Part shown: one piece after another, positions 1 to 64,000 of the stretch
Numbering within the stretch: the first letter of the stretch is position 1
Layout of the letters: each line of letters begins with the position of its first letter
Assembly: GCF_000712075.1 (NCBI RefSeq)
Contig: NZ_JONW01000006.1
Coordinates: 372,001 to 436,000, forward strand
Reading direction: 5' to 3'
DNA: 64,000 nucleotides
Source: Caulobacter sp. UNC358MFTsu5.1
Lineage (GTDB): Bacteria; Pseudomonadota; Alphaproteobacteria; Caulobacterales; Caulobacteraceae
The notes under the pieces: model-generated
Told to the model about the DNA's origin: nothing
The model's input: only the letters and a program-made list of their open reading frames with translations
Database searches by the model: none
Program-made: the position numbers and the translations under genes

Positions 1-26
1 GGCTCAAGGCCCTGCTGGAGTCATGA
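1..26 (+). CDS. 3' end of an unidentified upstream gene
   Basis: The last seven codons read LKALLES followed by TGA at 24-26. This frame overlaps the start of the acetyltransferase gene by the ATGA pattern, so the two were probably co-translated. Too little is visible to name the product. A MarR-type regulator would be a reasonable guess, because MarR-GNAT pairs and fusions are common, but nothing here proves it. Confidence 0.5.
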
Positions 27-511
27 TCAGCCTGCGCGCCCCGCGACCCGGCGACTTCGGCTGGATCGTCCAGCGGCACGGTCTTCTGTACGCGGAGGAA
101 CAGGGCTGGGACGCCCGGTTCGAGGGCGTGGTGGCCGGGGTGGTGTCCGACTACGTCAAGACCTTCGACCCGGCCCGCGAGGCCTGCTGGATCGCCGAGC
201 ATGCGGGCCGCTCGGTCGGCTCTATCATGCTGGCCCGCGAGAGCGACACGGTCGGCCGCCTGCGCCTGCTGCTGGTCGAGCCGTCGGCGCGGGGCCTGGG
301 CGTCGGCGAGACCCTGATCCGCGAATGCCTGAGCTACGCCCGGACGGCGGGCTACGCCGAGATCATCCTCTGGACCCAGAGCAACCTGCTGCCCGCCCGG
401 CGGCTCTACGCCCGCCACGGGTTCGTGCTGGAGGACAGCTGGCCCTATGACGGCTTCGGCCAGGGACTGGTGTCGGAGAGCTGGCGGCTAAAATTCCAGG
501 CGGAGGATTAA
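23..511 (+). CDS. GNAT family N-acetyltransferase
   Basis: A 162-residue single-domain acetyltransferase that would transfer acetyl from acetyl-CoA to an amine; the acceptor is unknown. The fold signature is the motif A region LLLVEPSARGLGVGETLI (about residues 82-99), with the acetyl-CoA-binding R-G-x-G-x-G pattern, followed by an N-x-x-A-x-x-L-Y segment (SNLLPARRLYARHGF, about 120-134) typical of motif B. Sequences of this kind are often the C-terminal half of MarR-GNAT fusion proteins. Here the start codon overlaps the stop of the preceding gene (ATGA), which looks like a split version of that pair. The family is clear; the substrate is not. Confidence 0.85.
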   Translation: MISLRAPRPGDFGWIVQRHGLLYAEEQGWDARFEGVVAGVVSDYVKTFDPAREACWIAEHAGRSVGSIMLARESDTVGRLRLLLVEPSARGLGVGETLIRECLSYARTAGYAEIILWTQSNLLPARRLYARHGFVLEDSWPYDGFGQGLVSESWRLKFQAED

Positions 512-607
512 ACTCCGGCCCCGCTTGCGCCCTTTCGACCGCCGAGGCGTTCCCGTTGCCAACGCGGGGCTGGGCGTCATCCCCGTCGCATCCAGGGAAG
601 ACGGGCC

Positions 608-2713
608 ATGGCCGATCAGCAGGACTTCAAGACCGAGGTGGGCGCCGGCGGCGAGACCCATCAGCACGTGCCGGAAAAGGGCCCCCACAGCCCCGAGGGC
701 CACCTGACCACCAACCAGGGCATCCGGGTCTCCGACAACCAGAACCAGCTGAAGAGCGGCGAGCGCGGGCCGGTGCTGCTGGAGGACTTCGTCCTTCGCG
801 AGAAGATCTTCCACTTCGACCACGAACGGATCCCCGAGCGGATCGTCCACGCCCGCGGCTCGGCCGCCCACGGCTTCTTTGAGCTCTACGAGTCGCTGGC
901 CGACCTGACCAAGGCCGACCTCTTCCAGCGGGCCGGCGAGAAGACCCCGGTCTTCACCCGCTTTTCGACCGTGGCCGGCGGCGCGGGCAGCGTCGACACC
1001 CCGCGCGACGTGCGCGGCTTCGCCGTGAAGTTCTACACCCAGGAAGGTAACTGGGACCTGGTGGGCAACAACATCCCGGTGTTCTTCATCCAGGACGCCA
1101 TGAAGTTCCCGGACCTGGTCCATTCGGTGAAGATGGAGGCCGATCGCGGCTACCCGCAGGCCGCCAGCGCCCACGACACCTTCTGGGACTTCATCAGCCT
1201 GATGCCCGAGAGCACCCACATGATCATGTGGGCCATGAGCGACCGGACCATCCCGCGCTCGCTGCGCACGATGGAGGGTTTCGGCGTCCACACCTTCCGA
1301 CTGGTCAACGCGGCCGGCAAGTCGACCTTCGTCAAGTTCCACTGGAAGCCCAAGCAGGGCGTGGCCTCGACGATCTGGGACGAGGCGGTGAAGCTGGCCG
1401 GCGCCGATCCGGACTTCCAGCGCCGCGACCTGTTCGAGGCGATCCAGCGCGGCGACTTCCCCGAATGGGAGCTGGGCCTGCAGACCTTCGACCAGGCCTT
1501 CGCCGACAGCCTGCCTTTCGACGTGCTGGACCCGACCAAGATCATCCCCGAGGAGGTTCTGCCGGTGCGCATCGTCGGCCGAATGGTGCTGGACCGCTGG
1601 CCGGACAACTTCTTCGCCGAGACCGAGCAGGTGGCCTATTGCCCGGGCAACATCGTGCCGGGCGTCGACTTCACCAACGACCCCCTGCTGCAGGGGCGGC
1701 TGTTCAGCTACCTCGACACCCAGAAGAGCCGGCTGGGCACGGCCAACTTCCACCAGATCCCGATCAACGCGCCCAAGTGCCCGGTGATGAACTTCCAGCG
1801 CGACGGGCAGATGCAGATGCTGCAGCCCAAGGGCCGCGCCAACTACGAGCCCAACAGCCTGGCCGAGACGGCCGGCGAGATCGGCGGCCCGCGCGAATGC
1901 CCGGTGACCGGCTTCAAGACCTTCGGGGCGGCCGACGGCGACAACGAGCAGGGCGACAAGCTGCGGATCCGGCCCGAGAGCTTCGCCGACCACTACAGCC
2001 AGGCGCGGCTGTTCTTCCGGTCGCTGGACCCCGCCGAACAGGCCCACCTGGCCTCGGCCCTGGTGTTCGAGCTGTCGAAGGTGGGCATCGAGGCGGTGCG
2101 GACCCGGATGATGGGCAACCTGGTCAATGTCGATCCGGACCTGGCCAAGCGCGTGGGGGCGGGCCTGAACATGCCCGTGCCCAAGGCCTCGAAGTCGGCC
2201 GTGGCGGTGCAGGACCTGGACCCGTCGCCGGCCCTGCGGATCGTCAACGGCCCGCGCGCGCCCCAGGACATCAAGGGCCACGTGATCGGCGTCCTGATCG
2301 CCGACGGTTCCGACGGCGCGGCGGTCGACAAGCTGAAGGCGGCGATCAGGAAGGCGGGTGCGGTCGCCAAGGTCATCGCGCCGAAGATCGGCGGGGCCAA
2401 GGGCGCGGACGGGACGCTGATCCCGGCCGACGGCCAGCTGGCGGGCACGCCCTCGGTGACGGTGGACGCCGTCGCCCTGGTGCTGTCCGACACCGGCTGC
2501 ACGGCCCTGCTCAAGGAAGCCGCCGCCGTGCAGTTCGTCATGGACGCCTTCGGGCATCTCAAGGCCATCGGCGCGACGGACGCCGCCAGGCCGCTGCTGG
2601 ACAAGGCGGGCGTGGAGCCGGACGAGGGCGTCGTGGGCCTGGGTGCCGACTTCATCGCCGCAGCCGCCAAGCGGTTCTGGGATCGGGAGCCGAAGGTGCG
2701 GACGCTGGCTTAG
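608..2713 (+). CDS. katE: Large-subunit monofunctional catalase (HPII type)
   Basis: A 701-residue heme catalase that disproportionates hydrogen peroxide in the cytoplasm. The catalase core covers about residues 50-500. Visible active-site features are the distal histidine in RIVHARG (His81), the asparagine in [10 protein letters not shown] (about Asn154) and the proximal heme-ligand tyrosine in RLFSYLDTQ (Tyr368). About 170 extra residues at the C-terminus (from about 535, starting [16 protein letters not shown]) match the flavodoxin/DJ-1-like domain that marks clade II large catalases such as E. coli KatE, so the length is normal for that group. The gene stands alone, with a gap of about 95 bp after the GNAT gene, and its 3' end runs into an intergenic hairpin repeat. 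Confidence 0.95.
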
Positions 2714-2728
2714 AGGCTGCGGCGCACC

Positions 2729-2840
2729 CACCAACCTGGCGGCTTCGCCGCCTGTCCGCCCCCGTAGGGGGCGGAGCGCTCTTCCCCCTGTGGGGGAAGA
2801 CGACCGCGAAGCGGTCCGTAGGGGGCAAGTGTTCGCCGCT
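2729..2840. repeat. Multi-hairpin intergenic repeat, family 1 copy A
   Basis: This GC-rich stretch contains three adjacent short palindromes: a GTCCGCCCCC/GGGGGCGGA-type stem, CTTCCCCC/GGGGGAAG and GACCGC/GCGGTC. It ends in GGGGGCAAGTGTTCGCCGCT, directly against the stop codon of the acyl-CoA ligase gene. A closely matching copy lies at 4525-4664 and also abuts a minus-strand stop codon. It sits between convergent genes, so it could end transcription from either side or protect mRNA 3' ends. There are no coding features. Confidence 0.75.
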
Positions 2841-4460
2841 CTAGCCCATCAAATGCCTCCGCCACGCCTCCCGCAGGACCTTCTTGTCGATCTTGCCCGT
2901 CGCGGTCAGCGGCACCGGGGCGAAGACCACGTCGTCCGGGGTCCACCACTTCACGATCCTCGGCGCCAGATAGTCCAGCACCTCGGCCTTGCCCACCGAC
3001 GCGCCGTCGTGCGCCTCGATCACCAGCAGCGGCCGCTCTTCCCACTTGGGATGAGGGACGCCGATCACGGCGGCGATCTTCACGCCCGGACAGCCGGCGG
3101 CGATGTTCTCCAGGTCGATCGAGCTGATCCATTCGCCGCCCGACTTGATGACGTCCTTCTGGCGGTCGGTGATGCGCATGAAGCCGTGCTCGTCCAGGGT
3201 GGCGATGTCGCCGGTGTCGAACCAGCCGTCGGCCTGGGCCGCGTCCTGGTCCTTGCGGAAGTAGCGCCGCACCACCCAGGGGCCGCGCACCTTCAGGGCG
3301 CCCGACGTCTCGCCGTCGCGCGGGGCGGCCTGGCCGTCGTCGGTCTCGACCCGCAGCTCGATGCCGAACTGCAGCCGGCCCTGGCGGGTCCAGATGGCGT
3401 CGTTCATGGCGTCCTCACCCAGGGCGGCCAGGGACGGGGTGGGGGTGGCGACCACGCCGATCGGGCAGGTCTCGGTCATGCCCCAGATCTGCAGCACGTC
3501 GACGCCGTACTGGGTCTTGAAGGTCTCGGCCATGGCGCGCGGCACGGCGCTGCCGCCGATCACCACCCGCTTGAGGGTGTCCGGCCGCTGGCCGGTCTTC
3601 TCCAGCCAGTCCAGGTACATCGTCCAGATGGTCGGCACCCCGCCGGTGAAGGTGACGCCCTCGCCCTGGATCAGGTCGTGCAGCGCAGCGCCGTCCATCT
3701 TGTCGCCGGGCAGGACCAGCTTGGTCCCGCAGATCGGGGCGCTGAACGGCACGCCCCAGGCGGTGGCGTGGTAGAGGCTGGAGCAGGGCATCACCACGTC
3801 GAAGGCGGTGAAGCCGAACGCGCTGTTCAGGCCGCCCGCCATGGCGTGCAGCACCACGGCGCGATGCGAATAGAGCACCCCCTTGGGATCGCCCGTCGTG
3901 CCCGAGGTGTAGCAGAGGAAGGCGCCGGCGTTCTCGTCGAAGCTCGGCCAGTCGATCGTCGCGGGCTCGTCGGCGATCAGGGCCTCGCAGGACAGGGCGC
4001 CGACCCGGCCGGGGATCGTTCGCTCCGGGCTCGACAGCATGACGAAGGTCTTCACCGTGGTCAGCTGCGGGGCGATCCGGTCGACCAACTCGGCGAAGTT
4101 CCGGTCATAGGCCAGCACCGCGCTTTCGGCGTGGTTGATCGTGTAGACGATCTGCTCGTCGAACAGGCGCGGATTGGCCGTGTGCAGCACCGCGCCGATC
4201 CCGGGGACGGCGTAGAACAGTTCCAGGTGCCGGTGGGTGTTCCAGGCCAGGGAGGTGACCCGGTCGCCGGGCCCCACGCCCAGGCGGGCCAGGGCGTGGG
4301 CCAGCTGGGCCGAGCGGCGGAGGAGGCCCGCATAGTCGTAGCGCCAGTTGGGCTCGTCGATCAGCTTGGAGACGATCTCGCGCCCGCCGTGGGCTTGGGC
4401 GGCGTAGGTCACGATGCCGCTGATCAGCAGCGGCGCGGTCTGCATCAGGCCCGGGATCAT
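2841..4460 (-). CDS. Fatty acyl-CoA ligase (AMP-binding family)
   Basis: A 539-residue adenylate-forming enzyme that activates a fatty acid to its CoA thioester through an acyl-AMP. The P-loop signature [17 protein letters not shown] lies at about residues 183-199. The adenine-site motif IWGMTET is at about 328-334 and the hinge region [15 protein letters not shown] at about 440-454, followed by the small C-terminal domain ending in [11 protein letters not shown] with the catalytic lysine. Layout and length match the medium/long-chain acyl-CoA ligases of the AlkK type. An AGGAG lies just ahead of the ATG. It stands downstream of leuB on the same strand but is separated by a hairpin repeat, so it is probably its own unit. 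Chain-length preference cannot be read from sequence. Confidence 0.9.
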
Positions 4461-4524
4461 GCCCGCTCCTCCCTTTTCTCGTTGGGAGGAGGGTAGGGGC
4501 GCTTGCTCGGTTCGTGAAGGCTCG

Positions 4525-4664
4525 CACTTGCCCCCACCTGACCGCTACGCGGTCTGTCCGCCCCCAGAGGGGGCGGAGCCTAAAACGCGACGTCGGCGGC
4601 GGGGCTCTTCCCCCTGTGGGGGAAGACGACCGTGTAGCGGTCCGTAGGGGGCAAGTGTTCGCCG
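4525..4664. repeat. Multi-hairpin intergenic repeat, family 1 copy B
   Basis: Second copy of the element at 2729-2840, with an extra segment of about 25 bp in the middle. Its outer ends are inverted: CACTTGCCCCC at 4525 and GGGGGCAAGTG ending at 4657. Inside are GACCGC..GCGGTC and CTTCCCCC..GGGGGAAG stems. Like copy A it touches a minus-strand stop codon, here that of leuB. Confidence 0.75.
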
Positions 4665-5717
4665 CTAGAGCTTGGCCAGCACCGCATCGCCCATCTGGGC
4701 CGTCGACAGCTCGCCGCCCAGGTCGCGGGTGCGGGCCCCGCCGTCCAGGGCCGCCTTGACCGCCGCCAGCAGGGCGGCGGCGGCCTCGGGGCGCTTGAGC
4801 GACCAGCGCAGGGCCATCTCGAACGACAGGATGGCGGCCAGGGGGTTGGCCACGCCCTTGCCGGCGATGTCGGGGGCCGAGCCGTGGATCGGCTCGTAGA
4901 GGCCCGGCTTGTCCGGATCGCCGATCGCCGCCGAGGGCAGCATGCCCAGCGAGCCGGTCAGCATGGCCGCCGCGTCCGACAGGATGTCGCCGAACAGGTT
5001 GTCGGTGACGATGACGTCGAACTGCTTGGGCGCGCGGACCAGCTGCATGGCGCAGTTGTCGGCCAGGATGTGCTCCAGCTGGACGTCCGGATATTCGCGG
5101 GCGTGCAGCTCGGTGATCACCTGCTTCCACAGCAGGCCCGACTCCATGACGTTCGACTTTTCGGCCGAGTGGACCTTGTTGGTGCGGCCGCGGGCCAGCT
5201 CGAAGGCCACGCGGCCGACGCGCTCGATCTCGCTGGTGGTGTAGACGGCGGTGTCGAAGCCGCGCTTCTGGCCGTCCGGCAGGGTCTCGACGCCGCGCGG
5301 CTGGCCGAAATAGACGCCGCCGACCAGTTCGCGCACGAACATCACGTCCAGGCCCGAGACCAGCTCGGTCTTCAGGCTGGACGCGCCGGCCAGGGCCGCG
5401 AAGCAGTAGGCGGGGCGCAGGTTGGCGTAGACGTCCATGGCCTTGCGCAGGTTCAGCAGGCCGGCTTCCGGGCGCAGGTGGCGGGGAGCGTTCGCCCACT
5501 GCGGACCGCCGACCGCGCCCATCAGCACCGCGTCGCTGGCCAGGGCCGCGTCGCGGACCTCGTCGGTCAGCGGCGTGCCGTGGGCGTCGTAGCTGGCGCC
5601 GCCATAGATCCGCTCCTCGACGTTCAGGTCGGGCGTGAGGACGGCGGCCACCCGGCGCACCTGGGCGCAGACCTCGGGGCCGATCCCGTCGCCGGGCAGG
5701 AGCAGGAGCGTGGACAT
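4665..5717 (-). CDS. leuB: 3-isopropylmalate dehydrogenase
   Basis: A 350-residue NAD-dependent enzyme that oxidatively decarboxylates 3-isopropylmalate to 2-oxoisocaproate, the third step of leucine synthesis. Family signatures are the N-terminal [12 protein letters not shown], the substrate-binding [13 protein letters not shown] (about residues 90-102) and the Mg/NAD region [25 protein letters not shown] (about 240-264) followed by [15 protein letters not shown]. It is the last gene of the leuC-leuD-ABM-leuB run, starting 18 bp after the ABM gene stop. Confidence 0.97.
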
Positions 5718-5735
5718 GGTGGAAGGCTCTCTAGA

Positions 5736-6050
5736 TCAGATTTCGCGGTAGTCTGAGACGTCGAACGACGACATGCGGCGCTCGCCCACGCCCAGTTCGG
5801 GCCAGCAGGCGCGCCAGGCGGCCATGTGCGGGGCGGCGCGGTGGAAGGCCAGGGCCGCCTCGTCGACGAAGTGTTCGTAGACCCGGATCAGGCCCGGATC
5901 GAGCGGGTCCTCGGTCAGGGCGTAGTCCAGGCACCCGGGCTCGGCCCGGCTGCCCTCGACCTGGGCCTTCAGGTGCGGGCGCAGCTCGACCAGGCGCTCG
6001 GGCGCGACGCGGATCGTGCCGGCCAGGATGATCGTGCCGGACTTGGGCAT
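5736..6050 (-). CDS. Antibiotic biosynthesis monooxygenase (ABM) domain protein
   Basis: A 104-residue ferredoxin-fold protein of the ABM/YgiN type. Its members act on quinols or other aromatics, or simply bind small ligands. The sequence shows the usual order: a beta strand (TIILAGTIRVAPERL), a helix, the core motif EPGCLDYALTEDPLDPGLIRVYEHFVDEAALAFHRAAPHM (about residues 35-75, written here only as region) and a C-terminal strand ending in SFDVSDYREI. The start is fixed by a TGATG overlap with the leuD stop, so it is translated as part of the leucine operon. Its role there is unknown. Confidence 0.85.
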   Translation of the reverse strand: MPKSGTIILAGTIRVAPERLVELRPHLKAQVEGSRAEPGCLDYALTEDPLDPGLIRVYEHFVDEAALAFHRAAPHMAAWRACWPELGVGERRMSSFDVSDYREI

Positions 6051-6658
6051 CAGGCTTCCAGCCAGGGCCGGTCCAGCGCCCGCTTGCTCTCGAACAGGTC
6101 GATGTCGGTCGCGTGCTGCAGGGTCTCGCCGATGGCGTCCAGGCCCTTGAGCATCTTGTCCTTGCGGACGGGATCGATGTCGAAATGGAAGCTCTTGCCC
6201 GAGGGCGAGACCACGGTCTGGGCCGCCAGGTCGACGCTGACCATGTGGTTGCCGCCCTTGGCCTCGTCCATCAGCTGGGCGACTTCCTCGGGCTTCAGCA
6301 CCACCGGCAGCAGGCCGTTGTTGAAGCAGTTGTTGTTGAAGATGTCGGCGAAGCTGGTCGAGATCACGCACAGGATCCCGAAGTCCATCAGCGCCCAGGG
6401 GGCGTGCTCGCGCGAGCTGCCGCAGCCGAAGTTGTCGCCGGCGATCAGCACGGACGAGCCCTTGTACTCCGGCCGGTTCAGCACGAAGTCGGCGATCTCG
6501 TTCCCGTCGCCGTCGAAGCGGAAGTCGTAGAACAGGCCCTTGGCCAGCCCCTCGCGCTCCACGGTCTTGAGGAACTGCTTGGGGATGATCTGGTCGGTGT
6601 CGATATTGGCCAGCGACAGGGGGGCGGCGCGGCCGTCGAGACGGGTGAAGGCCTGCAT
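6050..6658 (-). CDS. leuD: 3-isopropylmalate dehydratase small subunit
   Basis: A 202-residue swivel-domain subunit that pairs with LeuC to isomerise 2-isopropylmalate to 3-isopropylmalate. Typical motifs are [15 protein letters not shown] near the N-terminus and [17 protein letters not shown] (about 75-91), which places the substrate-binding loop. Both ends are coupled: its ATG overlaps the leuC stop in TGATG, and its own stop overlaps the ATG of the ABM gene the same way. Length is normal. Confidence 0.97.
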
Positions 6659-8100
6659 CAGTTCGTCTCCTCGAACAGGGCGCGCACGTCGGTCAGATGA
6701 CCGGCGATCGCCGCCGCCGCCGCCATGGCCGGCGAGACCAGATGGGTGCGGCCGGCGCGGCCCTGGCGGCCCTCGAAGTTGCGGTTGCTGGTCGAGGCGC
6801 AGCGCTCCTGTGGGGCCAGCTTGTCGGGGTTCATGGCCAGGCACATCGAGCAGCCCGGTTCGCGCCAGTCGAAGCCGGCGGCCTTGAAGATGGCGTCCAG
6901 CCCCTCGGCCTCGGCCTGTTCCTTCACCAGGCCCGAGCCCGGCACGACCATGGCCTTGACGTGCTCGGCCACCAGGCGGCCGTGCAGGAAGGCTTCCTGC
7001 ACCACGGCGGCGGCCGCGCGCATGTCCTCGATGCGGCTGTTGGTGCACGAGCCGATGAACACCCGGTCGATGCGGGCCTCGCTGATCGGCTGGCCGGCCT
7101 TCAGGCCCATGTAGTCGAGGGCCCGGTGGGCGGCGGCGCGCTTGTCCGGGGTGGCGAAGCTTTCCGGGTCGGGCACGTTGCCGGTCACCGGGATGACGTC
7201 CTCGGGGCTGGTGCCCCAGGTGACCATCGGGACCAGGGCCGAGCCGTCGATGACCACGGTGCGGTCGAACTTGGCGTCCTCGTCGCTGACGAAGCCCTTC
7301 CAGTAGGCCAGGGCCATGTCCCAGGCCGCGCCCTTCGGCGCCGAGGGCTTGCCCTGGATGTAGGCGAAGGTCTTGTCGTCCGGCGCCACCAGGCCGGCCT
7401 TGGCGCCGCCCTCGATGGTCAGGTTGCACAGGGTCATGCGGCCTTCCATCGACAGGTCGCGGACCACCGGCCCGGCGAACTCGATGACGTAGCCGGTGCC
7501 GCCGGCCGTGCCGATCTCGCCGATCACGGCCAGGGCCACGTCCTTGGCGGTGACGCCGGGGCCCAGCTGGCCGTCGACGCGGACCAGCATGTTCCTGGCC
7601 TTCTCCTGGCGCAGGGTCTGGGTGGCCAGGACGTGCTCGACCTCGGACGTGCCGATGCCGTGGGCCAGAGCCCCGAAGGCGCCGTGGGTGGAGGTGTGGC
7701 TGTCGCCGCAGACGATGGTCATGCCCGGCTGGGTGCGGCCCTGCTCGGGGCCGACCACGTGGACGATCCCGTTGCGGATGTCGCCCATCGGGAAGAACTC
7801 GATGCCGTTGTCCTCGACGTTGCGGGCCAGGGTCTTGAGCTGCAGGCGCGCCTCGTCGTCGGCCACGGCGTCGACGCCCTTGGCCTGGCCCTCGGTCGGG
7901 ATGTTGTGGTCGGCCACGGCGAGCGTGCGGTCGGGCCGGCGCACCTTGCGGCCGGCCGCGCGAAGGCCGGCGAAGGCCTGCGGCGTGGTCACCTCGTGGA
8001 TGAGGTGCAGGTCGATATAGAGGATCGCTTCGCCGTCCTGTTCGTTGACGACGTGAGCGTCCCAGATCTTGTCGTAGAGGGTCTTCGGTGCGCGGGTCAT
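6658..8100 (-). CDS. leuC: 3-isopropylmalate dehydratase large subunit
   Basis: A 480-residue aconitase-family subunit holding the [4Fe-4S] cluster. The cluster cysteines are in [10 protein letters not shown] (about residue 350) and in [13 protein letters not shown] (C-x-x-C, about 410-413). The C-terminal [10 protein letters not shown] motif is also present. The start chosen is the ATG of [18 protein letters not shown], the standard N-terminus of the family; an in-frame ATG 54 bp upstream would add unrelated residues. First gene of the leu operon, divergent from an MFS transporter across about 125 bp. Confidence 0.97.
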
Positions 8101-8171
8101 GATACCCGGGCATCTAGGCCCTGAGGACGGGCGCGTAAAGCGAGGAAACGCCAAAATTCACGCCCGGCGGC

Positions 8172-8193
8172 GGCAAGCCAAGTGAAACTTGCC
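8172..8193. promoter_or_regulatory. Palindrome between divergent leuC and MFS genes
   Basis: CAAGTGAAACTTG at 8179-8191 is a perfect 5-bp-arm dyad with a 3-nt centre. It is nested inside GGCAAG (8172-8177) and CTTGCC (8188-8193). It lies in the shared upstream region of leuC and the MFS transporter and looks like a repressor-type site. The regulator is not identifiable. Confidence 0.35.
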
Positions 8194-8224
8194 TCGGCGG
8201 AGCTATGCAGAGGCCTTGCTGCGC

Positions 8225-9787
8225 ATGTTTCTTGCCCCTACGCCCAGCCTGAGCGACGAGGACCGCGAGCGCGGCCTGCGACATCTGGTCCGGGAGGCGG
8301 GCTGGTCCAACGCCGTCACGGCGGTGACCAGCGGCGTCATCCTGACCGCCTTCGCCCTGCAGCTGGGCGCGTCCAACACCACCATCGGCCTGCTGGCGGC
8401 GATCACCTTCTGGGTCCAGCTGCTGCAGCTGCCCGGCGTGCTGATGGTCGAGGGGCTGCGGACCCGCAAGCGGATCTCGGTGCTGGCCAGCCTGATCAGC
8501 CGCTGCGCCCTGGTCGGCATGGCGCTGCTGGCCCTGACCGGCGGCGGCAAGCTGGCCCTGGCGGGGCTGGTGGCGGCCCAGGTCTTCTACTGCGGGATCG
8601 CCACCTTCGGCGGCTGCGCCTGGAACGCCTGGGTGCGCGACCTGGCGCCCGAGCAGCGGATGGGCCAGATCTTCGCCAAGCGGACGATCAACGCCACCCT
8701 CGTCGGCCTGGTCGCCAGCCTCGCCGCCGCCGTGGCCCTGGACCGCGCGCCGGAGGGTTCGGTCCTGCGGCCCTTCGTGTTCGCCGGCCTCTACGGCGCG
8801 GCCTTCCTGGCGGGCCTGCTCAGCTGCCGCGAGCTGGCCCTGACGCCCGAGCCGCAGATGCCCGCCCCGGCCGAGCGGGTGAAGCTGCTGCCCCTGCTGC
8901 GCGCGCCGCTGAAGGACGTGAACTTCCGGCGGCTGATCGCCTTCCTGGCCAGCTGGCAGTTCGCGGTGAACCTGGCCACGCCGTTCTTCACGGTGTTCTT
9001 CGTCAAGCAGCTGGGCCTGTCGGTCACCTTCGTGGTGGTGCTCAGCGTGGTCAGTCAGGCGACCAACGTCCTGGCCCTGCGCTCGTGGGGCCTGCTGTCG
9101 GACCGCTTCGCCAACAAGTCGGTGCTGGCCGTCGCCGCCCCGCTGTTCATCGTCTGCATCGCGGCCATGGTCGGGGCCTCGCAGATCCAGGATCGGTTCT
9201 GGGTGATGGCCTATCTGGTGGGCCTGCACGCCCTGATGGGCCTGGCGACGGCCGGGGTGACCCTGTCGTCGGGCAACATCGCCCTGAAGCTGTCGCCGCG
9301 CGGCTCGGCCACGGCCTATATCGCCGCCAACGCCCTGATCAGCTCGGCGGCGGCGGGCCTGGCGCCGCTGCTGGGCGGGGTGTTCGCCGACTTCTTCGCG
9401 GCCCGCCGGCTGGAGATCCTGGTCCGCTGGACCAGTCCCGGCGACGTGCTGACCCTGATGCCGCTGCGGGTGTCGAACTGGGACTTCTATTTCCTGATCG
9501 CCGCGATCCTGGGCCTCTACGCCCTGCACCGTCTGGCCATGGTCAAGGAGGCGGGCGAGATCGACAGCCGGGTCATGGTCGGCGAGGTGCTGGCCCAGGC
9601 CCGGCGCGACGTGCGCAACGTCTCGCCGATCGCCGGCCTGAGGATGCTGACCGACGTGCCGGCCGCCGTGCTGCGCGACGAGCGGGTGCGCAAGCGGCTG
9701 CAGCGGATGCGCGATCGCCGCGACGCCCGGCAGACCGGGCCCGCGCCCAAGCGGCGGCCGCCTCAACGCCGCGTGACGGTCAGGTGA
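8225..9787 (+). CDS. MFS transporter
   Basis: A 520-residue polytopic inner-membrane protein with about 12 predicted hydrophobic helices and an Arg/Lys-rich cytoplasmic tail (last 60 residues, ending KRRPPQRRVTVR). It belongs to the major facilitator group by its hydrophobic pattern and two six-helix halves; the substrate is unknown. The ATG at 8225 is preferred, with AGAGG about 11 nt upstream. A TTG at 8189 in the same frame falls inside the palindrome described above and is unlikely. The stop is followed at once by a 79-bp inverted-repeat element. Confidence 0.8.
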   Translation: MFLAPTPSLSDEDRERGLRHLVREAGWSNAVTAVTSGVILTAFALQLGASNTTIGLLAAITFWVQLLQLPGVLMVEGLRTRKRISVLASLISRCALVGMALLALTGGGKLALAGLVAAQVFYCGIATFGGCAWNAWVRDLAPEQRMGQIFAKRTINATLVGLVASLAAAVALDRAPEGSVLRPFVFAGLYGAAFLAGLLSCRELALTPEPQMPAPAERVKLLPLLRAPLKDVNFRRLIAFLASWQFAVNLATPFFTVFFVKQLGLSVTFVVVLSVVSQATNVLALRSWGLLSDRFANKSVLAVAAPLFIVCIAAMVGASQIQDRFWVMAYLVGLHALMGLATAGVTLSSGNIALKLSPRGSATAYIAANALISSAAAGLAPLLGGVFADFFAARRLEILVRWTSPGDVLTLMPLRVSNWDFYFLIAAILGLYALHRLAMVKEAGEIDSRVMVGEVLAQARRDVRNVSPIAGLRMLTDVPAAVLRDERVRKRLQRMRDRRDARQTGPAPKRRPPQRRVTVR

Positions 9788-9788
9788 C

Positions 9789-9867
9789 GGGGACACGCCC
9801 TTGCGGCGTGTCCCAAGGTCCTGGATCGGTGGATGCCGATGGGGACACGCCGCGAGGGCATGTCCCC
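9789..9867. repeat. 79-bp inverted repeat, family 2 copy 1
   Basis: Two arms of 26-27 bp, each itself semi-palindromic (GGGGACAcGCC...GGCgTGTCCCC), flank a spacer of about 26 bp. It starts one base after the MFS stop codon. The same 79-bp unit occurs at 61927-62005 and 63030-63108. A degenerate third arm (AAGGGCATGCCCCC) follows at about 9876-9889. Confidence 0.85.
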
Positions 9868-9898
9868 CAATCCTCAAGGGCATGCCCCCAGACGCAAA

Positions 9899-9930
9899 GA
9901 GGGCGCGCCATCTGTTTTCGGCGCGCCCTC
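9899..9930. terminator. Strong GC hairpin in the MFS/rplS gap
   Basis: GAGGGCGCGCC (9899-9909) pairs perfectly over 11 bp with GGCGCGCCCTC (9920-9930) around a 10-nt loop. No long T-run follows on either strand (ATATCGCATTTCC on plus, TTTGCG on minus). It is therefore a candidate rather than a textbook terminator, placed between convergent transcription units. Confidence 0.55.
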
Positions 9931-10019
9931 ATATCGCATTTCCTTCGGTGGCCATGACGCCGTTTCCGAAGAGGGCCACTCCCTAGCAAGGGGGCGGTCT
10001 ATAAGCCCGTCGCAAAGCG

Positions 10020-10110
10020 GTGGGGGTGCATTTACCAAACACTAAAGAACGGCGTTTTGTCAATATATTCGTATGGTTGCGCAATAGCTTAGCCTTAGAA
10101 TCCCTTGGGC
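10020..10110. other. AT-rich island in a 411-bp gene-free gap
   Basis: The 9788-10198 gap contains the repeat, the hairpin above, the rplS terminator and this AT-rich stretch (for example TTTGTCAATATATTCGTATG at 10056-10075), conspicuous in a genome of about 68-70 percent GC. I see no convincing open reading frame or clear promoter in it. It could hold a small RNA or a relic of inserted DNA. Confidence 0.4.
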
Positions 10111-10140
10111 GGTCAGGGAAAACGGCGCTCGAAAACGGCC

Positions 10141-10174
10141 AAAGAAAAAGGCCCCGGCGTCTCCGCCGGGGCCT
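10141..10174 (-). terminator. Rho-independent terminator of rplS
   Basis: A perfect 11-bp stem, AGGCCCCGGCG (10149-10159) with CGCCGGGGCCT (10164-10174), and a 4-nt loop. Read on the minus strand it is followed by TTTTCTTT. It lies 25 bp past the rplS stop. Confidence 0.92.
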
Positions 10175-10198
10175 CGTTCGTCTCGAAGATCGCGAGCC

Positions 10199-10594
10199 TT
10201 ATTCGGCGTCGGCGGCTTCCACCTTGCGGACGTTCGAACGCTCGGCGATGCGGGCCGACTTACCGCGACGGTCGCGCAGGTAGTACAGCTTGGCGCGACG
10301 GACGACGCCGCGACGCTTGACTTCGATGCTTTCGATGCTCGGCGACAGCAGCGGGAACAGACGCTCCACGCCTTCGCCGAACGAAATCTTGCGGACGGTG
10401 AAGCTCTCGTGCACGCCGCCGCCGGCGCGGGCGATGCAGACGCCCTCGTAGGCCTGGACGCGCTCGCGCTCGCCTTCCTTGATGCGCACGTTGACGCGCA
10501 GGGTGTCGCCGGGCTCGAAGTCCGGGATCGCGCGGGCCGCCAGCAGACGGGCGGCTTCTTCCTGCTCGAGTTCGGCGATGATGTTCTTAGCCAT
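10199..10594 (-). CDS. rplS: 50S ribosomal protein L19
   Basis: A 131-residue ribosomal protein located at the interface of the 30S and 50S subunits. The family core is plain: [33 protein letters not shown] and the later [44 protein letters not shown], cited as regions about 25-55 and 75-120. Its ATG follows the trmD stop by 3 bp, so the two are co-transcribed, and a clear terminator closes the unit. Length is slightly above the usual 115-120 because of a short C-terminal extension. Confidence 0.98.
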
Positions 10595-10597
10595 GGT

Positions 10598-11335
10598 CTA
10601 GTCTCCTTTGGGCTTACCCGTTTTCGGGTCGCCTTTTGCCTGTTGATTGGCGAGATGCGCTTCCCAGAGGTCTGGACGCCGCTCGCGGGTGGTCTCTTCA
10701 CGCATATTGCGCCGCCACTGGGCCACCTTCTTGTGGTCGCCCGACAGCAGCACCTCGGGGATGTCCAAGCCTTCGAACGTCCGCGGTCGCGTGTACTGCG
10801 GATGCTCGAGGAGGCCGTCCTCGAAGCTCTCTTCCTGCGTGCTCTCGAAATTGCCCAGAACCCCTGGAGCCAATCGAACGCACGCCTCGATCACGACCAT
10901 CGCCGCTGCCTCGCCACCGGCAAGAACAGCGTCTCCGACCGAGACCTCCTCGAACCCCCGGGCGTCGAGCACCCGCTGGTCCACCCCCTCGAAACGGCCG
11001 CACAGGACGATGACGCCCGGCGCCTTGGCCCATTCCTTGACGCGCGCCTGGGTCAGGGGCCGACCCCGGGCGCTCATGTACAAAAGCGGCCGCCCGCCGA
11101 GGTCCACGCTGTCCAGCGCGGCGGCGATGACGTCCGCTTTGAGTACGGCTCCCACGCCTCCACCCGCGGGGGTGTCGTCGAGGAAGCCGCGCTTATCCTT
11201 GGAAAACCCCCGAATGTCCAGTGTTTCCAATCGCCACAGGTCCTGCTCCTTCCACGCCGTACCGATCAGCGAGACGCCGAGCGGGCCGGGAAAGGCCTCG
11301 GGGAACATGGTCAGGACGGTGGCGGTGAACGGCAT
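10598..11335 (-). CDS. trmD: tRNA (guanine37-N1)-methyltransferase
   Basis: A 245-residue SPOUT-class knotted methyltransferase that makes m1G37 in tRNAs and prevents frameshifting. Motifs include [20 protein letters not shown] at the N-terminus and the S-adenosylmethionine-binding trefoil-knot segments [17 protein letters not shown] (about 108-124) and [20 protein letters not shown] (about 131-150). The interdomain linker and C-terminal domain follow, with [13 protein letters not shown]. It precedes rplS as in most bacteria, but rimM and rpsP are not directly upstream; a 65-codon gene and a terminator come first. Confidence 0.97.
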
Positions 11336-11361
11336 GGGCGCTCCATAGCGCCCAAATGCTC

Positions 11362-11400
11362 CGAAAACGAGAGGGCCCGGAGAACGGGCCTCGCCCTCTC
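11362..11400 (-). terminator. Terminator between the 65-aa gene and trmD
   Basis: GAGAGGGC (11369-11376) pairs with GCCCTCTC (11393-11400), and the inner GGCCCG/CGGGCC can extend the structure. On the minus strand the hairpin is followed by GTTTTCGG. It would end transcription of the small upstream gene before trmD. Confidence 0.75.
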
Positions 11401-11401
11401 C

Positions 11402-11597
11402 TTAGGTCAGGATGGTTTTCGGCAGGGGTTTGCCGGCCTCGGCGGGCATCAGGGGAGGAGTCAGCTTCACCGGCTCGCTGGTCGGGCCGGCGGTCGGCGC
11501 GACGTGGTGCACGGGAGCCACGGCCAGCACGCCGGCGGTGGTCAGGGTGGCGGCGAAAAGCGCCGTACCGACGCGGATCTTCTTCCATGAAACCATG
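11402..11597 (-). CDS. Small hypothetical membrane or exported protein
   Basis: A 65-residue product, MVSWKKIRVGTALFAATL at the N-terminus, with a positively charged start and a hydrophobic segment at about residues 9-28 that fits a signal peptide or single membrane anchor. The tail is Pro/Thr-rich and ends LPKTILT. An AGGAAG lies about 10 nt before the ATG, and a terminator follows the stop, both supporting a real gene. No family recognised. The longer frame reaching upstream to 12004 is antisense to the PEP-mutase-like gene and was discarded. Confidence 0.6.
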
Positions 11598-11879
11598 GGC
11601 CAGGGTCTTCCTGTGTTTCGGGTCGTCCAAACCAAAGCCCGGGAGAGGGGGAGGTTCCCGTTTTTTGCGGCCCTGGCGAACCTCTTGCCTCTAGGCCAGC
11701 CAATGGGACTTCGCCAAGGCGGCATTACGACGCGTCGGCCATATTTCGGCGTCCGCCCCGCCAGCGGGCGCCTGTCGCCACGGGCTGTCAGCAGCGGGTC
11801 ATCAAGGTCCGATTTCCGCGAGACGACTAGGGCTGGATTGCTCGATACTCCGCCCGCCAGAGCCATCGGAGCCGCCGCC

Positions 11880-12680
11880 ATGACCACGACCGCCGACCAG
11901 TTCCACGCCCTGCACGCCGGACCGGACGTGCTGGTCCTGCCCAACGCCTGGGACGCGGCCAGCGCCGCCCTGATGGAGGACGCCGGGGCCAAGGCCGTGG
12001 CCACCTCCAGCGCCGCCGTGGCCTGGGGCCGGGGCTACGCCGACGGCGACGCCCTGCCGGTCGCGACCCTGATCGACGTGATCGCCGGCGCCGCCCGGGT
12101 CATCAAGGTCCCGCTGACCGCCGACATCGAGGGCGGCTACACCGACGACCTCGCCGAGCTGTCCGAGACCGTCAAGGCGGTGGTCGGGGCCGGGGCGGTG
12201 GGGATCAACCTGGAGGACGGCCGCCGCGATCCGGACCTGCACGCCCGCAAGATCGCCGCCGCCCGCGCTGCCGCCCAGGGCGCGGGGGTGGACCTGTTCA
12301 TCAACGCCCGCACCGACGTCTATCTGGCCAACCTCGCGGAGGGCGAGGCGGCCCTGGCCGAGACCCTGCGCCGCGCGGCGCTCTACAAGAACGCCGGGGC
12401 CAGCGGCATCTTCGTGCCGATGCCGGTCGAGGAGGACCTGCTGGCCCAGCTGGCCGCCGGGATCGCCCTGCCGGTCAACGCCATGGGCCGCCCGGGCATG
12501 CCGTCGGCCGAGCGCCTGGCGGAGCTGGGCGTGCGCCGCCTCAGCTCGGCCACCGGCCCGTTCCGCGCGGCCTACGGCGCGATGCTGGCCGCGACCCGGA
12601 CCTATCTGGCCGACGGCGACACCACCGGCTACGCGGCGTCGAGCCAGGGGCTGCCCGACCTCAACGCCCGCTTCGGCTAG
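11880..12680 (+). CDS. Isocitrate lyase/PEP mutase family protein
   Basis: A 266-residue TIM-barrel enzyme of the PEP mutase/isocitrate lyase superfamily, which makes or breaks C-C or C-P bonds next to a carboxylate with Mg2+. Diagnostic stretches are LVLPNAWDAASAAL (residues about 18-31), the metal-site region VPLTADIEGGY (about 81-91), GINLEDGRRDP (about 111-121) and INARTDVYL (about 141-149). The catalytic KKCGH loop of isocitrate lyase is absent, as is usual in the oxaloacetate-hydrolase/carboxyphosphonate-like members. Exact reaction unknown. Its stop TAG shares four bases (CTAG) with the stop of the convergent gene. Confidence 0.85.
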   Translation: MTTTADQFHALHAGPDVLVLPNAWDAASAALMEDAGAKAVATSSAAVAWGRGYADGDALPVATLIDVIAGAARVIKVPLTADIEGGYTDDLAELSETVKAVVGAGAVGINLEDGRRDPDLHARKIAAARAAAQGAGVDLFINARTDVYLANLAEGEAALAETLRRAALYKNAGASGIFVPMPVEEDLLAQLAAGIALPVNAMGRPGMPSAERLAELGVRRLSSATGPFRAAYGAMLAATRTYLADGDTTGYAASSQGLPDLNARFG

Positions 12681-14014
12681 GGCTTGGCGGCCACAGGCGG
12701 CGGCGCGGGGTCGGGCTGCCAGTTGAAGCGGATCGGCAGGACGATGGGCAGGCCGTCCAGCGGCTCGCCTTCCTTGCTCCACGGATTCATGGTCATCAGC
12801 TTGACCGCCTCCATGGCCGCCGCGCCGAAGTCCAGGCCGGCGGGGTCCTCGCGCCGGACCTGGCAATCGGTCAGCGCGCCCTGGGTGTCGACGACGCAGG
12901 CGACCACGCCCAGTCCGGTGTTGACCCCGGCCTTCATCGCGGCCTGGGGATAGACCAGGGCCATGCCCTCGGGCGTCAGGGTGCGAATCCATTTGGGCGC
13001 GGTGATCTTGCGGTTGTCGGGGCCCGTCGGATCGCGGAAGTGGAACGGCACGTCGACGGTGTAGTCGCCCAGGGTCTTCACCTGGTCCGGCTGGAAGGAG
13101 ACCTTGAAGGCGGGGGCCAGCGAGCGGGCCGCCTTGCCGAAGCCCTTGCCGGCCGGGAGCTCCGAATGCACCTCGCAGGAGGTGAGGCCGCCGGTCTTGT
13201 TCAGGTCGCAGCGCAGGACCACCTGACCGGTCGTGGCGCCCTTGGCGTCGGCCGGCCAGGCTGCGCGCACCTGGGCGCTGGAAGGCGTGCTCGCCCACGG
13301 CGGGTCCAGCACCAGGGTGTTGGCCGGCCCCGCGGGCTGGGGCATGTTCTCGAACCCCGACCAGACGACCGGGATGGTGACCTCGGTTTCCTTGGGCTTG
13401 CCGTTGCGGATCTTGGGCTTCATGCGGAACAGCGAGGACAGCTGGAGGGCGGCCGCGCCGAAGCCCATGTTCTCCGGTACCTGCTGCACGACTTTGCAGT
13501 CGCGGAGGAAGCCCTCCACATTGACCTTGCACGCGATCGTCGCCCGGGCGTTGGCGGGCGGCTTGCGGCGCGCCGCGACGGGATAGACCCCCAGCAACTG
13601 GGCGGCGGTGGGCTTGGCCATCCAGTCGGCGTTGGAGTCGCCGGGGGCCAGGAAGCTGTAGGTCCGCTCGAACCGCCGCCCGGCGATGGGAACGCCGGCG
13701 GCGTCCTTGGCCTTGACCCGCTCCTTGGCCGACAGGGCGAGGGCCGCCGCGCCGAAGCCTCTGCCGGCGGGCTCCTCGCTGGTCACCTTGCAGTCGGACA
13801 GCCGACCGCTCGCATCGGCGGTGCAATCCAGATCGACGTCGCCGGAAACCTTTTCGGCGAAGGCGGCCTTGGGATAGGCCTCGGCGACGTCCTGAGGCTT
13901 GGCGCGCTGGTCGAAGATCGGCTGGGCCAGGGTCTCGTCCGCCGTCAGCCCGACCGAAGGCGTCGCGACCGCCAAGGCCGTCGCGGCCAGGGCCGCCAGA
14001 AGTCTCACGCTCAT
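12677..14014 (-). CDS. Exported protein with four TonB C-terminal-like repeats
   Basis: A 445-residue protein with a clear signal peptide (MSVRLLAALAATALAVATPS) and no further membrane anchor. The mature part is four tandem TonB-C-like units (about residues 40-115, 140-230, 245-325 and 350-440). Each has a YP.AA or WPADA-type start, a strand of form v.C.v...G.L.dC.v with two cysteines, and a phi-G-FG-AA helix followed by a proline-containing strand. Ordinary TonB proteins carry one such domain behind an N-terminal membrane anchor and a proline spacer; neither spacer nor anchor is seen here. It is probably periplasmic and may bind receptors or peptidoglycan; function unproven. Confidence 0.75.
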   Translation of the reverse strand: MSVRLLAALAATALAVATPSVGLTADETLAQPIFDQRAKPQDVAEAYPKAAFAEKVSGDVDLDCTADASGRLSDCKVTSEEPAGRGFGAAALALSAKERVKAKDAAGVPIAGRRFERTYSFLAPGDSNADWMAKPTAAQLLGVYPVAARRKPPANARATIACKVNVEGFLRDCKVVQQVPENMGFGAAALQLSSLFRMKPKIRNGKPKETEVTIPVVWSGFENMPQPAGPANTLVLDPPWASTPSSAQVRAAWPADAKGATTGQVVLRCDLNKTGGLTSCEVHSELPAGKGFGKAARSLAPAFKVSFQPDQVKTLGDYTVDVPFHFRDPTGPDNRKITAPKWIRTLTPEGMALVYPQAAMKAGVNTGLGVVACVVDTQGALTDCQVRREDPAGLDFGAAAMEAVKLMTMNPWSKEGEPLDGLPIVLPIRFNWQPDPAPPPVAAKP

Positions 14015-14150
14015 AATCCCCCCGATACGCGTACGGGCCGCAACGCATGCAGCCTAGGGGCGAGCATAGGCGCCCTTGATGACAAGCGCCAGCATGGCGC
14101 GACCGCCTGAGGTGTTTCCGCTTCGCCCCTGACCGCCTATCTTCCCGGCC

Positions 14151-17057
14151 ATGACCGACACCCTCGCGCCCGATTCCGCCGCTGCTCCGGAAGCAGACCG
14201 TCCCATGACCCAGGACGGCCCCGCCGTGCGGCTGTTCCTGGTCGACGGCTCGGCCTATCTGTTCCGCGCCTACCACGCCCTGCCGCCGCTGACGCGCAAG
14301 AGCGACGGCCTGCCGGTGGGCGCCGTCCAGGGCTTCTGCAACATGCTGTGGAAGCTGATGCGCGACATGCAGGGCGATGCGCCCACCCACCTGGCGGTGA
14401 TCTGGGACCACTCCGAGAAGACGTTCCGCAACCAGCTCTACGACAAGTACAAGGCCCACCGCCCGCCGCCGCCCGAGGACCTGATCCCGCAGTTCCCGCT
14501 GGTGCGCGAGGCCACCCGCGCGTTCGGCGTGCCGGCCATCGAGCTGCCCGGCTACGAGGCCGACGACCTGATCGCCGCCTATGCCTGCAAGACCCGCGAC
14601 CTGGGCGGCGAGGCGGTGATCGTCTCGTCCGACAAGGACCTGATGCAGCTGGTCGGCGAGGGCGTCTCGATGTTCGACCCGATGAAGGGCGTGCGCATCG
14701 ACCGCGAGCAGGTGTTCGAGAAGTTCGGCGTCTATCCCGAGCGGGTGGTCGACGTGCAGTCGCTGTGCGGCGACAGCGTCGACAACGTGCCGGGCGCGCC
14801 GGGCATCGGCATCAAGACCGCCGCCCAGCTGATCAACGAATACGGCGACCTCGACACGCTGCTGGCCCGGGCCGGCGAGATCAAGCAGCCCAAGCGCCGC
14901 GAGACCCTGATCGAGTATGCCGACCAGATCCGGCTGTCGCGCCAGCTGGTCAAGCTGGACTGCGACACCCCGCTGCCCGAGCCGATCGACGACCTGGTGG
15001 TGCGCGAGCCCGACAAGGCCGTGCTGGCCGACTTCCTGGAGCTGATGGAGTTCCGCTCCCTGGCCCGCCGGGTCGGCGACGGCAACGCCGCGGCCGCGCC
15101 GCGCACCTTGGACCGTCCGGTCAGCACCCCGACCGCGCCGGTGCTGGGCGTGTCCTACATGGGCGCCGCCGCCCGGGCGGCGGCCAATCCGGTGGCCGAC
15201 CCGGCCATGATCGACACCACGGCCTATGTCCGCATCCAGGACATCGAGACGCTGAACGCCTGGGTCGCCAAGGCCGCGGCCAAGGGGATCGTGGCGTTCG
15301 ACACCGAGACCGACGCCCTGTCCTCGGCCACCGCCGGCCTGTGCGGCGTGTCGCTGGCGATCGCGCCCGGCGAGGCCTGCTACATCCCGGTCGGCCACTG
15401 CGAGAAGGACGGCCTGGCCCTGGAGGCCGCGGCCGATCTCGTACAGATCCCGCTCGAGGAAGCGATCGCCGCGCTGAAGCCGCTGCTGGAAGACCCGGCG
15501 GTGCTGAAGGTGGCCCAGAACGCCAAGTACGACATCGCCGTCCTGGCCCGCCACGGGATCGAGGTGGGTCCGATCGAGGACACCATGCTGATCAGTTACG
15601 TGCTGGAAGCGGGCCTGCACGGCCACGGCATGGACGAGCTGTCGGAGCTGTGGCTGGGCCACAAGCCGATCCCGTTCAAGCAGGTGGCCGGCACGGGCAA
15701 GGCGCAGATCAGCTTCAAGCACGTGGGTCTGAACGAGGCGACGGCCTACGCCGCAGAGGACGCCGACGTCACCCTGCGGCTCTACAATGTGCTCAAGCCC
15801 CGCCTGGCCGCCGAGGGACTGCTGACCGTCTACGAGACCCTGGAGCGTCCGCTGCCGGCGGTGCTGGCGGCCATGGAGAACGAGGGCGTCCGCGTCGATC
15901 CCGACACCCTGCGCCGGCTCTCGAACGAGTTCTCGATGCGCATGGCCGAGTTCGAGGCCAAGGCCCAGGAGCTGGTCGGCCGGCCGTTCAACCTGGGCAG
16001 CCCCAAGCAGATCGGCGACGTGCTGTTCGGCGAGATGCAGCTGAAGGGTGGCAAGAAGACCGCCACCGGCCAGTGGTCCACCGACAGCGACGTGCTGGAA
16101 GCCCTGGCCAACGAGCACGAGTTGCCGCGCGTGCTGCTGGACTGGCGCCAGCTGTCCAAGCTGAAGGGCACCTACACCGAGAACCTGATCGCCGCGATCG
16201 CGCCGGGCGGGGCCAACCGCATCCACACCTCCTACGCCCTGGCGGCGACCACGACGGGCCGCCTGTCGTCGTCCGACCCCAACCTGCAGAACATCCCGAT
16301 CCGCACCGAGGAGGGCCGCAAGATCCGCAAGGCCTTCGTGGCCGCGCCGGGCAAGGTGCTGATCAGCGCCGACTACAGCCAGATCGAGCTGCGCCTGCTG
16401 GCCCACATCGGCGACATCCCGCAGCTGAAGACGGCCTTCCAGGAGGGACTGGACATCCACGCCATGACCGCGTCGGAGATGTTCAACGTGCCGATCGAGG
16501 GCATGCCCTCGGAGGTGCGCCGCCGGGCCAAGGCCATCAACTTCGGCATCGTCTACGGCATCAGCGCGTTCGGCCTGGCCAACCAGCTGTCGATCCCGCA
16601 GGGCGAGGCCGGGGCCTATATCAAGACCTATTTCGAGCGCTTTCCGGGCATCCAGGCCTATATGGAGGCGACCAAGGCCTTCGTGCGCGAGCACGGCTAC
16701 GTCACCACCATCTTCGGCCGCAAGATCAACATCCCCGACATCGGCGGCAAGTCGGTGGCCCACCGGCAGTTCGCCGAGCGGGCGGCGATCAACGCGCCGA
16801 TCCAGGGCGCGGCCGCCGACGTCATGCGCCGGGCCATGGTGCGCATGCCAGGCGCGCTGAAGGCGGCGGGGCTGTCCAGCAAGATGCTGCTGCAGGTGCA
16901 CGACGAACTGGTCTTCGAGGCCCCGGAAGCCGAGGCCGAGGCCACCATCGCGGTGGCGCGCGAGATCATGCAGGGCGCGGCCGAACCGGCGGTGGCCATC
17001 TCGGTGCCGCTGACGGTCGAGGCCCGGGCCGCGGCCAACTGGGACGAGGCCCACTAG
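14151..17057 (+). CDS. polA: DNA polymerase I
   Basis: A 968-residue repair/Okazaki-fragment polymerase. Domain order is: 5'-3' exonuclease (about residues 25-310; FLVDGSAYLFRAYHALPPLT, EADDLIAAYA, SSDKDLMQLV, GVPGI-type H2TH region), 3'-5' proofreading exonuclease (about 365-560) with the DEDD motif VAFDTETDAL at about 381-390, and polymerase (about 580-968). In the last, motif A SADYSQIELRLLAHI (about 738), motif B RRAKAINFGIVYGISAFGL and motif C QVHDELVFE (about 914-922) are intact. Both exonuclease active sites appear intact, so this is a full three-activity enzyme. An upstream ATG was kept because the protein begins with a low-complexity N-terminus typical of the group; an internal ATG at residue 19 is possible. 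Confidence 0.97.
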   Translation: MTDTLAPDSAAAPEADRPMTQDGPAVRLFLVDGSAYLFRAYHALPPLTRKSDGLPVGAVQGFCNMLWKLMRDMQGDAPTHLAVIWDHSEKTFRNQLYDKYKAHRPPPPEDLIPQFPLVREATRAFGVPAIELPGYEADDLIAAYACKTRDLGGEAVIVSSDKDLMQLVGEGVSMFDPMKGVRIDREQVFEKFGVYPERVVDVQSLCGDSVDNVPGAPGIGIKTAAQLINEYGDLDTLLARAGEIKQPKRRETLIEYADQIRLSRQLVKLDCDTPLPEPIDDLVVREPDKAVLADFLELMEFRSLARRVGDGNAAAAPRTLDRPVSTPTAPVLGVSYMGAAARAAANPVADPAMIDTTAYVRIQDIETLNAWVAKAAAKGIVAFDTETDALSSATAGLCGVSLAIAPGEACYIPVGHCEKDGLALEAAADLVQIPLEEAIAALKPLLEDPAVLKVAQNAKYDIAVLARHGIEVGPIEDTMLISYVLEAGLHGHGMDELSELWLGHKPIPFKQVAGTGKAQISFKHVGLNEATAYAAEDADVTLRLYNVLKPRLAAEGLLTVYETLERPLPAVLAAMENEGVRVDPDTLRRLSNEFSMRMAEFEAKAQELVGRPFNLGSPKQIGDVLFGEMQLKGGKKTATGQWSTDSDVLEALANEHELPRVLLDWRQLSKLKGTYTENLIAAIAPGGANRIHTSYALAATTTGRLSSSDPNLQNIPIRTEEGRKIRKAFVAAPGKVLISADYSQIELRLLAHIGDIPQLKTAFQEGLDIHAMTASEMFNVPIEGMPSEVRRRAKAINFGIVYGISAFGLANQLSIPQGEAGAYIKTYFERFPGIQAYMEATKAFVREHGYVTTIFGRKINIPDIGGKSVAHRQFAERAAINAPIQGAAADVMRRAMVRMPGALKAAGLSSKMLLQVHDELVFEAPEAEAEATIAVAREIMQGAAEPAVAISVPLTVEARAAANWDEAH

Positions 17058-17067
17058 GAAAAGTCGC

Positions 17068-17151
17068 GCGTCCGGCGAGATTTTTCGTCGGACGCCCGTG
17101 CGCCACTTGAGGTGGTTTTCCGCCAAGGGCGGCTCCGCGTCCTTTGGCGGA
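17068..17151. terminator. Two hairpins after polA
   Basis: The first stem pairs 17068-17078 with 17085-17095 (11 bp, one G-T), around a T-rich loop. The second pairs TCCGCCAA (17119-17126) with TTGGCGGA (17144-17151). Neither is followed by a T-run, so Rho-independent function is uncertain. They are the only structure visible in the 298-bp gap before the chemoreceptor gene. Confidence 0.45.
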
Positions 17152-17355
17152 TACAATCTTGGATAAGAGTTATTTCGGTGAACGCAGTTATTATCGAGGA
17201 ATAGAATATGTAGCTGCGACGTTGCGCCACAGTACAGTTAATGTCGTGGAAACCTTGGCGCTCCAGTGATGGGTCGAGTGACGCGTGCTTCAAGGCTGCT
17301 GCTAAATACCCGTGGTCCATGAAGTTTTGCGTCGCGACCTCAATGGAGCGTGGCT

Positions 17356-19284
17356 ATGAACTTCGGCGACCTGAAAATTCCGCACAAGCTGCTGGCTGTG
17401 TTCGCCGTAATGCTCACCACGATCGTGGCGATGGGCGTCACGCTCTTCATCAACCAGATGGAATACGAGGGCTCGGTCGCGCGCACCGAACGGGCCTACG
17501 AGTCCCTGCGGGCCGCCGACACCGCCGCCTTCCGCCTGACCCGCCAGGAGAACTCGCTGCGCGGCTTCCTGCTGTCGGGCGACGAATACTACGTCAAGCG
17601 CCTGGAGGAGGCCCACAAGCCGAAGTTCCTGGCCGCCCTGGGCGACCTGCGCAAGCTGGCCGACGGCGACCAGGCCGACCTGACCCGCGTGGCCGCCGTC
17701 GAGGCCGCCTACGCCAACTACCGCACCCAGGCCATCGAGCCGGGCGAGAGCCTGGGCCGCGACCCGCTGACCCGTCCGCAGGCGGTCGAGCTGGTCAAGC
17801 ACGACGGCGTCGCCGACAAGGCCGTCGAGCCGGTCGAGAACGCCATCGAGGACATCACCAAGGACGCCGAGGCCGTGCTGGCCACCGAGGCCGCCGCCCA
17901 GAAGAAGGCCTCGCTGGAGACCACCCTGGCCCTGGTCATCGGCATCGGCGTGACCATCGCCATGGCCGTGGCGGGCGGCCTGCTGCTGACCGGCGGCATC
18001 GCCGGACCGGTGGCGGCCATGACCGCCGCCATGCGCCGCCTGGCCTCGGGCGATAACAGCGTGGTCATCCCGGCCGCCGGCCGCAAGGACGAGATCGGCC
18101 AGATGGCCGCCGCCGTCGAGACCTTCAAGCAGGCCGCGCTGGAGAAGATCCGCCTGGAGGGCGCCGCCGCCGATCAGCGCGCCGCCACCGAGGCCGAGCG
18201 CGCCGCCGTGGCCGACGAGAAGGCCGAGGTCGAGCGCAGCGACGCGGTCAATATCGGCGCCCTGAACGAAGCCCTGGACCGCCTGGCCGGCGGCGACCTG
18301 ACCCACCGGATCACCATTCCGTTCTCGCCCAAGGCCGAGAGCCTGAAGTCCAACTTCAACGCCGCCGCCCAGCGCATGCAGGAGGCGATGCAGGCCATCT
18401 CGGTCGCCACCGGCGGCGTCAACAGCGGCTCGGACGAGATCGCCTCGGCCTCGGACGACCTGTCGCGCCGCACCGAGCAGCAGGCCGCCTCGCTGGAAGA
18501 GACCGCCGCCGCCCTGGACGAGATCACCGCCACGGTCCGCAAGACCGCCGCCGGCGCCAAGGAGGCCTCGTCGGTGGTCGCCGTCGCCCGCGGCGACGCC
18601 GAGAAGTCCGGCCAGATCGTCAGCCAGGCGGTCAGCGCCATGACCGAGATCGAGGCCTCGTCCAACCAGGTCAGCCAGATCATCGGCGTCATCGACGAGA
18701 TCGCCTTCCAGACCAACCTGCTGGCCCTGAACGCCGGCGTCGAGGCGGCCCGGGCCGGCGACGCGGGCAAGGGCTTCGCGGTGGTCGCCCAGGAAGTCCG
18801 GGCCCTGGCCCAGCGCTCGGCCGAGGCCGCCAAGGAGATCAAGACCCTGATCTCCACCTCGACCCAGCAGGTCGAGGCCGGCGTCAGCCTGGTCGGCCAG
18901 ACCGGCGAGGCCCTGCAGCGCATCGTCGACCAGGTGGCCGCCATCGACACCCTGGTCACCGAGATCTCGGCCTCGGCCACCGAACAGGCCACGGGCCTGA
19001 ACCAGGTCAACAGCGCCGTGAACCAGATGGACCAGGTCGTCCAGCAGAACGCCGCCATGGTCGAGGAAGCCACCGCCGCCACCCACTCGCTGAAGGGCGA
19101 GGCGGGCGAGCTCTCGGCCCTGGTCGGCCGCTTCAAGCTGGGCGCCGCGGCCATGGCCGCGCCCGCCCGTTCCAGCGCTCCGGCCCGTCCCGCCACCGCC
19201 GTCCGCCCGGGCCGCGCCTCGGCGCCGGTCTCGCGCGGGAACACCGCCCTCGCCACCAAGGTCGAGGACTGGGAAGAGTTCTGA
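17356..19284 (+). CDS. Methyl-accepting chemotaxis protein
   Basis: A 642-residue transmembrane chemoreceptor. TM1 is about residues 12-32, the periplasmic or extracytoplasmic sensor about 33-187, TM2 about 188-212, a HAMP-type region follows, and the long cytoplasmic coiled-coil hairpin fills the rest. The hairpin tip [20 protein letters not shown] is the universal CheA/CheW-contact sequence (about residues 442-461), with glutamate/glutamine-rich methylation stretches on both sides. The last five residues are DWEEF, matching the xWxxF tail that docks CheR/CheB in other bacteria. ATG at 17356 chosen over a GTG at 17350 because GGAG sits 7 nt ahead. No che genes are nearby. Ligand unknown. Confidence 0.93.
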
Positions 19285-19313
19285 TCGAGGTCCCCTCGTC
19301 GATCGGATAGGAG

Positions 19314-19353
19314 AGGCTCCCTGGATTTGTCCCCCGGGGAGCCTTTTTCTTTT
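19314..19353 (+). terminator. Rho-independent terminator of the chemoreceptor gene
   Basis: AGGCTCCC (19314-19321) pairs with GGGAGCCT (19337-19344), followed by TTTTCTTTT. It lies about 30 bp after the stop codon and just before the convergent LytTR gene end. Confidence 0.88.
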
Positions 19354-19356
19354 GGC

Positions 19357-20148
19357 CTAGTACCAGCCCGCCTTGCGCAGCATCCGCGCATACGCCCGGC
19401 TGACCGGGGCCTCGACGCCGCTGGTCAGGGTCAGGGTGGCGCGGCCGTCGCCGCGCCTGGCGTCGCGCACCGCCGCCTTGGCCACCCACCAGGAGCGGTG
19501 GGTCTGGGCGCCCTCGATCCCCTCCAGCTCGGCCACGGCGTCGCACAGCCGCAGTAGGATCAGGTCCTGGCCCTTGGAGGTGTGCAGGCGCAGATAGTGG
19601 TCCTCGGCCTCGACGGCGTAGATCTCGCTTCCGCGCAGGCGCGGCGGCAGGCGCTCGAGGAAGCGCGGCGGCGGGGCCTCGGGCGGGGCGGCGTGGGTCT
19701 GGATCGTCGGACGCGTGGCCAGGGTCATCAGGGCGGTCATGCCGGCGGTCATCACCAGGGTGATCCCGAAATAGGTCGCCGCGACCTGGAGCGTCAGCGG
19801 CGTCCGGCCGCCGGCCACCCAGACCAGGACCGTGAACAGCGGCGTCAGCACCGTCACGATCGCCAGGGCCCGCCACCAGGTGGAGTCCAGCCCCGGCCAC
19901 AGCCGGTCGACCGTCAGGGCCACGGTGGTGCCCAGCACCGCGCCCAGGCTCGACAGGCCGATCCAGTAGACCAGGCGCGAGACCAGCGGGGAGTCGCCCG
20001 TGCCCAGGGCGCCGATCAGGGCCAGGAAGGCGCCGGCGATCACCGCCACCACCAGCGGCCGCAGATAGCTCTTCAGGACGGTGGTCGTTGGCGCTTCGCC
20101 AATGGCGGGCGCCCGCCGTTCACGAACTGCCGACGCTTTCTCACGCAC
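19357..20148 (-). CDS. Membrane-anchored LytTR DNA-binding regulator
   Basis: About 263 residues. The N-terminal half has four hydrophobic segments (from about VVAVIAGAFLALIGAL to FGITLVMTAGMTALMTLA). The C-terminal third is a LytTR domain (about residues 165-263): SEIYAVEAEDHYLRLHTSKG, the QTHRSWWV recognition region and a final SRAYARMLRKAGWY. Such proteins bind DNA while tethered to the membrane and often control an adjacent membrane-protein gene. Here the divergent DUF2306 gene starts 89 bp away, suggesting that relation. No ATG fits; the GTG at 20148, with AGGGG about 10 nt upstream, is the best start. The frame runs on antisense through the neighbour, which is spurious. Confidence 0.75.
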   Translation of the reverse strand: MREKASAVRERRAPAIGEAPTTTVLKSYLRPLVVAVIAGAFLALIGALGTGDSPLVSRLVYWIGLSSLGAVLGTTVALTVDRLWPGLDSTWWRALAIVTVLTPLFTVLVWVAGGRTPLTLQVAATYFGITLVMTAGMTALMTLATRPTIQTHAAPPEAPPPRFLERLPPRLRGSEIYAVEAEDHYLRLHTSKGQDLILLRLCDAVAELEGIEGAQTHRSWWVAKAAVRDARRGDGRATLTLTSGVEAPVSRAYARMLRKAGWY

Positions 20149-20236
20149 CTTCGGATGACCCCTGCCGCCGTCGATCCTAAGCCGGACCCGACCCGATCGC
20201 CCCAGCTCCGGCGCGATCGCTTCGGGGAGAAACAAG

Positions 20237-20794
20237 ATGTCCGACGCCAGCCTGTCAATCGGTCCACGCCGCTTTCTGCGCACCCTGCTCATCGGGGTGG
20301 CGGTCACCGTGGCCCTGATCCTGGCCGTGGGCGCCGCCCAGGGCCGCGGACCCGCCCCCGTGCTGGCGGGCTTCCTGCACCTGAAGGGCCACCTGCACGC
20401 GCCGGACCTGGGGCCGCTGGCGGCGGCGTCGGTCCAGATCAAGGTCCACGTGGCGGCGGTCTCCACCGCCCTGGCGATCGGGATCGTCCTGATGCTGGGC
20501 CTGAAGGGGACGACCGTCCACCGCACCCTGGGCTGGATCTGGGTGGTCGCCATGGCGACGGCGGCGATCTCGTCGCTGTTCATCCACCGCGCCAACGCCG
20601 GGAGCTTCAGCTTCCTGCACCTGTTCGCCGGCTGGACCCTGATCGCGCTGCCGATGGGCGTGTTCGCCGCCCGCAAGCACAATGTCCGCCTGCACGGCCG
20701 GACGATGACGGGCCTGTTCGTCGGCGGCCTGCTGATCGCCGGGGCCTTCGCCTTCATGCCCGGCCGGTTGATGTGGCAGGTGGTGTTCGGCTGA
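20237..20794 (+). CDS. DUF2306 domain membrane protein
   Basis: A 185-residue integral membrane protein with five or so hydrophobic helices (for example LLIGVAVTVALILAVG, VAAVSTALAIGIVLMLGL, WIWVVAMATAAISSLFI, MTGLFVGGLLIAGAFAFMPG). Conserved-looking residues include the histidines in FLHLKGHLHAP, KVHVAAVS and TVHRTLGW and the tail FMPGRLMW, the pattern of the DUF2306 family. Function unknown. Divergent from the LytTR gene, its probable regulator. Confidence 0.75.
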   Translation: MSDASLSIGPRRFLRTLLIGVAVTVALILAVGAAQGRGPAPVLAGFLHLKGHLHAPDLGPLAAASVQIKVHVAAVSTALAIGIVLMLGLKGTTVHRTLGWIWVVAMATAAISSLFIHRANAGSFSFLHLFAGWTLIALPMGVFAARKHNVRLHGRTMTGLFVGGLLIAGAFAFMPGRLMWQVVFG

Positions 20795-20871
20795 CCCCGG
20801 GAACGCGTCGCGCTTGCCAGGGCCGCGCCGGGAGGCCTACGAACGGTCAAGCAACGCGCGGACCACGGAAG

Positions 20872-21609
20872 ATGACGTCGCAAGTTCGAGCCCCTCGCGT
20901 CCAGCCGGCCGCCCCGAAGTCAGCGACGGGGGCCAAGCCGGCGGGGCGGGGACGTCCGTCCAAGGCCACGGGGCGGGACCTGAAGGAGACCATCCTCGAC
21001 GCCGCCGAGGGCCTGTTCGCGCGCCACGGCTTCCACGGCGTGACCATCCGCCAGGTCGCCGCCGAGGCCGGCGTCGACACCGCCCTGATCCACTACTACT
21101 TCGGCGCCAAGCGCGAGCTGTTCGACTCGGTGTTCCTGCGCCGGGCCGAGATCCTCAACAGCGCCCGCGTCCTGTCGATGGACGCCTACGAGAAGAGCCA
21201 CCCCGGGACCATGACCGTCGAAGGGGTGATCGAGGCCTTCATCGAACCCCTGCTGCGCATCTCCCAGGACGGCGGCCAGGGGTGGAAGAGCTACTTCGCC
21301 CTGGTGGCCCAGGTGAACAACACCCCGGCCTGGGGCGGCGAGACCATGGCGCGGTTCTTCGACCCCGTCGTCCACCGCCTGGTCGACACCCTGAAGGTGG
21401 TCCGTCCGGACGCCCAGGACCGCGACCTCTACTGGAGCTACCAGTTCCTGACCGGCTCGATGATGCTGGCCTTGTCCGAGACCGGACGCATCGACTCCCT
21501 GTCGGGCGGCGAGTGCCATTCCAGCGACCTGGGAGCGGTGCGCGCGCGCCTCTTCGCCTATTGCGCCGCCGGCTTCGAGGCGGTGATCGCCCGCGCTCCG
21601 CAGGGCTGA
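20872..21609 (+). CDS. TetR family transcriptional regulator
   Basis: A 245-residue repressor-type protein. After a basic, Pro/Ala-rich leader of about 38 residues comes the TetR HTH (ETILDAAEGLFARHGFHGVT..., recognition part VAAEAGVDTALIHYYFGAKRELFDSVF, about residues 65-91). The rest is a helical ligand domain resembling the C-terminal regions of fatty-acid or aromatic-responsive members. It is immediately upstream of and co-oriented with a TonB-dependent receptor gene, and dyad sites lie between them, so local control of uptake is likely. Start is weakly supported because the GGAAG is almost touching the ATG. Confidence 0.88.
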   Translation: MTSQVRAPRVQPAAPKSATGAKPAGRGRPSKATGRDLKETILDAAEGLFARHGFHGVTIRQVAAEAGVDTALIHYYFGAKRELFDSVFLRRAEILNSARVLSMDAYEKSHPGTMTVEGVIEAFIEPLLRISQDGGQGWKSYFALVAQVNNTPAWGGETMARFFDPVVHRLVDTLKVVRPDAQDRDLYWSYQFLTGSMMLALSETGRIDSLSGGECHSSDLGAVRARLFAYCAAGFEAVIARAPQG

Positions 21610-21621
21610 TTCCCCAATCTT

Positions 21622-21645
21622 GTCAGTAGGCTGACCAGTCGTCAG
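21622..21645. promoter_or_regulatory. Candidate TetR operator upstream of the TonB receptor
   Basis: GTCAG (21622-21626), CTGAC (21631-21635) and GTCAG (21641-21645) form two overlapping dyads, one with 4-nt and one with 5-nt spacing (CTGACCAGTCGTCAG). It lies 12 bp past the TetR stop and about 165 bp ahead of the receptor ATG. Assigning it to the adjacent TetR protein is inference. Confidence 0.4.
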
Positions 21646-21809
21646 ACCTTCATTTCATCACTTGGTGAAAAAAGGCTGGCGCAAAGCTTCCGTCTGGGTG
21701 ACAGTGTTATCCAATTCGCGGGCCGATGAATTCGCGAAAGCCGGGAAATGCGTCCGTTGAACGGGGCTGTCCGGCACGGGACGGAACGCATAAGGGGAGG
21801 GGAAACCCA

Positions 21810-24053
21810 ATGAAGACGATGCTCAAGCTCGCCTTGATGGCGGGCGCCGCCTGGTCGGCGACGGCCGTGACCGCCATCGCCCAGGAGGCCGCGCCGGCGC
21901 CCGGCGCCAACGCCGCGCCGATGGTCGAGGAATTGATTGTCACCGCCCGCCGCCGCGAGGAGACCCTCAAGGACGTGCCGGTGGCCGTCTCGGCCTACGG
22001 CGCCGAGAAGCTGGAGCGCATCGGCGCCGGCGACATCACCACCCTGCAGCAGACCACCCCCAACCTGACCCTGCAGATCGCCCGCGGCTCGAACTCGACC
22101 GTGATCGCCTTCATCCGCGGCGTCGGCCAGCAGGACCCGCTGTGGGGCTTCGAGCCGGGCGTGGGCCTCTATGTCGACGACGTCTACATCGCCCGTCCGC
22201 AAGGCGCGGTGCTGGACGTCTACGACGTCGACCGCATCGAAGTGCTGCGCGGCCCGCAGGGCACGCTCTACGGCCGCAACACCATCGGCGGCGCCATCAA
22301 GTACGTGACCCGCAAGATCACCGGCGAGCCGGAGTTCAACATCAAGGGCACGATCGGCTCGTACAACGAACACAACGAGATCGCCTCGGTGAAGGGCAAG
22401 CTGAGCGACCAGCTGGGCCTGTCGCTGGCCTTCGCCAAGTACGATCACGACGGCTATGGCAAGAACCTCAACACCGGCGCCGAGCACTACGACAAAGACG
22501 TCCTGTCCAGCCGCGCGACCCTGGAGTTCACGCCGACCGACCAGCTGTTCTTCCGCCTGTCGGGCGACTACCTGAAGGACAACTCCAACCCCCGCCACGG
22601 CCACCGCGAAACGCCCGCCATCGCCTTCGGCGGCGCGCTGATCCCCGGCGGTAGCCCGCCGGCGGACGTCTATGACACCAACGCCGGTTCGGGCGACTAC
22701 AACCAGGTCATCACCAAGGGCGTGTCGCTGCTGGGCGAATGGACCCTCAACGACGCCCTGACCTTCAAGTCGATCAGCGCCTATCGCAGCGGCTCGACCA
22801 ACGGCACCATCGACTTCGACGAACTGCCCGGCGCCTATCTCGACGTGCCGGCGCACTACAACGACCATCAGTTCAGCCAGGAATTCCAGCTGGTCTATTC
22901 GTCGGACCGCATGCAGGGCGTGGCCGGCGTCTACTACATGAGCGCCACGGCGGCCGGGGCCTTCGACACCGTGGTCTCGCAGGCCAACACCACCACCGCG
23001 ACCTCGGGCTGGGTCGACACCGAGAGCTGGGCGGCGTTCGCCGACGTCAGCTACGACCTGACCGAGAAGCTCTCGCTGTCGGTGGGCGGCCGCTACACCA
23101 AGGACGACAAGACCGGTCACGTCTACCGCCAGAACTTCACCGGCATCCGCAGCCCCCTGTTCGGCAACAGCGTCGCCGTGCCGGGCCTGCTGCGCTCGAA
23201 CTTCACCAATTCCAAGGACTTCGAGAAGTTCACCCCGCGCGTCAGCCTGCGCTACAAGTTCGACGACGAGCGGACAGGCTATGTCTCCTACAGCCAGGGA
23301 TTCAAGTCCGGCGGCTTCGACATGCGCGGCGACGTCGTCCTGACCCCCGACACCGTCAACGGCTACGAGCCCGAGACGGTCGACACCGTCGAAGGCGGCC
23401 TGAAGGGCACGTTCTTCGACCGTCGCCTCAGCCTGAACTCGGCGATCTTCTACTCCAAGTACAAGGACCAGCAGGTCACCCTGCAGACCCCGGTCGGCGC
23501 GTCGATCGCCAGCCAGGTGATGAACGTCGGCAGGTCGCACATGTACGGCCTGGAACTGGAAGGCGTTGCCGTCCTGACCCACGCCCTCAGCGCCAACTTC
23601 TCGCTGGGCTACGTCAAGGCGAAGTACGACGAATACCTGGCCCTGGACCTGACCCAGGTCCCGCCGGTCAAGCGTGACTTCGCCGACTCCCGCGTGTTCC
23701 AGAACACGCCGGAATGGGTGGGCAACGTCGGCCTGAACTGGACCACCGACCTGGGCGACCGCGGCAGCGTGACGGTGACGCCGATGGCTTCGTATCGCGG
23801 CGACTTCAGCATGTTCGAGGCGCCCAGCGTCCTGGATCAGAAGGCCTACTGGCTGTACGACGCCAACATCACCTGGGCCTCGCCGGACGGCGGGCTGAAG
23901 GTGATCCTGCAGGGCAAGAACCTGTCGGACGAACGCTACCGCGTCGGCGGCTACAACTTCCCCAACGGCGCGACGGGCGTCTTCGCCAACTCGGTCAGCG
24001 CCTTCTACGGCCCGCCGCGCACCTACAGCGTGACGGTGGCCGCCAAGTTCTAG
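21810..24053 (+). CDS. TonB-dependent outer-membrane receptor
   Basis: A 747-residue outer-membrane beta-barrel that imports a ligand using TonB energy. Signal peptide: MKTMLKLALMAGAAWSATAV with cleavage near AIAQ. A TonB-box-like EELIVTA follows (about residues 43-49). The plug domain starts with RREETLKDVPVAVSAYG and contains the DRIEVLRGPQGTLYGRNTIGGAI signature (about 145-167). The barrel ends in YSVTVAAKF with the terminal phenylalanine needed for assembly. ATG at 21810 is chosen for its strong GGGGAGGGG ribosome site and signal peptide. Grouped with TetR upstream and an MFS permease downstream. Receptors of this iron-complex-like class in Caulobacter often take up sugars or other organics; ligand unknown. 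Confidence 0.93.
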   Translation: MKTMLKLALMAGAAWSATAVTAIAQEAAPAPGANAAPMVEELIVTARRREETLKDVPVAVSAYGAEKLERIGAGDITTLQQTTPNLTLQIARGSNSTVIAFIRGVGQQDPLWGFEPGVGLYVDDVYIARPQGAVLDVYDVDRIEVLRGPQGTLYGRNTIGGAIKYVTRKITGEPEFNIKGTIGSYNEHNEIASVKGKLSDQLGLSLAFAKYDHDGYGKNLNTGAEHYDKDVLSSRATLEFTPTDQLFFRLSGDYLKDNSNPRHGHRETPAIAFGGALIPGGSPPADVYDTNAGSGDYNQVITKGVSLLGEWTLNDALTFKSISAYRSGSTNGTIDFDELPGAYLDVPAHYNDHQFSQEFQLVYSSDRMQGVAGVYYMSATAAGAFDTVVSQANTTTATSGWVDTESWAAFADVSYDLTEKLSLSVGGRYTKDDKTGHVYRQNFTGIRSPLFGNSVAVPGLLRSNFTNSKDFEKFTPRVSLRYKFDDERTGYVSYSQGFKSGGFDMRGDVVLTPDTVNGYEPETVDTVEGGLKGTFFDRRLSLNSAIFYSKYKDQQVTLQTPVGASIASQVMNVGRSHMYGLELEGVAVLTHALSANFSLGYVKAKYDEYLALDLTQVPPVKRDFADSRVFQNTPEWVGNVGLNWTTDLGDRGSVTVTPMASYRGDFSMFEAPSVLDQKAYWLYDANITWASPDGGLKVILQGKNLSDERYRVGGYNFPNGATGVFANSVSAFYGPPRTYSVTVAAKF

Positions 24054-24077
24054 GTCTCCCCCTCGACCTCGACTATC

Positions 24078-24117
24078 CGGCGGCGGCTTGCTGAAACGGG
24101 CCGCCGCCGTTTCTTTG
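24078..24117 (+). terminator. Rho-independent terminator of the TonB receptor gene
   Basis: CGGCGGCGGC (24078-24087) pairs with GCCGCCGCCG (24100-24109) over a 12-nt loop and is followed by TTTCTTTG. It is 25 bp after the stop and ahead of the MFS gene, so the permease may be partly independent. Confidence 0.85.
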
Positions 24118-24145
24118 TCCACCTCACGAATCGCGGCGGGATCAG

Positions 24146-25465
24146 ATGAGCGACGCACAGAAGCAGACCACCGGCGGCTCGCGCTATCGCTACGTCGTGC
24201 TGGCCATGCTGATCCTGGTCTACACGCTCAACTTCCTGGACCGGCAGATCCTCGGGATCCTGGCCAAGCCCATCAAGGAGGAGTTCGGCCTGACCGACGG
24301 CCAGTTCGGCCTGATGAGCGGCCTGGCCTTCGCCCTGCTCTACACCACCCTGGCCATCCCGATCGCCTGGCTGGCCGACCGTTTCAGCCGGGTGTGGATC
24401 ATGACCGCCGCCCTGACCCTGTGGAGCGGGTTCACCGCCCTTTGCGGGTTCGCCGGCGGCTTTTCCCAGCTGTTCCTGGCGCGGATGGGCGTGGGCATCG
24501 GCGAGGCGGGCGGGGTGGCGCCGGCCTATTCGATGATCGCCGACTACTTCCCCAAGTCGCAGCGGGCCCGGGCCCTGGCGGCCTACGCCTTCGGCATCCC
24601 GCTGGGCACGGCGGCCGGCGCCCTGGTGGGCGGCCTGCTGGCCGTGCACTTCGGCTGGCGCACCGCCTTCATCGTGGTCGGGATCATCGGCGTCGCCCTG
24701 GCGCCGGTCTTCCGCTTCGTCGTGCGCGATCCGCGTCGGGGCGGGGCCGACATGGCGGCCGGCGACACCACCACCGTCCAGGCCCCCGCCGCGCCGCTGG
24801 GCGAGGTGGTCGGGGTGCTGGCGAAGAAGCCCAGCTTCTGGCTCCTCTCGTTCGGCGCGGCCTCGTCGTCGGTCTGCGGCTACGGCGTGGCCCTGTGGCT
24901 GCCGTCGTTCTTCATGCGCAGCCTGGGCCTGACCCTGCGCGAGACGGCCTGGTACTATTCCGGCATCGCCTTCTTCGGCGGCCTGCTGGGCATCTGGCTG
25001 GGCGGCGCCGTGGCCGATCGACTGGGGGCCAAGTCCAAGGCCGGCTATCCGCTGACCCCGGCCGTGGCCTTCCTGATCTCTGTGCCCTGCTTCCTGCTGG
25101 CCATGAACAGCGGGTCGCTGGTCGGCGGGATGGGCGGGAGCGCGGCCCTGGCCCTGGCCTTCGCGATCTTCCTGATCCCGACCGGGCTGAACCTGGCCTG
25201 GCTGGGACCCATCACCGCCGCCGTCCAGCACCTGGCCCCGGCCCCGATGCGCACCACGGCCTCCGCCCTGTTCCTGCTGATCAACAACCTTTTGGGGATC
25301 GCGGTCGGCACCTACTATTTCGGCCTGGTCTCGGATCTGCTTAAGCCCACGTTCGGGGCTGAATCCCTGCGCTGGTCGATCTATACCGGCATGGGGTTCT
25401 ACCTGGTCGCGGCCCTGCTGTTCTTCCTGGCCTCGCGACGGCTGGCCAAGGACTGGGTCGACTAG
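24146..25465 (+). CDS. MFS transporter, Spinster-like group
   Basis: A 439-residue inner-membrane permease with about 12 helices. The first helix VVLAMLILVYTLNFLDRQILG, the motif LADRFSRVWIM between helices 2 and 3 and the helix-4/5 region RMGVGIGEAGGVAPAYSMIADYF are characteristic of the Spinster-type MFS subgroup common in sphingomonads and caulobacters beside TonB receptors. Likely carries into the cytoplasm what the adjacent receptor brings to the periplasm; the substrate cannot be read. Confidence 0.85.
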   Translation: MSDAQKQTTGGSRYRYVVLAMLILVYTLNFLDRQILGILAKPIKEEFGLTDGQFGLMSGLAFALLYTTLAIPIAWLADRFSRVWIMTAALTLWSGFTALCGFAGGFSQLFLARMGVGIGEAGGVAPAYSMIADYFPKSQRARALAAYAFGIPLGTAAGALVGGLLAVHFGWRTAFIVVGIIGVALAPVFRFVVRDPRRGGADMAAGDTTTVQAPAAPLGEVVGVLAKKPSFWLLSFGAASSSVCGYGVALWLPSFFMRSLGLTLRETAWYYSGIAFFGGLLGIWLGGAVADRLGAKSKAGYPLTPAVAFLISVPCFLLAMNSGSLVGGMGGSAALALAFAIFLIPTGLNLAWLGPITAAVQHLAPAPMRTTASALFLLINNLLGIAVGTYYFGLVSDLLKPTFGAESLRWSIYTGMGFYLVAALLFFLASRRLAKDWVD

Positions 25466-25554
25466 GCTGAGACGTTTGGGCGCAGCGGCGAAAACGCCAC
25501 CGTTCCGACACGTTCAGGTTACAAGAGCCCGCTGACGAACGCGGGACCGCGACC

Positions 25555-28500
25555 ATGGGCAGTGACGACCGGCATATCTTCCATGACCCCACCGGGCGGC
25601 GGGACCGGAGGATGCGGCTGATCCTGGGGATCGTGCTGTCGGCCCTGGCGGCGATCGTCGCCGCCTTCCTGGCCACCCTGGCCTTCGCCCCGCGCCTGCC
25701 CTCGGTGACGCTCAAGGACCCGCACGTCCTGTCGTCGCTGCACAAGGAATCGGCCCACCGGCTGAAGCCGAACCTGGACTGGCGCAAGGTGCCCCGGCCC
25801 ACGGCCACCGCCACCCAAGGGGGAGAAGGGGGCTCGGCCCAGTCGCGGCCGATCAGCGTCGGCTTCTATGTCAGCTGGGACGAGGACTCCCGCGAGTCCC
25901 TGCGCCGCAACATCGACAAGCTGGACGTGGTCTCGCCGCAGTGGGTGGCGCTGAAGGGCCCCGGCGGCGACATCGCCGTGGACGACGACCCGCAGGGCGT
26001 GGCCCGGATCGCCGCCGCCCCGAACCATCCGGCCGTGCTGCCCCTGGTCCACAACTCGGCCAACGCCGCCTTCAACGGACCGCTGGGCGACGCCCTGCTG
26101 GCCAATCCCCAGGCGCGGGCCAAGCTGATCGCCGGCCTGGCCGACCTGGCCGTCCGGCGCGGCTACGGCGGCTATGTCTTCGACCTGGAGAACCTGTCGC
26201 CCAAGGGGCTGGCCAACTATCCCAAGCTGCTGGACGAGGCCCGGGCGGTGCTCAAGCCCCAGGGCCGCGAGGTCTGGGTCACCGCGCCGTTCGACGAGCA
26301 GGGCTGGCCGCTGAAGGCGCTGCAGGACTCGTCCGACACCCTGGTGCTGATGGCCTACGACCAGCACTACGCCGGCGGCGATCCCGGGCCGAACGCCGGC
26401 CAGGACTGGTACGAGAGCGAACTGGCCAAGCGGTTCGCCAAGCTGGACCCGGGCCGCACGATCCTGGCCCTGGGCGCCTACGGCTACGACTGGACGCTGA
26501 AGAAGGACGGGACCCCCGCCTCGGGCGCGCCGGCCACCTTCCACGAGGCCATCCGCAACGCCCAGGACGCCGACGCGACCATCGACATGGACGACGACGC
26601 CCTGAACCCGACCTACACCTACACCGACGACAACGGCGACGGCCACGTGGTCTGGTTCCTGGACGCCGCCACCCTGTTCAACGAGGTCAAGGTCACCGAC
26701 GCCTGGAAGCCGCGCGGCTACGGTCTGTGGCGGATGGGCATGGAGGACCCGGGCGTCTGGAGCGTGCTGGGCAAGCCCTACGGCCAGGCCTCGGCCCAGG
26801 CCCTGACCAGCATCCCCGCCGGCCAGAGCGTGGACTTCGACGGCGGCGGCGAGGTCCTGCGTGTGACCAACCTGCCCACCCCCGGCAAGCGGTCGCTGGA
26901 GTTCGACCCCGACACCGGCCTGATCGCCGACCAGACCTACGACGTCCTGCCCAGCTCGTACGTGATCCAGCGCTACGGCCAGAAGCCCGGCCTGGTGGCC
27001 CTGACCTTCGACGACGGCCCCGACCCGCGCTGGACGCCCAAGATCCTCGACATCCTCAAGGAAAAGAACGCCCCGGCCACGTTCTTCGTGATCGGCGAGA
27101 ACATGCAGAACCGGCCCGACCTGGTGAAGCGCGAGGTCGCCGAGGGCCATGACGTGGGCAGCCACACCTGGACCCACCCCAACATCGGCGAAATCCCCGT
27201 CGCCCAGACCGACGTCGAGCTGAACGCCACCCAGCGGCTGTTCGAGGTGATCACCGGCCGCTCGATGCGCCTGTTCCGCCCGCCGTTCTTCGGCGACGCC
27301 GAGCCGTCGACCCCGCACGAGGTCACGCCCCTGCTATCGGCCCAGACCCTGGGCTATCTGGCGGTCGGCCTGCGGATCGACACCGACGACTGGCAGAAGC
27401 CGCCGCCCCAGACGATCATCGACCGCACGCTGGAGCGCCTGGACCACCCCGGCGACCGGCCCGGCCAGGTGGTGCTGCTGCACGACGCCGGCGGCAACCG
27501 CGCCAACACCGTCAAGGCCCTGCCCGAGCTGATCGACCAGATCCGCGCGCGCGGCTACCGCCTGGTGACGGTCGGCGAGCTGGCGGGCATGACGCCCGAG
27601 CAGGCCATGCCCAAGAGCGACCGCGACCCCATCGCCCTGGCGCTGGACCGGCTGGGCTTCGGCCTGTTCCGGGGACTGAAGGTGCTGCTGACCACCCTGT
27701 TCCTGACCGCCATCGCCCTGGGCCTGGCGCGGCTGGTGTTCCTGGCCTGCCTGGCCCTGGTCCACCGCTGGACGCACGAGAGCCCCGAGAACCTGGACCC
27801 CGCGACCGGCCCGCTGGTCAGCGTGCTGATCCCCTGCTTCAACGAGGAGAAGGTGATCGCCGCCTCGGTGTCGCGGATCCTGGAGTCCGAATGGAAGAAT
27901 ATCGAGGTCCTGGTCCTCGACGACGGCTCCAAGGACAACACGGCCGAGGAGGTGCGCCGCGCCCACGGCGACAATCCGCGCGTGACGCTGCTGAGCTTCG
28001 AGAACGGCGGCAAGGCCCGGGCGGTCAACCGCGGCCTGGCCGTGGCCAAGGGCGACTATGTCGTGGCCCTGGACGCCGACACGCTCTTCCCGCCGAAGAC
28101 CATTGGACGCCTCGTCCGCTGGTTCCAGGACCCCCGGATCGGGGCGGTGGCCGGCAACGCCATCGTCGGCAACCGCCTGAACATCGTCACCCGCTGGCAG
28201 GCCCTGGAATACGTCACCGCCCAGAACCTGGAGCGCCGCGCCCTGGCCGCCCTCGGCGCGGTGACCGTGGTGCCCGGCGCGGTCGGGGCCTGGCGCAAGA
28301 GCGTGCTGGACGACCTGGGCGGCTATCCGGCCGACACCCTGGCCGAGGACCAGGACCTGACCATCGCCTGCCAGCGCGCCGGCTGGAAGGTGGCCTTCGA
28401 CCCCTCGGCCCAGGCCTTCACCGAGGCCCCCGACACCGTCAGCGGCCTGCTGAAGCAGCGCTTCCGCTGGTCGTTCGGCACCCTGCAGTGCGTCTGGAAG

Positions 28501-28923
28501 CACCGCGCGGCGCTGTTCAATCCCAAGACGCCCGCCCTGGGCTTCGTGGCCCTGCCGCAGATCTGGCTGTTCCAGATCCTGCTGGCCGTGGCCGCGCCCC
28601 TGGTCGACCTGGCGGTGGTCTGGAGCCTGATCTCGGGTCTCTACGGCGCGATCGCCCACCCCGTGGAGTGGTCGCCCGACGACACGATTCGGGGGCTGCT
28701 CTACTGGGCGGTGTTCATCCTGGTCGACCTGTCGGCCGGCGCCCTGGGCATGGCCCTGGAGAAGCGCGCGCCCTGGGCCGACCTGCCGTACCTGCCCGTC
28801 CAGCGCTTCGGCTACCGCCAGCTGATGTACTACGTGGTGGTCAAGTCGGTGCTGACGGCGGCGCGCGGCGGGCGTGTGGGCTGGGGAAAACTCGAGCGTC
28901 GGGCGACCGCGACGGTCAAGTGA
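25555..28923 (+). CDS. GH18-like / polysaccharide deacetylase / GT2 fusion protein
   Basis: A 1122-residue multi-domain inner-membrane protein. TM1 is about residues 20-43. A GH18-like domain follows (about 95-420) with FDLENLS holding the D-x-E pair (Asp210, Glu212) and MAYDQHY. A NodB-type deacetylase (about 475-660) keeps TFDDGPD (Asp486, Asp487), SHTWTH (His537, His541), RPPFFG (Arg575) and LLHDAG. After a TM near 690-720 comes a processive GT2 domain (about 750-975): VSVLIPCFNEE, ALDADT (Asp840, Asp842), AEDQD (about 930-934) and QRFRW (968-972), then four or so TM helices. All catalytic motifs look intact. The set suggests synthesis, deacetylation and trimming of a beta-1,4/1,6 amino-sugar polymer in one chain. 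It stands alone and no exporter or c-di-GMP domain is seen. Confidence 0.9.
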   Translation: MGSDDRHIFHDPTGRRDRRMRLILGIVLSALAAIVAAFLATLAFAPRLPSVTLKDPHVLSSLHKESAHRLKPNLDWRKVPRPTATATQGGEGGSAQSRPISVGFYVSWDEDSRESLRRNIDKLDVVSPQWVALKGPGGDIAVDDDPQGVARIAAAPNHPAVLPLVHNSANAAFNGPLGDALLANPQARAKLIAGLADLAVRRGYGGYVFDLENLSPKGLANYPKLLDEARAVLKPQGREVWVTAPFDEQGWPLKALQDSSDTLVLMAYDQHYAGGDPGPNAGQDWYESELAKRFAKLDPGRTILALGAYGYDWTLKKDGTPASGAPATFHEAIRNAQDADATIDMDDDALNPTYTYTDDNGDGHVVWFLDAATLFNEVKVTDAWKPRGYGLWRMGMEDPGVWSVLGKPYGQASAQALTSIPAGQSVDFDGGGEVLRVTNLPTPGKRSLEFDPDTGLIADQTYDVLPSSYVIQRYGQKPGLVALTFDDGPDPRWTPKILDILKEKNAPATFFVIGENMQNRPDLVKREVAEGHDVGSHTWTHPNIGEIPVAQTDVELNATQRLFEVITGRSMRLFRPPFFGDAEPSTPHEVTPLLSAQTLGYLAVGLRIDTDDWQKPPPQTIIDRTLERLDHPGDRPGQVVLLHDAGGNRANTVKALPELIDQIRARGYRLVTVGELAGMTPEQAMPKSDRDPIALALDRLGFGLFRGLKVLLTTLFLTAIALGLARLVFLACLALVHRWTHESPENLDPATGPLVSVLIPCFNEEKVIAASVSRILESEWKNIEVLVLDDGSKDNTAEEVRRAHGDNPRVTLLSFENGGKARAVNRGLAVAKGDYVVALDADTLFPPKTIGRLVRWFQDPRIGAVAGNAIVGNRLNIVTRWQALEYVTAQNLERRALAALGAVTVVPGAVGAWRKSVLDDLGGYPADTLAEDQDLTIACQRAGWKVAFDPSAQAFTEAPDTVSGLLKQRFRWSFGTLQCVWKHRAALFNPKTPALGFVALPQIWLFQILLAVAAPLVDLAVVWSLISGLYGAIAHPVEWSPDDTIRGLLYWAVFILVDLSAGALGMALEKRAPWADLPYLPVQRFGYRQLMYYVVVKSVLTAARGGRVGWGKLERRATATVK

Positions 28924-29114
28924 CCGGCAACCCAGGGGGTATGACAAGGCTGTCATTCGCTCCTGCGAGTGGTAGCGGTACCTTTTTTGTGGACAGGATG
29001 AGGGCGGCTTGACCCTTGGGAAGCCGATGTTCGGTGAAAAAGTCCAAGCGGTTCCGGGCTTGCGCGACAGAACCCCACTTTTTCAGATAGGCTGATTAAT
29101 CGGTCCAAGCGCGG

Positions 29115-29143
29115 TTGCGCCTGCGAAATCACGCTCCTATAAC
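29115..29143 (+). promoter_or_regulatory. Candidate promoter of sucC
   Basis: TTGCGC (29115-29120) and TATAAC (29138-29143) are separated by 17 bp, 43 bp ahead of the sucC ATG. It also partly matches the Caulobacter housekeeping pattern TTGACGS-N10-14-GCTANAWC (TTGCGCC, 11 nt, GCTC). The rest of the 262-bp gap shows no other clear signal. Confidence 0.45.
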
Positions 29144-29185
29144 CCGGCCACAATTTTCAGAAGCCGTCGTCGAGACCGGTCCCTC

Positions 29186-30385
<1,200 letters not shown>

Positions 30386-30387
30386 TC

Positions 30388-31272
30388 ATGTCGATCCTCA
30401 TCGGTTCTGAAACCAAGGTCATCTGCCAGGGCATCACCGGCGCCCAGGGCACGTTCCACTCCGAACAGGCCATCGCCTACGGCACCAAGATGGTCGGCGG
30501 CGTCACCCCCGGCAAAGGCGGCCAGACGCACATCGGCCTGCCGGTGTTCGACACCGTCGGCGAAGCCAAGGAAGCCACCGGCGCCGACGCCTCGGTGATC
30601 TACGTCCCGCCGCCCTTCGCGGCCGACTCGATCCTGGAAGCCATCGACGCGGAAATCCCGCTGATCGTCTGCATCACCGAAGGCATCCCGGTGCTGGACA
30701 TGGTGCGCGTGAAGAAGGCCCTGCAAGGCAGCAAGTCGCGCCTGATCGGCCCGAACTGCCCCGGCGTCCTGACGCCCAAGCAGTGCAAGATCGGCATCAT
30801 GCCGGGCTCGATCTTCTCGGAAGGCTCGGTCGGCGTCGTGTCGCGTTCGGGCACCCTGACCTACGAAGCCGTGTTCCAGACCACCAATGCGGGCCTGGGC
30901 CAGACCACGGCCGTCGGCATCGGCGGCGACCCGGTCAAGGGCACCGAGTTCATCGACGTGCTGGAGCTGTTCCTGGCCGACGAAGCCACCAAGTCGATCG
31001 TCATGATCGGCGAGATCGGCGGCTCGGCCGAGGAAGAAGCGGCCCAGTTCCTGAAGGACGAAGCCAAGCGCGGCCGCAAGAAGCCCATGGTCGGCTTCAT
31101 CGCCGGCCGCACGGCTCCTCCCGGCCGTCACATGGGCCACGCCGGCGCGATCATCTCGGGCGGCAAGGGCGGCGCCGAGGACAAGATCGCGGCGATGGAA
31201 GAGGCGGGCATCCGCGTCTCGCCGTCGCCGGCCAAGCTGGGCGAGACCCTGCTCGAGGTGCTCAAGGGCTAA
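30388..31272 (+). CDS. sucD: Succinyl-CoA ligase (ADP-forming) alpha subunit
   Basis: A 294-residue CoA-binding subunit. Typical motifs: [19 protein letters not shown] at the N-terminus, [18 protein letters not shown], the nucleotide loop [11 protein letters not shown] (about residues 120-130), [10 protein letters not shown] and the phosphohistidine loop [17 protein letters not shown], in which the active-site histidine is about His250. Translation is tightly linked to sucC (2-bp gap). A structured 173-bp region separates it from sucA. Confidence 0.98.
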
Positions 31273-31291
31273 CAGACGACACCGAAACCCC

Positions 31292-31357
31292 GCCCCGCGC
31301 GGGGCCCAGGTTTTTTGCGACCGCCAGTCGACGATCCGAAAAAATCACCTGGGCCCC
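31292..31357 (+). promoter_or_regulatory. Overlapping alternative hairpins between sucD and sucA
   Basis: A short perfect palindrome GCCCCGCGCGGGGC (31292-31305) is followed 5 nt later by TTTTTT (31311-31316). Overlapping it, GGGGCCCAGGT (31301-31311) pairs perfectly with ACCTGGGCCCC (31347-31357), with A/T-run pairing inside. The two folds share 31301-31305 and cannot form together. It may be a simple terminator plus a second stem, or a conditional attenuator upstream of sucA. Confidence 0.55.
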
Positions 31358-31395
31358 GTTCGTTATACGGGCGTCCGGTGATTGAGAGACTATAT

Positions 31396-31424
31396 TTACG
31401 CAACGGCACTAAGCAGTGGCGTAA
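31396..31424 (+). promoter_or_regulatory. Hairpin next to the sucA ribosome site
   Basis: TTACGC (31396-31401) pairs with GCGTAA (31419-31424), and CACT (31407-31410) pairs with AGTG (31415-31418), leaving a 5-nt bulge on the left. The AAAAGGAT immediately downstream and the following TAAGG are the only purine-rich ribosome-site candidates for the ATG at 31446, so the stem could tune initiation. Confidence 0.4.
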
Positions 31425-31445
31425 AAGGATCGTAAGGCAAAGACG

Positions 31446-34409
31446 ATGGCGGACGACGCAGGCATCATCAATCAGGTCTTGACCGAGACCTCGTTCCTCT
31501 ACGGAGCCAACGCGGCATTCGTGGAAGATCTCTACGCCCGGTGGGCGGAGAACCCCGGATCGGTCGAGCCCTCTTGGGCCGCCTTCTTCGCCACGCTCTC
31601 GGACCAGGCCGACCAGGTCAAGGCCGCCGCCAAGGATCCGGCCTGGACCCCGCGTCCGACCCCGGCCCTGCGTCCCGACTGGCTGTCGGCGATCGACGGC
31701 CAGTGGCCGACCGTCGCCCCGGCCGTCGAGGCCAAGGTCTCCAAGGCCATCGAGGCCAAGGCCCCCGGCTCGTCCGCCGAAGCCGTCCGCGCCGCCACGC
31801 TGGACAGCCTGCGCGCCATCATGATGATCCGGGCCTACCGGATGCGCGGCCACCTGGCCGCCAACCTCGACCCGCTGGGCCTGGAGCCCAAGCCCGCCGC
31901 CCCCGAGCTGGACCCGGCGACCTACGGCTTCGCCGAAGCCGACTACGACCGCCCGATCTTCCTGGACTTCGTGCTGGGTCTGGAGACCTCGTCGATCCGC
32001 GAGATCCTGACGATCCTGCGCCGCACCTACTGCGACGCCGTCGGCGTGCAGTACATGCACATCTCGGACCCGACCGAGAAGGCCTGGCTGCAGGAGCGCA
32101 TCGAGGGCCGCGACAAGGAGATCGTGTTCTCCAAGGAAGGCAAGGTCGCCATCCTGAAGAAGCTGATCGAGGCCGAGGGCTTCGAGCGCTTCCTGCACAA
32201 GCGTTTCCCCGGCACCAAGCGCTTCGGCCTGGACGGCGGCGAGGCCATGGTCCCGGCCATGGAGCAGATCATCAAGCGGGGCGGCGCGCTGGGCGTGAAG
32301 GACATCGTCCTGGGCATGCCGCACCGCGGCCGCCTGAACGTGCTGGCCGCCGTGATGGGCAAGCCCTACCACGTGATCTTCCACGAATTCCAAGGCGGTT
32401 CGTCGGTGCCCTCGGACATCGAGGGTTCGGGCGACGTGAAGTACCACATGGGCGCCTCGTCGGACCGTGAGTTCGACGACAACAAGGTCCACCTGTCGCT
32501 GACCGCCAACCCGTCGCACCTGGAGATCGTCAACCCGGTGGTGATCGGCAAGGCCCGCGCCAAGCAGGCCTTCACCCTGCGCGAGCAGCCAGACGCCGGC
32601 CGCGGCCACGTGCTGCCGCTGCTGCTGCACGGCGACGCGGCCTTCGCGGGCCAGGGCGTGGTGGCCGAGTGCTTCACCCTGTCGGGCCTGAAGGGCTACC
32701 GCACGGGCGGCACCATCCACTTCATCGTCAACAACCAGATCGGCTTCACCACCAGCCCGCGCTATTCGCGCTCGTCCCCGTATCCGTCGGACGTGGCCTT
32801 GATGGTCGAGGCCCCGATCTTCCACGTGAACGGCGACGATCCCGAAGCCGTCGTCTTCGCCGCCAAGGTCTCGACCGAGTACCGGCAGAAGTTCGGCAAG
32901 GACGTGGTCATCGACATGTTCTGCTACCGTCGCTTCGGCCACAACGAAGGCGACGACCCGACCATGACGTCGCCGATCATGTACGCCAAGATCAAGGGGC
33001 ACCCGCCGACCCGCGAGCTTTATGCCAACCGCCTGATCGGCGAGGGCGTGATCACCCAGGCCGAGTCCGACGCCTGGGTCAGCGAATTCGAGAGCTTCCT
33101 CGACACGGAATTCGAGGCCGGCAAGGGCTACAAGGCCAACAAGGCCGACTGGCTGGACGGCAAGTGGAAGGGCCTGGCCCTGCCGGGCGACGAAGACCGT
33201 CGCGGCAAGACCGCCTTCCCCAAGACCCGCCTGCTGGAGATCGGTCGCCAGATCACGACCGTCCCGGACCGCATCGACGCCCACAAGACCGTCAAGCGCG
33301 CCATCGAGAACCGCCGCGAGGCGATCGAGAAGGGCGAAGGCATCGATTGGGGCACCGCCGAGCACCTGGCCTTCGCCACCCTGCTGGACGAGGGCTTCCC
33401 GGTCCGCCTGTCGGGTCAGGACTCGGTCCGCGGCACCTTCACCCAGCGCCACTCCGACGTCATCGACCAGAAGACCGAAGAGCACTACACGCCGCTGAAC
33501 AACATCCGCGCCGGCCAGGCCCACTACGAGGTCATCGACTCGGCCCTGTCGGAAGAGGCGGTGCTGGGCTTCGAATACGGCTTCTCGCTGGCCGACCCGA
33601 ACACCCTGACCTTGTGGGAAGGCCAGTTCGGCGACTTCGTGAACGGCGCCCAGGTGGTGATCGACCAGTTCATCAGCTCGGGCGAGCGCAAGTGGCTGCG
33701 GATGAGCGGCCTGGTGATGCTGCTGCCGCACGGCTACGAAGGCCAGGGCCCCGAGCACAGCTCGGCGCGCCTCGAGCGCTTCCTGCAGTCGTGCGCGGAA
33801 GACAACATGCAGATCGTCAACTGCACGACGCCGGCCAACTACTTCCACGCCCTGCGTCGCCAGATGCACCGCGAGTTCCGCAAGCCGCTGGTCGTCATGA
33901 CGCCCAAGAGCCTGCTGCGCCACAAGCGCGCCGTCTCGAACCTGTCGGACTTCACCGAGGGTTCGGGCTTCCACCGCGTGATGGTGGACGGCGCCGAGGC
34001 CGGCTGCGACGTCGGCGGCGTCACCCTGAAGAGCGACGATCAGATCAAGCGCGTCATCGCCTGCTCGGGCAAGGTCTACTTCGACCTGATCGACCAGCGC
34101 GCCAAGCTGGGCCGCGACGACGTCTACATCGTGCGCCTGGAGCAGTTCTATCCGTGGCCGATGAAGTCGCTGATGCAGTTGCTGGGCCGCTTCAAGAACG
34201 CCGACCTGGTCTGGTGCCAGGAAGAACCCAAGAACATGGGCGGCTGGACCTTCGTGGATCCGTGGATCGAGCTGACGCTCGACAAGCTGAACGTGAAGGC
34301 CAAGCGCGCCCGCTACGTCGGCCGTCCGGCCTCGGCCTCCACGGCCGCGGGTCTGATGAGCCGCCACATGAAAGAGCTCGAGACCTTCCTGAACGAAGCG
34401 TTCGCCTGA
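31446..34409 (+). CDS. sucA: 2-oxoglutarate dehydrogenase E1 component
   Basis: A 987-residue thiamine-diphosphate enzyme that decarboxylates 2-oxoglutarate and passes the succinyl group to the E2 lipoyl arm. It begins with the short E2-binding peptide common to SucA ([19 protein letters not shown]). The catalytic region has [13 protein letters not shown] (about 288-300) and the ThDP/Mg motif from [12 protein letters not shown] (about 395) to NNQIGFTT (about 429-436). The C-terminal half has [23 protein letters not shown]. Length fits bacterial SucA (930-990). Lies between the leader structure and sucB. Confidence 0.98.
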
Positions 34410-34470
34410 TCGCTTCGTCCTGCCTGATCTGAACCCGCCCGACCTGAACACGAGACAATCGGAACCCCAC

Positions 34471-35706
<1,236 letters not shown>

Positions 35707-35727
35707 TCGCTCTTCAGGAACGAACGG

Positions 35728-35757
35728 AAAGGGGTCGCGAAAGCGGCCCCTTTTTCG
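35728..35757 (+). terminator. Rho-independent terminator of sucB
   Basis: AAAGGGGTCGC (35728-35738) pairs with GCGGCCCCTTT (35743-35753), one T-G wobble, around a GAAA tetraloop, followed by TTTTTCG. Separates the TCA operon from vapBC. Confidence 0.93.
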
Positions 35758-35773
35758 TTGTCGCGGGCCAGCA

Positions 35774-35818
35774 TTGAGACGCGCGTGGATTTCATGTATC
35801 TATGACTTGTAGATACAT
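35774..35818 (+). promoter_or_regulatory. vapB promoter/operator palindrome
   Basis: ATGTATCTA (35794-35802) and TAGATACAT (35810-35818) form a perfect 9-bp inverted repeat with a 7-nt spacer. A possible -35 TTGAGA (35774-35779) is 17 bp from TATCTA (35797-35802) inside the left arm. The arrangement is what is known for VapBC autorepression, where the complex covers the promoter. It also shows that the ATG at 35803-35805 region is operator, not start, favouring the vapB ATG at 35829. Confidence 0.75.
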
Positions 35819-35828
35819 CGAGGTCGCG

Positions 35829-36098
35829 ATGACCAAGCTCGATATCCAGCCCCCCCGCGCCAAGCTCTTCACCCACGGCGGCAGCCAGGCCGTTCGCCTG
35901 CCCAAGGCCTTTCGGTTCGAAGGGACGGAGGTGACCGTCCGTCGCGAGGGCGACGCGGTGATCCTCGAACCGGTCGCCGCCAAGCCGCCTCGCACACAGG
36001 CCGATCTCGACGCGATGTGGGCCCGCATCGACGCGCGAGGCGGCGCCGACTTTCCGGACCGTGAACAGCCGCCCGAACAGGAACGGGAGTTCTGGTGA
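35829..36098 (+). CDS. vapB: VapB-type antitoxin (AbrB/SpoVT fold)
   Basis: An 89-residue antitoxin. The N-terminal swapped-hairpin DNA-binding part is read in [19 protein letters not shown] and the following [15 protein letters not shown] (about residues 10-48). The C-terminal tail, acidic and Trp/Phe-containing ([14 protein letters not shown]...REFW), would wrap the toxin. ATG at 35829 is used because the frame extension to 35802 starts within the operator palindrome. The gene overlaps vapC by four bases (GTGA). Confidence 0.88.
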
Positions 36099-36505
36099 GC
36101 CTGGCGTTGGACACCAACGTCTTCGTAGATCTCATTCGAGGACGGAAGGCGATCATCCGCCAGCGCCGGGACAGGGCGATCCTGGCGGGGGAAACCCTGC
36201 TGACCTCGCTGATCGTCTATCACGAACTACGGTTCGGCGTGGCGCTCAGCCGCGATCCGATCGGCGAGGCCTTGAACGTGGCCGAGGTCCTGGACGGTGT
36301 CGTCATCGAGCCGTTGAACGAAGACGATGTGACGGCCGCCGCCACCGTCAGGGCCAAGCTCAGACCGCATGGAAGTCCCGTCGGGCCCTATGACGTGCTG
36401 ATCGCCGGCCAGGCCCTGGCGCGCGGCTGGACGCTGGTCACCTCCAACGCCCGTGCGTTCTCCCGCGTCGAGGGCCTGGATATCCAGGACTGGAGCCAGC
36501 CATGA
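36095..36505 (+). CDS. vapC: VapC-type PIN-domain ribonuclease toxin
   Basis: A 136-residue PIN-domain RNase. The acidic Mg-binding residues are Asp6 ([12 protein letters not shown]), Glu44 (IVYHELRFG) and Asp100 ([11 protein letters not shown]), with the TSNARAF segment at 116-122 near the fourth position. Members cleave tRNA or rRNA; the target here is unknown. It begins with GTG overlapping the vapB stop, and its own stop overlaps the ATG of the next gene (ATGA), giving a three-gene translationally coupled operon. Confidence 0.9.
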
Positions 36506-36858
36506 CCGCCGCCCGCGACCGCCTCTTCCTCCTGCGCCCCGACTGGATCGACCAGGATCGGCCCTGGTTCTGCATGGCCTGCGCGGCGGTCGAGGGCTTC
36601 CTCGGCTACTATCCGGCGGTGCGCGAGGCGCTGGACGTGGCCTACCTGCCGTATCCGCGGCCGCGCCGTCCGGTGGCCGACCTGCTGGGCGAGGCGAACC
36701 AGAACCTCCCGATGCTGATCCTGGCCGAGCCGTTCGCGCATCCGGACCTGCGCGAGGGCGACCTGAACGAGGCCGGCGGCCTGTGGTTCGCCACCAACGA
36801 GGGGCCCATCACCCGCGTCCTGGCGGCGCGATACCGCGTCTCGCCGCCGCATCCCTGA
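36502..36858 (+). CDS. DUF3088 domain protein coupled to vapC
   Basis: A 118-residue protein whose layout matches DUF3088: RDRLFLLRPDWIDQDRPWFCMACAAVEGFL near the start, with a C-x-x-C pair (FCMAC), then PVADLLGEANQNLPMLILAEP and GLWFATNEGPITRVLAARY. The LLRP..., C-x-x-C and later strand pattern suggest a thioredoxin-like or glutathione-transferase-like fold, but that is inference. It overlaps vapC by four bases, so the two must be translated together. No known toxin-antitoxin role for this family is recalled. Confidence 0.75.
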   Translation: MTAARDRLFLLRPDWIDQDRPWFCMACAAVEGFLGYYPAVREALDVAYLPYPRPRRPVADLLGEANQNLPMLILAEPFAHPDLREGDLNEAGGLWFATNEGPITRVLAARYRVSPPHP

Positions 36859-36919
36859 GGTCGAGGCGGCGCAAACGCACAAGACGCCGCTGACCGAGGC
36901 TTTTAACGCACCTGTTGGG

Positions 36920-36947
36920 TTGATCCTTAAGGCAGAGGCGCTAGGAG
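36920..36947 (+). promoter_or_regulatory. Candidate lpdA promoter
   Basis: TTGATCC (36920-36926), 13 nt, then GCTAGGA (36940-36946) agrees well with the published Caulobacter housekeeping consensus TTGACGS-N10-14-GCTANAWC. It is 89 bp ahead of the lpdA ATG and implies that lpdA is transcribed on its own rather than from vapBC. Confidence 0.5.
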
Positions 36948-37035
36948 TACCCCGCCCAGTCACCCTTGGGAAACCGGGGGACAGGCCCCATTTTCTGTCC
37001 GGCGCCGAACGCGGCGCGTCTCAAGGCGAAGATCC

Positions 37036-38436
37036 ATGGCTCAATACGACGTCGTCATCATCGGGGGCGGCCCCGGCGGCTACAACGCGGCGACCCGCGC
37101 CGGTCAGCTGGGTCTGAAGACCGCCATCGTCGAAGGACGCGGCAAGCTTGGCGGCACCTGCCTGAACGTCGGCTGCATGCCGTCCAAGGCCCTGCTGCAC
37201 GCCTCGGAGCTGTACGAAGCCGCCGTCGGCAGCGAGTTCGCCAAGCTGGGCATCGAGGTGAAGCCCAAGCTGAACCTGCCGCAGATGATGGCCCAGAAGG
37301 CCGAGAGCGTCGAAGCCCTGACCAAGGGCGTCGAGTTCATCATGAAGAAGAACAAGGTCGAGTACATCAAGGGCTGGGGCCGTATCGACGGGCCCGGCAA
37401 GGTGGTGGTGAAGGCCGAGGACGGTTCGGAAACCGTGCTCGAGACCAAGAACATCGTCATCGCCACGGGCTCGGAGCCCACCCCGCTGCCGGGCGTGACC
37501 ATCGACAACAAGCGCATCGTCGACTCGACCGGCGCCCTGTCGCTGCCGGAAGTCCCCAAGAGCCTGATCGTGATCGGCGCCGGCGTCATCGGCCTGGAGC
37601 TGGGCTCGGTCTGGAAGCGCCTGGGCGCCGAGGTGACCGTGGTCGAGTTCCTGGACCGCATCCTGCCGGGCACCGACACCGAAGTGGCCAACGCCTTCCA
37701 GAAGATCCTCACCAAGCAGGGCTTCAAGTTCAAGCTGGCCTCCAAGGTCACCGGCGCGGCCGCGACCGACAAGCAGGTCAAGCTGACCGTCGAGCCCGTG
37801 GCCGGCGGCGAGGCCGAGACCCTGCAGGCCGACTACGTGCTGGTGGCCATCGGCCGCCGTCCCTACACCCAGGGCCTGGGCCTGGAGACGGTCGGCATCG
37901 AGACCGACAAGCGCGGCATGATCGCCAACGACCACTACAAGACCACCGCCCCGGGCGTCTGGGTGATCGGCGACGTCACCTCGGGTCCGATGCTGGCCCA
38001 CAAGGCCGAGGACGAGGCCGTGGCCTGCATCGAGCTGATCGCGGGCAAGGCCGGCCACGTGAACTACGACATCATCCCGGGCGTCATCTACACCTCGCCG
38101 GAAGTCGCCACGGTCGGCAAGACCGAGGAGGACCTCAAGGCCGCGGGCGTCGCCTACAAGGTCGGCAAGTTCCCGTTCCTGGCCAACAGCCGCGCCAAGA
38201 TCAACCACGAGACCGACGGCTTCGTGAAGGTGCTGGCCGACGCCAAGACCGACCGCATCCTGGGCTGCCACGCCGTGGGTCCCAATGTCGGCGACATGAT
38301 CGCCGAGATCTGCGTGGCCATGGAGTTCGGCGGCTCGTCGGAAGACGTGGCCCGCACCTGCCACCCGCACCCCACCCGCGCCGAGGCTTTCCGCCAGGCG
38401 GCGATGGGCGTCGAAGGCTGGACGATGCAGGCCTAG
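37036..38436 (+). CDS. lpdA: Dihydrolipoyl dehydrogenase (E3)
   Basis: A 466-residue FAD disulfide oxidoreductase that reoxidises the lipoyl groups of 2-oxoacid dehydrogenase complexes. FAD site [21 protein letters not shown] at the N-terminus; redox cysteines Cys42 and Cys47 in [19 protein letters not shown] site [17 protein letters not shown] (about residues 177-193); second FAD motif [21 protein letters not shown]; and the active-site HPHPTRAE near the C-terminus. It belongs functionally with sucA and sucB upstream, the vapBC-DUF3088 operon lying between. Confidence 0.98.
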
Positions 38437-38511
38437 CGCCCTGTCGCAAACTTAACGAGCGTTCGCGCTCGACTGGACGTAGAGTGGCGGGGTTTCGAGA
38501 GGAGCCCCGCC

Positions 38512-38829
38512 ATGCTTTTGTCCGCCCTGCTGCTGGCTTCGGCCGTCCACGTCGCGCCGCCCGTGACGGGCGACAAGATCGTCTCCGACCTGCCGGCCAG
38601 CTATTACGCCTCGATGCAGGAGGCCCTCGACGCCGCCAAGGCGCGGGCGGCCTGCCGGAACAAGGGTCTCGAGTTCGCGGTCGACCCGGCGTCCCCGCCC
38701 CGGACCATGGTCCGGAAACTTGGCGACCTGCCGCCGGCCAATCACACCCTGACCGTCCTGCGCAGCGTCGATGGCTGCCCGGCGTCCTCGACCGTCCGCT
38801 TCAACGTGGACCTGCCGGCCGGGCGTTAG
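38512..38829 (+). CDS. Small exported hypothetical protein
   Basis: A 105-residue product with a short hydrophobic start (MLLSALLLASAVHVAPPVTG) that fits a signal peptide. The rest is soluble, with two cysteines (ARAACRNKG and VDGCPASS) that could form a disulfide in the periplasm. GAGAGGAG precedes the ATG. No family recognised. It is followed by a terminator read from the opposite strand. Confidence 0.6.
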   Translation: MLLSALLLASAVHVAPPVTGDKIVSDLPASYYASMQEALDAAKARAACRNKGLEFAVDPASPPRTMVRKLGDLPPANHTLTVLRSVDGCPASSTVRFNVDLPAGR

Positions 38830-38845
38830 ATCCGGCCCGATCGGC

Positions 38846-38882
38846 ACGAAAAAGCCCCGCCGGGGGCAAATCCGGCGGGGCT
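38846..38882 (-). terminator. Rho-independent terminator of the second chemoreceptor gene
   Basis: AGCCCCGCCGG (38853-38863) pairs perfectly with CCGGCGGGGCT (38872-38882) over an 8-nt loop. On the minus strand it is followed by TTTTTCG. It may also act on the small plus-strand gene. Confidence 0.88.
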
Positions 38883-38950
38883 GGTACGCTAAGCTACGAG
38901 GGGAGGAAAACGCCCTCCTACGCACGCGAGGGCGGTACGCTTACTGAACC

Positions 38951-40936
38951 TTAGAATTCTTCCCAGTCGTCGCTGCTCGGCTGCGCCGAACCCGCGAAGG
39001 CGGCCAGCTTGGCCTGGGCGGCCTTGACCGGGTTGGCGCCGGGACGGCTGGCCGACGTGGCCGGGGCGACAGCGGGGCGCGGGGCCGGACGCGACACCTG
39101 GGTCGGCGCCGGAGCGGCGCGACGGGTGGTGGAACCCACGGCGGCGCTGGCGCCGCCCACCTGGAACCTGCCGATCATCTGCATCAGGCCGTTGGCCTCG
39201 CCCTTCAGGGCGTGGCTGGCGGCGGTCGATTCCTCGACCATGGCGGCGTTCTGCTGGACGGTCTGGTCCATCTGGTTGACGGCGGCGTTGACCTGGTTGA
39301 GGCCGGTGGCCTGCTCCTGGCCCGAGGCGGCGATCTCGCTGACCAGGCCGTCGATCTCGCTGACCTTGCCGACGATGGCCTGCAGGGCGTCGCCCGTCTG
39401 GCCGACCATCGACACGCCCTGACTGACCTGCTGCGAGGAGGTCGAGATCAGGGTCTTGATCTCCTTGGCGGCGTCGGCCGAGCGCTGGGCCAGGGCCCGC
39501 ACTTCCTGGGCGACGACGGCGAAGCCGCGGCCGGCGTCGCCGGCGCGAGCCGCCTCGACGCCCGCGTTCAGGGCCAGCAGGTTGGTCTGGAAGGCGATCT
39601 CGTCGATCACGCCGATGATCTGGCTGATCTCCTGCGACGACTTCTCGATCTCGTTCATGGCGTCGACGGCGCCGCGCACCACCACGGCCGAGCGTTCGGC
39701 GTCCGAACGGGTCGAGGTGACGACGCGCGAGGCTTCGACGGCGCCGGCCGACGAGCGCTTCACCGTGGCGGTGATCTCGTCCAGGGCGGCGGCGGTCTCT
39801 TCCAGGCTGGCGGCCTGCTGCTCGCTGCGGCGCGACAGGTCGTCGGCGGCCGAGGCGATCTCGTCCGAGCCGGCGCCGATGCCGTTGGCGGCGTGGACGA
39901 TGGTGCGCATCGCCTCTTCCATCTGGGCGATGGCGCCGTTGAAGTCGTTCTGCAGGCGCTGGTAGGCCGGCGGGAACTGGGCGTCGACGCGATAGGTCAG
40001 GTCGCCGTCGGCCAGGCGGGTCAGGCCCGTGGCGATGTTCTCCATGACGAAGGCCTGCTCGCGGGCGGCGGCCTCGGCGGCCTCCTGGTTGCGGCGGCGC
40101 TCGGCCTCGGTCTCGGCGCTGGCGCGCTGCTGGGCGGCCTCGGCGGTGCGCAGGGCCAGGGCGTTGTCCTTGAACACCTGGACCGAGCGGGCCATGCCGC
40201 CGACCTCGTCCTTGCGCTGGGCGCCGACGACCTCGACGTCCACCGAACCCTGGGCCAGGACTTCCATGGTCTTGGACAGGCCCGACAGCGGGGCCGAGAT
40301 CTTCGAGCGGCCGATCCACAGGGCGAAGACCAGGGCGGCGGCCGAGGCGACCAGGCCGAAGACGATCGACATCAGGGTGCCGGTCTGGGCGGCCTTGTCG
40401 GCCTTGGCCACCATGGCCCGGGTCTCGTCGCTGTGGGTGTTGGTGTAGTGCGAGACGTCCTTGCTCAGGCTGGCGATGTCCGGGTCGATCACGCCCATGA
40501 CCATCTTGGCCGCGTCGTTGGCGTTCTGCAGGCCCAGGTCCGCGCCCTGGCGGGCGCTGGAATAGACGCGGTCCAGACGGGTCTGGTAGTCGGCGACTCG
40601 CTTGGCCTCGTCGGCGTCGGCGGCCTTGATCTTGCCCAGCGAGACCTTGGCTTCCTTGTAGGCGGAGTCGATCTCGTCGCTGGCGGCCTTGGCCTCGGGC
40701 GAGGCGGCGTCGTTGGCGATGGTGCGATAGGCGGCGTAGCCGATCGTCGCCACGCGGCGATTGAAGCGCGAAGCCTCCAGCTCGGCCGGGGCGCGCTGTT
40801 CGACGAGCACCTTGGTGGCGGCTTCCGACACCTTGGCCTGCCAGGCGGCCACGCCGGTGATCGACAGGGCGACCACGGTCAGGATGACGGCCGGCAGGGC
40901 CACCTTGGTGGAAATCTTCAGATCGTCGAACTTCAT
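38951..40936 (-). CDS. Methyl-accepting chemotaxis protein
   Basis: A 661-residue chemoreceptor. TM1 about residues 11-33, sensor region about 34-180 rich in Ala/Asp/Lys helices (four-helix-bundle type), TM2 about 182-206, HAMP about 207-265, then the signalling hairpin. The tip [20 protein letters not shown] is present, and the sequence around it is nearly identical to that of the receptor at 17356-19284, while the sensor regions differ. It too ends in DWEEF, the CheR/CheB-docking type pentapeptide. ATG at 40936 chosen because GAGG lies 6 nt upstream; an ATG 12 bp earlier is in frame. Confidence 0.93.
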
Positions 40937-41195
40937 CGCAAACCTCATGTCCGGGTGTCCCCGTCGAGAAAGGGCGGGGGGCCGGTCTTGAGGCCAAGAG
41001 CCGCGAACGCCGTAAAAACGCGGTTAACTGCCAGGCTTGGGCCGGTGTTGAGCGACGGAATGTCACAGGTCGGAGCAAATCGGCCGGCCTGAATCTGCCT
41101 CCATAGATCGTCGCGACATCGATCTTTCAACCTAATCGTGTATAGCTGAGCCGCACCGAAAAACGCGCGCGCCGCACGATCCTGGGGAGATGCAC

Positions 41196-43232
41196 ATGAG
41201 CGAGTCGAGCCGGCCCAACATCCTGCTGATCACCTGCGACCAGTACCGCTTCCCGCGGTTCTCCTACGGGCCCGAGGCGGGCTTCGCCGAGCCGCTGAAG
41301 CGAATCCTCGGCTTCCAGCGCGAGGACGACCGCCACAATCCGTACGCCAAGTACTTCCCCGGCCTGCTGGCCCTGCGCCAGAACGCGGCCCTGCTGCGCA
41401 ACCACACCATCGCCGCCAGCGCCTGCACGCCCAGCCGCGCGACGATCTACACCGGCCAGTATGGGACCAAGACGGGCGTCACCCAGACCGACGGCCTGTT
41501 CAAGAGCGGCGACTCCTACAACTTCCCCTGGCTGGCGGCCGACGGCATCCCCACCCTGGGGACCTGGATGCGCGCGGCGGGCTACTCGACCCACTATTTC
41601 GGCAAGTGGCACGTCAGCAATCCGCCCGAGCACTCGCTGGACCGCTACGGCTTCGACGACTGGGAGGAGTCGTATCCCGAGCCCCACGGGGCGGCGATCA
41701 ACAATCTGGGCGTCTATCGCGACGCGGGCTTCACCGACCAGGCCTGCGCCTTCATCCGCCGCAAAGCCCTGGCCCTGAACTACAACCGCGTCCAGGCCGT
41801 CGAGCAGGCCCAGGACCCCTACGCCAACGGTCCCGACCCGGCGGACATCCCGCCCTGGTTCGCGGTGGCCTCGTTCACCAACCCGCACGACATCGCCACC
41901 TATCCGGCGGTGATCGCCCAGGCCCTTCCGACCCCGGACAATTCGGGGACCCAGTCGATCTTCGGCCCGCTGACGATCCCGCTGGAGGGCCAGAAGACCC
42001 CGCCGCCGACCGCCGGCACCCTCCAGATCGCTCTGAACCCGCTGGACTTCCCCCAGGACTGCGCCCTGGCCTCGCCCACCCAGAACGAATCCCTGGCCGA
42101 CAAGCCCGGCTGCCAGCGCGACTACGCCTACAAGGTGGGCCTGGCCCTGAACGCCAAGACCGGGTTCAACATCATCAACGGCGTGCAGTCGCAGCTGCAC
42201 GACACGTTCCCCAACGCGCCCACCCTGCCGGGCCAGGACGAGCGGTCGTTCGAGAACGCCGTGAAGGCCTCGCTGAAGGGCACGATCCCGTTCCAGCTGA
42301 GCGCCGATCCGGACGGCTACGCCGTGCAGTTCCTGCAGCTGTACGCCTGGCTGCACACGGTGGTCGACACCCACATCGCCGCCGTCCTGAAGACGCTGGA
42401 GGAAACCGGCCAGGCGGGGAACACCATCGTCATCTTCTTGGCCGACCACGGCGAGTACGGCGCGGCGCACGGCATGATGATCGAGAAGTGGCACACGGCC
42501 TATCAGGAGGCCCTGCACGTGCCGGTGATCGTGCGGTTCCCGCCCTCGACCGGGATCGTCGAGGACGAGCCGGGGACGGGGGAGGGGCCGTTGGGCTGCA
42601 CCCCGCGCCAGATCGACGCCCTGACCAGCCACATCGACATCCTGCCCACCGTGCTGGGCCTGGCGGGGGTCACGGCGCAGCAGCGCGAGACGATCGCCAA
42701 GGCCCTGGGCCGCCAACGCCCCGTGCCGCCCCTGCCGGGCGTGGACCTGTCGGGCCTGCTGAAGGGCGACACCGACACGGTGGTCGAGCCGGACGGGCGC
42801 GAGCGCCAGGGCGTGCTGTTCATCACCGACGACGAGATCACCGCGCCCCTGGCCTCGAACGACGACCCGGCCAATCTCAAGTGCGACAAGGAGTTCGAGG
42901 TCTACAAGGCCGTGGTCGCCGCCGTGAACGCCCAGAACCCGTCGCTGGACCTGGCCCCGGGCCCGGTGCGGCAGCCCAACCACGTGCGCTGCGTGCGGAC
43001 CAAGGCCTACAAGCTGAACCGCTATTTCGACCCGTCCGGCCAGGCGCCCCAGGAGTGGGAGATGTACGACCTGACGCGCGATCCGAACGAGGTGGTGAAC
43101 CTGGTGGAGGTCGGGCGCTCGCCGCCCACCGCCCGCGCCGACCTGCCGTCGCCGTTCGTACGGGCGGCGGTGCAGACCGAGGCGGACCGGCTGGCGGCGC
43201 TGCTGGCGGAACTGGAGGCGCGGGATCTGTAG
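41196..43232 (+). CDS. Sulfatase family hydrolase
   Basis: A 678-residue alkaline-phosphatase-superfamily hydrolase of the type I sulfatase class. The formylglycine signature C-x-P-S-R is seen as ACTPSRATIYTG (Cys77). The metal site includes ILLITCDQYR near the N-terminus and FLADHGEYGAAHG (about residues 412-424); FGKWH and the K-W-H of MIEKWHTAYQE are also typical. No signal peptide is apparent (MSESSRPNILLITCDQYR), so it is probably cytoplasmic. It needs a formylglycine-generating or radical-SAM maturase, not seen here. Substrate (sulfate or phosphonate ester) unknown. ATG at 41196 fits GGGGAG 7 nt upstream. Confidence 0.88.
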   Translation: MSESSRPNILLITCDQYRFPRFSYGPEAGFAEPLKRILGFQREDDRHNPYAKYFPGLLALRQNAALLRNHTIAASACTPSRATIYTGQYGTKTGVTQTDGLFKSGDSYNFPWLAADGIPTLGTWMRAAGYSTHYFGKWHVSNPPEHSLDRYGFDDWEESYPEPHGAAINNLGVYRDAGFTDQACAFIRRKALALNYNRVQAVEQAQDPYANGPDPADIPPWFAVASFTNPHDIATYPAVIAQALPTPDNSGTQSIFGPLTIPLEGQKTPPPTAGTLQIALNPLDFPQDCALASPTQNESLADKPGCQRDYAYKVGLALNAKTGFNIINGVQSQLHDTFPNAPTLPGQDERSFENAVKASLKGTIPFQLSADPDGYAVQFLQLYAWLHTVVDTHIAAVLKTLEETGQAGNTIVIFLADHGEYGAAHGMMIEKWHTAYQEALHVPVIVRFPPSTGIVEDEPGTGEGPLGCTPRQIDALTSHIDILPTVLGLAGVTAQQRETIAKALGRQRPVPPLPGVDLSGLLKGDTDTVVEPDGRERQGVLFITDDEITAPLASNDDPANLKCDKEFEVYKAVVAAVNAQNPSLDLAPGPVRQPNHVRCVRTKAYKLNRYFDPSGQAPQEWEMYDLTRDPNEVVNLVEVGRSPPTARADLPSPFVRAAVQTEADRLAALLAELEARDL

Positions 43233-43251
43233 CGGTCCGCCTCCTTAACCG

Positions 43252-43362
43252 TTGTCATCCCGGAAAGCGCGCAGCGCTTGTCCGGGACCCAGGTGAACCG
43301 CACCGCGCCAGCCCAGTCCCCTGGGTCCCGGACAGCCTCTGCGAGGCTTCCGGGATGACAAC
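43252..43362. repeat. 110-112-bp inverted repeat, family 3 copy 1
   Basis: Begins GTTGTCATCCCGG and ends with its complement CCGGGATGACAAC. A second inverted pair (GTCCGGGACCCAGG and CCTGGGTCCCGGAC) lies inside, and each arm carries a small hairpin (GCGCGCAGCGC; GCCTCTGCGAGGC). It lies between the convergent sulfatase and xerC genes. Confidence 0.88.
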
Positions 43363-43385
43363 GAAAATGGATTGTGGTTCTGCCG

Positions 43386-44342
43386 CTAGGCCCGCGGATG
43401 CGCCTTGCCGTACGCGGCCAGCAGCCCCGCCGCGTCGACCTGGGTGTACCGCTGCGTCGTCGACAGCGAGGCGTGGCCCAGCAGGTCCTGGATCGAGCGC
43501 AGGTCGGCACCGGCGCCCAGCAGGTGGGTGGCGAACGAATGGCGCAGGGCGTGGGGCGTGGCGCGGTCGCTCAGGCCCAGGCGGCCGCGGAGGTTCTGCA
43601 TGGTCGCCTGGACGTGGCGCGGCGACAGCGGCCCGCCGCGCTTGGCCCGGAACAGCGGATCGTCGGGCCCCAGGGCGAAGGGCAGGGCGGCCAGATAGGC
43701 GTCGACCCGTTGGCGGACGACGTCCAGCACCGGCACGATCCGGGTCTTGCCGCCCTTGCCGGTGATGCGCAGGCTGTCGGCCAGGGGCGCGTCGCGACGG
43801 GTCAGGGACAGGCCCTCGGAGATCCGCAGGCCGCAGCCCCACAGCAGGGTCAGCACCGCCTCGTCGCGGGCGGCCTCCCAGTCCTCGCGGTCGGGGTCGA
43901 GGGAGAGCTCGGCGATCAGGCCGTGGACCTGGTCCTCGGAGACCGGACGCGGAGCGCCGACCTTGATGCGCGGGCCGCGCACCAGGCCGACGGCGGCGTT
44001 GGGCGTGTCGAGGCGATGATCGAGGAAGCGGTGGAAGGCGCGGATCGACGACAGGCTCTGCGACAGCGAGCGGGGCGACAGCCCGTCCCTGTCTTGAGAA
44101 GAGGGGCCGCGCTCGCCGGGTTCGCGGCGGAAGGCCAGGTAGGCGCGCAGCTCGGCGGCGGCGATCGTGCCCATGTCGGCGACCGACAGGGCCTCGCCGC
44201 GATGGCGTTCCAGGAAGTTCAGATAGGCCAGGACGTTGTCGCCATAGGCCCGCACGGTGCGCGGCGAGGCGCGCTTCTCGTGGGCCAGATGGTCCAGCCA
44301 GGCGGTCAGGGCGGTGCGGGCGGTTGAGGTGTGGGCGCTCAT
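43386..44342 (-). CDS. xerC: Tyrosine recombinase XerC
   Basis: A 318-residue site-specific recombinase that resolves chromosome dimers at dif with XerD. The SAM-like core-binding domain is in the first about 120 residues (LDHLAHEKRASPRTVRAYGDNVLAYL). The catalytic domain shows the first arginine in LLWGCGLRISEGLSL, then HALRHSFATHLL, GHASLSTTQRYTQVD with the nucleophile Tyr299. Its neighbour upstream is the DUF484 gene, the common bacterial pairing. A singleton inverted repeat separates the two. Confidence 0.93.
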   Translation of the reverse strand: MSAHTSTARTALTAWLDHLAHEKRASPRTVRAYGDNVLAYLNFLERHRGEALSVADMGTIAAAELRAYLAFRREPGERGPSSQDRDGLSPRSLSQSLSSIRAFHRFLDHRLDTPNAAVGLVRGPRIKVGAPRPVSEDQVHGLIAELSLDPDREDWEAARDEAVLTLLWGCGLRISEGLSLTRRDAPLADSLRITGKGGKTRIVPVLDVVRQRVDAYLAALPFALGPDDPLFRAKRGGPLSPRHVQATMQNLRGRLGLSDRATPHALRHSFATHLLGAGADLRSIQDLLGHASLSTTQRYTQVDAAGLLAAYGKAHPRA

Positions 44343-44358
44343 CCTTGCCGCCCCCCGA

Positions 44359-44499
44359 CCGTCATCCTCGGACTTGTTCCGAGGACCCCTGCTTCAGCGG
44401 AGTTGTCGTCGCAGGGCGCGCGCGGCGTCGGCGGCGTCTCGTTCGGAAACGGCAACAAGGCGGACACAGGGGTCCTCGGAACAAGTCCGAGGATGACGG
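44359..44499. repeat. 141-bp element with perfect 33-bp terminal inverted repeats
   Basis: Arms at 44359-44391 and 44467-44499 are exact reverse complements (outer end CCGTCATCCTCGG, inner end CCCCTG). Each arm also contains its own dyad, CCTCGGA..TCCGAGG. The 75-bp centre is GC-rich with no open frame. It fills the gap between the DUF484 and xerC genes. Only one copy is in the window; the outer GTCATCC resembles family 3 ends. Confidence 0.9.
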
Positions 44500-44502
44500 G
44501 TC

Positions 44503-45183
44503 TCACAGGATCGGCCAGCGCTCGGCCGTGCGCTCCACGACGCGGGCCAGGAAGGCGACCAGCTCCGAGCCCATGTCGGCCGTGAAGCCCTCGGGGTCGG
44601 ACGAGCCGAAGGCCAGCAGGCCCTGGCGCGAGGGCTCCCACAGGGCCATGCGGACGATGGCCATGCTCTTGATCTGTTCGATGCGGTCGCCGAACAGGCC
44701 CAGGGCCGGGGCGTGGAAGCCCATGCGGGCCACGCCGTGGTCGCCCATGGTCATGTCGATCTGGCCGGCGATCAGGCCGTGCCAGCCGGCGGGCACGCGG
44801 CCGGGGCCTTCCAGCACCACGACGCCGGCGGTCAGGCCGAAGCGCAAGGTCGCCATGTCGTCGACCCGGCGGGCCAGGTCGGAATGGTTGCGGGCGTCCA
44901 GCAGGTCGATGACCGCGGCATGGGTCTGGGCCTGGGCCGAGAAGTTGGCGCGGGCGGTGGCCTCGATCTGGCGGCGGAACGTGGCCTCGCGCTCGTGGGC
45001 GGCCGAGACCCGGGCCAGGGCGGCGGGGCCGAAGTCGACGATATTGCTGGCGTCCGGACGCAGGCCCAGGTCGCTGAGCAGGTCGGGATCGCCGTGCAGG
45101 AAATCGGGCTCGGCGCGCAGGAAGTCGCGGATCAGCGCCGGGTCGACCGCCGGGAACAGCTTGGCTTGCGTCGCGTCGCTCAT
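44503..45183 (-). CDS. DUF484 family GAF-like protein
   Basis: A 226-residue cytoplasmic protein. It opens with LIRDFLRAEPDFLHGDPDLLSDLGL, the hallmark start of DUF484, then a helical segment (AAHEREATFRRQIEATARANF) and a GAF-like domain (about 85-226) with FGLTAGVVVLEG and the ending FLARVVERTAERWPIL. Function unknown; it sits next to xerC in many proteobacteria. Start at the ATG of MSDATQAK, the family-typical position. Confidence 0.85.
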   Translation of the reverse strand: MSDATQAKLFPAVDPALIRDFLRAEPDFLHGDPDLLSDLGLRPDASNIVDFGPAALARVSAAHEREATFRRQIEATARANFSAQAQTHAAVIDLLDARNHSDLARRVDDMATLRFGLTAGVVVLEGPGRVPAGWHGLIAGQIDMTMGDHGVARMGFHAPALGLFGDRIEQIKSMAIVRMALWEPSRQGLLAFGSSDPEGFTADMGSELVAFLARVVERTAERWPIL

Positions 45184-45339
45184 GGGGTCGGCCCTACTCC
45201 GTTCACACTTCGTCCCCATATCGTTCACAACAGGAGACAGGGTCGATGAAGCCCCAAGTCGGTTAACAGCGGCTTGATGGGACGGCGACGGGTCCTCTCG
45301 ACCTGGGGACGTTTCCGAGGCAGAACCCAAGCTTCCCCG

Positions 45340-47514
45340 ATGTCTGGTCCCATGCCCCGCATAGCCTCCGTCCTGTTGCCCATGCCGCTGCCCGAGGCGT
45401 TCGACTACGCCGAGCCGGAAGGCCTGGGGCTGGAGGTCGGCGACCACGTGACGGTGCCCCTGGGGCCGCGCGTGATTCGCGGCGTGGTCACCGCCCTGCG
45501 CGACGGGACCGGCGGCAACCGGCCGCTGAAACCCGTCCTGGAACGGGTGGACGACCCGCCCCTGCCGCCCGGCGTGCTCAGCTTCATCGAGTGGGCGGCG
45601 CGCTATTCGGTCGACATCCCCGGCTGGCCCCTGGCCATGGCCCTGCGCGGCCTGCGCCATCCGCCGGCCAAGCCCGACAAGGCCCTGGCCCTGACCGGGA
45701 CCCAGCCGGCCCGCATGACGCCCGCGCGGCTGAAGGTGCTGGCCGCCGCCGAGCAAGGTCCGATGGCCTCGGGCGCCCTGGCGACCGCCGCCGGCGTCTC
45801 GGCGGGCGTCGTGAAGGGGCTGGTCGACGAAGGGGCGCTGGCCGTCACCTGGATCGAGCCCGACACCAGCTTCCCCCAGCCCGACCTGTCGCGGCCGCCC
45901 CAGACCCTCAATCCCAGCCAGCAGGCCTCGGCCGACGTCCTGGCCGAGATGCTGGCGGCCGGCGGCTTCCAGGCGGCCCTGCTGGACGGGGTGACCGGCT
46001 CGGGCAAGACCGAGGTCTATCTGGAGGCCGTGGCCGCCGCCCTGGCCGCCGATCCCGAAAGCCAGGTGCTGATCCTGCTGCCCGAGATCGCCCTGACCCA
46101 GGCGGTGCTGGCCCGCTTCGAGGCGCGGTTCGGCGCCGCCCCCGTCGAGTGGCACTCGGCCGTCTCACCGCCCAGGCGCCGCCGGGCCTGGGAGGGCGTC
46201 GCCACCGGCAAGGCGCGGATCGTGGTCGGGGCCCGCTCGGCCCTGTTCCTGCCGTTCCGCAAGCTGCGGCTGGTGGTGGTGGACGAGGAGCACGACGGCA
46301 GCTTCAAGCAGGAGGAGGGCTTCATCTACCAGGCCCGCGACCTGGCCGTGGCCCGCGCCAAGATCGAAGGGGCGCTGGTGGTGCTGGCCTCGGCCACGCC
46401 GTCGCTGGAAAGCCTGTGGAACGCCCAGCAGGGCCGCTATCGCTGGCTGCGCCTGTCGGCCCGCCACGGCGCGGCCCAACTGCCCGACATCGGCCTGATC
46501 GACATGCGCGAGACCCCGCCCGAGCCGGGCCGCTGGCTGTCGCCGCCGCTGGTCAAGGCGGTGTCGGTGGCCCTGTCGCGCGGCGAGCAGAGCCTGCTGT
46601 TCCTGAACCGCCGGGGCTATGCGCCCCTGGTGCTGTGCCGGGCCTGCGGCGAGAAGATGAAGTCGCCCGACACCGACAGCTGGCTGGTCGAGCACCGCTA
46701 CACCGGCCGCCTGGTCTGCCACCTGACGGGCTTCTCGATGAAGAAGCCCGAGGCCTGCCCGCACTGCGGGGCCAAGGACAGCCTGACCTCGATCGGCCCC
46801 GGCGTGGAGCGGGTCGAGGAGGAGGCGCGCCACCTGTTCCCCGACGCGCGGATCGCGGTGTTCTCGTCCGACACGGTGTTCGACGCGGCCGGGGCGCGGG
46901 CCCTGGTCGACAGCATGGCGGCGGGCGAGATCGACATCCTGGTGGCCACCCAGGCCGCCGCCAAGGGCCACAACTTCCCCAACCTGACCCTGGTGGGCGT
47001 GGTGGACGCCGACCTTTCCTTACGCGGCGGCGACCTGCGGGCCGGGGAGCGGACGTTCCAGCTGCTGGCCCAGGCGGCGGGCCGGGCAGGAAGGCACGAG
47101 AAGCCGGGCCGGGCGCTGCTCCAGACCTATTCGCCCGAGCACGGCGTGCTCCAGGCCCTGAAGGCCCAGGACCGCGACGCCTTCGTCGAGGCTGAGATGA
47201 TGATGCGCCAGGAGGCTGGCCTGCCGCCGTTCGGCCGCTTGGCGGCGGTGATCGCCACCGGCCCCGATCCCGTGGCCCTGGAGGACTACTGCAACGCCCT
47301 GGCGGCCGCGACGCCCAACGCCGAGGGCGTCGAGGTCTTCGGCCCCGCCGACGCGCCGCTGGCCCTGGTGCGCGGGCGGCGGCGCAAGCGCTTCCTGGTG
47401 CGGGCCGAGCGATCGGTCGACCTGCAGGGCTTCCTGGCCGCCTGGCGCGCGCGGGCCAAGGTCCCGAACTCGGTGCGCGTGGTGTTCGACGTGGACCCGT
47501 ACAGTTTCTTGTAG
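45340..47514 (+). CDS. priA: Primosomal helicase PriA
   Basis: A 724-residue 3'-5' DNA helicase that restarts stalled replication forks. The 3'-DNA-binding domain is first (IASVLLPMPLPEAFDYAEPEGL). Helicase motif I GVTGSGKT is at 217-224 and the Walker B box DEEHD at about 315-319. The zinc-binding insert (about residues 425-485) contains CRACG, C-H-L-T and CPHCG cysteines. The GRAGR motif VI lies near 590. ATG at 45340 or 45352 are both possible; neither has a good ribosome site, so the start is uncertain by four codons. Confidence 0.95.
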   Translation: MSGPMPRIASVLLPMPLPEAFDYAEPEGLGLEVGDHVTVPLGPRVIRGVVTALRDGTGGNRPLKPVLERVDDPPLPPGVLSFIEWAARYSVDIPGWPLAMALRGLRHPPAKPDKALALTGTQPARMTPARLKVLAAAEQGPMASGALATAAGVSAGVVKGLVDEGALAVTWIEPDTSFPQPDLSRPPQTLNPSQQASADVLAEMLAAGGFQAALLDGVTGSGKTEVYLEAVAAALAADPESQVLILLPEIALTQAVLARFEARFGAAPVEWHSAVSPPRRRRAWEGVATGKARIVVGARSALFLPFRKLRLVVVDEEHDGSFKQEEGFIYQARDLAVARAKIEGALVVLASATPSLESLWNAQQGRYRWLRLSARHGAAQLPDIGLIDMRETPPEPGRWLSPPLVKAVSVALSRGEQSLLFLNRRGYAPLVLCRACGEKMKSPDTDSWLVEHRYTGRLVCHLTGFSMKKPEACPHCGAKDSLTSIGPGVERVEEEARHLFPDARIAVFSSDTVFDAAGARALVDSMAAGEIDILVATQAAAKGHNFPNLTLVGVVDADLSLRGGDLRAGERTFQLLAQAAGRAGRHEKPGRALLQTYSPEHGVLQALKAQDRDAFVEAEMMMRQEAGLPPFGRLAAVIATGPDPVALEDYCNALAAATPNAEGVEVFGPADAPLALVRGRRRKRFLVRAERSVDLQGFLAAWRARAKVPNSVRVVFDVDPYSFL

Positions 47515-47530
47515 GGCCGCGCCCGGAACA

Positions 47531-47597
47531 GGGGACACACACTCACGGCCAAACGCGATGCGAACCTGGCGCGGCCTTGGGGTGAGTGTGTGTCCCC
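47531..47597. repeat. 67-bp element with perfect 16-bp inverted repeats
   Basis: GGGGACACACACTCAC (47531-47546) and GTGAGTGTGTGTCCCC (47582-47597) are exact reverse complements around a 35-nt spacer that itself can pair GGCC with GGCC. It sits between the convergent priA and MFS genes. The outer GGGGACAC resembles the 79-bp family but the rest differs. Confidence 0.85.
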
Positions 47598-47612
47598 ACC
47601 TTCGGTCGCGTC

Positions 47613-49199
47613 CTAAACCGGCTCCTTCTCCAGCACCGGCTCCGGCCCAGGCTGCCGCCCACGCAGGGGCAGCTCCGGGATCAGGAAGATCACCACCAGG
47701 CCCAGGGCGATCACGATCAGCCCCGCGGCGAACACGCCGGTGATGGCGTGGGTCAGGGCCTGGGCCAGGGCGGGGTCGGCGTGGCGCGCGGCGCCCCCAG
47801 CGCCATTGGGGGCCGTGGCCTTCAGGGTCATGCCCTGCAGCTGGCCCAGGTCCAGCCCCTGGCCCTCGCTGGCCAGGCGGTGGGTCAAGAGGGCGCCGAA
47901 CACCGCCACCCCGATCGTCGAGCCGATCTGGCGGAAGAACTGGTTGGAGCTGGTGGCCACGCCGATGTCGCGCACCTCGACGGCGTTCTGGGTGGCCAGG
48001 TTGAACATGCTCTGGCCGGGGCCCAGGCCCAGGCCGACGATGGCCATCCGCCAGCACAGGTCCATCAGGGTGGTGTGGGCGGTCACCCGGGTCAGCAGGC
48101 CGATGCCGACCAGCAGCAGCACCGCCCCGGCGATCATCAGCGGCTTGTAGCGGCCGGTCTTGCTGGCGATCTGGCCGGCGGCGGTGGAGGCCACGATCAG
48201 CCCGCCCATCAGCGGCAGGATGGCCAGGCCCGAGGTGGTGGCGTCCACCCCCAGGCCCAGCTGCATGTAGAGCGGCAGGAAGGTCACCACGCCCAGGAAG
48301 GCCACCGAGATCAGGAAGCCGGCCAGGTTGGAGGTGGCGAACACCCGGTTGCGGAACAGGCGCAGCGGCACCAACGGGTTGCTGACCTTGGTCTCGATGA
48401 ACAGGAACGCGCCCAGGGCCACGGCCGCGAAGGCGAACAGGCCCAGGCTCTGGGGCGAGCTCCAGGCGAAGTCGTGGCCGCCCAGGCTCAGCGCCAGCAG
48501 CAGCGGCACGAAGGCGGCGACCAGCAGGATCGCGCCCGCCACGTCGACCGCGCCGGAGCTGCGGTGATGCAGCGGCGGCATCTTCACCAGGATCATGAAC
48601 AGGGACAGCAGGCTGAGCGGCAGGTTGACGTAGAACACCCAGCGCCAGCCGGCGATCACGTGCGAGCCCAGATGCACCGTGCCGTGGTCGGTGAAATAGC
48701 CGCCGATCAGCGGGCCCAGCACGCTGGCCAGGCCGAACACCGAGCCGAAGATGCCGGCGAACTTGCCCCGCTCGCGCGGCGGATAGAGGTCGGCGATGAT
48801 CGCGAAGGCGGTGGTGAACAGCGCCCCGCCGCCGATCCCCTGCAGGGCGCGGAAGACGATCAGCTGGACCATGCCGCTCATGCCCAGCACGTTGCCGAAC
48901 TCGCCCGACAGGCCCGACAGCCACGAGCCGGCCAGGAAGATGGCGATGCCCGACAGCAGCACCGGCTTGCGCCCGTAGATGTCGCCCAGCTTGCCCCAGA
49001 TCGGCACCATCACCGTCGAGCTCAGCAGGTAGGCGGTGGTCACCCAGGCGTAGAGGGTCAGGCCGTTCAGCTCGGCGATGATCCGCGGCATGGCCGTGGA
49101 GACCACGGTCTGGTCCAAGGCGCTGAGCAGGAACACGATCATCAGCCCGGCCAGGGTGGTCCGGCGCTCGGTGTCGGTGAAGGTCTGGGCGGTCGTCAT
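47613..49199 (-). CDS. MFS drug exporter, DHA2 (EmrB/QacA) group
   Basis: A 528-residue inner-membrane antiporter with about 14 hydrophobic helices. DHA2 signatures: LSALDQTVVSTAMPRIIAEL in helix 1, WVTTAYLLSSTVMVPIWGKLGDIYGRKPVLLSG (motif A region, about residues 50-82) and RALQGIGGGALFTTAFAII (about 112-130). The C-terminal GPGQSMFNLATQNAVEVRDIGVATSSNQFFRQIGSTIG is also typical of this group. No EmrA or TolC partner is adjacent. Substrates cannot be predicted. Confidence 0.9.
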   Translation of the reverse strand: MTTAQTFTDTERRTTLAGLMIVFLLSALDQTVVSTAMPRIIAELNGLTLYAWVTTAYLLSSTVMVPIWGKLGDIYGRKPVLLSGIAIFLAGSWLSGLSGEFGNVLGMSGMVQLIVFRALQGIGGGALFTTAFAIIADLYPPRERGKFAGIFGSVFGLASVLGPLIGGYFTDHGTVHLGSHVIAGWRWVFYVNLPLSLLSLFMILVKMPPLHHRSSGAVDVAGAILLVAAFVPLLLALSLGGHDFAWSSPQSLGLFAFAAVALGAFLFIETKVSNPLVPLRLFRNRVFATSNLAGFLISVAFLGVVTFLPLYMQLGLGVDATTSGLAILPLMGGLIVASTAAGQIASKTGRYKPLMIAGAVLLLVGIGLLTRVTAHTTLMDLCWRMAIVGLGLGPGQSMFNLATQNAVEVRDIGVATSSNQFFRQIGSTIGVAVFGALLTHRLASEGQGLDLGQLQGMTLKATAPNGAGGAARHADPALAQALTHAITGVFAAGLIVIALGLVVIFLIPELPLRGRQPGPEPVLEKEPV

Positions 49200-49269
49200 C
49201 GCATCCCCCTGCGGTGTCGCGCCGCTACATGCGGTCGCGTGGGGCGGTCCGCAAGTCGGAACGTGGGGG

Positions 49270-49392
49270 AAAGAAGGGGGCTCCCGCGAGAGCCCCCTCA
49301 GTCGCTACGCGACAGCTCCCCCCCGAGGGGGAGCATCCGCACGGCCTAGATCCTCCCCCTCAGGGGGAGGTGGCCCGGAGGGCCGGAGGGGG
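49270..49392. repeat. Multi-hairpin intergenic repeat, relative of family 1
   Basis: In the 193-bp gap between the TerC stop and the MFS start, several palindromes follow each other: GGGGGCTC/GAGCCCCC (49276-49283 with 49290-49297), GTCGC/GCGAC, GCTCCCCC/GGGGGAGC and CCTCCCCCT/AGGGGGAGG, then GGCCCGGAGGGCC. The block touches the TerC stop codon at 49393, just as family 1 copies touch their minus-strand stops. Overall sequence similarity to copies A and B is loose. Confidence 0.6.
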
Positions 49393-50166
49393 CTACTTCC
49401 CCCGTCCCCGCCGCCGCGACAGCATGTTCAGCCCCTCGACCCCGGCCGAGAAGGCCATGGCGGCGTAGATGTAGCCCTTGGGCACATGCACCCCGAAGCC
49501 CTCGGCGATCAGCACCGCCCCGATCATCAGCAGGAAGCCCAGGGCCAGCATGACGACGGTGGGGTTGTCGTTGATGAAGTTGGCCAGCGGGTCGGCGGCC
49601 AGCAGCATCACGGTCACGGCCACGATCACGGCGATGATCATCACCGGCAGGTGGTCGGTCATGCCCACGGCGGTCAGGATCGAGTCGATCGAGAACACCA
49701 GGTCCAGCAGAATGATCTGGAAGATCGCCCCGCCGATGTTGGAGATCGCCGCCGTCTTGACGTCGGGCGCGGCCTCCCCGGCGTCCGGATCGACGTTGTG
49801 GTGGATTTCCTTGGTGGCCTTCCAGATCAGGAACAGGCCGCCGGCGATCAGGATCAGGTCGCGCCACGAGAAGGCCGTCTCGAAACTCGGTTCCCCGTGG
49901 GAGAGCGGCCCGGTCAGGCCCAGGTCGAACACCGGGGCGGTCAGGCCCACGATGAAGGCGATGGTCGAGAGCAGGACCAGCCGCATGATCAGGGCCAGGG
50001 AGATGCCGATCCGACGCACCCTCTGTCGATGTTCGGGCGGCAGCTTGTTGGAGAGGATGGAGATGAACACCAGGTTGTCGATGCCAAGCACGACTTCCAT
50101 GACGATCAGCGTGACCAGGGCGGCCCAGACGGCTGGGTCCGCGGCGAGGTGAAGGAGTTCGTTCAT
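49393..50166 (-). CDS. TerC family integral membrane protein
   Basis: A 257-residue protein with seven or so membrane helices. The TerC motif [17 protein letters not shown] is near residues 22-38 and its counterpart [17 protein letters not shown] at about 152-168; both carry the acidic residue pairs thought to handle metal ions. TerC proteins are linked to tellurite resistance and, in other bacteria, to manganese export to metalloenzymes. The tail is short and basic (LSRRRGRGK), without the CBS domains of larger homologues. Confidence 0.9.
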
Positions 50167-50280
50167 CGTACCGATCTAGGTTCCGGTTCGGAAAACGCGC
50201 CATCGCCTCCCCCTCAAGAGGCGCCGTTCATGCAAGGAACGCGACGGAAGCCCCCAGGCTTCGCCGAACCGAGAATCGAG

Positions 50281-51381
50281 ATGATGCCCGACGCCGCCAA
50301 TATCAAGCCCCTGACGGCCCTTCGGTTCTTCGCCGCCTTCTGGGTGGTGATGTACCACTATTGGCCGAACCTCTCGGCGGCGGTCCCGCCGGCGGTGATC
50401 GGCAAGGGCTATCTGGGCGTCGAGGCGTTCTTCACCCTGTCGGGCTTCATCCTCTGCCACGTCTATCTGCAGGGCGTGGGGAGGGGGACCTTCCGCTACG
50501 GTGACTTCCTGTGGAACCGGCTGGCGCGGGTCTATCCGCTGCACCTGGCCACCCTGGCGGGCGTGGGTCTGATGGCCTTCGCCGCCGGCCTGGCCGGGAT
50601 CGCCGTCGACCCGAACATGCTGGCCTGGAACGCCCTGCCGGCCAACCTGCTGCTGGTCCAGGCCTGGGGCTTCGCGCCGGTGTCGGGCTGGAACCATCCG
50701 TCGTGGTCGATCTCGGCCGAGTGGTTCGCCTATCTCTGCTTCCCGGCCTTCGCCTGGGCCGCCTGGCGGCTGCGCGACCGGCCGCGCCTGGCGGTCGGCC
50801 TGGCCCTGGCCCTGATCGCCGGCCTCTATCCGCTGTTCCAGACCCTGGCGGGCTTCCCGCTGACCGAGGCGACCATCCGCTGGGGCTTCCTGCGCATCGT
50901 GCCGTGCTTCGCCTACGGCTGCGCCCTGCACGCCCTGTGGCGCTCGGGCGCGGTCACCGGCCGATTCTCGGGGATCGGCGCCTGCCTGGCGGGCGCCGCG
51001 GCGCTGCTGGCGGTGCACTTCCAGGCGCCCGATCAAGTGATTGTCATGACGCTGGGCGCCCTGATCGTCACCCTGGCCGGCCTGGCCGCCACGGGCTCGT
51101 CCTTCGCGACCCAGGCCCCGCTCGTGTACTTGGGTGAGATCAGCTACTCGACCTACATGATCTGCATCCCGTGGAAGATCCTGGCGGTCAACGCCGCGGA
51201 GAAGCTTCTCAAGATCGATGGAGATCAGCTGCCGCTCTATGCTTGGCTGTTAATCGTCGCCGCACTGGTCCCGCTGTCGGCGCTGTCGTATCACATCATC
51301 GAAAAGCCGATGCGTGAGCGCATGAAAGCTTGGGCGAACGGCTGGCGGGAGCGACGACCTGCCACGGCAAAAGCCGGATAA
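50281..51381 (+). CDS. Acyltransferase family 3 membrane protein
   Basis: A 366-residue polytopic membrane acyltransferase (about 10 helices) that O-acylates carbohydrates of the cell surface. Signatures: IKPLTALRFFAAFWVVMYHYW at the start, with the conserved histidine in YHYW, GYLGVEAFFTLSGFILCHVY (about residues 43-62), the arginine in RLARVYPLHL and the SWSISAEWFAYLCFP block (about 142-156). Acceptor and acyl group unknown. ATG at 50281 gives the canonical N-terminus; an upstream ATG at 50230 adds a non-matching leader. Confidence 0.88.
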   Translation: MMPDAANIKPLTALRFFAAFWVVMYHYWPNLSAAVPPAVIGKGYLGVEAFFTLSGFILCHVYLQGVGRGTFRYGDFLWNRLARVYPLHLATLAGVGLMAFAAGLAGIAVDPNMLAWNALPANLLLVQAWGFAPVSGWNHPSWSISAEWFAYLCFPAFAWAAWRLRDRPRLAVGLALALIAGLYPLFQTLAGFPLTEATIRWGFLRIVPCFAYGCALHALWRSGAVTGRFSGIGACLAGAAALLAVHFQAPDQVIVMTLGALIVTLAGLAATGSSFATQAPLVYLGEISYSTYMICIPWKILAVNAAEKLLKIDGDQLPLYAWLLIVAALVPLSALSYHIIEKPMRERMKAWANGWRERRPATAKAG

Positions 51382-51406
51382 ACGGTCTTTTCATCTTTCC
51401 CTGCGA

Positions 51407-51423
51407 GGGTTATCCCTTAACCC
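51407..51423. promoter_or_regulatory. Palindrome upstream of the CHAP gene
   Basis: GGGTTA (51407-51412), TCCCT, TAACCC (51418-51423): a perfect 6-bp-arm dyad in the 67-bp gap, 25 bp before the ATG. It contains one TTAACC half-site of the cell-cycle regulator CtrA but not the full TTAA-N7-TTAA, so CtrA control is only a possibility. Confidence 0.35.
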
Positions 51424-51448
51424 TAGTGACGCGGGGAGTACCCACAGC

Positions 51449-52153
51449 ATGACGAAACGGACGAGAACCCTCCTGGGTTCCCTGGCCGCTGCCGCCATGA
51501 TCAGCCTCGTGCCGATGTCCGGCGCGGTCGCTGACGGGTATTGGCAGTGCGTTCCGTTCGCGCGTCTGATGTCGGGTATCCAGATCTTCGGCGACGCCCG
51601 GACGTGGTGGTCGCAAGCCGTCGGCAAGTACGACACCGGCTTCGTGCCCCGCGCCGGCGCGGTGCTCTGCTTCAAGCCGACCGCCCGCATGAACCTCGGC
51701 CACGTCGCCTTCGTCAGCCAGGTGCTGACCGACCGCGTGATCCAGGTGACCCACGCCAACTGGTCGGTGATCGACGGCGGCCGCGGCCAGATCGAAAAGG
51801 ACGTCACCGTGGTCGACGTGTCGCCGGCCGGCGACTGGAGCCAGGTCAAGGTCTGGTACGATCCGATCCGCGACCTGGGCACCACGGTCTATCCGACCCA
51901 CGGCTTCATCTACCAGAACAACCAGGCGGTCACGATCGCCGCCGCCACCAGCAAGCTGGCCCTGGCCCAGAACGCCGCCGTCTCGCTGGCCAAGTCCGCC
52001 GCCAACCAGGTCGCCGCCTCGGTGCGGGTCTCCTCGCCGCTGGACATGATCAACCAGGCCGCCGACTCGACCGACCGCATCGCCGCCCTGATCGCCCAAT
52101 CCCAGGGCTCGGGTCCGCCGCAAGACGCCGACAAGCCGCAAGCCACGCGTTGA
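51449..52153 (+). CDS. Secreted CHAP-domain peptidoglycan hydrolase
   Basis: A 234-residue exported protein. Signal peptide MTKRTRTLLGSLAAAAMISL with cleavage after SGAVA. The CHAP amidase/peptidase domain (about residues 30-135) has Cys34 in YWQCVPFARLMSG, His85 in LGHVAFVSQV and the HANW motif that supplies the third polar residue. The C-terminal about 90 residues are Ala/Ser-rich and probably helical. Likely cuts stem or cross-bridge peptides in the periplasm during growth or division. GGGGAG precedes the ATG. Confidence 0.9.
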   Translation: MTKRTRTLLGSLAAAAMISLVPMSGAVADGYWQCVPFARLMSGIQIFGDARTWWSQAVGKYDTGFVPRAGAVLCFKPTARMNLGHVAFVSQVLTDRVIQVTHANWSVIDGGRGQIEKDVTVVDVSPAGDWSQVKVWYDPIRDLGTTVYPTHGFIYQNNQAVTIAAATSKLALAQNAAVSLAKSAANQVAASVRVSSPLDMINQAADSTDRIAALIAQSQGSGPPQDADKPQATR

Positions 52154-52204
52154 CGTGGTGCGCGCTCTGGGCCATGCCCGGCGCGTGAACAAGGTTCCAC
52201 ATCC

Positions 52205-53164
52205 ATGCTGAGGGTGCTGCGCCACGGCGCGCCGGGCTTCGAGCCCGGCGGCTTGACGCCCGACTGGGCGCTGCCCGCCGACGCGGTGTGGATCGAGCTG
52301 GTCAGCCCCACCCGCGCCGAGGAAGTGGCCGTCGAGAAGTCGATCGGCCTGCTGCTGCCCACCCGCGAGGAGATGGCCGAGATCGAGGCCTCCTCGCGCC
52401 TCTACCAGGAGGACGGCGGCACGTTCATGACCGCCACGGTGCTGGTCAACGCCGACGGCGACCTGCCCACCGCCGCCCCGGTGACCTTCGTTCTGACCGG
52501 CGACCGGCTGGTGACCATCCGCTATGTCGAGCCCAAGTCGTTCGCGGTGTTCGCCGCCCAGGCCGAGCGCCAGCCCAGCCTTTGCCCCAGCGGGGCCCAG
52601 ACGTTCCTGGGCCTGCTGGACGCGGTGATCGACCGCACCGCCGACATCCTCGAGCGCACCTCGTCCGACGTCGAGGCCCAGTCGCGGGCCATCTTCGGCC
52701 GCCCGCGCGGCGCGGCGTTCGAGGCGATCCTCAACCGCCTGGGCCGGGCCCAGATCGTCAATTCCAAGGCCCGCGACAGCCTGGTCAGCCTGGCCCGCCT
52801 GCTCAGCTTCGCCTCGCTGGCCGCCCAGTTCGAGGGCGACAAGGAGCTGCGTGATCACCTGAAGTCGCTGCAGCGCGACGTCCAGTCGATCACCGACCAC
52901 GCCGGCTACCTGTCGGGCAACATCACCTTCCTGCTCGACGCGGCCCTGGGCCTGATCAACATCGAGCAGAACGCCATCTTCAAGATCTTCTCGGTGTTCT
53001 CGATCGTGTTCCTGCCGCCGACCCTGATCGCCGGCATCTACGGCATGAACTTCACGCACATGCCCGAACTGGCCTGGCTGCACGGCTATCCGTTCGCCCT
53101 GGTGCTGATGGTCATGGCCGCGGCCGGGCCGCTGCTGTGGTTCAAGCGGCGCGGATGGCTTTGA
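52205..53164 (+). CDS. corA: CorA-like divalent-metal transporter
   Basis: A 319-residue CorA family channel that imports Mg2+ or related ions as a pentamer. The N-terminal cytoplasmic alpha/beta domain precedes a long stalk helix (about residues 150-255). TM1 contains FSIVFLPPTLIAGIYGMNF with the obligatory GMN (about 282-284), and TM2 is YPFALVLMVMAAAGPLLWF. The tail KRRGWL is basic as expected. Length and layout are standard. Confidence 0.92.
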   Translation: MLRVLRHGAPGFEPGGLTPDWALPADAVWIELVSPTRAEEVAVEKSIGLLLPTREEMAEIEASSRLYQEDGGTFMTATVLVNADGDLPTAAPVTFVLTGDRLVTIRYVEPKSFAVFAAQAERQPSLCPSGAQTFLGLLDAVIDRTADILERTSSDVEAQSRAIFGRPRGAAFEAILNRLGRAQIVNSKARDSLVSLARLLSFASLAAQFEGDKELRDHLKSLQRDVQSITDHAGYLSGNITFLLDAALGLINIEQNAIFKIFSVFSIVFLPPTLIAGIYGMNFTHMPELAWLHGYPFALVLMVMAAAGPLLWFKRRGWL

Positions 53165-53231
53165 GTTTTCTCGACAAACTGAACGTTTCCTTAAAGATGG
53201 CGTGACACGGTTCGGCGAAAAGAGCCGTGAC

Positions 53232-54479
53232 ATGCCCGCCGCCCCCTCCAGCCGTCAGACCCCCCAGCAGACCCTGATCCGCACGCTCGCGCCCAAGGCG
53301 CTGAAGGCCGCGATCGAGGCGCACGCGCGCTATCTGAAGGGGCTGCCGGCCGGGACCCGCGCCAACCTGTCCTATGTCGATCTCGACAATGTCAGCCTGG
53401 AGGGCGTCGACCTTTCCGAGGCCGACCTGACCGGCGCGCGCCTGTCCGGCGCCCTGCTGGCGCGGGCGGTGCTGACCCGGGCCACGCTGTACGGGGCCGA
53501 CCTGCGCGACGCCGACCTGCGCGACGCCAACCTCGCGCGCTGCGACCTGCGCGGCGTGTGCCTGCGCGGGGCCAACCTCGCCGGCGCCGACCTGTCGGGC
53601 TGCGACCTGCGCGAGGGCGTCACCGCCACCCAGGACAGCATCGACGGCTTCAAGATCCTGCGGCACCGCGAACGGCGGGGCGAGCTGGACCGCGCCGTGA
53701 CGCGCGGGGCGCGGCTGGACGGCGCCCAGCTGGGCGACGCCTTCACCCGGGTGGCCGACCTGACCGACGCCGACCTGGCCGGGGTCAGCCTGCAGGGGGC
53801 GCGGCTGAACCGCGCCACCCTGAACGGCGCCGATCTCTCGCGGGCCAATCTCTACAACGCCGACCTCAGCGGCGCCTCGCTGCGCCGGGCCGTGCTGTCG
53901 GGCGCCGACCTGGCCGGGACCACCTTCGACGGGGCCGACCTAACCGAAGTGCTGCGCGCCCCGCCGCCGATCATCTATGTGGACGACGCGCCCCTGCACG
54001 AGGTGCTGGAGGCGCACGAGCTGTTCGTGACCAGCGACGGTCGCGACGGCGCCCCGGCCAAGGCGCCCTCGACCGACTTCCGGCCGCTGCGCCGGCTGCG
54101 CGGACGGCGCCTGGCCGGCCTCTCGGCGCCGGGCGCGATCTTCTTCGGCATGGACCTGGAGAACGTCCAGCTGCAGGGCGCCAACCTGGCCGACGCCGAC
54201 CTGCGCGGGGTCAATCTGCGCGGGGCCGACCTGCGCGGCGCGCGCCTGGTCGGGGCCCAGCTGTCGCGGGCCGACCTTTCCGGCGCCAAGCTGGGGCCGC
54301 TGGACATCGCCCAGGGCCGCGTCCTGCGCGCCGACCTCAGCCGCGCCGTGCTGCGTGGCGCCGACCTGACCGGGGCCAGCGCCCGCCGGGTGCGCCTGAT
54401 CGAGGCCGACCTGACCCGCTGCAAGCTGGACGGCTGCGACCTGACCAGCGCGGAGCTGCCCGAGGGGTTCGCGCTCTAG
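53232..54479 (+). CDS. Pentapeptide-repeat protein
   Basis: A 415-residue protein made mostly of A(D/N)LxG-type pentapeptide repeats in three blocks (about residues 40-125, 155-245 and 305-410), for example LSEADLTGARLSGALLARAV and DLRGVNLRGADLRGARLVGA. Each block should form a four-sided right-handed beta-helix. A charged linker (RHRERRGELDRAVTRGARL) splits the first two and a proline/aspartate-rich insert (PPPIIYVDDAPLHEVLEAHE) precedes the third. No signal peptide, so probably cytoplasmic. Some such proteins bind DNA gyrase by mimicking DNA; that is not established here. ATG at 53232 chosen; a GTG at 53202 is in frame. Confidence 0.88.
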   Translation: MPAAPSSRQTPQQTLIRTLAPKALKAAIEAHARYLKGLPAGTRANLSYVDLDNVSLEGVDLSEADLTGARLSGALLARAVLTRATLYGADLRDADLRDANLARCDLRGVCLRGANLAGADLSGCDLREGVTATQDSIDGFKILRHRERRGELDRAVTRGARLDGAQLGDAFTRVADLTDADLAGVSLQGARLNRATLNGADLSRANLYNADLSGASLRRAVLSGADLAGTTFDGADLTEVLRAPPPIIYVDDAPLHEVLEAHELFVTSDGRDGAPAKAPSTDFRPLRRLRGRRLAGLSAPGAIFFGMDLENVQLQGANLADADLRGVNLRGADLRGARLVGAQLSRADLSGAKLGPLDIAQGRVLRADLSRAVLRGADLTGASARRVRLIEADLTRCKLDGCDLTSAELPEGFAL

Positions 54480-54496
54480 CGCCCCGGCCCCAAAAG

Positions 54497-54608
54497 GTTG
54501 TCATCCCGGAAAGCGCGCAGCGCTTGTTCGGGACCCAGGTGGGCCGCACCGCCTTCGCCCAGTCTCCTGGGTCCCGGACAGCCTCTGCGAGGCTTCCGGG
54601 ATGACAAC
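54497..54608. repeat. 110-112-bp inverted repeat, family 3 copy 2
   Basis: Same ends (GTTGTCATCCCGG / GATGACAAC) and inner CCCAGG/CCTGGG pair as the copy at 43252. It lies 18 bp after the pentapeptide-repeat stop and upstream of the LysR gene. Confidence 0.88.
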
Positions 54609-54618
54609 GATTGGGTGG

Positions 54619-54641
54619 CGGATGGATCATTCCACCATCCG
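54619..54641. promoter_or_regulatory. Dyad upstream of the LysR gene
   Basis: CGGATGG (54619-54625) and CCATCCG (54635-54641), perfect 7-bp arms with a 9-nt spacer, 51 bp ahead of the LysR ATG. Possible autoregulatory site or mRNA hairpin. Confidence 0.3.
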
Positions 54642-54692
54642 GCGCTATCCCTTCCCTCCAGGCTCCATCCCAACGCAAAACGGAGGGTTCGC

Positions 54693-55631
54693 ATGGATCG
54701 TATCGAGGCGATGCGGGTGTTCGTGGCGGCTCTGGACGAGGGCAGCCTGGCTGGCGCCGGACGCAAGCTGGGCCGCTCGCCGGCGGCGGTCAGCCGGGCC
54801 ATCGCCTTCCTGGAGAACCATGTCGGGGCCGAGCTGCTGCATCGCACGACGCGGTCGCTGCGGCTCAGCGAGGCCGGCGAGCGCTACGCCGCCGCCTGCC
54901 GCCGGGTGCTGGTCGACCTGGAGGAGGCCGACCTGATCGCCCTGGGCGAACGCTCGGCCCCGCGCGGCACCCTGACCCTCACCGCCCCGCCGATCAGCGG
55001 CGAGGAGATCCTGCACCCGATCATCGACGCCTTCCTGGACGCCTATCCGGCCGTGGCGGTGAACCTGCTGCTGCTGGACCGCCACGCCAACCTGGTGGAG
55101 GAGGGGATCGACGTCGCCCTGCGCGTGGGCCAGCTGCCGGACTCCGCGATGGTGGCCGTGCGGGTGGGCGGCGACGTCAAGCGGGTGATCGTCGCCGCAC
55201 CGCGCTACCTGGACCGGCATCCGCGCATTCTCGAACCCGGCGACCTGACCCAGCACCGGATCGTCACCACCACCCATTTCGGCCACGACACCTGGGTGTT
55301 CCCGCCCGCGCCCGGCGGGGCGATCGCCCGGTCGGTGCACTTCAAGCCCCGGCTGGTGGTCAACAGCGTGCGGGCCGCCCTGGCCTCGGCGGTCGACGGC
55401 CAGGGCGTGACGCGGCTCTACACCTACCACGTGGCCGAGCAGGTGCGGGACGGGTCCTTGCGCATCCTGCTGCGCGACGCCGAGCCGCCGCCCTTGCCGG
55501 TGCACCTTCTGACGCCCCAGGGCCGCACCGCCGTGCCGAAGGTCCGCGCCTTCCTGGACTTCGCCGCCCCGAGGCTGCGGGCGGCCTTCGCGCGGCTGTC
55601 GGCCGAGGCGGGGGCGCTGGGGGCGGCGTAG
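54693..55631 (+). CDS. LysR family transcriptional regulator
   Basis: A 312-residue regulator. The winged HTH is at residues 1-60 (IEAMRVFVAALDEGSLAGAGRKLGRSPAAVSRAIAFLE, cited as region). The effector domain (about 90-295) begins RGTLTLTAPPISGEEIL, the pattern of the CrgA/AaeR-like LysR branch. GGAGG lies 6 nt before the ATG. Unusually for LysR it is co-oriented with its likely targets downstream rather than divergent; a T-N11-A dyad lies between them. Confidence 0.9.
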   Translation: MDRIEAMRVFVAALDEGSLAGAGRKLGRSPAAVSRAIAFLENHVGAELLHRTTRSLRLSEAGERYAAACRRVLVDLEEADLIALGERSAPRGTLTLTAPPISGEEILHPIIDAFLDAYPAVAVNLLLLDRHANLVEEGIDVALRVGQLPDSAMVAVRVGGDVKRVIVAAPRYLDRHPRILEPGDLTQHRIVTTTHFGHDTWVFPPAPGGAIARSVHFKPRLVVNSVRAALASAVDGQGVTRLYTYHVAEQVRDGSLRILLRDAEPPPLPVHLLTPQGRTAVPKVRAFLDFAAPRLRAAFARLSAEAGALGAA

Positions 55632-55639
55632 CTCTTTCC

Positions 55640-55751
55640 GTTGTCATCCCGGAAAGCGCGCAGCGCTTGTCCGGGACCCAGGCGAGCCGCAAGGCGTCAG
55701 CCCAGTCCCCTGGGTCCCGGACAGCCTCTGCGAGGCTTCCGGGGTGACAAC
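55640..55751. repeat. 110-112-bp inverted repeat, family 3 copy 3
   Basis: Begins 8 bp after the LysR stop. Ends GTTGTCATCCCGG and CCGGGGTGACAAC (one change from the usual GATGACAAC). It separates LysR from the operon promoter region. Confidence 0.88.
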
Positions 55752-55763
55752 GATTGGGGTGTT

Positions 55764-55776
55764 TCGATTATATCGA
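55764..55776. promoter_or_regulatory. LysR-type T-N11-A box
   Basis: TCGATTATATCGA has perfect 5-bp arms (TCGAT, ATCGA) around TAT and fits the LysR-family T-N11-A rule. It is 112 bp ahead of the SDR ATG and the only AT-rich dyad in the gap. Binding by the adjacent LysR protein is inference. Confidence 0.5.
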
Positions 55777-55888
55777 TCTACGGAAGAGTGTCCGCCTTTC
55801 ACTGATCATTCCGCCGATCCATGAACGGGACCACCTTGACGACATCGCCGGACGCGATCCCCGCGGCGGCAGTCATCGAGGCAAGATC

Positions 55889-56599
55889 ATGAGCAACGAA
55901 CGCAAGGTCGCCATCGTCACGGGCGCGTCGCAAGGCATCGGCGCGGCCCTGGTGAAGGCCTATCGCGACCGCGACTATCGGGTGGTGGCCACGTCCCGCT
56001 CGATCCAGCAGGGGAGCGACCCCGATGTCCTGGCCGTGGCCGGCGACATCGGCGACCCCGCCACCGCCGAGCGCGTGGTGGCCGAGGCCATCGCCCGCTT
56101 CGGCCGGATCGACACCCTGGTCAACAACGCGGGCATCTTCACCGCCAAGCCGTTCACCGCCTTCACCCAGGAGGACTTCGAGGCCAACCTCTCGACCAAC
56201 GTGGTCGGCTTCTTCCACGTCACCCAGCGCGCCGTCGCCCAGATGCTGAAGCAGGGCTCGGGCCACGTCGTCAGCATCACCACCAGCCTGACCGACAACG
56301 CCAACTCGCAGGTGCCCTCGGTGCTGGCCAGCCTGACCAAGGGCGGCCTCAACGCGGCGACCAAGTCCCTGGCCATCGAGCTGGCCGACAAGGGCGTGCG
56401 GGTCAACGCCGTCTCGCCCGGGGTGATCAAGACCCCGATGCACGCGCCCGAGACCCACGCCTTCCTGGCCGGCCTGCACCCGGTGGGCCGCCTGGGCGAC
56501 ATCCGCGACGTGGTCGAGGCCGTGCTCTATCTTGAGACCGCCGGCTTCGTGACGGGCGAGATCCTGCACGTCGACGGCGGCCAGAGCGCCGGTCACTAG
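55889..56599 (+). CDS. SDR family oxidoreductase lacking the catalytic tyrosine
   Basis: A 236-residue Rossmann-fold protein. The cofactor motif TGASQGIG (residues 11-18), NNAG (79-82) and the C-terminal GEILHVDGG are normal for classical short-chain dehydrogenases. The Y-x-x-x-K catalytic motif is read ASLTK: Lys151 is kept but position 147 is Ala, not Tyr. Preceding residues SITTSLTDNANSQVPSVL also differ from the usual serine region. Catalysis by the standard mechanism is therefore doubtful; it may use another residue or only bind nucleotide. First gene of an SDR-tautomerase-nitronate monooxygenase operon. Confidence 0.88.
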   Translation: MSNERKVAIVTGASQGIGAALVKAYRDRDYRVVATSRSIQQGSDPDVLAVAGDIGDPATAERVVAEAIARFGRIDTLVNNAGIFTAKPFTAFTQEDFEANLSTNVVGFFHVTQRAVAQMLKQGSGHVVSITTSLTDNANSQVPSVLASLTKGGLNAATKSLAIELADKGVRVNAVSPGVIKTPMHAPETHAFLAGLHPVGRLGDIRDVVEAVLYLETAGFVTGEILHVDGGQSAGH

Positions 56600-56613
56600 G
56601 TCAGGAGGTCGTC

Positions 56614-56850
56614 ATGCCCATCGTCACCATCCAGGTCACCCGCGAAGGCTCCGGCCCCGGCCGCGACGCCGTCACCGCCGAGGAGAAGGCCCGGCTGATC
56701 GCCGGCGCCAGCCAGCTGCTGCTGGACGTGCTGGGCAAGCCGCTGGACTCGACCTTCGTCGTCATCGACGAGGTCCCGCTCGAGAACTGGGGCTGGGGCG
56801 GCCTGCCCGCCCTGGAGTTCCGCCAGCGACGGGCGGCCGGCCAGGCCTGA
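56614..56850 (+). CDS. 4-oxalocrotonate tautomerase family protein
   Basis: A 78-residue tautomerase-superfamily subunit. After removal of Met the N-terminal Pro (MPIVTIQVTREG) is the general base. The rest follows the beta-alpha-beta pattern with the helix EEKARLIAGASQLLLDVLG and strand TFVVIDEVPLENWGWGG, the latter typical of the CHCH/4-OT-like group acting on small enols. 14 bp after the SDR gene with GGAGG in between. Substrate unknown. Confidence 0.88.
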   Translation: MPIVTIQVTREGSGPGRDAVTAEEKARLIAGASQLLLDVLGKPLDSTFVVIDEVPLENWGWGGLPALEFRQRRAAGQA

Positions 56851-56915
56851 TCCCGCCGCACCCGAAGGGCCGCCCGTCGCGGCGGCCCGCCCCCTTCAAG
56901 AACAGGACGTCAGCC

Positions 56916-57962
56916 ATGGGTTCCGAAACCCCCAACCGCCTGCTGGACCTCCTCGGCGTCGAGCTGCCGATCATCCAGGCGCCGATGGCCAACTTCACCA
57001 CGCCGCAGATGGTGGTCGCCGTCGCCAAGGCCGGCGGCCTGGGCTCGCTGCCCAGCGCCGTCTATTCGGAAAGCCTACTGCGCGAGGCGCTGGACACGGT
57101 GCGGGCCGGCACGACGGCGCCGATCAACCTCAACTTCTTCACCCACACGCCGCCCGCCGAGGACCCCGCCCGCCAGGCCGCCTGGCGGGCGCGGCTGAAG
57201 CCCTACTATGTCGAGGCCGGGCTCGATCCCGACATGCCCCTGCCGGCCGGCGGCCGCGCGCCCTTCGACGACGCCTTCTGCAAGGTGGTCGAGGACTATC
57301 GCCCCGAGGTGGTCAGCTTCCACTTCGGCCTGCCCGCGCCCGACCTGCTGGACCGGGTCAGGCGCACAGGCGCCAAGGTGCTCTCGTCCGCCACCACCGT
57401 GGCCGAGGCCCTGTGGCTGGAGGAACGCGGCGTCGATGCGGTCATCGCCATGGGCTACGAGGCCGGCGGCCATCGCGGCAACTTCCTGACCGACGACATG
57501 GCGACCCAGGTGGGGACCTTCGCCCTGGTCCCGCGCATCGCCGACGCCGTCTCGGTCCCGGTGATCGCGGCGGGCGGGATCGCCGACCGGCGCGGCGTGC
57601 TGGCCGCCTTCGCCCTGGGCGCCCAGGCGGCCCAGGTCGGCACCGCCTATCTGCTGACGCCCGAGGCCGGGATCTCGCAGGTCCATCGCGACCTGCTGTC
57701 CAGCGCCGAGGACACCGCGGTCACCAACCTGTTCACCGGCCGTCCGGCGCGGGGGATCGTCAACCGGCTGATGACCGAGCTGGGCCCGCTGTCGGACCTG
57801 GCCCCGGCCTTCCCGACGGCGGGCGCGGCGGTGGGGCCGCTGCGCAAGGCGGCCGAGGCGGCGGGGCGCGGCGACTTCACCCCGCTGTGGGCGGGACAAG
57901 CCTTCCGCGTGGCCCGGCCGATGTCGTCGGCCGACCTGACCCGGGCGCTGGCGGGCGTCTAG
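56916..57962 (+). CDS. Nitronate monooxygenase-like flavoprotein
   Basis: A 348-residue FMN TIM-barrel of the NPD/nitronate monooxygenase family, related to 2-nitropropane dioxygenase. Motifs: LPIIQAPMANFTTPQMVVAVAKAGGLGSLP at the start, SFHFGLP (about residues 131-137), the active-site region MGYEAGGHRGNF with the catalytic histidine (about His190) and VIAAGGIADRRGVLAAFALGAQAAQVGTAYL binding FMN phosphate. It oxidises nitronates (or, in some members, acts as a quinone reductase). 65 bp after the tautomerase gene, probably co-transcribed with the SDR. Confidence 0.9.
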   Translation: MGSETPNRLLDLLGVELPIIQAPMANFTTPQMVVAVAKAGGLGSLPSAVYSESLLREALDTVRAGTTAPINLNFFTHTPPAEDPARQAAWRARLKPYYVEAGLDPDMPLPAGGRAPFDDAFCKVVEDYRPEVVSFHFGLPAPDLLDRVRRTGAKVLSSATTVAEALWLEERGVDAVIAMGYEAGGHRGNFLTDDMATQVGTFALVPRIADAVSVPVIAAGGIADRRGVLAAFALGAQAAQVGTAYLLTPEAGISQVHRDLLSSAEDTAVTNLFTGRPARGIVNRLMTELGPLSDLAPAFPTAGAAVGPLRKAAEAAGRGDFTPLWAGQAFRVARPMSSADLTRALAGV

Positions 57963-57970
57963 GCGATCTT

Positions 57971-58501
57971 CTAAGCGGGCGCGCGCGACGCCAGGATCGC
58001 GTCGGCCACGTGGCCCATGATCAGGTGGATCGAGGTCCGCTCCTCGACCGTCGGGCCCCGGGGCAGGTGGTGGTAGATGGCGAAGGTGCCGATCACCCGG
58101 CCCGGGGCGGCGTCGATCGGCGTCGACCAGCAGGCGCGCAGGCCGTGCTCCAGGGCCAGCTCGCGGAAGTCGGCCCACAGCGGATTGGTGGCGATGTCGG
58201 TGACATAGACCGCGTGTCCCAGATAGGCCGCCGTGCCGCACGACCCTCGTCCCGGGCCGATCTCCTGGCCGTGGATGGCGTCGCAGAAGGCCTTGGGCAT
58301 GCTGGGCGCCGCGCCGTGCAGCAGGTGACGCCCCTCGTCGTCCAGCAGCAGCACCGAGGTCAGCAGGTCGTCCGCCGTCGCCTCGACGGCCAGCAGGTGG
58401 CGGTCCAGGATCGCTTCGAGACTGTCGCCGGCGGCGCGTTCGGCCTGCGCCTCGCGGTCGCGCTGGGCGAGGGCCATGTCGAGCAGATGCGAAAAGGGCA
58501 T
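57971..58501 (-). CDS. Stand-alone GAF domain protein
   Basis: A 176-residue cytoplasmic protein with one GAF domain (about residues 25-170). The stretch GRGSCGTAAYLGHAVYVTDI (about 84-103), then WADFRELALEHGLRACWSTPI and GTFAIYHHLPRGPT, is the pattern found in GAF modules of many PAS/GAF histidine kinases and GGDEF proteins. Here no output domain follows. It converges on the nitronate monooxygenase gene. Ligand unknown. Confidence 0.82.
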   Translation of the reverse strand: MPFSHLLDMALAQRDREAQAERAAGDSLEAILDRHLLAVEATADDLLTSVLLLDDEGRHLLHGAAPSMPKAFCDAIHGQEIGPGRGSCGTAAYLGHAVYVTDIATNPLWADFRELALEHGLRACWSTPIDAAPGRVIGTFAIYHHLPRGPTVEERTSIHLIMGHVADAILASRAPA

Positions 58502-58588
58502 GAGCGCACGCGCCTCCGCGAAGAGGGCGTCGGACGCCCCTTTCGTAACCCTGTCGCGGAGCGCTTCGTTGCAGGTCGGCCGGGCGGC

Positions 58589-59443
58589 CTACATCCGCTT
58601 CTTCAGCGGGACCAGGTCGGGATAGACCGGCTCGCGGCCCTGGGCCTTGGCCTGGAAGGCCTCCAGCATGTGCGGCGGCGAGAACATGCCCGTCTGCCAG
58701 GTGGCGATGTAGTCCAGCCCGTCCTTGATCGTGTGGTCGCGGGCGTAGTTGATCATCACCTTGCTGCCGGCCACGGCCAGCGGAGACTTGGACGCGATCT
58801 CGCGGGCCGTCTCCAGGGCGTGGGCGACCACCTCCTCGTGGGTGGCGAACACCTCGTTGACCAGGCCGATCTCGCGGGCCCGGGCGGCGGGCAGGCGACG
58901 GCCGGTGTAGGCCAGCTCGCGCACCCAGCCCTCGGGGATCAGCTTGCACAGGCGCGGGAAGGTGCCGACGTCGGCGGTCATGCCGATGTTGATCTCGTGG
59001 ATCGTGAAGAAGGCGTCGGCGCTGGCGTAGCGGATGTCGCAGGCGCTGGTGAAGTCCACCGCCCCGCCGATGCAGCCGCCCTGGATGGCGGCGATCACCG
59101 GCATGCGCGCCTCGTCCAGGCAGTTGAAGGTGTCCTGCAGGTGGTGCACGTGGCGGCGGAAGCTCTCGGCGGCCACGAAGCGGTCGGCCGGCTCGCCGCC
59201 GGTCACGCCCTCGCCGTCGGTGAACACCGACAGGTCCATGCCGGCGCAGAAATGCTTGCCCGTCGAGGAGATGACGATGCAGCGGGCGCGGGCGTTGTGG
59301 TCGATGTCGCGGACGATCTGCGGCAGCTCGTTCCAGAACGCCCGGGTCATGGTGTTCAGCGCCTCGGGGCGCTTGAGGCGGATATGGGCGACGCCTGTCT
59401 CGATCTCGACATCGAAGCAGCTATAGTCTGGCTTGTTACCCAC
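58589..59443 (-). CDS. Enoyl-CoA hydratase family, dienoyl-CoA isomerase-like
   Basis: A 284-residue crotonase-fold enzyme. The oxyanion-hole segments are SSTGKHFCAGMDL and AAIQGGCIGGAVDF. Three acidic residues that define delta3,5-delta2,4-dienoyl-CoA isomerases (ECH1 type) are present with exact spacing: the Asp of GGAVDF, then Glu 20 residues later in FFTIHEINIG, then Asp 8 later in MTADVGT. It would move double bonds during beta-oxidation of unsaturated acyl-CoAs. The GTG at 59443 has GGGAGAG 6 nt upstream and is preferred over an ATG 42 bp earlier. Confidence 0.85.
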   Translation of the reverse strand: MGNKPDYSCFDVEIETGVAHIRLKRPEALNTMTRAFWNELPQIVRDIDHNARARCIVISSTGKHFCAGMDLSVFTDGEGVTGGEPADRFVAAESFRRHVHHLQDTFNCLDEARMPVIAAIQGGCIGGAVDFTSACDIRYASADAFFTIHEINIGMTADVGTFPRLCKLIPEGWVRELAYTGRRLPAARAREIGLVNEVFATHEEVVAHALETAREIASKSPLAVAGSKVMINYARDHTIKDGLDYIATWQTGMFSPPHMLEAFQAKAQGREPVYPDLVPLKKRM

Positions 59444-59550
59444 GTGCGTCTCTCCCTGTCGTCGGCTCTCTATCTCGTCGGACAATCTGCAACACGCGCG
59501 CGGGGGACGCCAACCAGCCCCTACGGAAGCCTGTGAAGGAAAGAACAGCC

Positions 59551-60351
59551 ATGGCCAAACACTCGATCGCCCCCAAGATCGGCATGACCCTGTCGGTCGC
59601 CGCCGCCCTCGGCTCGATGATCGTCGCGCCCCTGCCGGCCGCGGCCCAGTCCAAGGGCATCGGCGGACTGTTCGCCTGCGAAGGCTCGGGCAAGAAGCAG
59701 GAAGGCGGCGCCCTGATCGGCGCGGCGGCCGGCGCCCTGCTGGGCCGCGCGGTGGCCAAGAACGAAAAGACCCTCGGCACGGTGGTCGGGGCCGCCGCCG
59801 GGGCCGCCGCGGGCGCCTATATCGGCTGCCGCATGCAGTCGACCGACCAGGCCCTGGCCCAGCAGGCCACCAAGCGCGCCCTGGACAGCGGCCGCTCGGA
59901 GACTTGGAGCAATTCGCGCACCGGCGCCTCGGGCCGCATCGACGTGGTGTCCTCGTCCTACGGTCCGCCGATCGACGGCCAGAACCTGCGCTTCGAGCGC
60001 GGCGTCCTGCAACTGCGCAGCTACGACGCCGCCGGCGGCGACTACACCGCGCGCGCCGCGGCCAACCTGCGCTCCAGCCCCTCCACCACCGGCAAGGTGG
60101 TCGGCAAGCTGGCGGCCGGCGAGCGGGTCGAGGTGCTGGGCGGCGCGCCGAACAGCAACTGGCTGCTGGTGGGCCGCAACGGCTACGGCGTGGGCTACGT
60201 CTCGGCCTCGCTGCTGGACCAGGGCGGCTACGTCCAGGCCAGCTGCCGGATCATCAACGCCTCGATCAGCACCAAGGGCGCGGCCCCCAGCAGCGAACGC
60301 TACAGCGCCTGCAAGGACGGCAAGGGCGAGTGGCAGCTGACGACGGTCTAG
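59551..60351 (+). CDS. Exported SH3-domain protein with glycine-zipper segment
   Basis: A 266-residue protein with a signal peptide (MAKHSIAPKIGMTLSVAAAL, cleavage near PAAAQ). Next is a glycine-zipper pair (LIGAAAGALLGRAVA and [17 protein letters not shown], about residues 56-97) of the kind that inserts in or spans the outer membrane. A bacterial SH3 domain follows (about 172-235; AANLRSSPSTTGKVVGKLAAGERVEV...). Such SH3 domains often bind peptidoglycan. The tail has two cysteines (ASCRIIN, YSACKDG). Possibly an outer-membrane or cell-wall linked stress protein; function unknown. Confidence 0.78.
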   Translation: MAKHSIAPKIGMTLSVAAALGSMIVAPLPAAAQSKGIGGLFACEGSGKKQEGGALIGAAAGALLGRAVAKNEKTLGTVVGAAAGAAAGAYIGCRMQSTDQALAQQATKRALDSGRSETWSNSRTGASGRIDVVSSSYGPPIDGQNLRFERGVLQLRSYDAAGGDYTARAAANLRSSPSTTGKVVGKLAAGERVEVLGGAPNSNWLLVGRNGYGVGYVSASLLDQGGYVQASCRIINASISTKGAAPSSERYSACKDGKGEWQLTTV

Positions 60352-60368
60352 GTCGCCCATCTCCAACA

Positions 60369-60478
60369 GTTGTCATCCCGGAAGCGCGTAGCGCTGTCCG
60401 GGACCCAGGTGAACCGCAAAGCCTTCGCCCAGTCCCCTGGGTCCCGGACAGCCCCTGCGGGGCTTCCGGGATGACAAC
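60369..60478. repeat. 110-112-bp inverted repeat, family 3 copy 4
   Basis: Shares all the ends and internal arms with the copies at 43252, 54497 and 55640, with two short internal deletions near its left arm. It lies between the convergent SH3-protein and DUF488 genes. Confidence 0.88.
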
Positions 60479-60496
60479 GTTTTGGATTGCCCGTCC

Positions 60497-60946
60497 TCAC
60501 AGATCCACCACCTCGCACTTCAGCCGGGTCCGGATCTCGTCGGCCACGATGGCCCGGTGGCAGCACCGGGCCTCGTGCTCGTAGCAGAGCAGGGCGATGC
60601 GCTTCTCGCCGGCCAGGGCGGTGGCCTGGCCCAGGGCCAGCTGGGCCTCCGGCTCGGCCAGGTGGGCGTGGAAGATCGCGCGCATCTCGTCGGTGCGGCC
60701 CGCCCGCGCCGCCTCGCGCCCGGCCTTGGGCGTGCCCAGCGGCCGCAGATGGACATAGTCGATCCCCTCGGCCTTGAGGCTGTTCCCCAGCATCGTCTTG
60801 GAGAAGCCTGGCCGGCGCGAGGCGGCGACGGCGCGGACGTCGACGACCGTGTCGACCCCCGCGGCCTTCAGCCGGCCGATCATGCCGTCCAGGGTGTCCT
60901 GCTCGTATCCGATGGTGCCGACGGGCGGTTTCATGGGTCTGTCCAT
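60497..60946 (-). CDS. DUF488 family protein
   Basis: A 149-residue DUF488 protein. It opens with GTIGYEQDTLDGMIGRL and has VVDVRAVAASRRPGFSKTML (about 39-58), where the D-V-R is a family marker, and ends with IALLCYEHEARCCHRAIVADEI, the conserved C-x(6)-C-H-R pattern (about 117-138). These cysteines suggest redox or metal chemistry; no reaction is known. Divergent from the alpha/beta hydrolase gene by 61 bp. Confidence 0.85.
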   Translation of the reverse strand: MDRPMKPPVGTIGYEQDTLDGMIGRLKAAGVDTVVDVRAVAASRRPGFSKTMLGNSLKAEGIDYVHLRPLGTPKAGREAARAGRTDEMRAIFHAHLAEPEAQLALGQATALAGEKRIALLCYEHEARCCHRAIVADEIRTRLKCEVVDL

Positions 60947-61007
60947 GGACGAGGTAACGCCGGGAGCCTACCTTAGGGGCCAGCAGCCGCTACAGGAGCT
61001 TTCCGCC

Positions 61008-61919
61008 ATGGACGCGGCCGTCTTCCGTGACCCTCGCCGACGCTTCATCCCCATCGCCAGCCGCGCCGGGGCCGGCGAGATGGCGGTGCTGGAGTTCGGA
61101 CCTGTCGACCGGCCCGTCGACGTGATCTTCGTCCACGCCAACGGCTTCAACGGCCAGACCTACCGCGCCCTGCTGGCCCCGCTGTCGGCCGGGCTGCGCA
61201 TCCTGGCGGTGGACCAGCGCGGCCACGGCGCCAGCCGCCTGGCGGCCGACCCCGACCATCGCCGGAACTGGCTGGACCTGCGCGACGACCTGCTGGCCCT
61301 GCTGACCGCCCTGGACCAGGCCCAGCCCGTGGTGCTGGCCGGCCATTCGATGGGCGGCACCGTCAGCCTGCTGGCCGCCGCCGCCGCGCCGGAGACGGTG
61401 CGCGGCCTGGTGCTGCTGGACCCGGTGATCATGCCCCGGATCATGGCCTTCTACGCCCACATGCCCTGGACCTCCGGGGCGCTGTGGAAGCACCTGCCGC
61501 TGGTGCAGGCGGCGCTGCGCCGCCGGGCCGTGTTCGACAACCGCGAGGCCGCCTTCGCCGCCTATCGCGGACGCGGGGCCTTCAAGACCTGGCCCGAGAC
61601 CATGCTGGCCGACTATGTGGGCGGCGGCTTCAAGGACCGCGACGACGGCAAGGTCGAGCTGGCCTGCGCCCCGGCCTGGGAGGCGTCGAACTACAGCGCC
61701 CAGGCCCACGACCCCTGGCGGGCCATGGGCCGCATCCGCTGCCCCGCGCGCCTGCTGAAGGCCGAGAAGGGCTCGACCAGCCATGTCGGCGACGGCGCGG
61801 GCGTGATGCGCCGCCACCCGTCGATCCGTGTCGAGACGGTTCCCGGGACCAGCCACTTCCTGCCGATGGAGCGGCCGGACCTGGCGCGCGAGGCGATCTT
61901 CGAGATGGCGGCGGGCTGA
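61008..61919 (+). CDS. Alpha/beta hydrolase
   Basis: A 303-residue esterase-fold enzyme. The oxyanion region FVHANGFNG (about residues 42-50), the nucleophile elbow GHSMGG (Ser about 119) and the C-terminal histidine in GTSHFLPME are visible; the acid is probably in the HVGDGAG region. AGGAG precedes the ATG at 61008 by 8 nt. The frame is open further upstream, but that part is antisense to the DUF488 gene. Substrate unknown. Confidence 0.88.
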   Translation: MDAAVFRDPRRRFIPIASRAGAGEMAVLEFGPVDRPVDVIFVHANGFNGQTYRALLAPLSAGLRILAVDQRGHGASRLAADPDHRRNWLDLRDDLLALLTALDQAQPVVLAGHSMGGTVSLLAAAAAPETVRGLVLLDPVIMPRIMAFYAHMPWTSGALWKHLPLVQAALRRRAVFDNREAAFAAYRGRGAFKTWPETMLADYVGGGFKDRDDGKVELACAPAWEASNYSAQAHDPWRAMGRIRCPARLLKAEKGSTSHVGDGAGVMRRHPSIRVETVPGTSHFLPMERPDLAREAIFEMAAG

Positions 61920-61926
61920 GGCCCCG

Positions 61927-62005
61927 GGGGACATGCCCTTGCGGCGTGTCCCCACTTTCAAGCTCAGCGTCCGCCGTTTGGGGACACGCCCAAGGGCATG
62001 TCCCC
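61927..62005. repeat. 79-bp inverted repeat, family 2 copy 2
   Basis: Left arm 27 bp and right arm 26 bp (GGGGACATGCCC...GTGTCCCC and its complement), spacer of 26 bp unlike that of the other copies. It fills the gap between the convergent hydrolase and thioesterase genes. Confidence 0.9.
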
Positions 62006-62010
62006 GGCCG

Positions 62011-62958
62011 TTAGAGCGCCAGCCCCGCCACCGCCGACTTCGCCAGCGCGGCCCGCGCCGCGTCGCTGATCGGCACCACCTTGCGGGCGTCGAGGTCGAA
62101 GGTGATGGCCACGGCTTCCGACGTGCCCCAGGCCTTGCCGGTGGTCGGGTCCAGCATCCAGTGGACCACGCGCATGGCCTGGCCTTCCGTTCCCACCAGG
62201 CCGGACCGCAGCTCGACCCGGTCGCCGGCCCGCGGCCAGGCCAGGTGGGCCAGGCGATACTCCAGCACCGCCCCGCCGACCCGCGCCGGCTTGTGGTCGG
62301 CGTGGGCGACCACGGTGTCGCGGAACGGGCCGATGAAGGCCCCGATGCCGTCCGAGACCCGGCCGATGAACTGCTCGGCGCGCATTCGTCCGAACACGTC
62401 GCAATCGGTCGGCGACAGGGCGCCCAGGCCGATCCGCTTCAGGCCCAGGTCGTCGGCGCGGTCGAGGCCCGCGGTGGTCTCGAACGGCGACAGGTCCAGG
62501 CTCCGGGCCCGGGCCTGGGGCGGGACCTCGACCTTCAGGGCCTGGGCGCGTTCGTGCACGACGCGCGGCCAGGGGAAGGCCTCGCCCTCGCGCGGGGTGA
62601 CGTGGGCGATGGTGGTCTGGAAGGTCGCCGCCAGCTGGCCGCTGGCGGTGTGGACCAGGAGCTGCAGCACCTTGGCCTCGGTCTCGGAGACCTCGACCAC
62701 CCCGCCCAGCATGTGCAGGGTCGCCCCGGCATGGGCCTCGCGCAGGAAGCGGATGTGCTGCTCGCGGACCACCACGGTGGCGTTGGCGTAGGGCGAGAAG
62801 GCGTGCGGCAGGCCCAGCTCGGCCGCCAGCCCCGCCAGGCCCTCCATGGCCCGCACGACGTAGAAGCGCACGTTCATGTGCCCCATCTCGTCGCAGTCCC
62901 AGGTGTTCACGCCCCCACGCCAGATCTCGACGCCGGGGAGGGGCTCGGTGGGCGTCAT
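62011..62958 (-). CDS. Double hot-dog thioesterase-like protein
   Basis: A 315-residue protein of two hot-dog units. The first (about 10-145) has WDCDEMGHMNVRFYVVRAMEG, in which the D-E-M-G-H-M-N pattern is that of 4HBT-type thioesterases (Asp in the catalytic position). The second (about 175-290) carries LSPTDCDVFGRMRAEQFIGRVSDG and a shorter active-site-like helix, with the conserved D-x-x-G-x-x pattern partly retained. It would cleave acyl-CoA or acyl-ACP thioesters. It is bounded by 79-bp repeats on both sides. Confidence 0.82.
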   Translation of the reverse strand: MTPTEPLPGVEIWRGGVNTWDCDEMGHMNVRFYVVRAMEGLAGLAAELGLPHAFSPYANATVVVREQHIRFLREAHAGATLHMLGGVVEVSETEAKVLQLLVHTASGQLAATFQTTIAHVTPREGEAFPWPRVVHERAQALKVEVPPQARARSLDLSPFETTAGLDRADDLGLKRIGLGALSPTDCDVFGRMRAEQFIGRVSDGIGAFIGPFRDTVVAHADHKPARVGGAVLEYRLAHLAWPRAGDRVELRSGLVGTEGQAMRVVHWMLDPTTGKAWGTSEAVAITFDLDARKVVPISDAARAALAKSAVAGLAL

Positions 62959-63029
62959 GGGGCGTCTCGGTGCGGGGTGAACGGTCGTTCGAGTCTAGCG
63001 GGGTTTCCGCGCGGTCCGCAATCGCAGTC

Positions 63030-63108
63030 GGGGACATGCCCTTGCGGCGTGTCCCCAAGTCCTGGCGCCGTGAATGCCGATGGGGACACGCCGCAAGGGC
63101 ATGTCCCC
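63030..63108. repeat. 79-bp inverted repeat, family 2 copy 3
   Basis: The best copy: 27-bp arms that are exact reverse complements, and a 25-bp spacer (ends AAGTCCTGGCGCC..., TGAATGCCGAT) clearly related to that of copy 1 at 9789. It lies between the Zur-type gene end and the thioesterase start. Confidence 0.92.
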
Positions 63109-63115
63109 GACTGGA

Positions 63116-63601
63116 TCACCCCTTGCAATCCGCGCACAGCCCGTGCGCCTCGATGGTCACGCCCGTCAGGGCGTAGCCGGCCGCGGCGCCGGCGGCGATG
63201 ATCTCGGCGCTGGCCTTGGGCTCGATCTCGCGGGTGGCGCCGCAGCAGTCGCAGATCAGGAAGGCGGCGGCGTGGCCGTCGGCCTCCTTGCGGCAGGCGA
63301 CATAGGCGTTGAGGCTCTCGATCCGGTGGGCGAAACCCTGCTTCTCCAGGAAGTCGAGCGCGCGATAGACGGTGGGCGGCTTGGCCGGCGGGCCGTCGAC
63401 GGCGAAGCTGGCGATCAGGTCGTAGGCCTTCACCGGCTGGCCGGCCTCCAGCAGCAGCTCCAGCACCCGGCGGCGCGGGGCGGTCAGGCGCTGGTCGGAC
63501 GCCTCGCAGCGCGCCTCGGCGGCGGCCAGTTCGGCCGCCAGGGCGGTTCCGGCGACGCCGTGATGGTGATGATCGTGATCGCAAGCGGCGTGATGGGCCA
63601 T
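63116..63601 (-). CDS. zur: Fur family regulator, probably Zur
   Basis: A 161-residue metal-dependent repressor. A His-rich leader (HHAACDHDHHHHG, residues 3-15) precedes the winged helix (LTAPRRRVLELLLEAGQPVKAYDLI..., PPTVYRALDFLEKQGFAHRIES). The dimer domain has the structural zinc C-x-x-C pairs CDCCGATREI and GLCADCKG. The ACRKE...HAAAFLICDCCG arrangement and His-rich start are closer to Zur than to Fur. Start at the ATG 63601, ahead of the His-rich leader. Confidence 0.85.
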   Translation of the reverse strand: MAHHAACDHDHHHHGVAGTALAAELAAAEARCEASDQRLTAPRRRVLELLLEAGQPVKAYDLIASFAVDGPPAKPPTVYRALDFLEKQGFAHRIESLNAYVACRKEADGHAAAFLICDCCGATREIEPKASAEIIAAGAAAGYALTGVTIEAHGLCADCKG

Positions 63602-63658
63602 GACCCAGAGGTAGAGGGCGCCGCTCCTCGGCGCAAGTTCCCGCTCCCACACCCTTTC

Positions 63659-63700
63659 GTTGTCATCCTGGACAGCCCCTACGGGGCTTCCGGGATGACA
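63659..63700. repeat. Internally deleted copy of family 3
   Basis: GTTGTCATCC at the left and GGGATGACA at the right with only about 22 bp between (GGACAGCCCCTACGGGGCTTCC), which corresponds to one inner arm of the 112-bp element. It lies between the Zur-type gene and the partial PEP-domain gene. Confidence 0.75.
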
Positions 63701-63724
63701 CCCTCTGTTCGGTTCCGAATTGAC

Positions 63725-64000
63725 CTAGTGCCCCCGCAGATAGGGTCGCGCCTGCACCACGTAGAGCCTGTCGCCGATCGTCAGCCACTCGATGTCCTGG
63801 GCCGCGCCGCCCAGCCAGGCGTCGATGGCCAGGCCCGCCTTGGCCAGCCGCAGGGCCAGGGCGTCGGTCAGCACGAACCGGCCCTCCTCGATCCGGACCT
63901 CCCGGACCCCGCCCTTCTCGTCGAACGACAGCATGGTGTCGTCGGTCGAGCTGGTCAGCACCTGCAGCGAGCCCTGGGTCTCGCCGTGATAGATCAGCTG
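63725..64000 (-). CDS. C-terminal end of a PEP/pyruvate-binding domain protein (partial)
   Basis: The last 91 residues of a gene that continues past the right edge. The ending AAQDIEWLTIGDRLYVVQARPYLRGH matches the close of the ATP-grasp PEP/pyruvate-binding domain (PPDK_N) found in PEP synthase, pyruvate phosphate dikinase and rifampin phosphotransferase; the Q-D-I-E-W and Q-A-R-P motifs are its hallmarks. Because the protein stops right after this domain, no phosphohistidine or C-terminal catalytic domain follows, unlike full PEP synthase. Confidence 0.8.
   Translation of the reverse strand, partial: QLIYHGETQGSLQVLTSSTDDTMLSFDEKGGVREVRIEEGRFVLTDALALRLAKAGLAIDAWLGGAAQDIEWLTIGDRLYVVQARPYLRGH

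Follow-up and report, generated by a model that had tools for sequence, protein, structure and literature searches.

A VapBC toxin-antitoxin pair that appears to regulate itself has probably been resident behind sucB since early in the family Caulobacteraceae, and in one lineage of five species it seems to have captured a DUF3088 gene as a passenger. We examined this arrangement in a 64,000-nucleotide stretch of the Caulobacter sp. UNC358MFTsu5.1 genome (the window), where a vapB-vapC-DUF3088 locus that is real and functional-looking occupies the gap between sucB and lpdA. The coupling of DUF3088 to the toxin gene is a local matter; of greater interest is the bond of vapBC to the sucB-lpdA region across the family. 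Gene order, overlaps, operator sequence, the VapC clade and the distribution of the genes are direct observations from the genomes compared. In the account proposed here, vapBC would be mostly inherited vertically and often lost, with its toxin part sometimes swapped.

All five genes lie on the forward strand. The left flank is sucB (34471-35706; PF00198, PF00364 and PF02817), which encodes the E2 component of 2-oxoglutarate dehydrogenase, and the right flank is lpdA (37036-38436; PF07992 and PF02852), which encodes dihydrolipoamide dehydrogenase, E3. Between them, vapB (35829-36098) specifies an 89-residue antitoxin with an AbrB/MazE-type DNA-binding N-terminus (PF04014, 39.8 bits; cut-off for the MazE/AbrB antitoxin family 24.7) that also reaches the curated VapB family antitoxin model NF040493 (61.1 bits, cut-off 60). 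This gene is followed by vapC (36095-36505), encoding a PIN-domain toxin of 136 residues (PF01850, 68.2 bits against 23.6), and by the gene for a 118-residue DUF3088 protein (36502-36858), which belongs to PF11287 with 103.7 bits against a gathering score of 26.4. The vapB start is an ATG at 35829 that is retained in the compared relatives, vapC begins at the GTG within GTGA (36095-36098), and ATGA (36502-36505) joins vapC to DUF3088, so that all three frames and both four-base overlaps described in the original prediction are present. An AbrB/MazE-type antitoxin followed by an overlapping PIN-domain toxin identifies the pair as VapBC. Four-nucleotide overlaps are common across bacterial operons generally; within the window these two are the only ones among 33 same-strand neighbour pairs delimited by a custom ORF caller trained on five window genes. 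Ratios of dN/dS against three related species (G035, G139 and G171) are 0.03-0.06 for vapB, 0.15-0.18 for vapC and 0.18-0.26 for DUF3088, and in these comparisons purifying selection looks to be acting on each gene; values against a fourth, G007, which carries a mosaic allele, are 0.18 for vapB and 0.40 for vapC. A comparison of the three proteins with the PADLOC anti-phage defence profiles returned nothing at E 0.01.

The gap was compared among 75 genomes of the genus Caulobacter. The sucB place was found in 71, window included, and the stretch behind sucB was covered in all of these, with lpdA falling outside the stretch in 11 and the contig of G023 ending just after sucB. Gaps with vapC number 16 of 71 and gaps with DUF3088 35 of 71, while only 12 hold both; DUF3088 is therefore without vapC in 23 of its 35 gap loci, and four Caulobacter gaps carry vapC without DUF3088. 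Only in five species does DUF3088 follow vapBC with the ATGA overlap (the window genome, G000, with G007, G035, G139 and G171). In G012 vapBC stands 307 nt upstream of DUF3088, and in six species (G030, G153, G095, G001, G258 and G211) the order is reversed to sucB-DUF3088-vapBC. The sister of G171, G021 (97/91), has the terminator and DUF3088 and no vapBC. Within Caulobacter gaps, DUF3088 is a resident in its own right. The original prediction had allowed that the coupling would be incidental if DUF3088 always stood next to lpdA in relatives without vapBC, and the frequency of DUF3088 without vapC together with the six reversed orders means that this is largely the situation found: most copies of DUF3088 at the locus have no vapBC, although lpdA is not in every case their neighbour. 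Across a set of Caulobacter gaps (L081-L150) we counted 12 protein clusters of at least two members, DUF3088, vapB and vapC among them; others appear by eye to be membrane-protein-like or to belong to two hydrolase families. These further gene families make the sucB-lpdA gap a variable spot generally. Comparison with the 123-bp gap of G002 as an empty site yielded no sharp boundaries because both flanks are different.

Beyond the genus, we searched the family in 199 genomes, 160 of them from other genera, using vapC and vapB profiles that were built from gap sequences and may miss distant relatives. Within the 75 Caulobacter genomes, the window VapC has as its 16 top-scoring matches exactly the 16 gap copies. 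Eighteen strong vapC matches from outside the genus were fetched, of which 13 lie downstream of sucB (with lpdA further on in 10) under six other genus codes and five lie elsewhere; as these loci were picked by vapC score and weaker matches were partly checked, 13 of 160 is a minimum. Altogether, seven genera of one family have 29 VapC proteins encoded downstream of sucB; at 26 of these loci lpdA lies further on, and 17 lack DUF3088. At the 28 loci with a recognised vapB, this gene starts 66 to 1271 nt behind sucB, so that "behind sucB" does not always mean adjacent. One branch (95/91) in a tree of 49 VapCs separates the 29 encoded behind sucB from the 20 from elsewhere. The comparison across the Caulobacteraceae thus places vapBC at this locus in seven genera and DUF3088 in the gaps of Caulobacter only, with no DUF3088 in 111 non-Caulobacter stretches behind sucB.

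Evidence that vapBC has long been resident at this locus and has frequently been lost is good. VapC distances correlate with sucB distances (Mantel r 0.49, with 0 of 5000 permutations as high), also within Caulobacter (r 0.46; 2 of 5000 permutations), and the vapC tree shows partial genus clusters. Among 98 further non-Caulobacter sucB loci, chosen by sucB alone, none carries an intact vapBC on the sucB strand (lpdA was not found within the stretch in 28 of them), and five retain pieces of vapB or vapC (G226, G070, G207, G100 and G121); with a vapB piece in one Caulobacter gap, G158, there are six loci with pieces only. In G093, also among the 98, a vapBC pair whose VapC is of the other type by score (59.7 bits, with an internal stop) lies behind sucB on the opposite strand and was not counted.

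The same data set a limit on simple descent. On a quick tree built from 181 sucB ends, intact vapC changes state at least 21 times, which is much for simple descent with loss and counts against the account proposed here; taken with a mosaic vapC in G007, it means that some exchange must be allowed for, and repeated exchange between species at the sucB locus is possible. A fuller alternative is that a locus-specific vapBC spreads sideways among the Caulobacteraceae by recombination in the sucB/lpdA flanks and is not maintained by descent. These state changes, the foreign middle set into a conserved frame in the G007 gene and the grouping of G221, from another genus, with Caulobacter VapCs (93/90) would fit such a history, whereas the tracking of host-gene distances, the partial genus clusters and the pieces left in place speak against it. 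We consider it on the unlikely side, and it is in any case compatible with DUF3088 as a passenger.

The wider context of the genes bears on their origin. A class-wide search, from which 30 of the 50 matches listed were fetched with 1.5-kb flanks, gave 29 loci other than the window, 28 beyond the family and one within it, all without sucB; in one of them (L323) the opposite strand carries an lpdA-like gene. The best-ranked plasmid vapC in a list of at most 5000 records is 43.8% identical and the best phage vapC 34.8% (5 records, all under 35%), and with identities this low a plasmid or phage origin of vapC was rejected. DUF3088 occurs in 39 plasmid records, 25 of them from Rhizobium, and in no phage record. 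To the original prediction, the three genes looked like a module dropped as a unit into a TCA cycle locus, and the GC3 values of vapB (0.82) and vapC (0.84) do lie below those of sucB (0.94) and lpdA (0.95). The GC3 of DUF3088, however, is host-like (0.933), DUF3088 occupies gaps that have no vapBC, the vapC clade spans seven genera, and neither the plasmid nor the phage matches listed include a close vapC. We therefore regard insertion as a unit as highly improbable: the tight gene set and its bounds hold up, while the dropped-in module does not, vapBC being bound to the locus in seven genera and DUF3088 being a separate gap resident. A three-gene insertion was also rejected on the leftover pieces.

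Between the sucB terminator and vapB lies an operator-like palindrome, ATGTATCTA-N7-TAGATACAT (35794-35818), with a 19-bp core at 35797-35815 that reads TATCTA-N7-TAGATA. The interval of the original prediction, which begins at 35774, takes in this palindrome without mentioning it. The operator, with its 7-nt spacer, stands upstream of vapB at 23 of the 28 gap vapB loci (in G029 in a relaxed form) and by the pattern used is missing at the other five, a point against the proposed account; no other site occurs in the 182 loci read, which amount to 1.29 Mb. In its strict form it is present in 11 of the 75 Caulobacter genomes, once in each and always before the gap vapB, and a reversed control pattern has no site in the 75 genomes. 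With a single strict site per genome, VapB seems to target one place, its own promoter. This pattern speaks for autoregulation and against a wide VapB regulon; a wider regulon was rejected, as the strict operator has no second site in any of the 75 genomes. A putative operator palindrome at its own putative promoter also marks the pair as a VapBC system. VapB or the VapBC complex would accordingly repress its own promoter through the 19-bp operator. In the gap of G148 (L081), a 63-codon frame before vapC resembles, by eye, only the toxin-binding end of VapB, and neither the DNA-binding half nor the operator was found there; this may be an antitoxin without autoregulation.

An intrinsic terminator follows sucB at 35726-35755 on the forward strand, with a 13-pair stem and a T run, although it is missing from the list of the built-in terminator scan. 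Similar hairpins occur in G035, G139, G171, G007 and G012, and one is visible in G021; a terminator after sucB was seen in all five coupled species as well as in G012, G030, G153, G095 and G211. None was seen at the Caulobacter vapBC loci of G001, G258, G029, G248 and G025, which also counts against the proposed account; at the 13 non-Caulobacter vapBC loci the scan, which covered up to 130 nt behind sucB, gave none. On the other side, lpdA has a leader of its own (36880-37035, forward strand) with the promoter-like elements TTGATCC (36920-36926) and GCTAGGAG (36940-36947), which we take to match a Caulobacter promoter consensus; this match is the sole basis of the promoter reading, and a sigma-70 consensus scan of the leader gave no site. 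The terminator and the separate lpdA leader of the original prediction are thus both in place, and its promoter comes down to elements resembling a Caulobacter consensus. The leader aligns over most of its length in five other species (G139, G007, G035, G171 and G021), and in 18 more the match is limited to the final ~50 nt. This final segment is matched in 23 other species in all, 22 of them Caulobacter. By eye, the leader contains stem-forming repeats; Rfam families gave sub-threshold matches near the locus, and none within the leader.

DUF3088 is not the only gene found immediately after the toxin gene. The next gene after vapC is lpdA in 11 loci; in eight of these its start is about 35 nt or less away from the vapC stop. 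It overlaps this stop in three loci, by ATGA in G087 and by 8 nt in G088 and G221, which carry three different genus codes, none of them Caulobacter. As the next gene starts at the vapC stop in several genera, coupling is a recurring layout of which DUF3088 is one case. In the five-species lineage, one mRNA would carry vapB, vapC and DUF3088, and ribosomes finishing vapC would re-initiate on DUF3088. With a shared mRNA and re-initiation, the amount of DUF3088 protein would follow the toxin level and would increase upon degradation of VapB. It may instead be that vapBC is a selfish element in a safe harbour and that a small deletion coupled it to DUF3088, with no regulatory meaning. The patchy distribution (16 of 71 Caulobacter gaps and, outside the genus, 13 of 160 genomes as a minimum), the leftover pieces and the hypervariable gap content are in keeping with such an element, and autoregulation alone would also keep the operator. 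A dedicated operator across genera and the recurrent overlap between vapC and the gene after it suggest more than this, and we find the selfish-element explanation rather doubtful.

The toxin itself carries an unusual active site in the window. VapC retains D6, E44 and D100, and residue 121, which aligns with E119 of the tRNA(fMet) VapCs and solved homologues, is alanine (codon 36455-36457), so that three of the four acidic positions (equivalents of D7, E42, D98 and E119) are kept. Among the 29 gap VapCs, D6 is found in 29, E44 in 28 and D100 in 28, while position 121 is E in 15, D in five, H in seven, G in one and A in the window alone. In BoVapC1, alanine at D7, E42, D98 or E119 abolishes growth inhibition (PMC8522696, in the portion available). 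For VapCs at large, the fourth position is given as D/N in the accessible part of a review (PMC7180214), so that E119 is not a universal feature. The window VapC may be weak or disarmed, because alanine stands where the studied homologue needs E119, and antitoxin control and passenger expression would then be what is left in this strain. Purifying selection on vapC sits oddly with a dead toxin, and a sequencing error in the codon for Ala121 is possible. The best solved-structure matches of VapC are members of the tRNA(fMet) group (best E 8e-17), although the scores fall short of two curated tRNA(fMet) VapC models, NF047863 and NF010285 (93.3 against 140 bits and 66.5 against 143). The G007 locus (L082) agrees with the window lineage in its operator, in the beginning of vapB and over the final ~100 nt of vapC, and the vapB tail with most of vapC is a different allele in a conserved frame, as if the specificity part had been swapped in place.

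An AlphaFold2 model of the DUF3088 protein computed from 25 sequences (pLDDT 90.6, pTM 0.86) gives the order strand-helix-strand-helix-strand-strand-helix of a thioredoxin-like fold, with C24-x-x-C27 at the start of helix 1 and Pro70 before the third strand. The C-x-x-C motif named in the original prediction is accordingly present and, in this model, lies at a thioredoxin-type active site. A second look through the PDB with the model gave a GST theta as best match (Z 9.2, 2.2 A over 79 residues), with SspA-like and DHAR chains among the others; Foldseek with the model and a comparison of the sequence with solved structures returned nothing significant (best E 0.031 and 0.046). Profile comparison by HHpred/FFAS places DUF3088/PF11287 in the thioredoxin clan near glutaredoxin 2 and GST-N, according to the available part of PMC3091736, and the fold is predicted to be thioredoxin/GST-N-like. 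C24 and P70 are invariant in both DUF3088 alignments (13 and 25 sequences). The C-x-x-C was found by pattern in 34 of the 35 gap copies and by inspection in the 35th (G239); among 33 DUF3088 proteins from other loci, 10 have Gly in place of the second Cys and read C-x-x-G. A second DUF3088 gene of the window genome lies outside the window (G000:C6:641877-642218); it is 39% identical and fits the Pfam model better (149 bits, against 103 for the gap gene). In G615 (L163/L164), a DUF3088 gene is split over two frames by an apparent frameshift.

Elsewhere, DUF3088 seldom stands beside a toxin gene in the loci read. Of 116 DUF3088 loci outside the gap, read with 1.5-3 kb flanks, none lies beside sucB or lpdA and one (L235) has a gap-type vapC match nearby. 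Upstream frames were picked mechanically from 111 loci, so that true neighbours may be missed; of 101 frames, 83 were scanned, near-duplicates being left out, and among the matches listed (the best 25 of 44 matched families) a PIN gene lies directly upstream by Pfam in one of the 83, again L235. A general pairing in which DUF3088 follows vapC is not borne out by these counts, and the upstream frames do not support DUF3088 as a usual toxin partner. The exception (L235 2564-3348, a Rhizobiales genome) is an independent vapC-DUF3088 neighbourhood, where 8 to 29 nt, depending on the start chosen, separate the end of an unrelated vapC from DUF3088. If DUF3088 were a true third component, a redox-sensing partner modulating VapB or VapC through its C-x-x-C, the ATGA overlap retained in five species, the purifying selection on DUF3088 and this second, unrelated vapC just upstream of it would be explained. 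Obligate partners are rarely so separable, however, as DUF3088 and vapBC are in the gaps where each stands without the other, in the six reversed orders and in the upstream frames elsewhere; the constant association of a third gene with the pair that would define a tripartite system is not seen. This explanation is improbable in our judgement.

The preferred reading, DUF3088 as a passenger, would place it outside the toxin-antitoxin mechanism, with thiol chemistry as its likely work, perhaps fed by the dihydrolipoamide of the neighbouring SucB/LpdA. This lipoamide-fed role is a guess from analogy, and both the 116 loci outside the gap and the C-x-x-G proteins count against it. The likeness to the AhpD-SucB-Lpd thiol relay (PMC6626918, from the portion available) is one of idea, a C-x-x-C protein drawing electrons from SucB/Lpd, and no sequence relation with AhpD is claimed.

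Comparison with described systems separates the familiar from the new. The tRNA(fMet) VapC group, as described in the accessible parts of the sources (Shigella/Salmonella VapC, PDB 3tnd; Bosea BoVapBC1, PMC8522696), shares with the window pair the antitoxin-toxin order and the overlap, and with the window VapC the PIN fold, the D7/E42/D98 equivalents and the best solved-structure matches. The window vapBC differs from this group in its fixed place downstream of sucB, the extra overlapping gene and Ala for E119, and its VapC in not reaching the curated tRNA(fMet) models. The DUF3088 protein has in common with the described family (DUF3088/PF11287, best PDB match glutaredoxin 2, 3ir4; available part of PMC3091736) the Pfam match, the predicted fold and the conserved Cys and Pro; what sets it apart from PF11287 elsewhere is the sucB-lpdA gap, occupied among the loci read in Caulobacter only, and the vapC overlap in five species. 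DUF3088 is merely listed in the portion of PMC12828279 that was available. Tripartite toxin-antitoxin systems such as TAC, as far as the accessible part of PMC9098466 describes them, also have a third operon gene; unlike there, DUF3088 and vapBC are mostly apart, and a required role for DUF3088 was not seen. In the accessible portions of the literature on vapBC with sucB/lpdA, Caulobacter VapBC, and third-gene, metabolic-operon or fixed-location toxin-antitoxin systems, we found none that names the locus. The parts are of known kinds; what looks new is the constant position of vapBC behind sucB, its single-site operator and its coupling to DUF3088 or lpdA.

The role of chromosomal toxin-antitoxin pairs is disputed, and here such a pair is tied to a single central-metabolism locus across several genera. 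Its operator occurs nowhere else in the searched genus genomes, and the next gene often starts inside or just behind the toxin gene. A natural misreading is also corrected, as the overlap alone suggested a three-part system. One speculative extension, to which we give only modest credence, is that vapBC serves as a metabolic switch, in which an autoregulated promoter and coupling at the vapC stop would set the output of the next gene, lpdA in several genera, whose E3 product is shared by the 2-oxoacid dehydrogenases, and the thiol protein in the window lineage; in the window the toxin would be disarmed and the switch kept. If this were true, stress that leads to VapB degradation would increase E3 or the thiol protein along with the toxin. 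The bond to the locus, the single operator and the closeness of the next gene mean that ordinary genetics in Caulobacter relatives could test a metabolic role directly, and they raise the question of whether toxin-antitoxin pairs can be recruited to switch metabolic genes.
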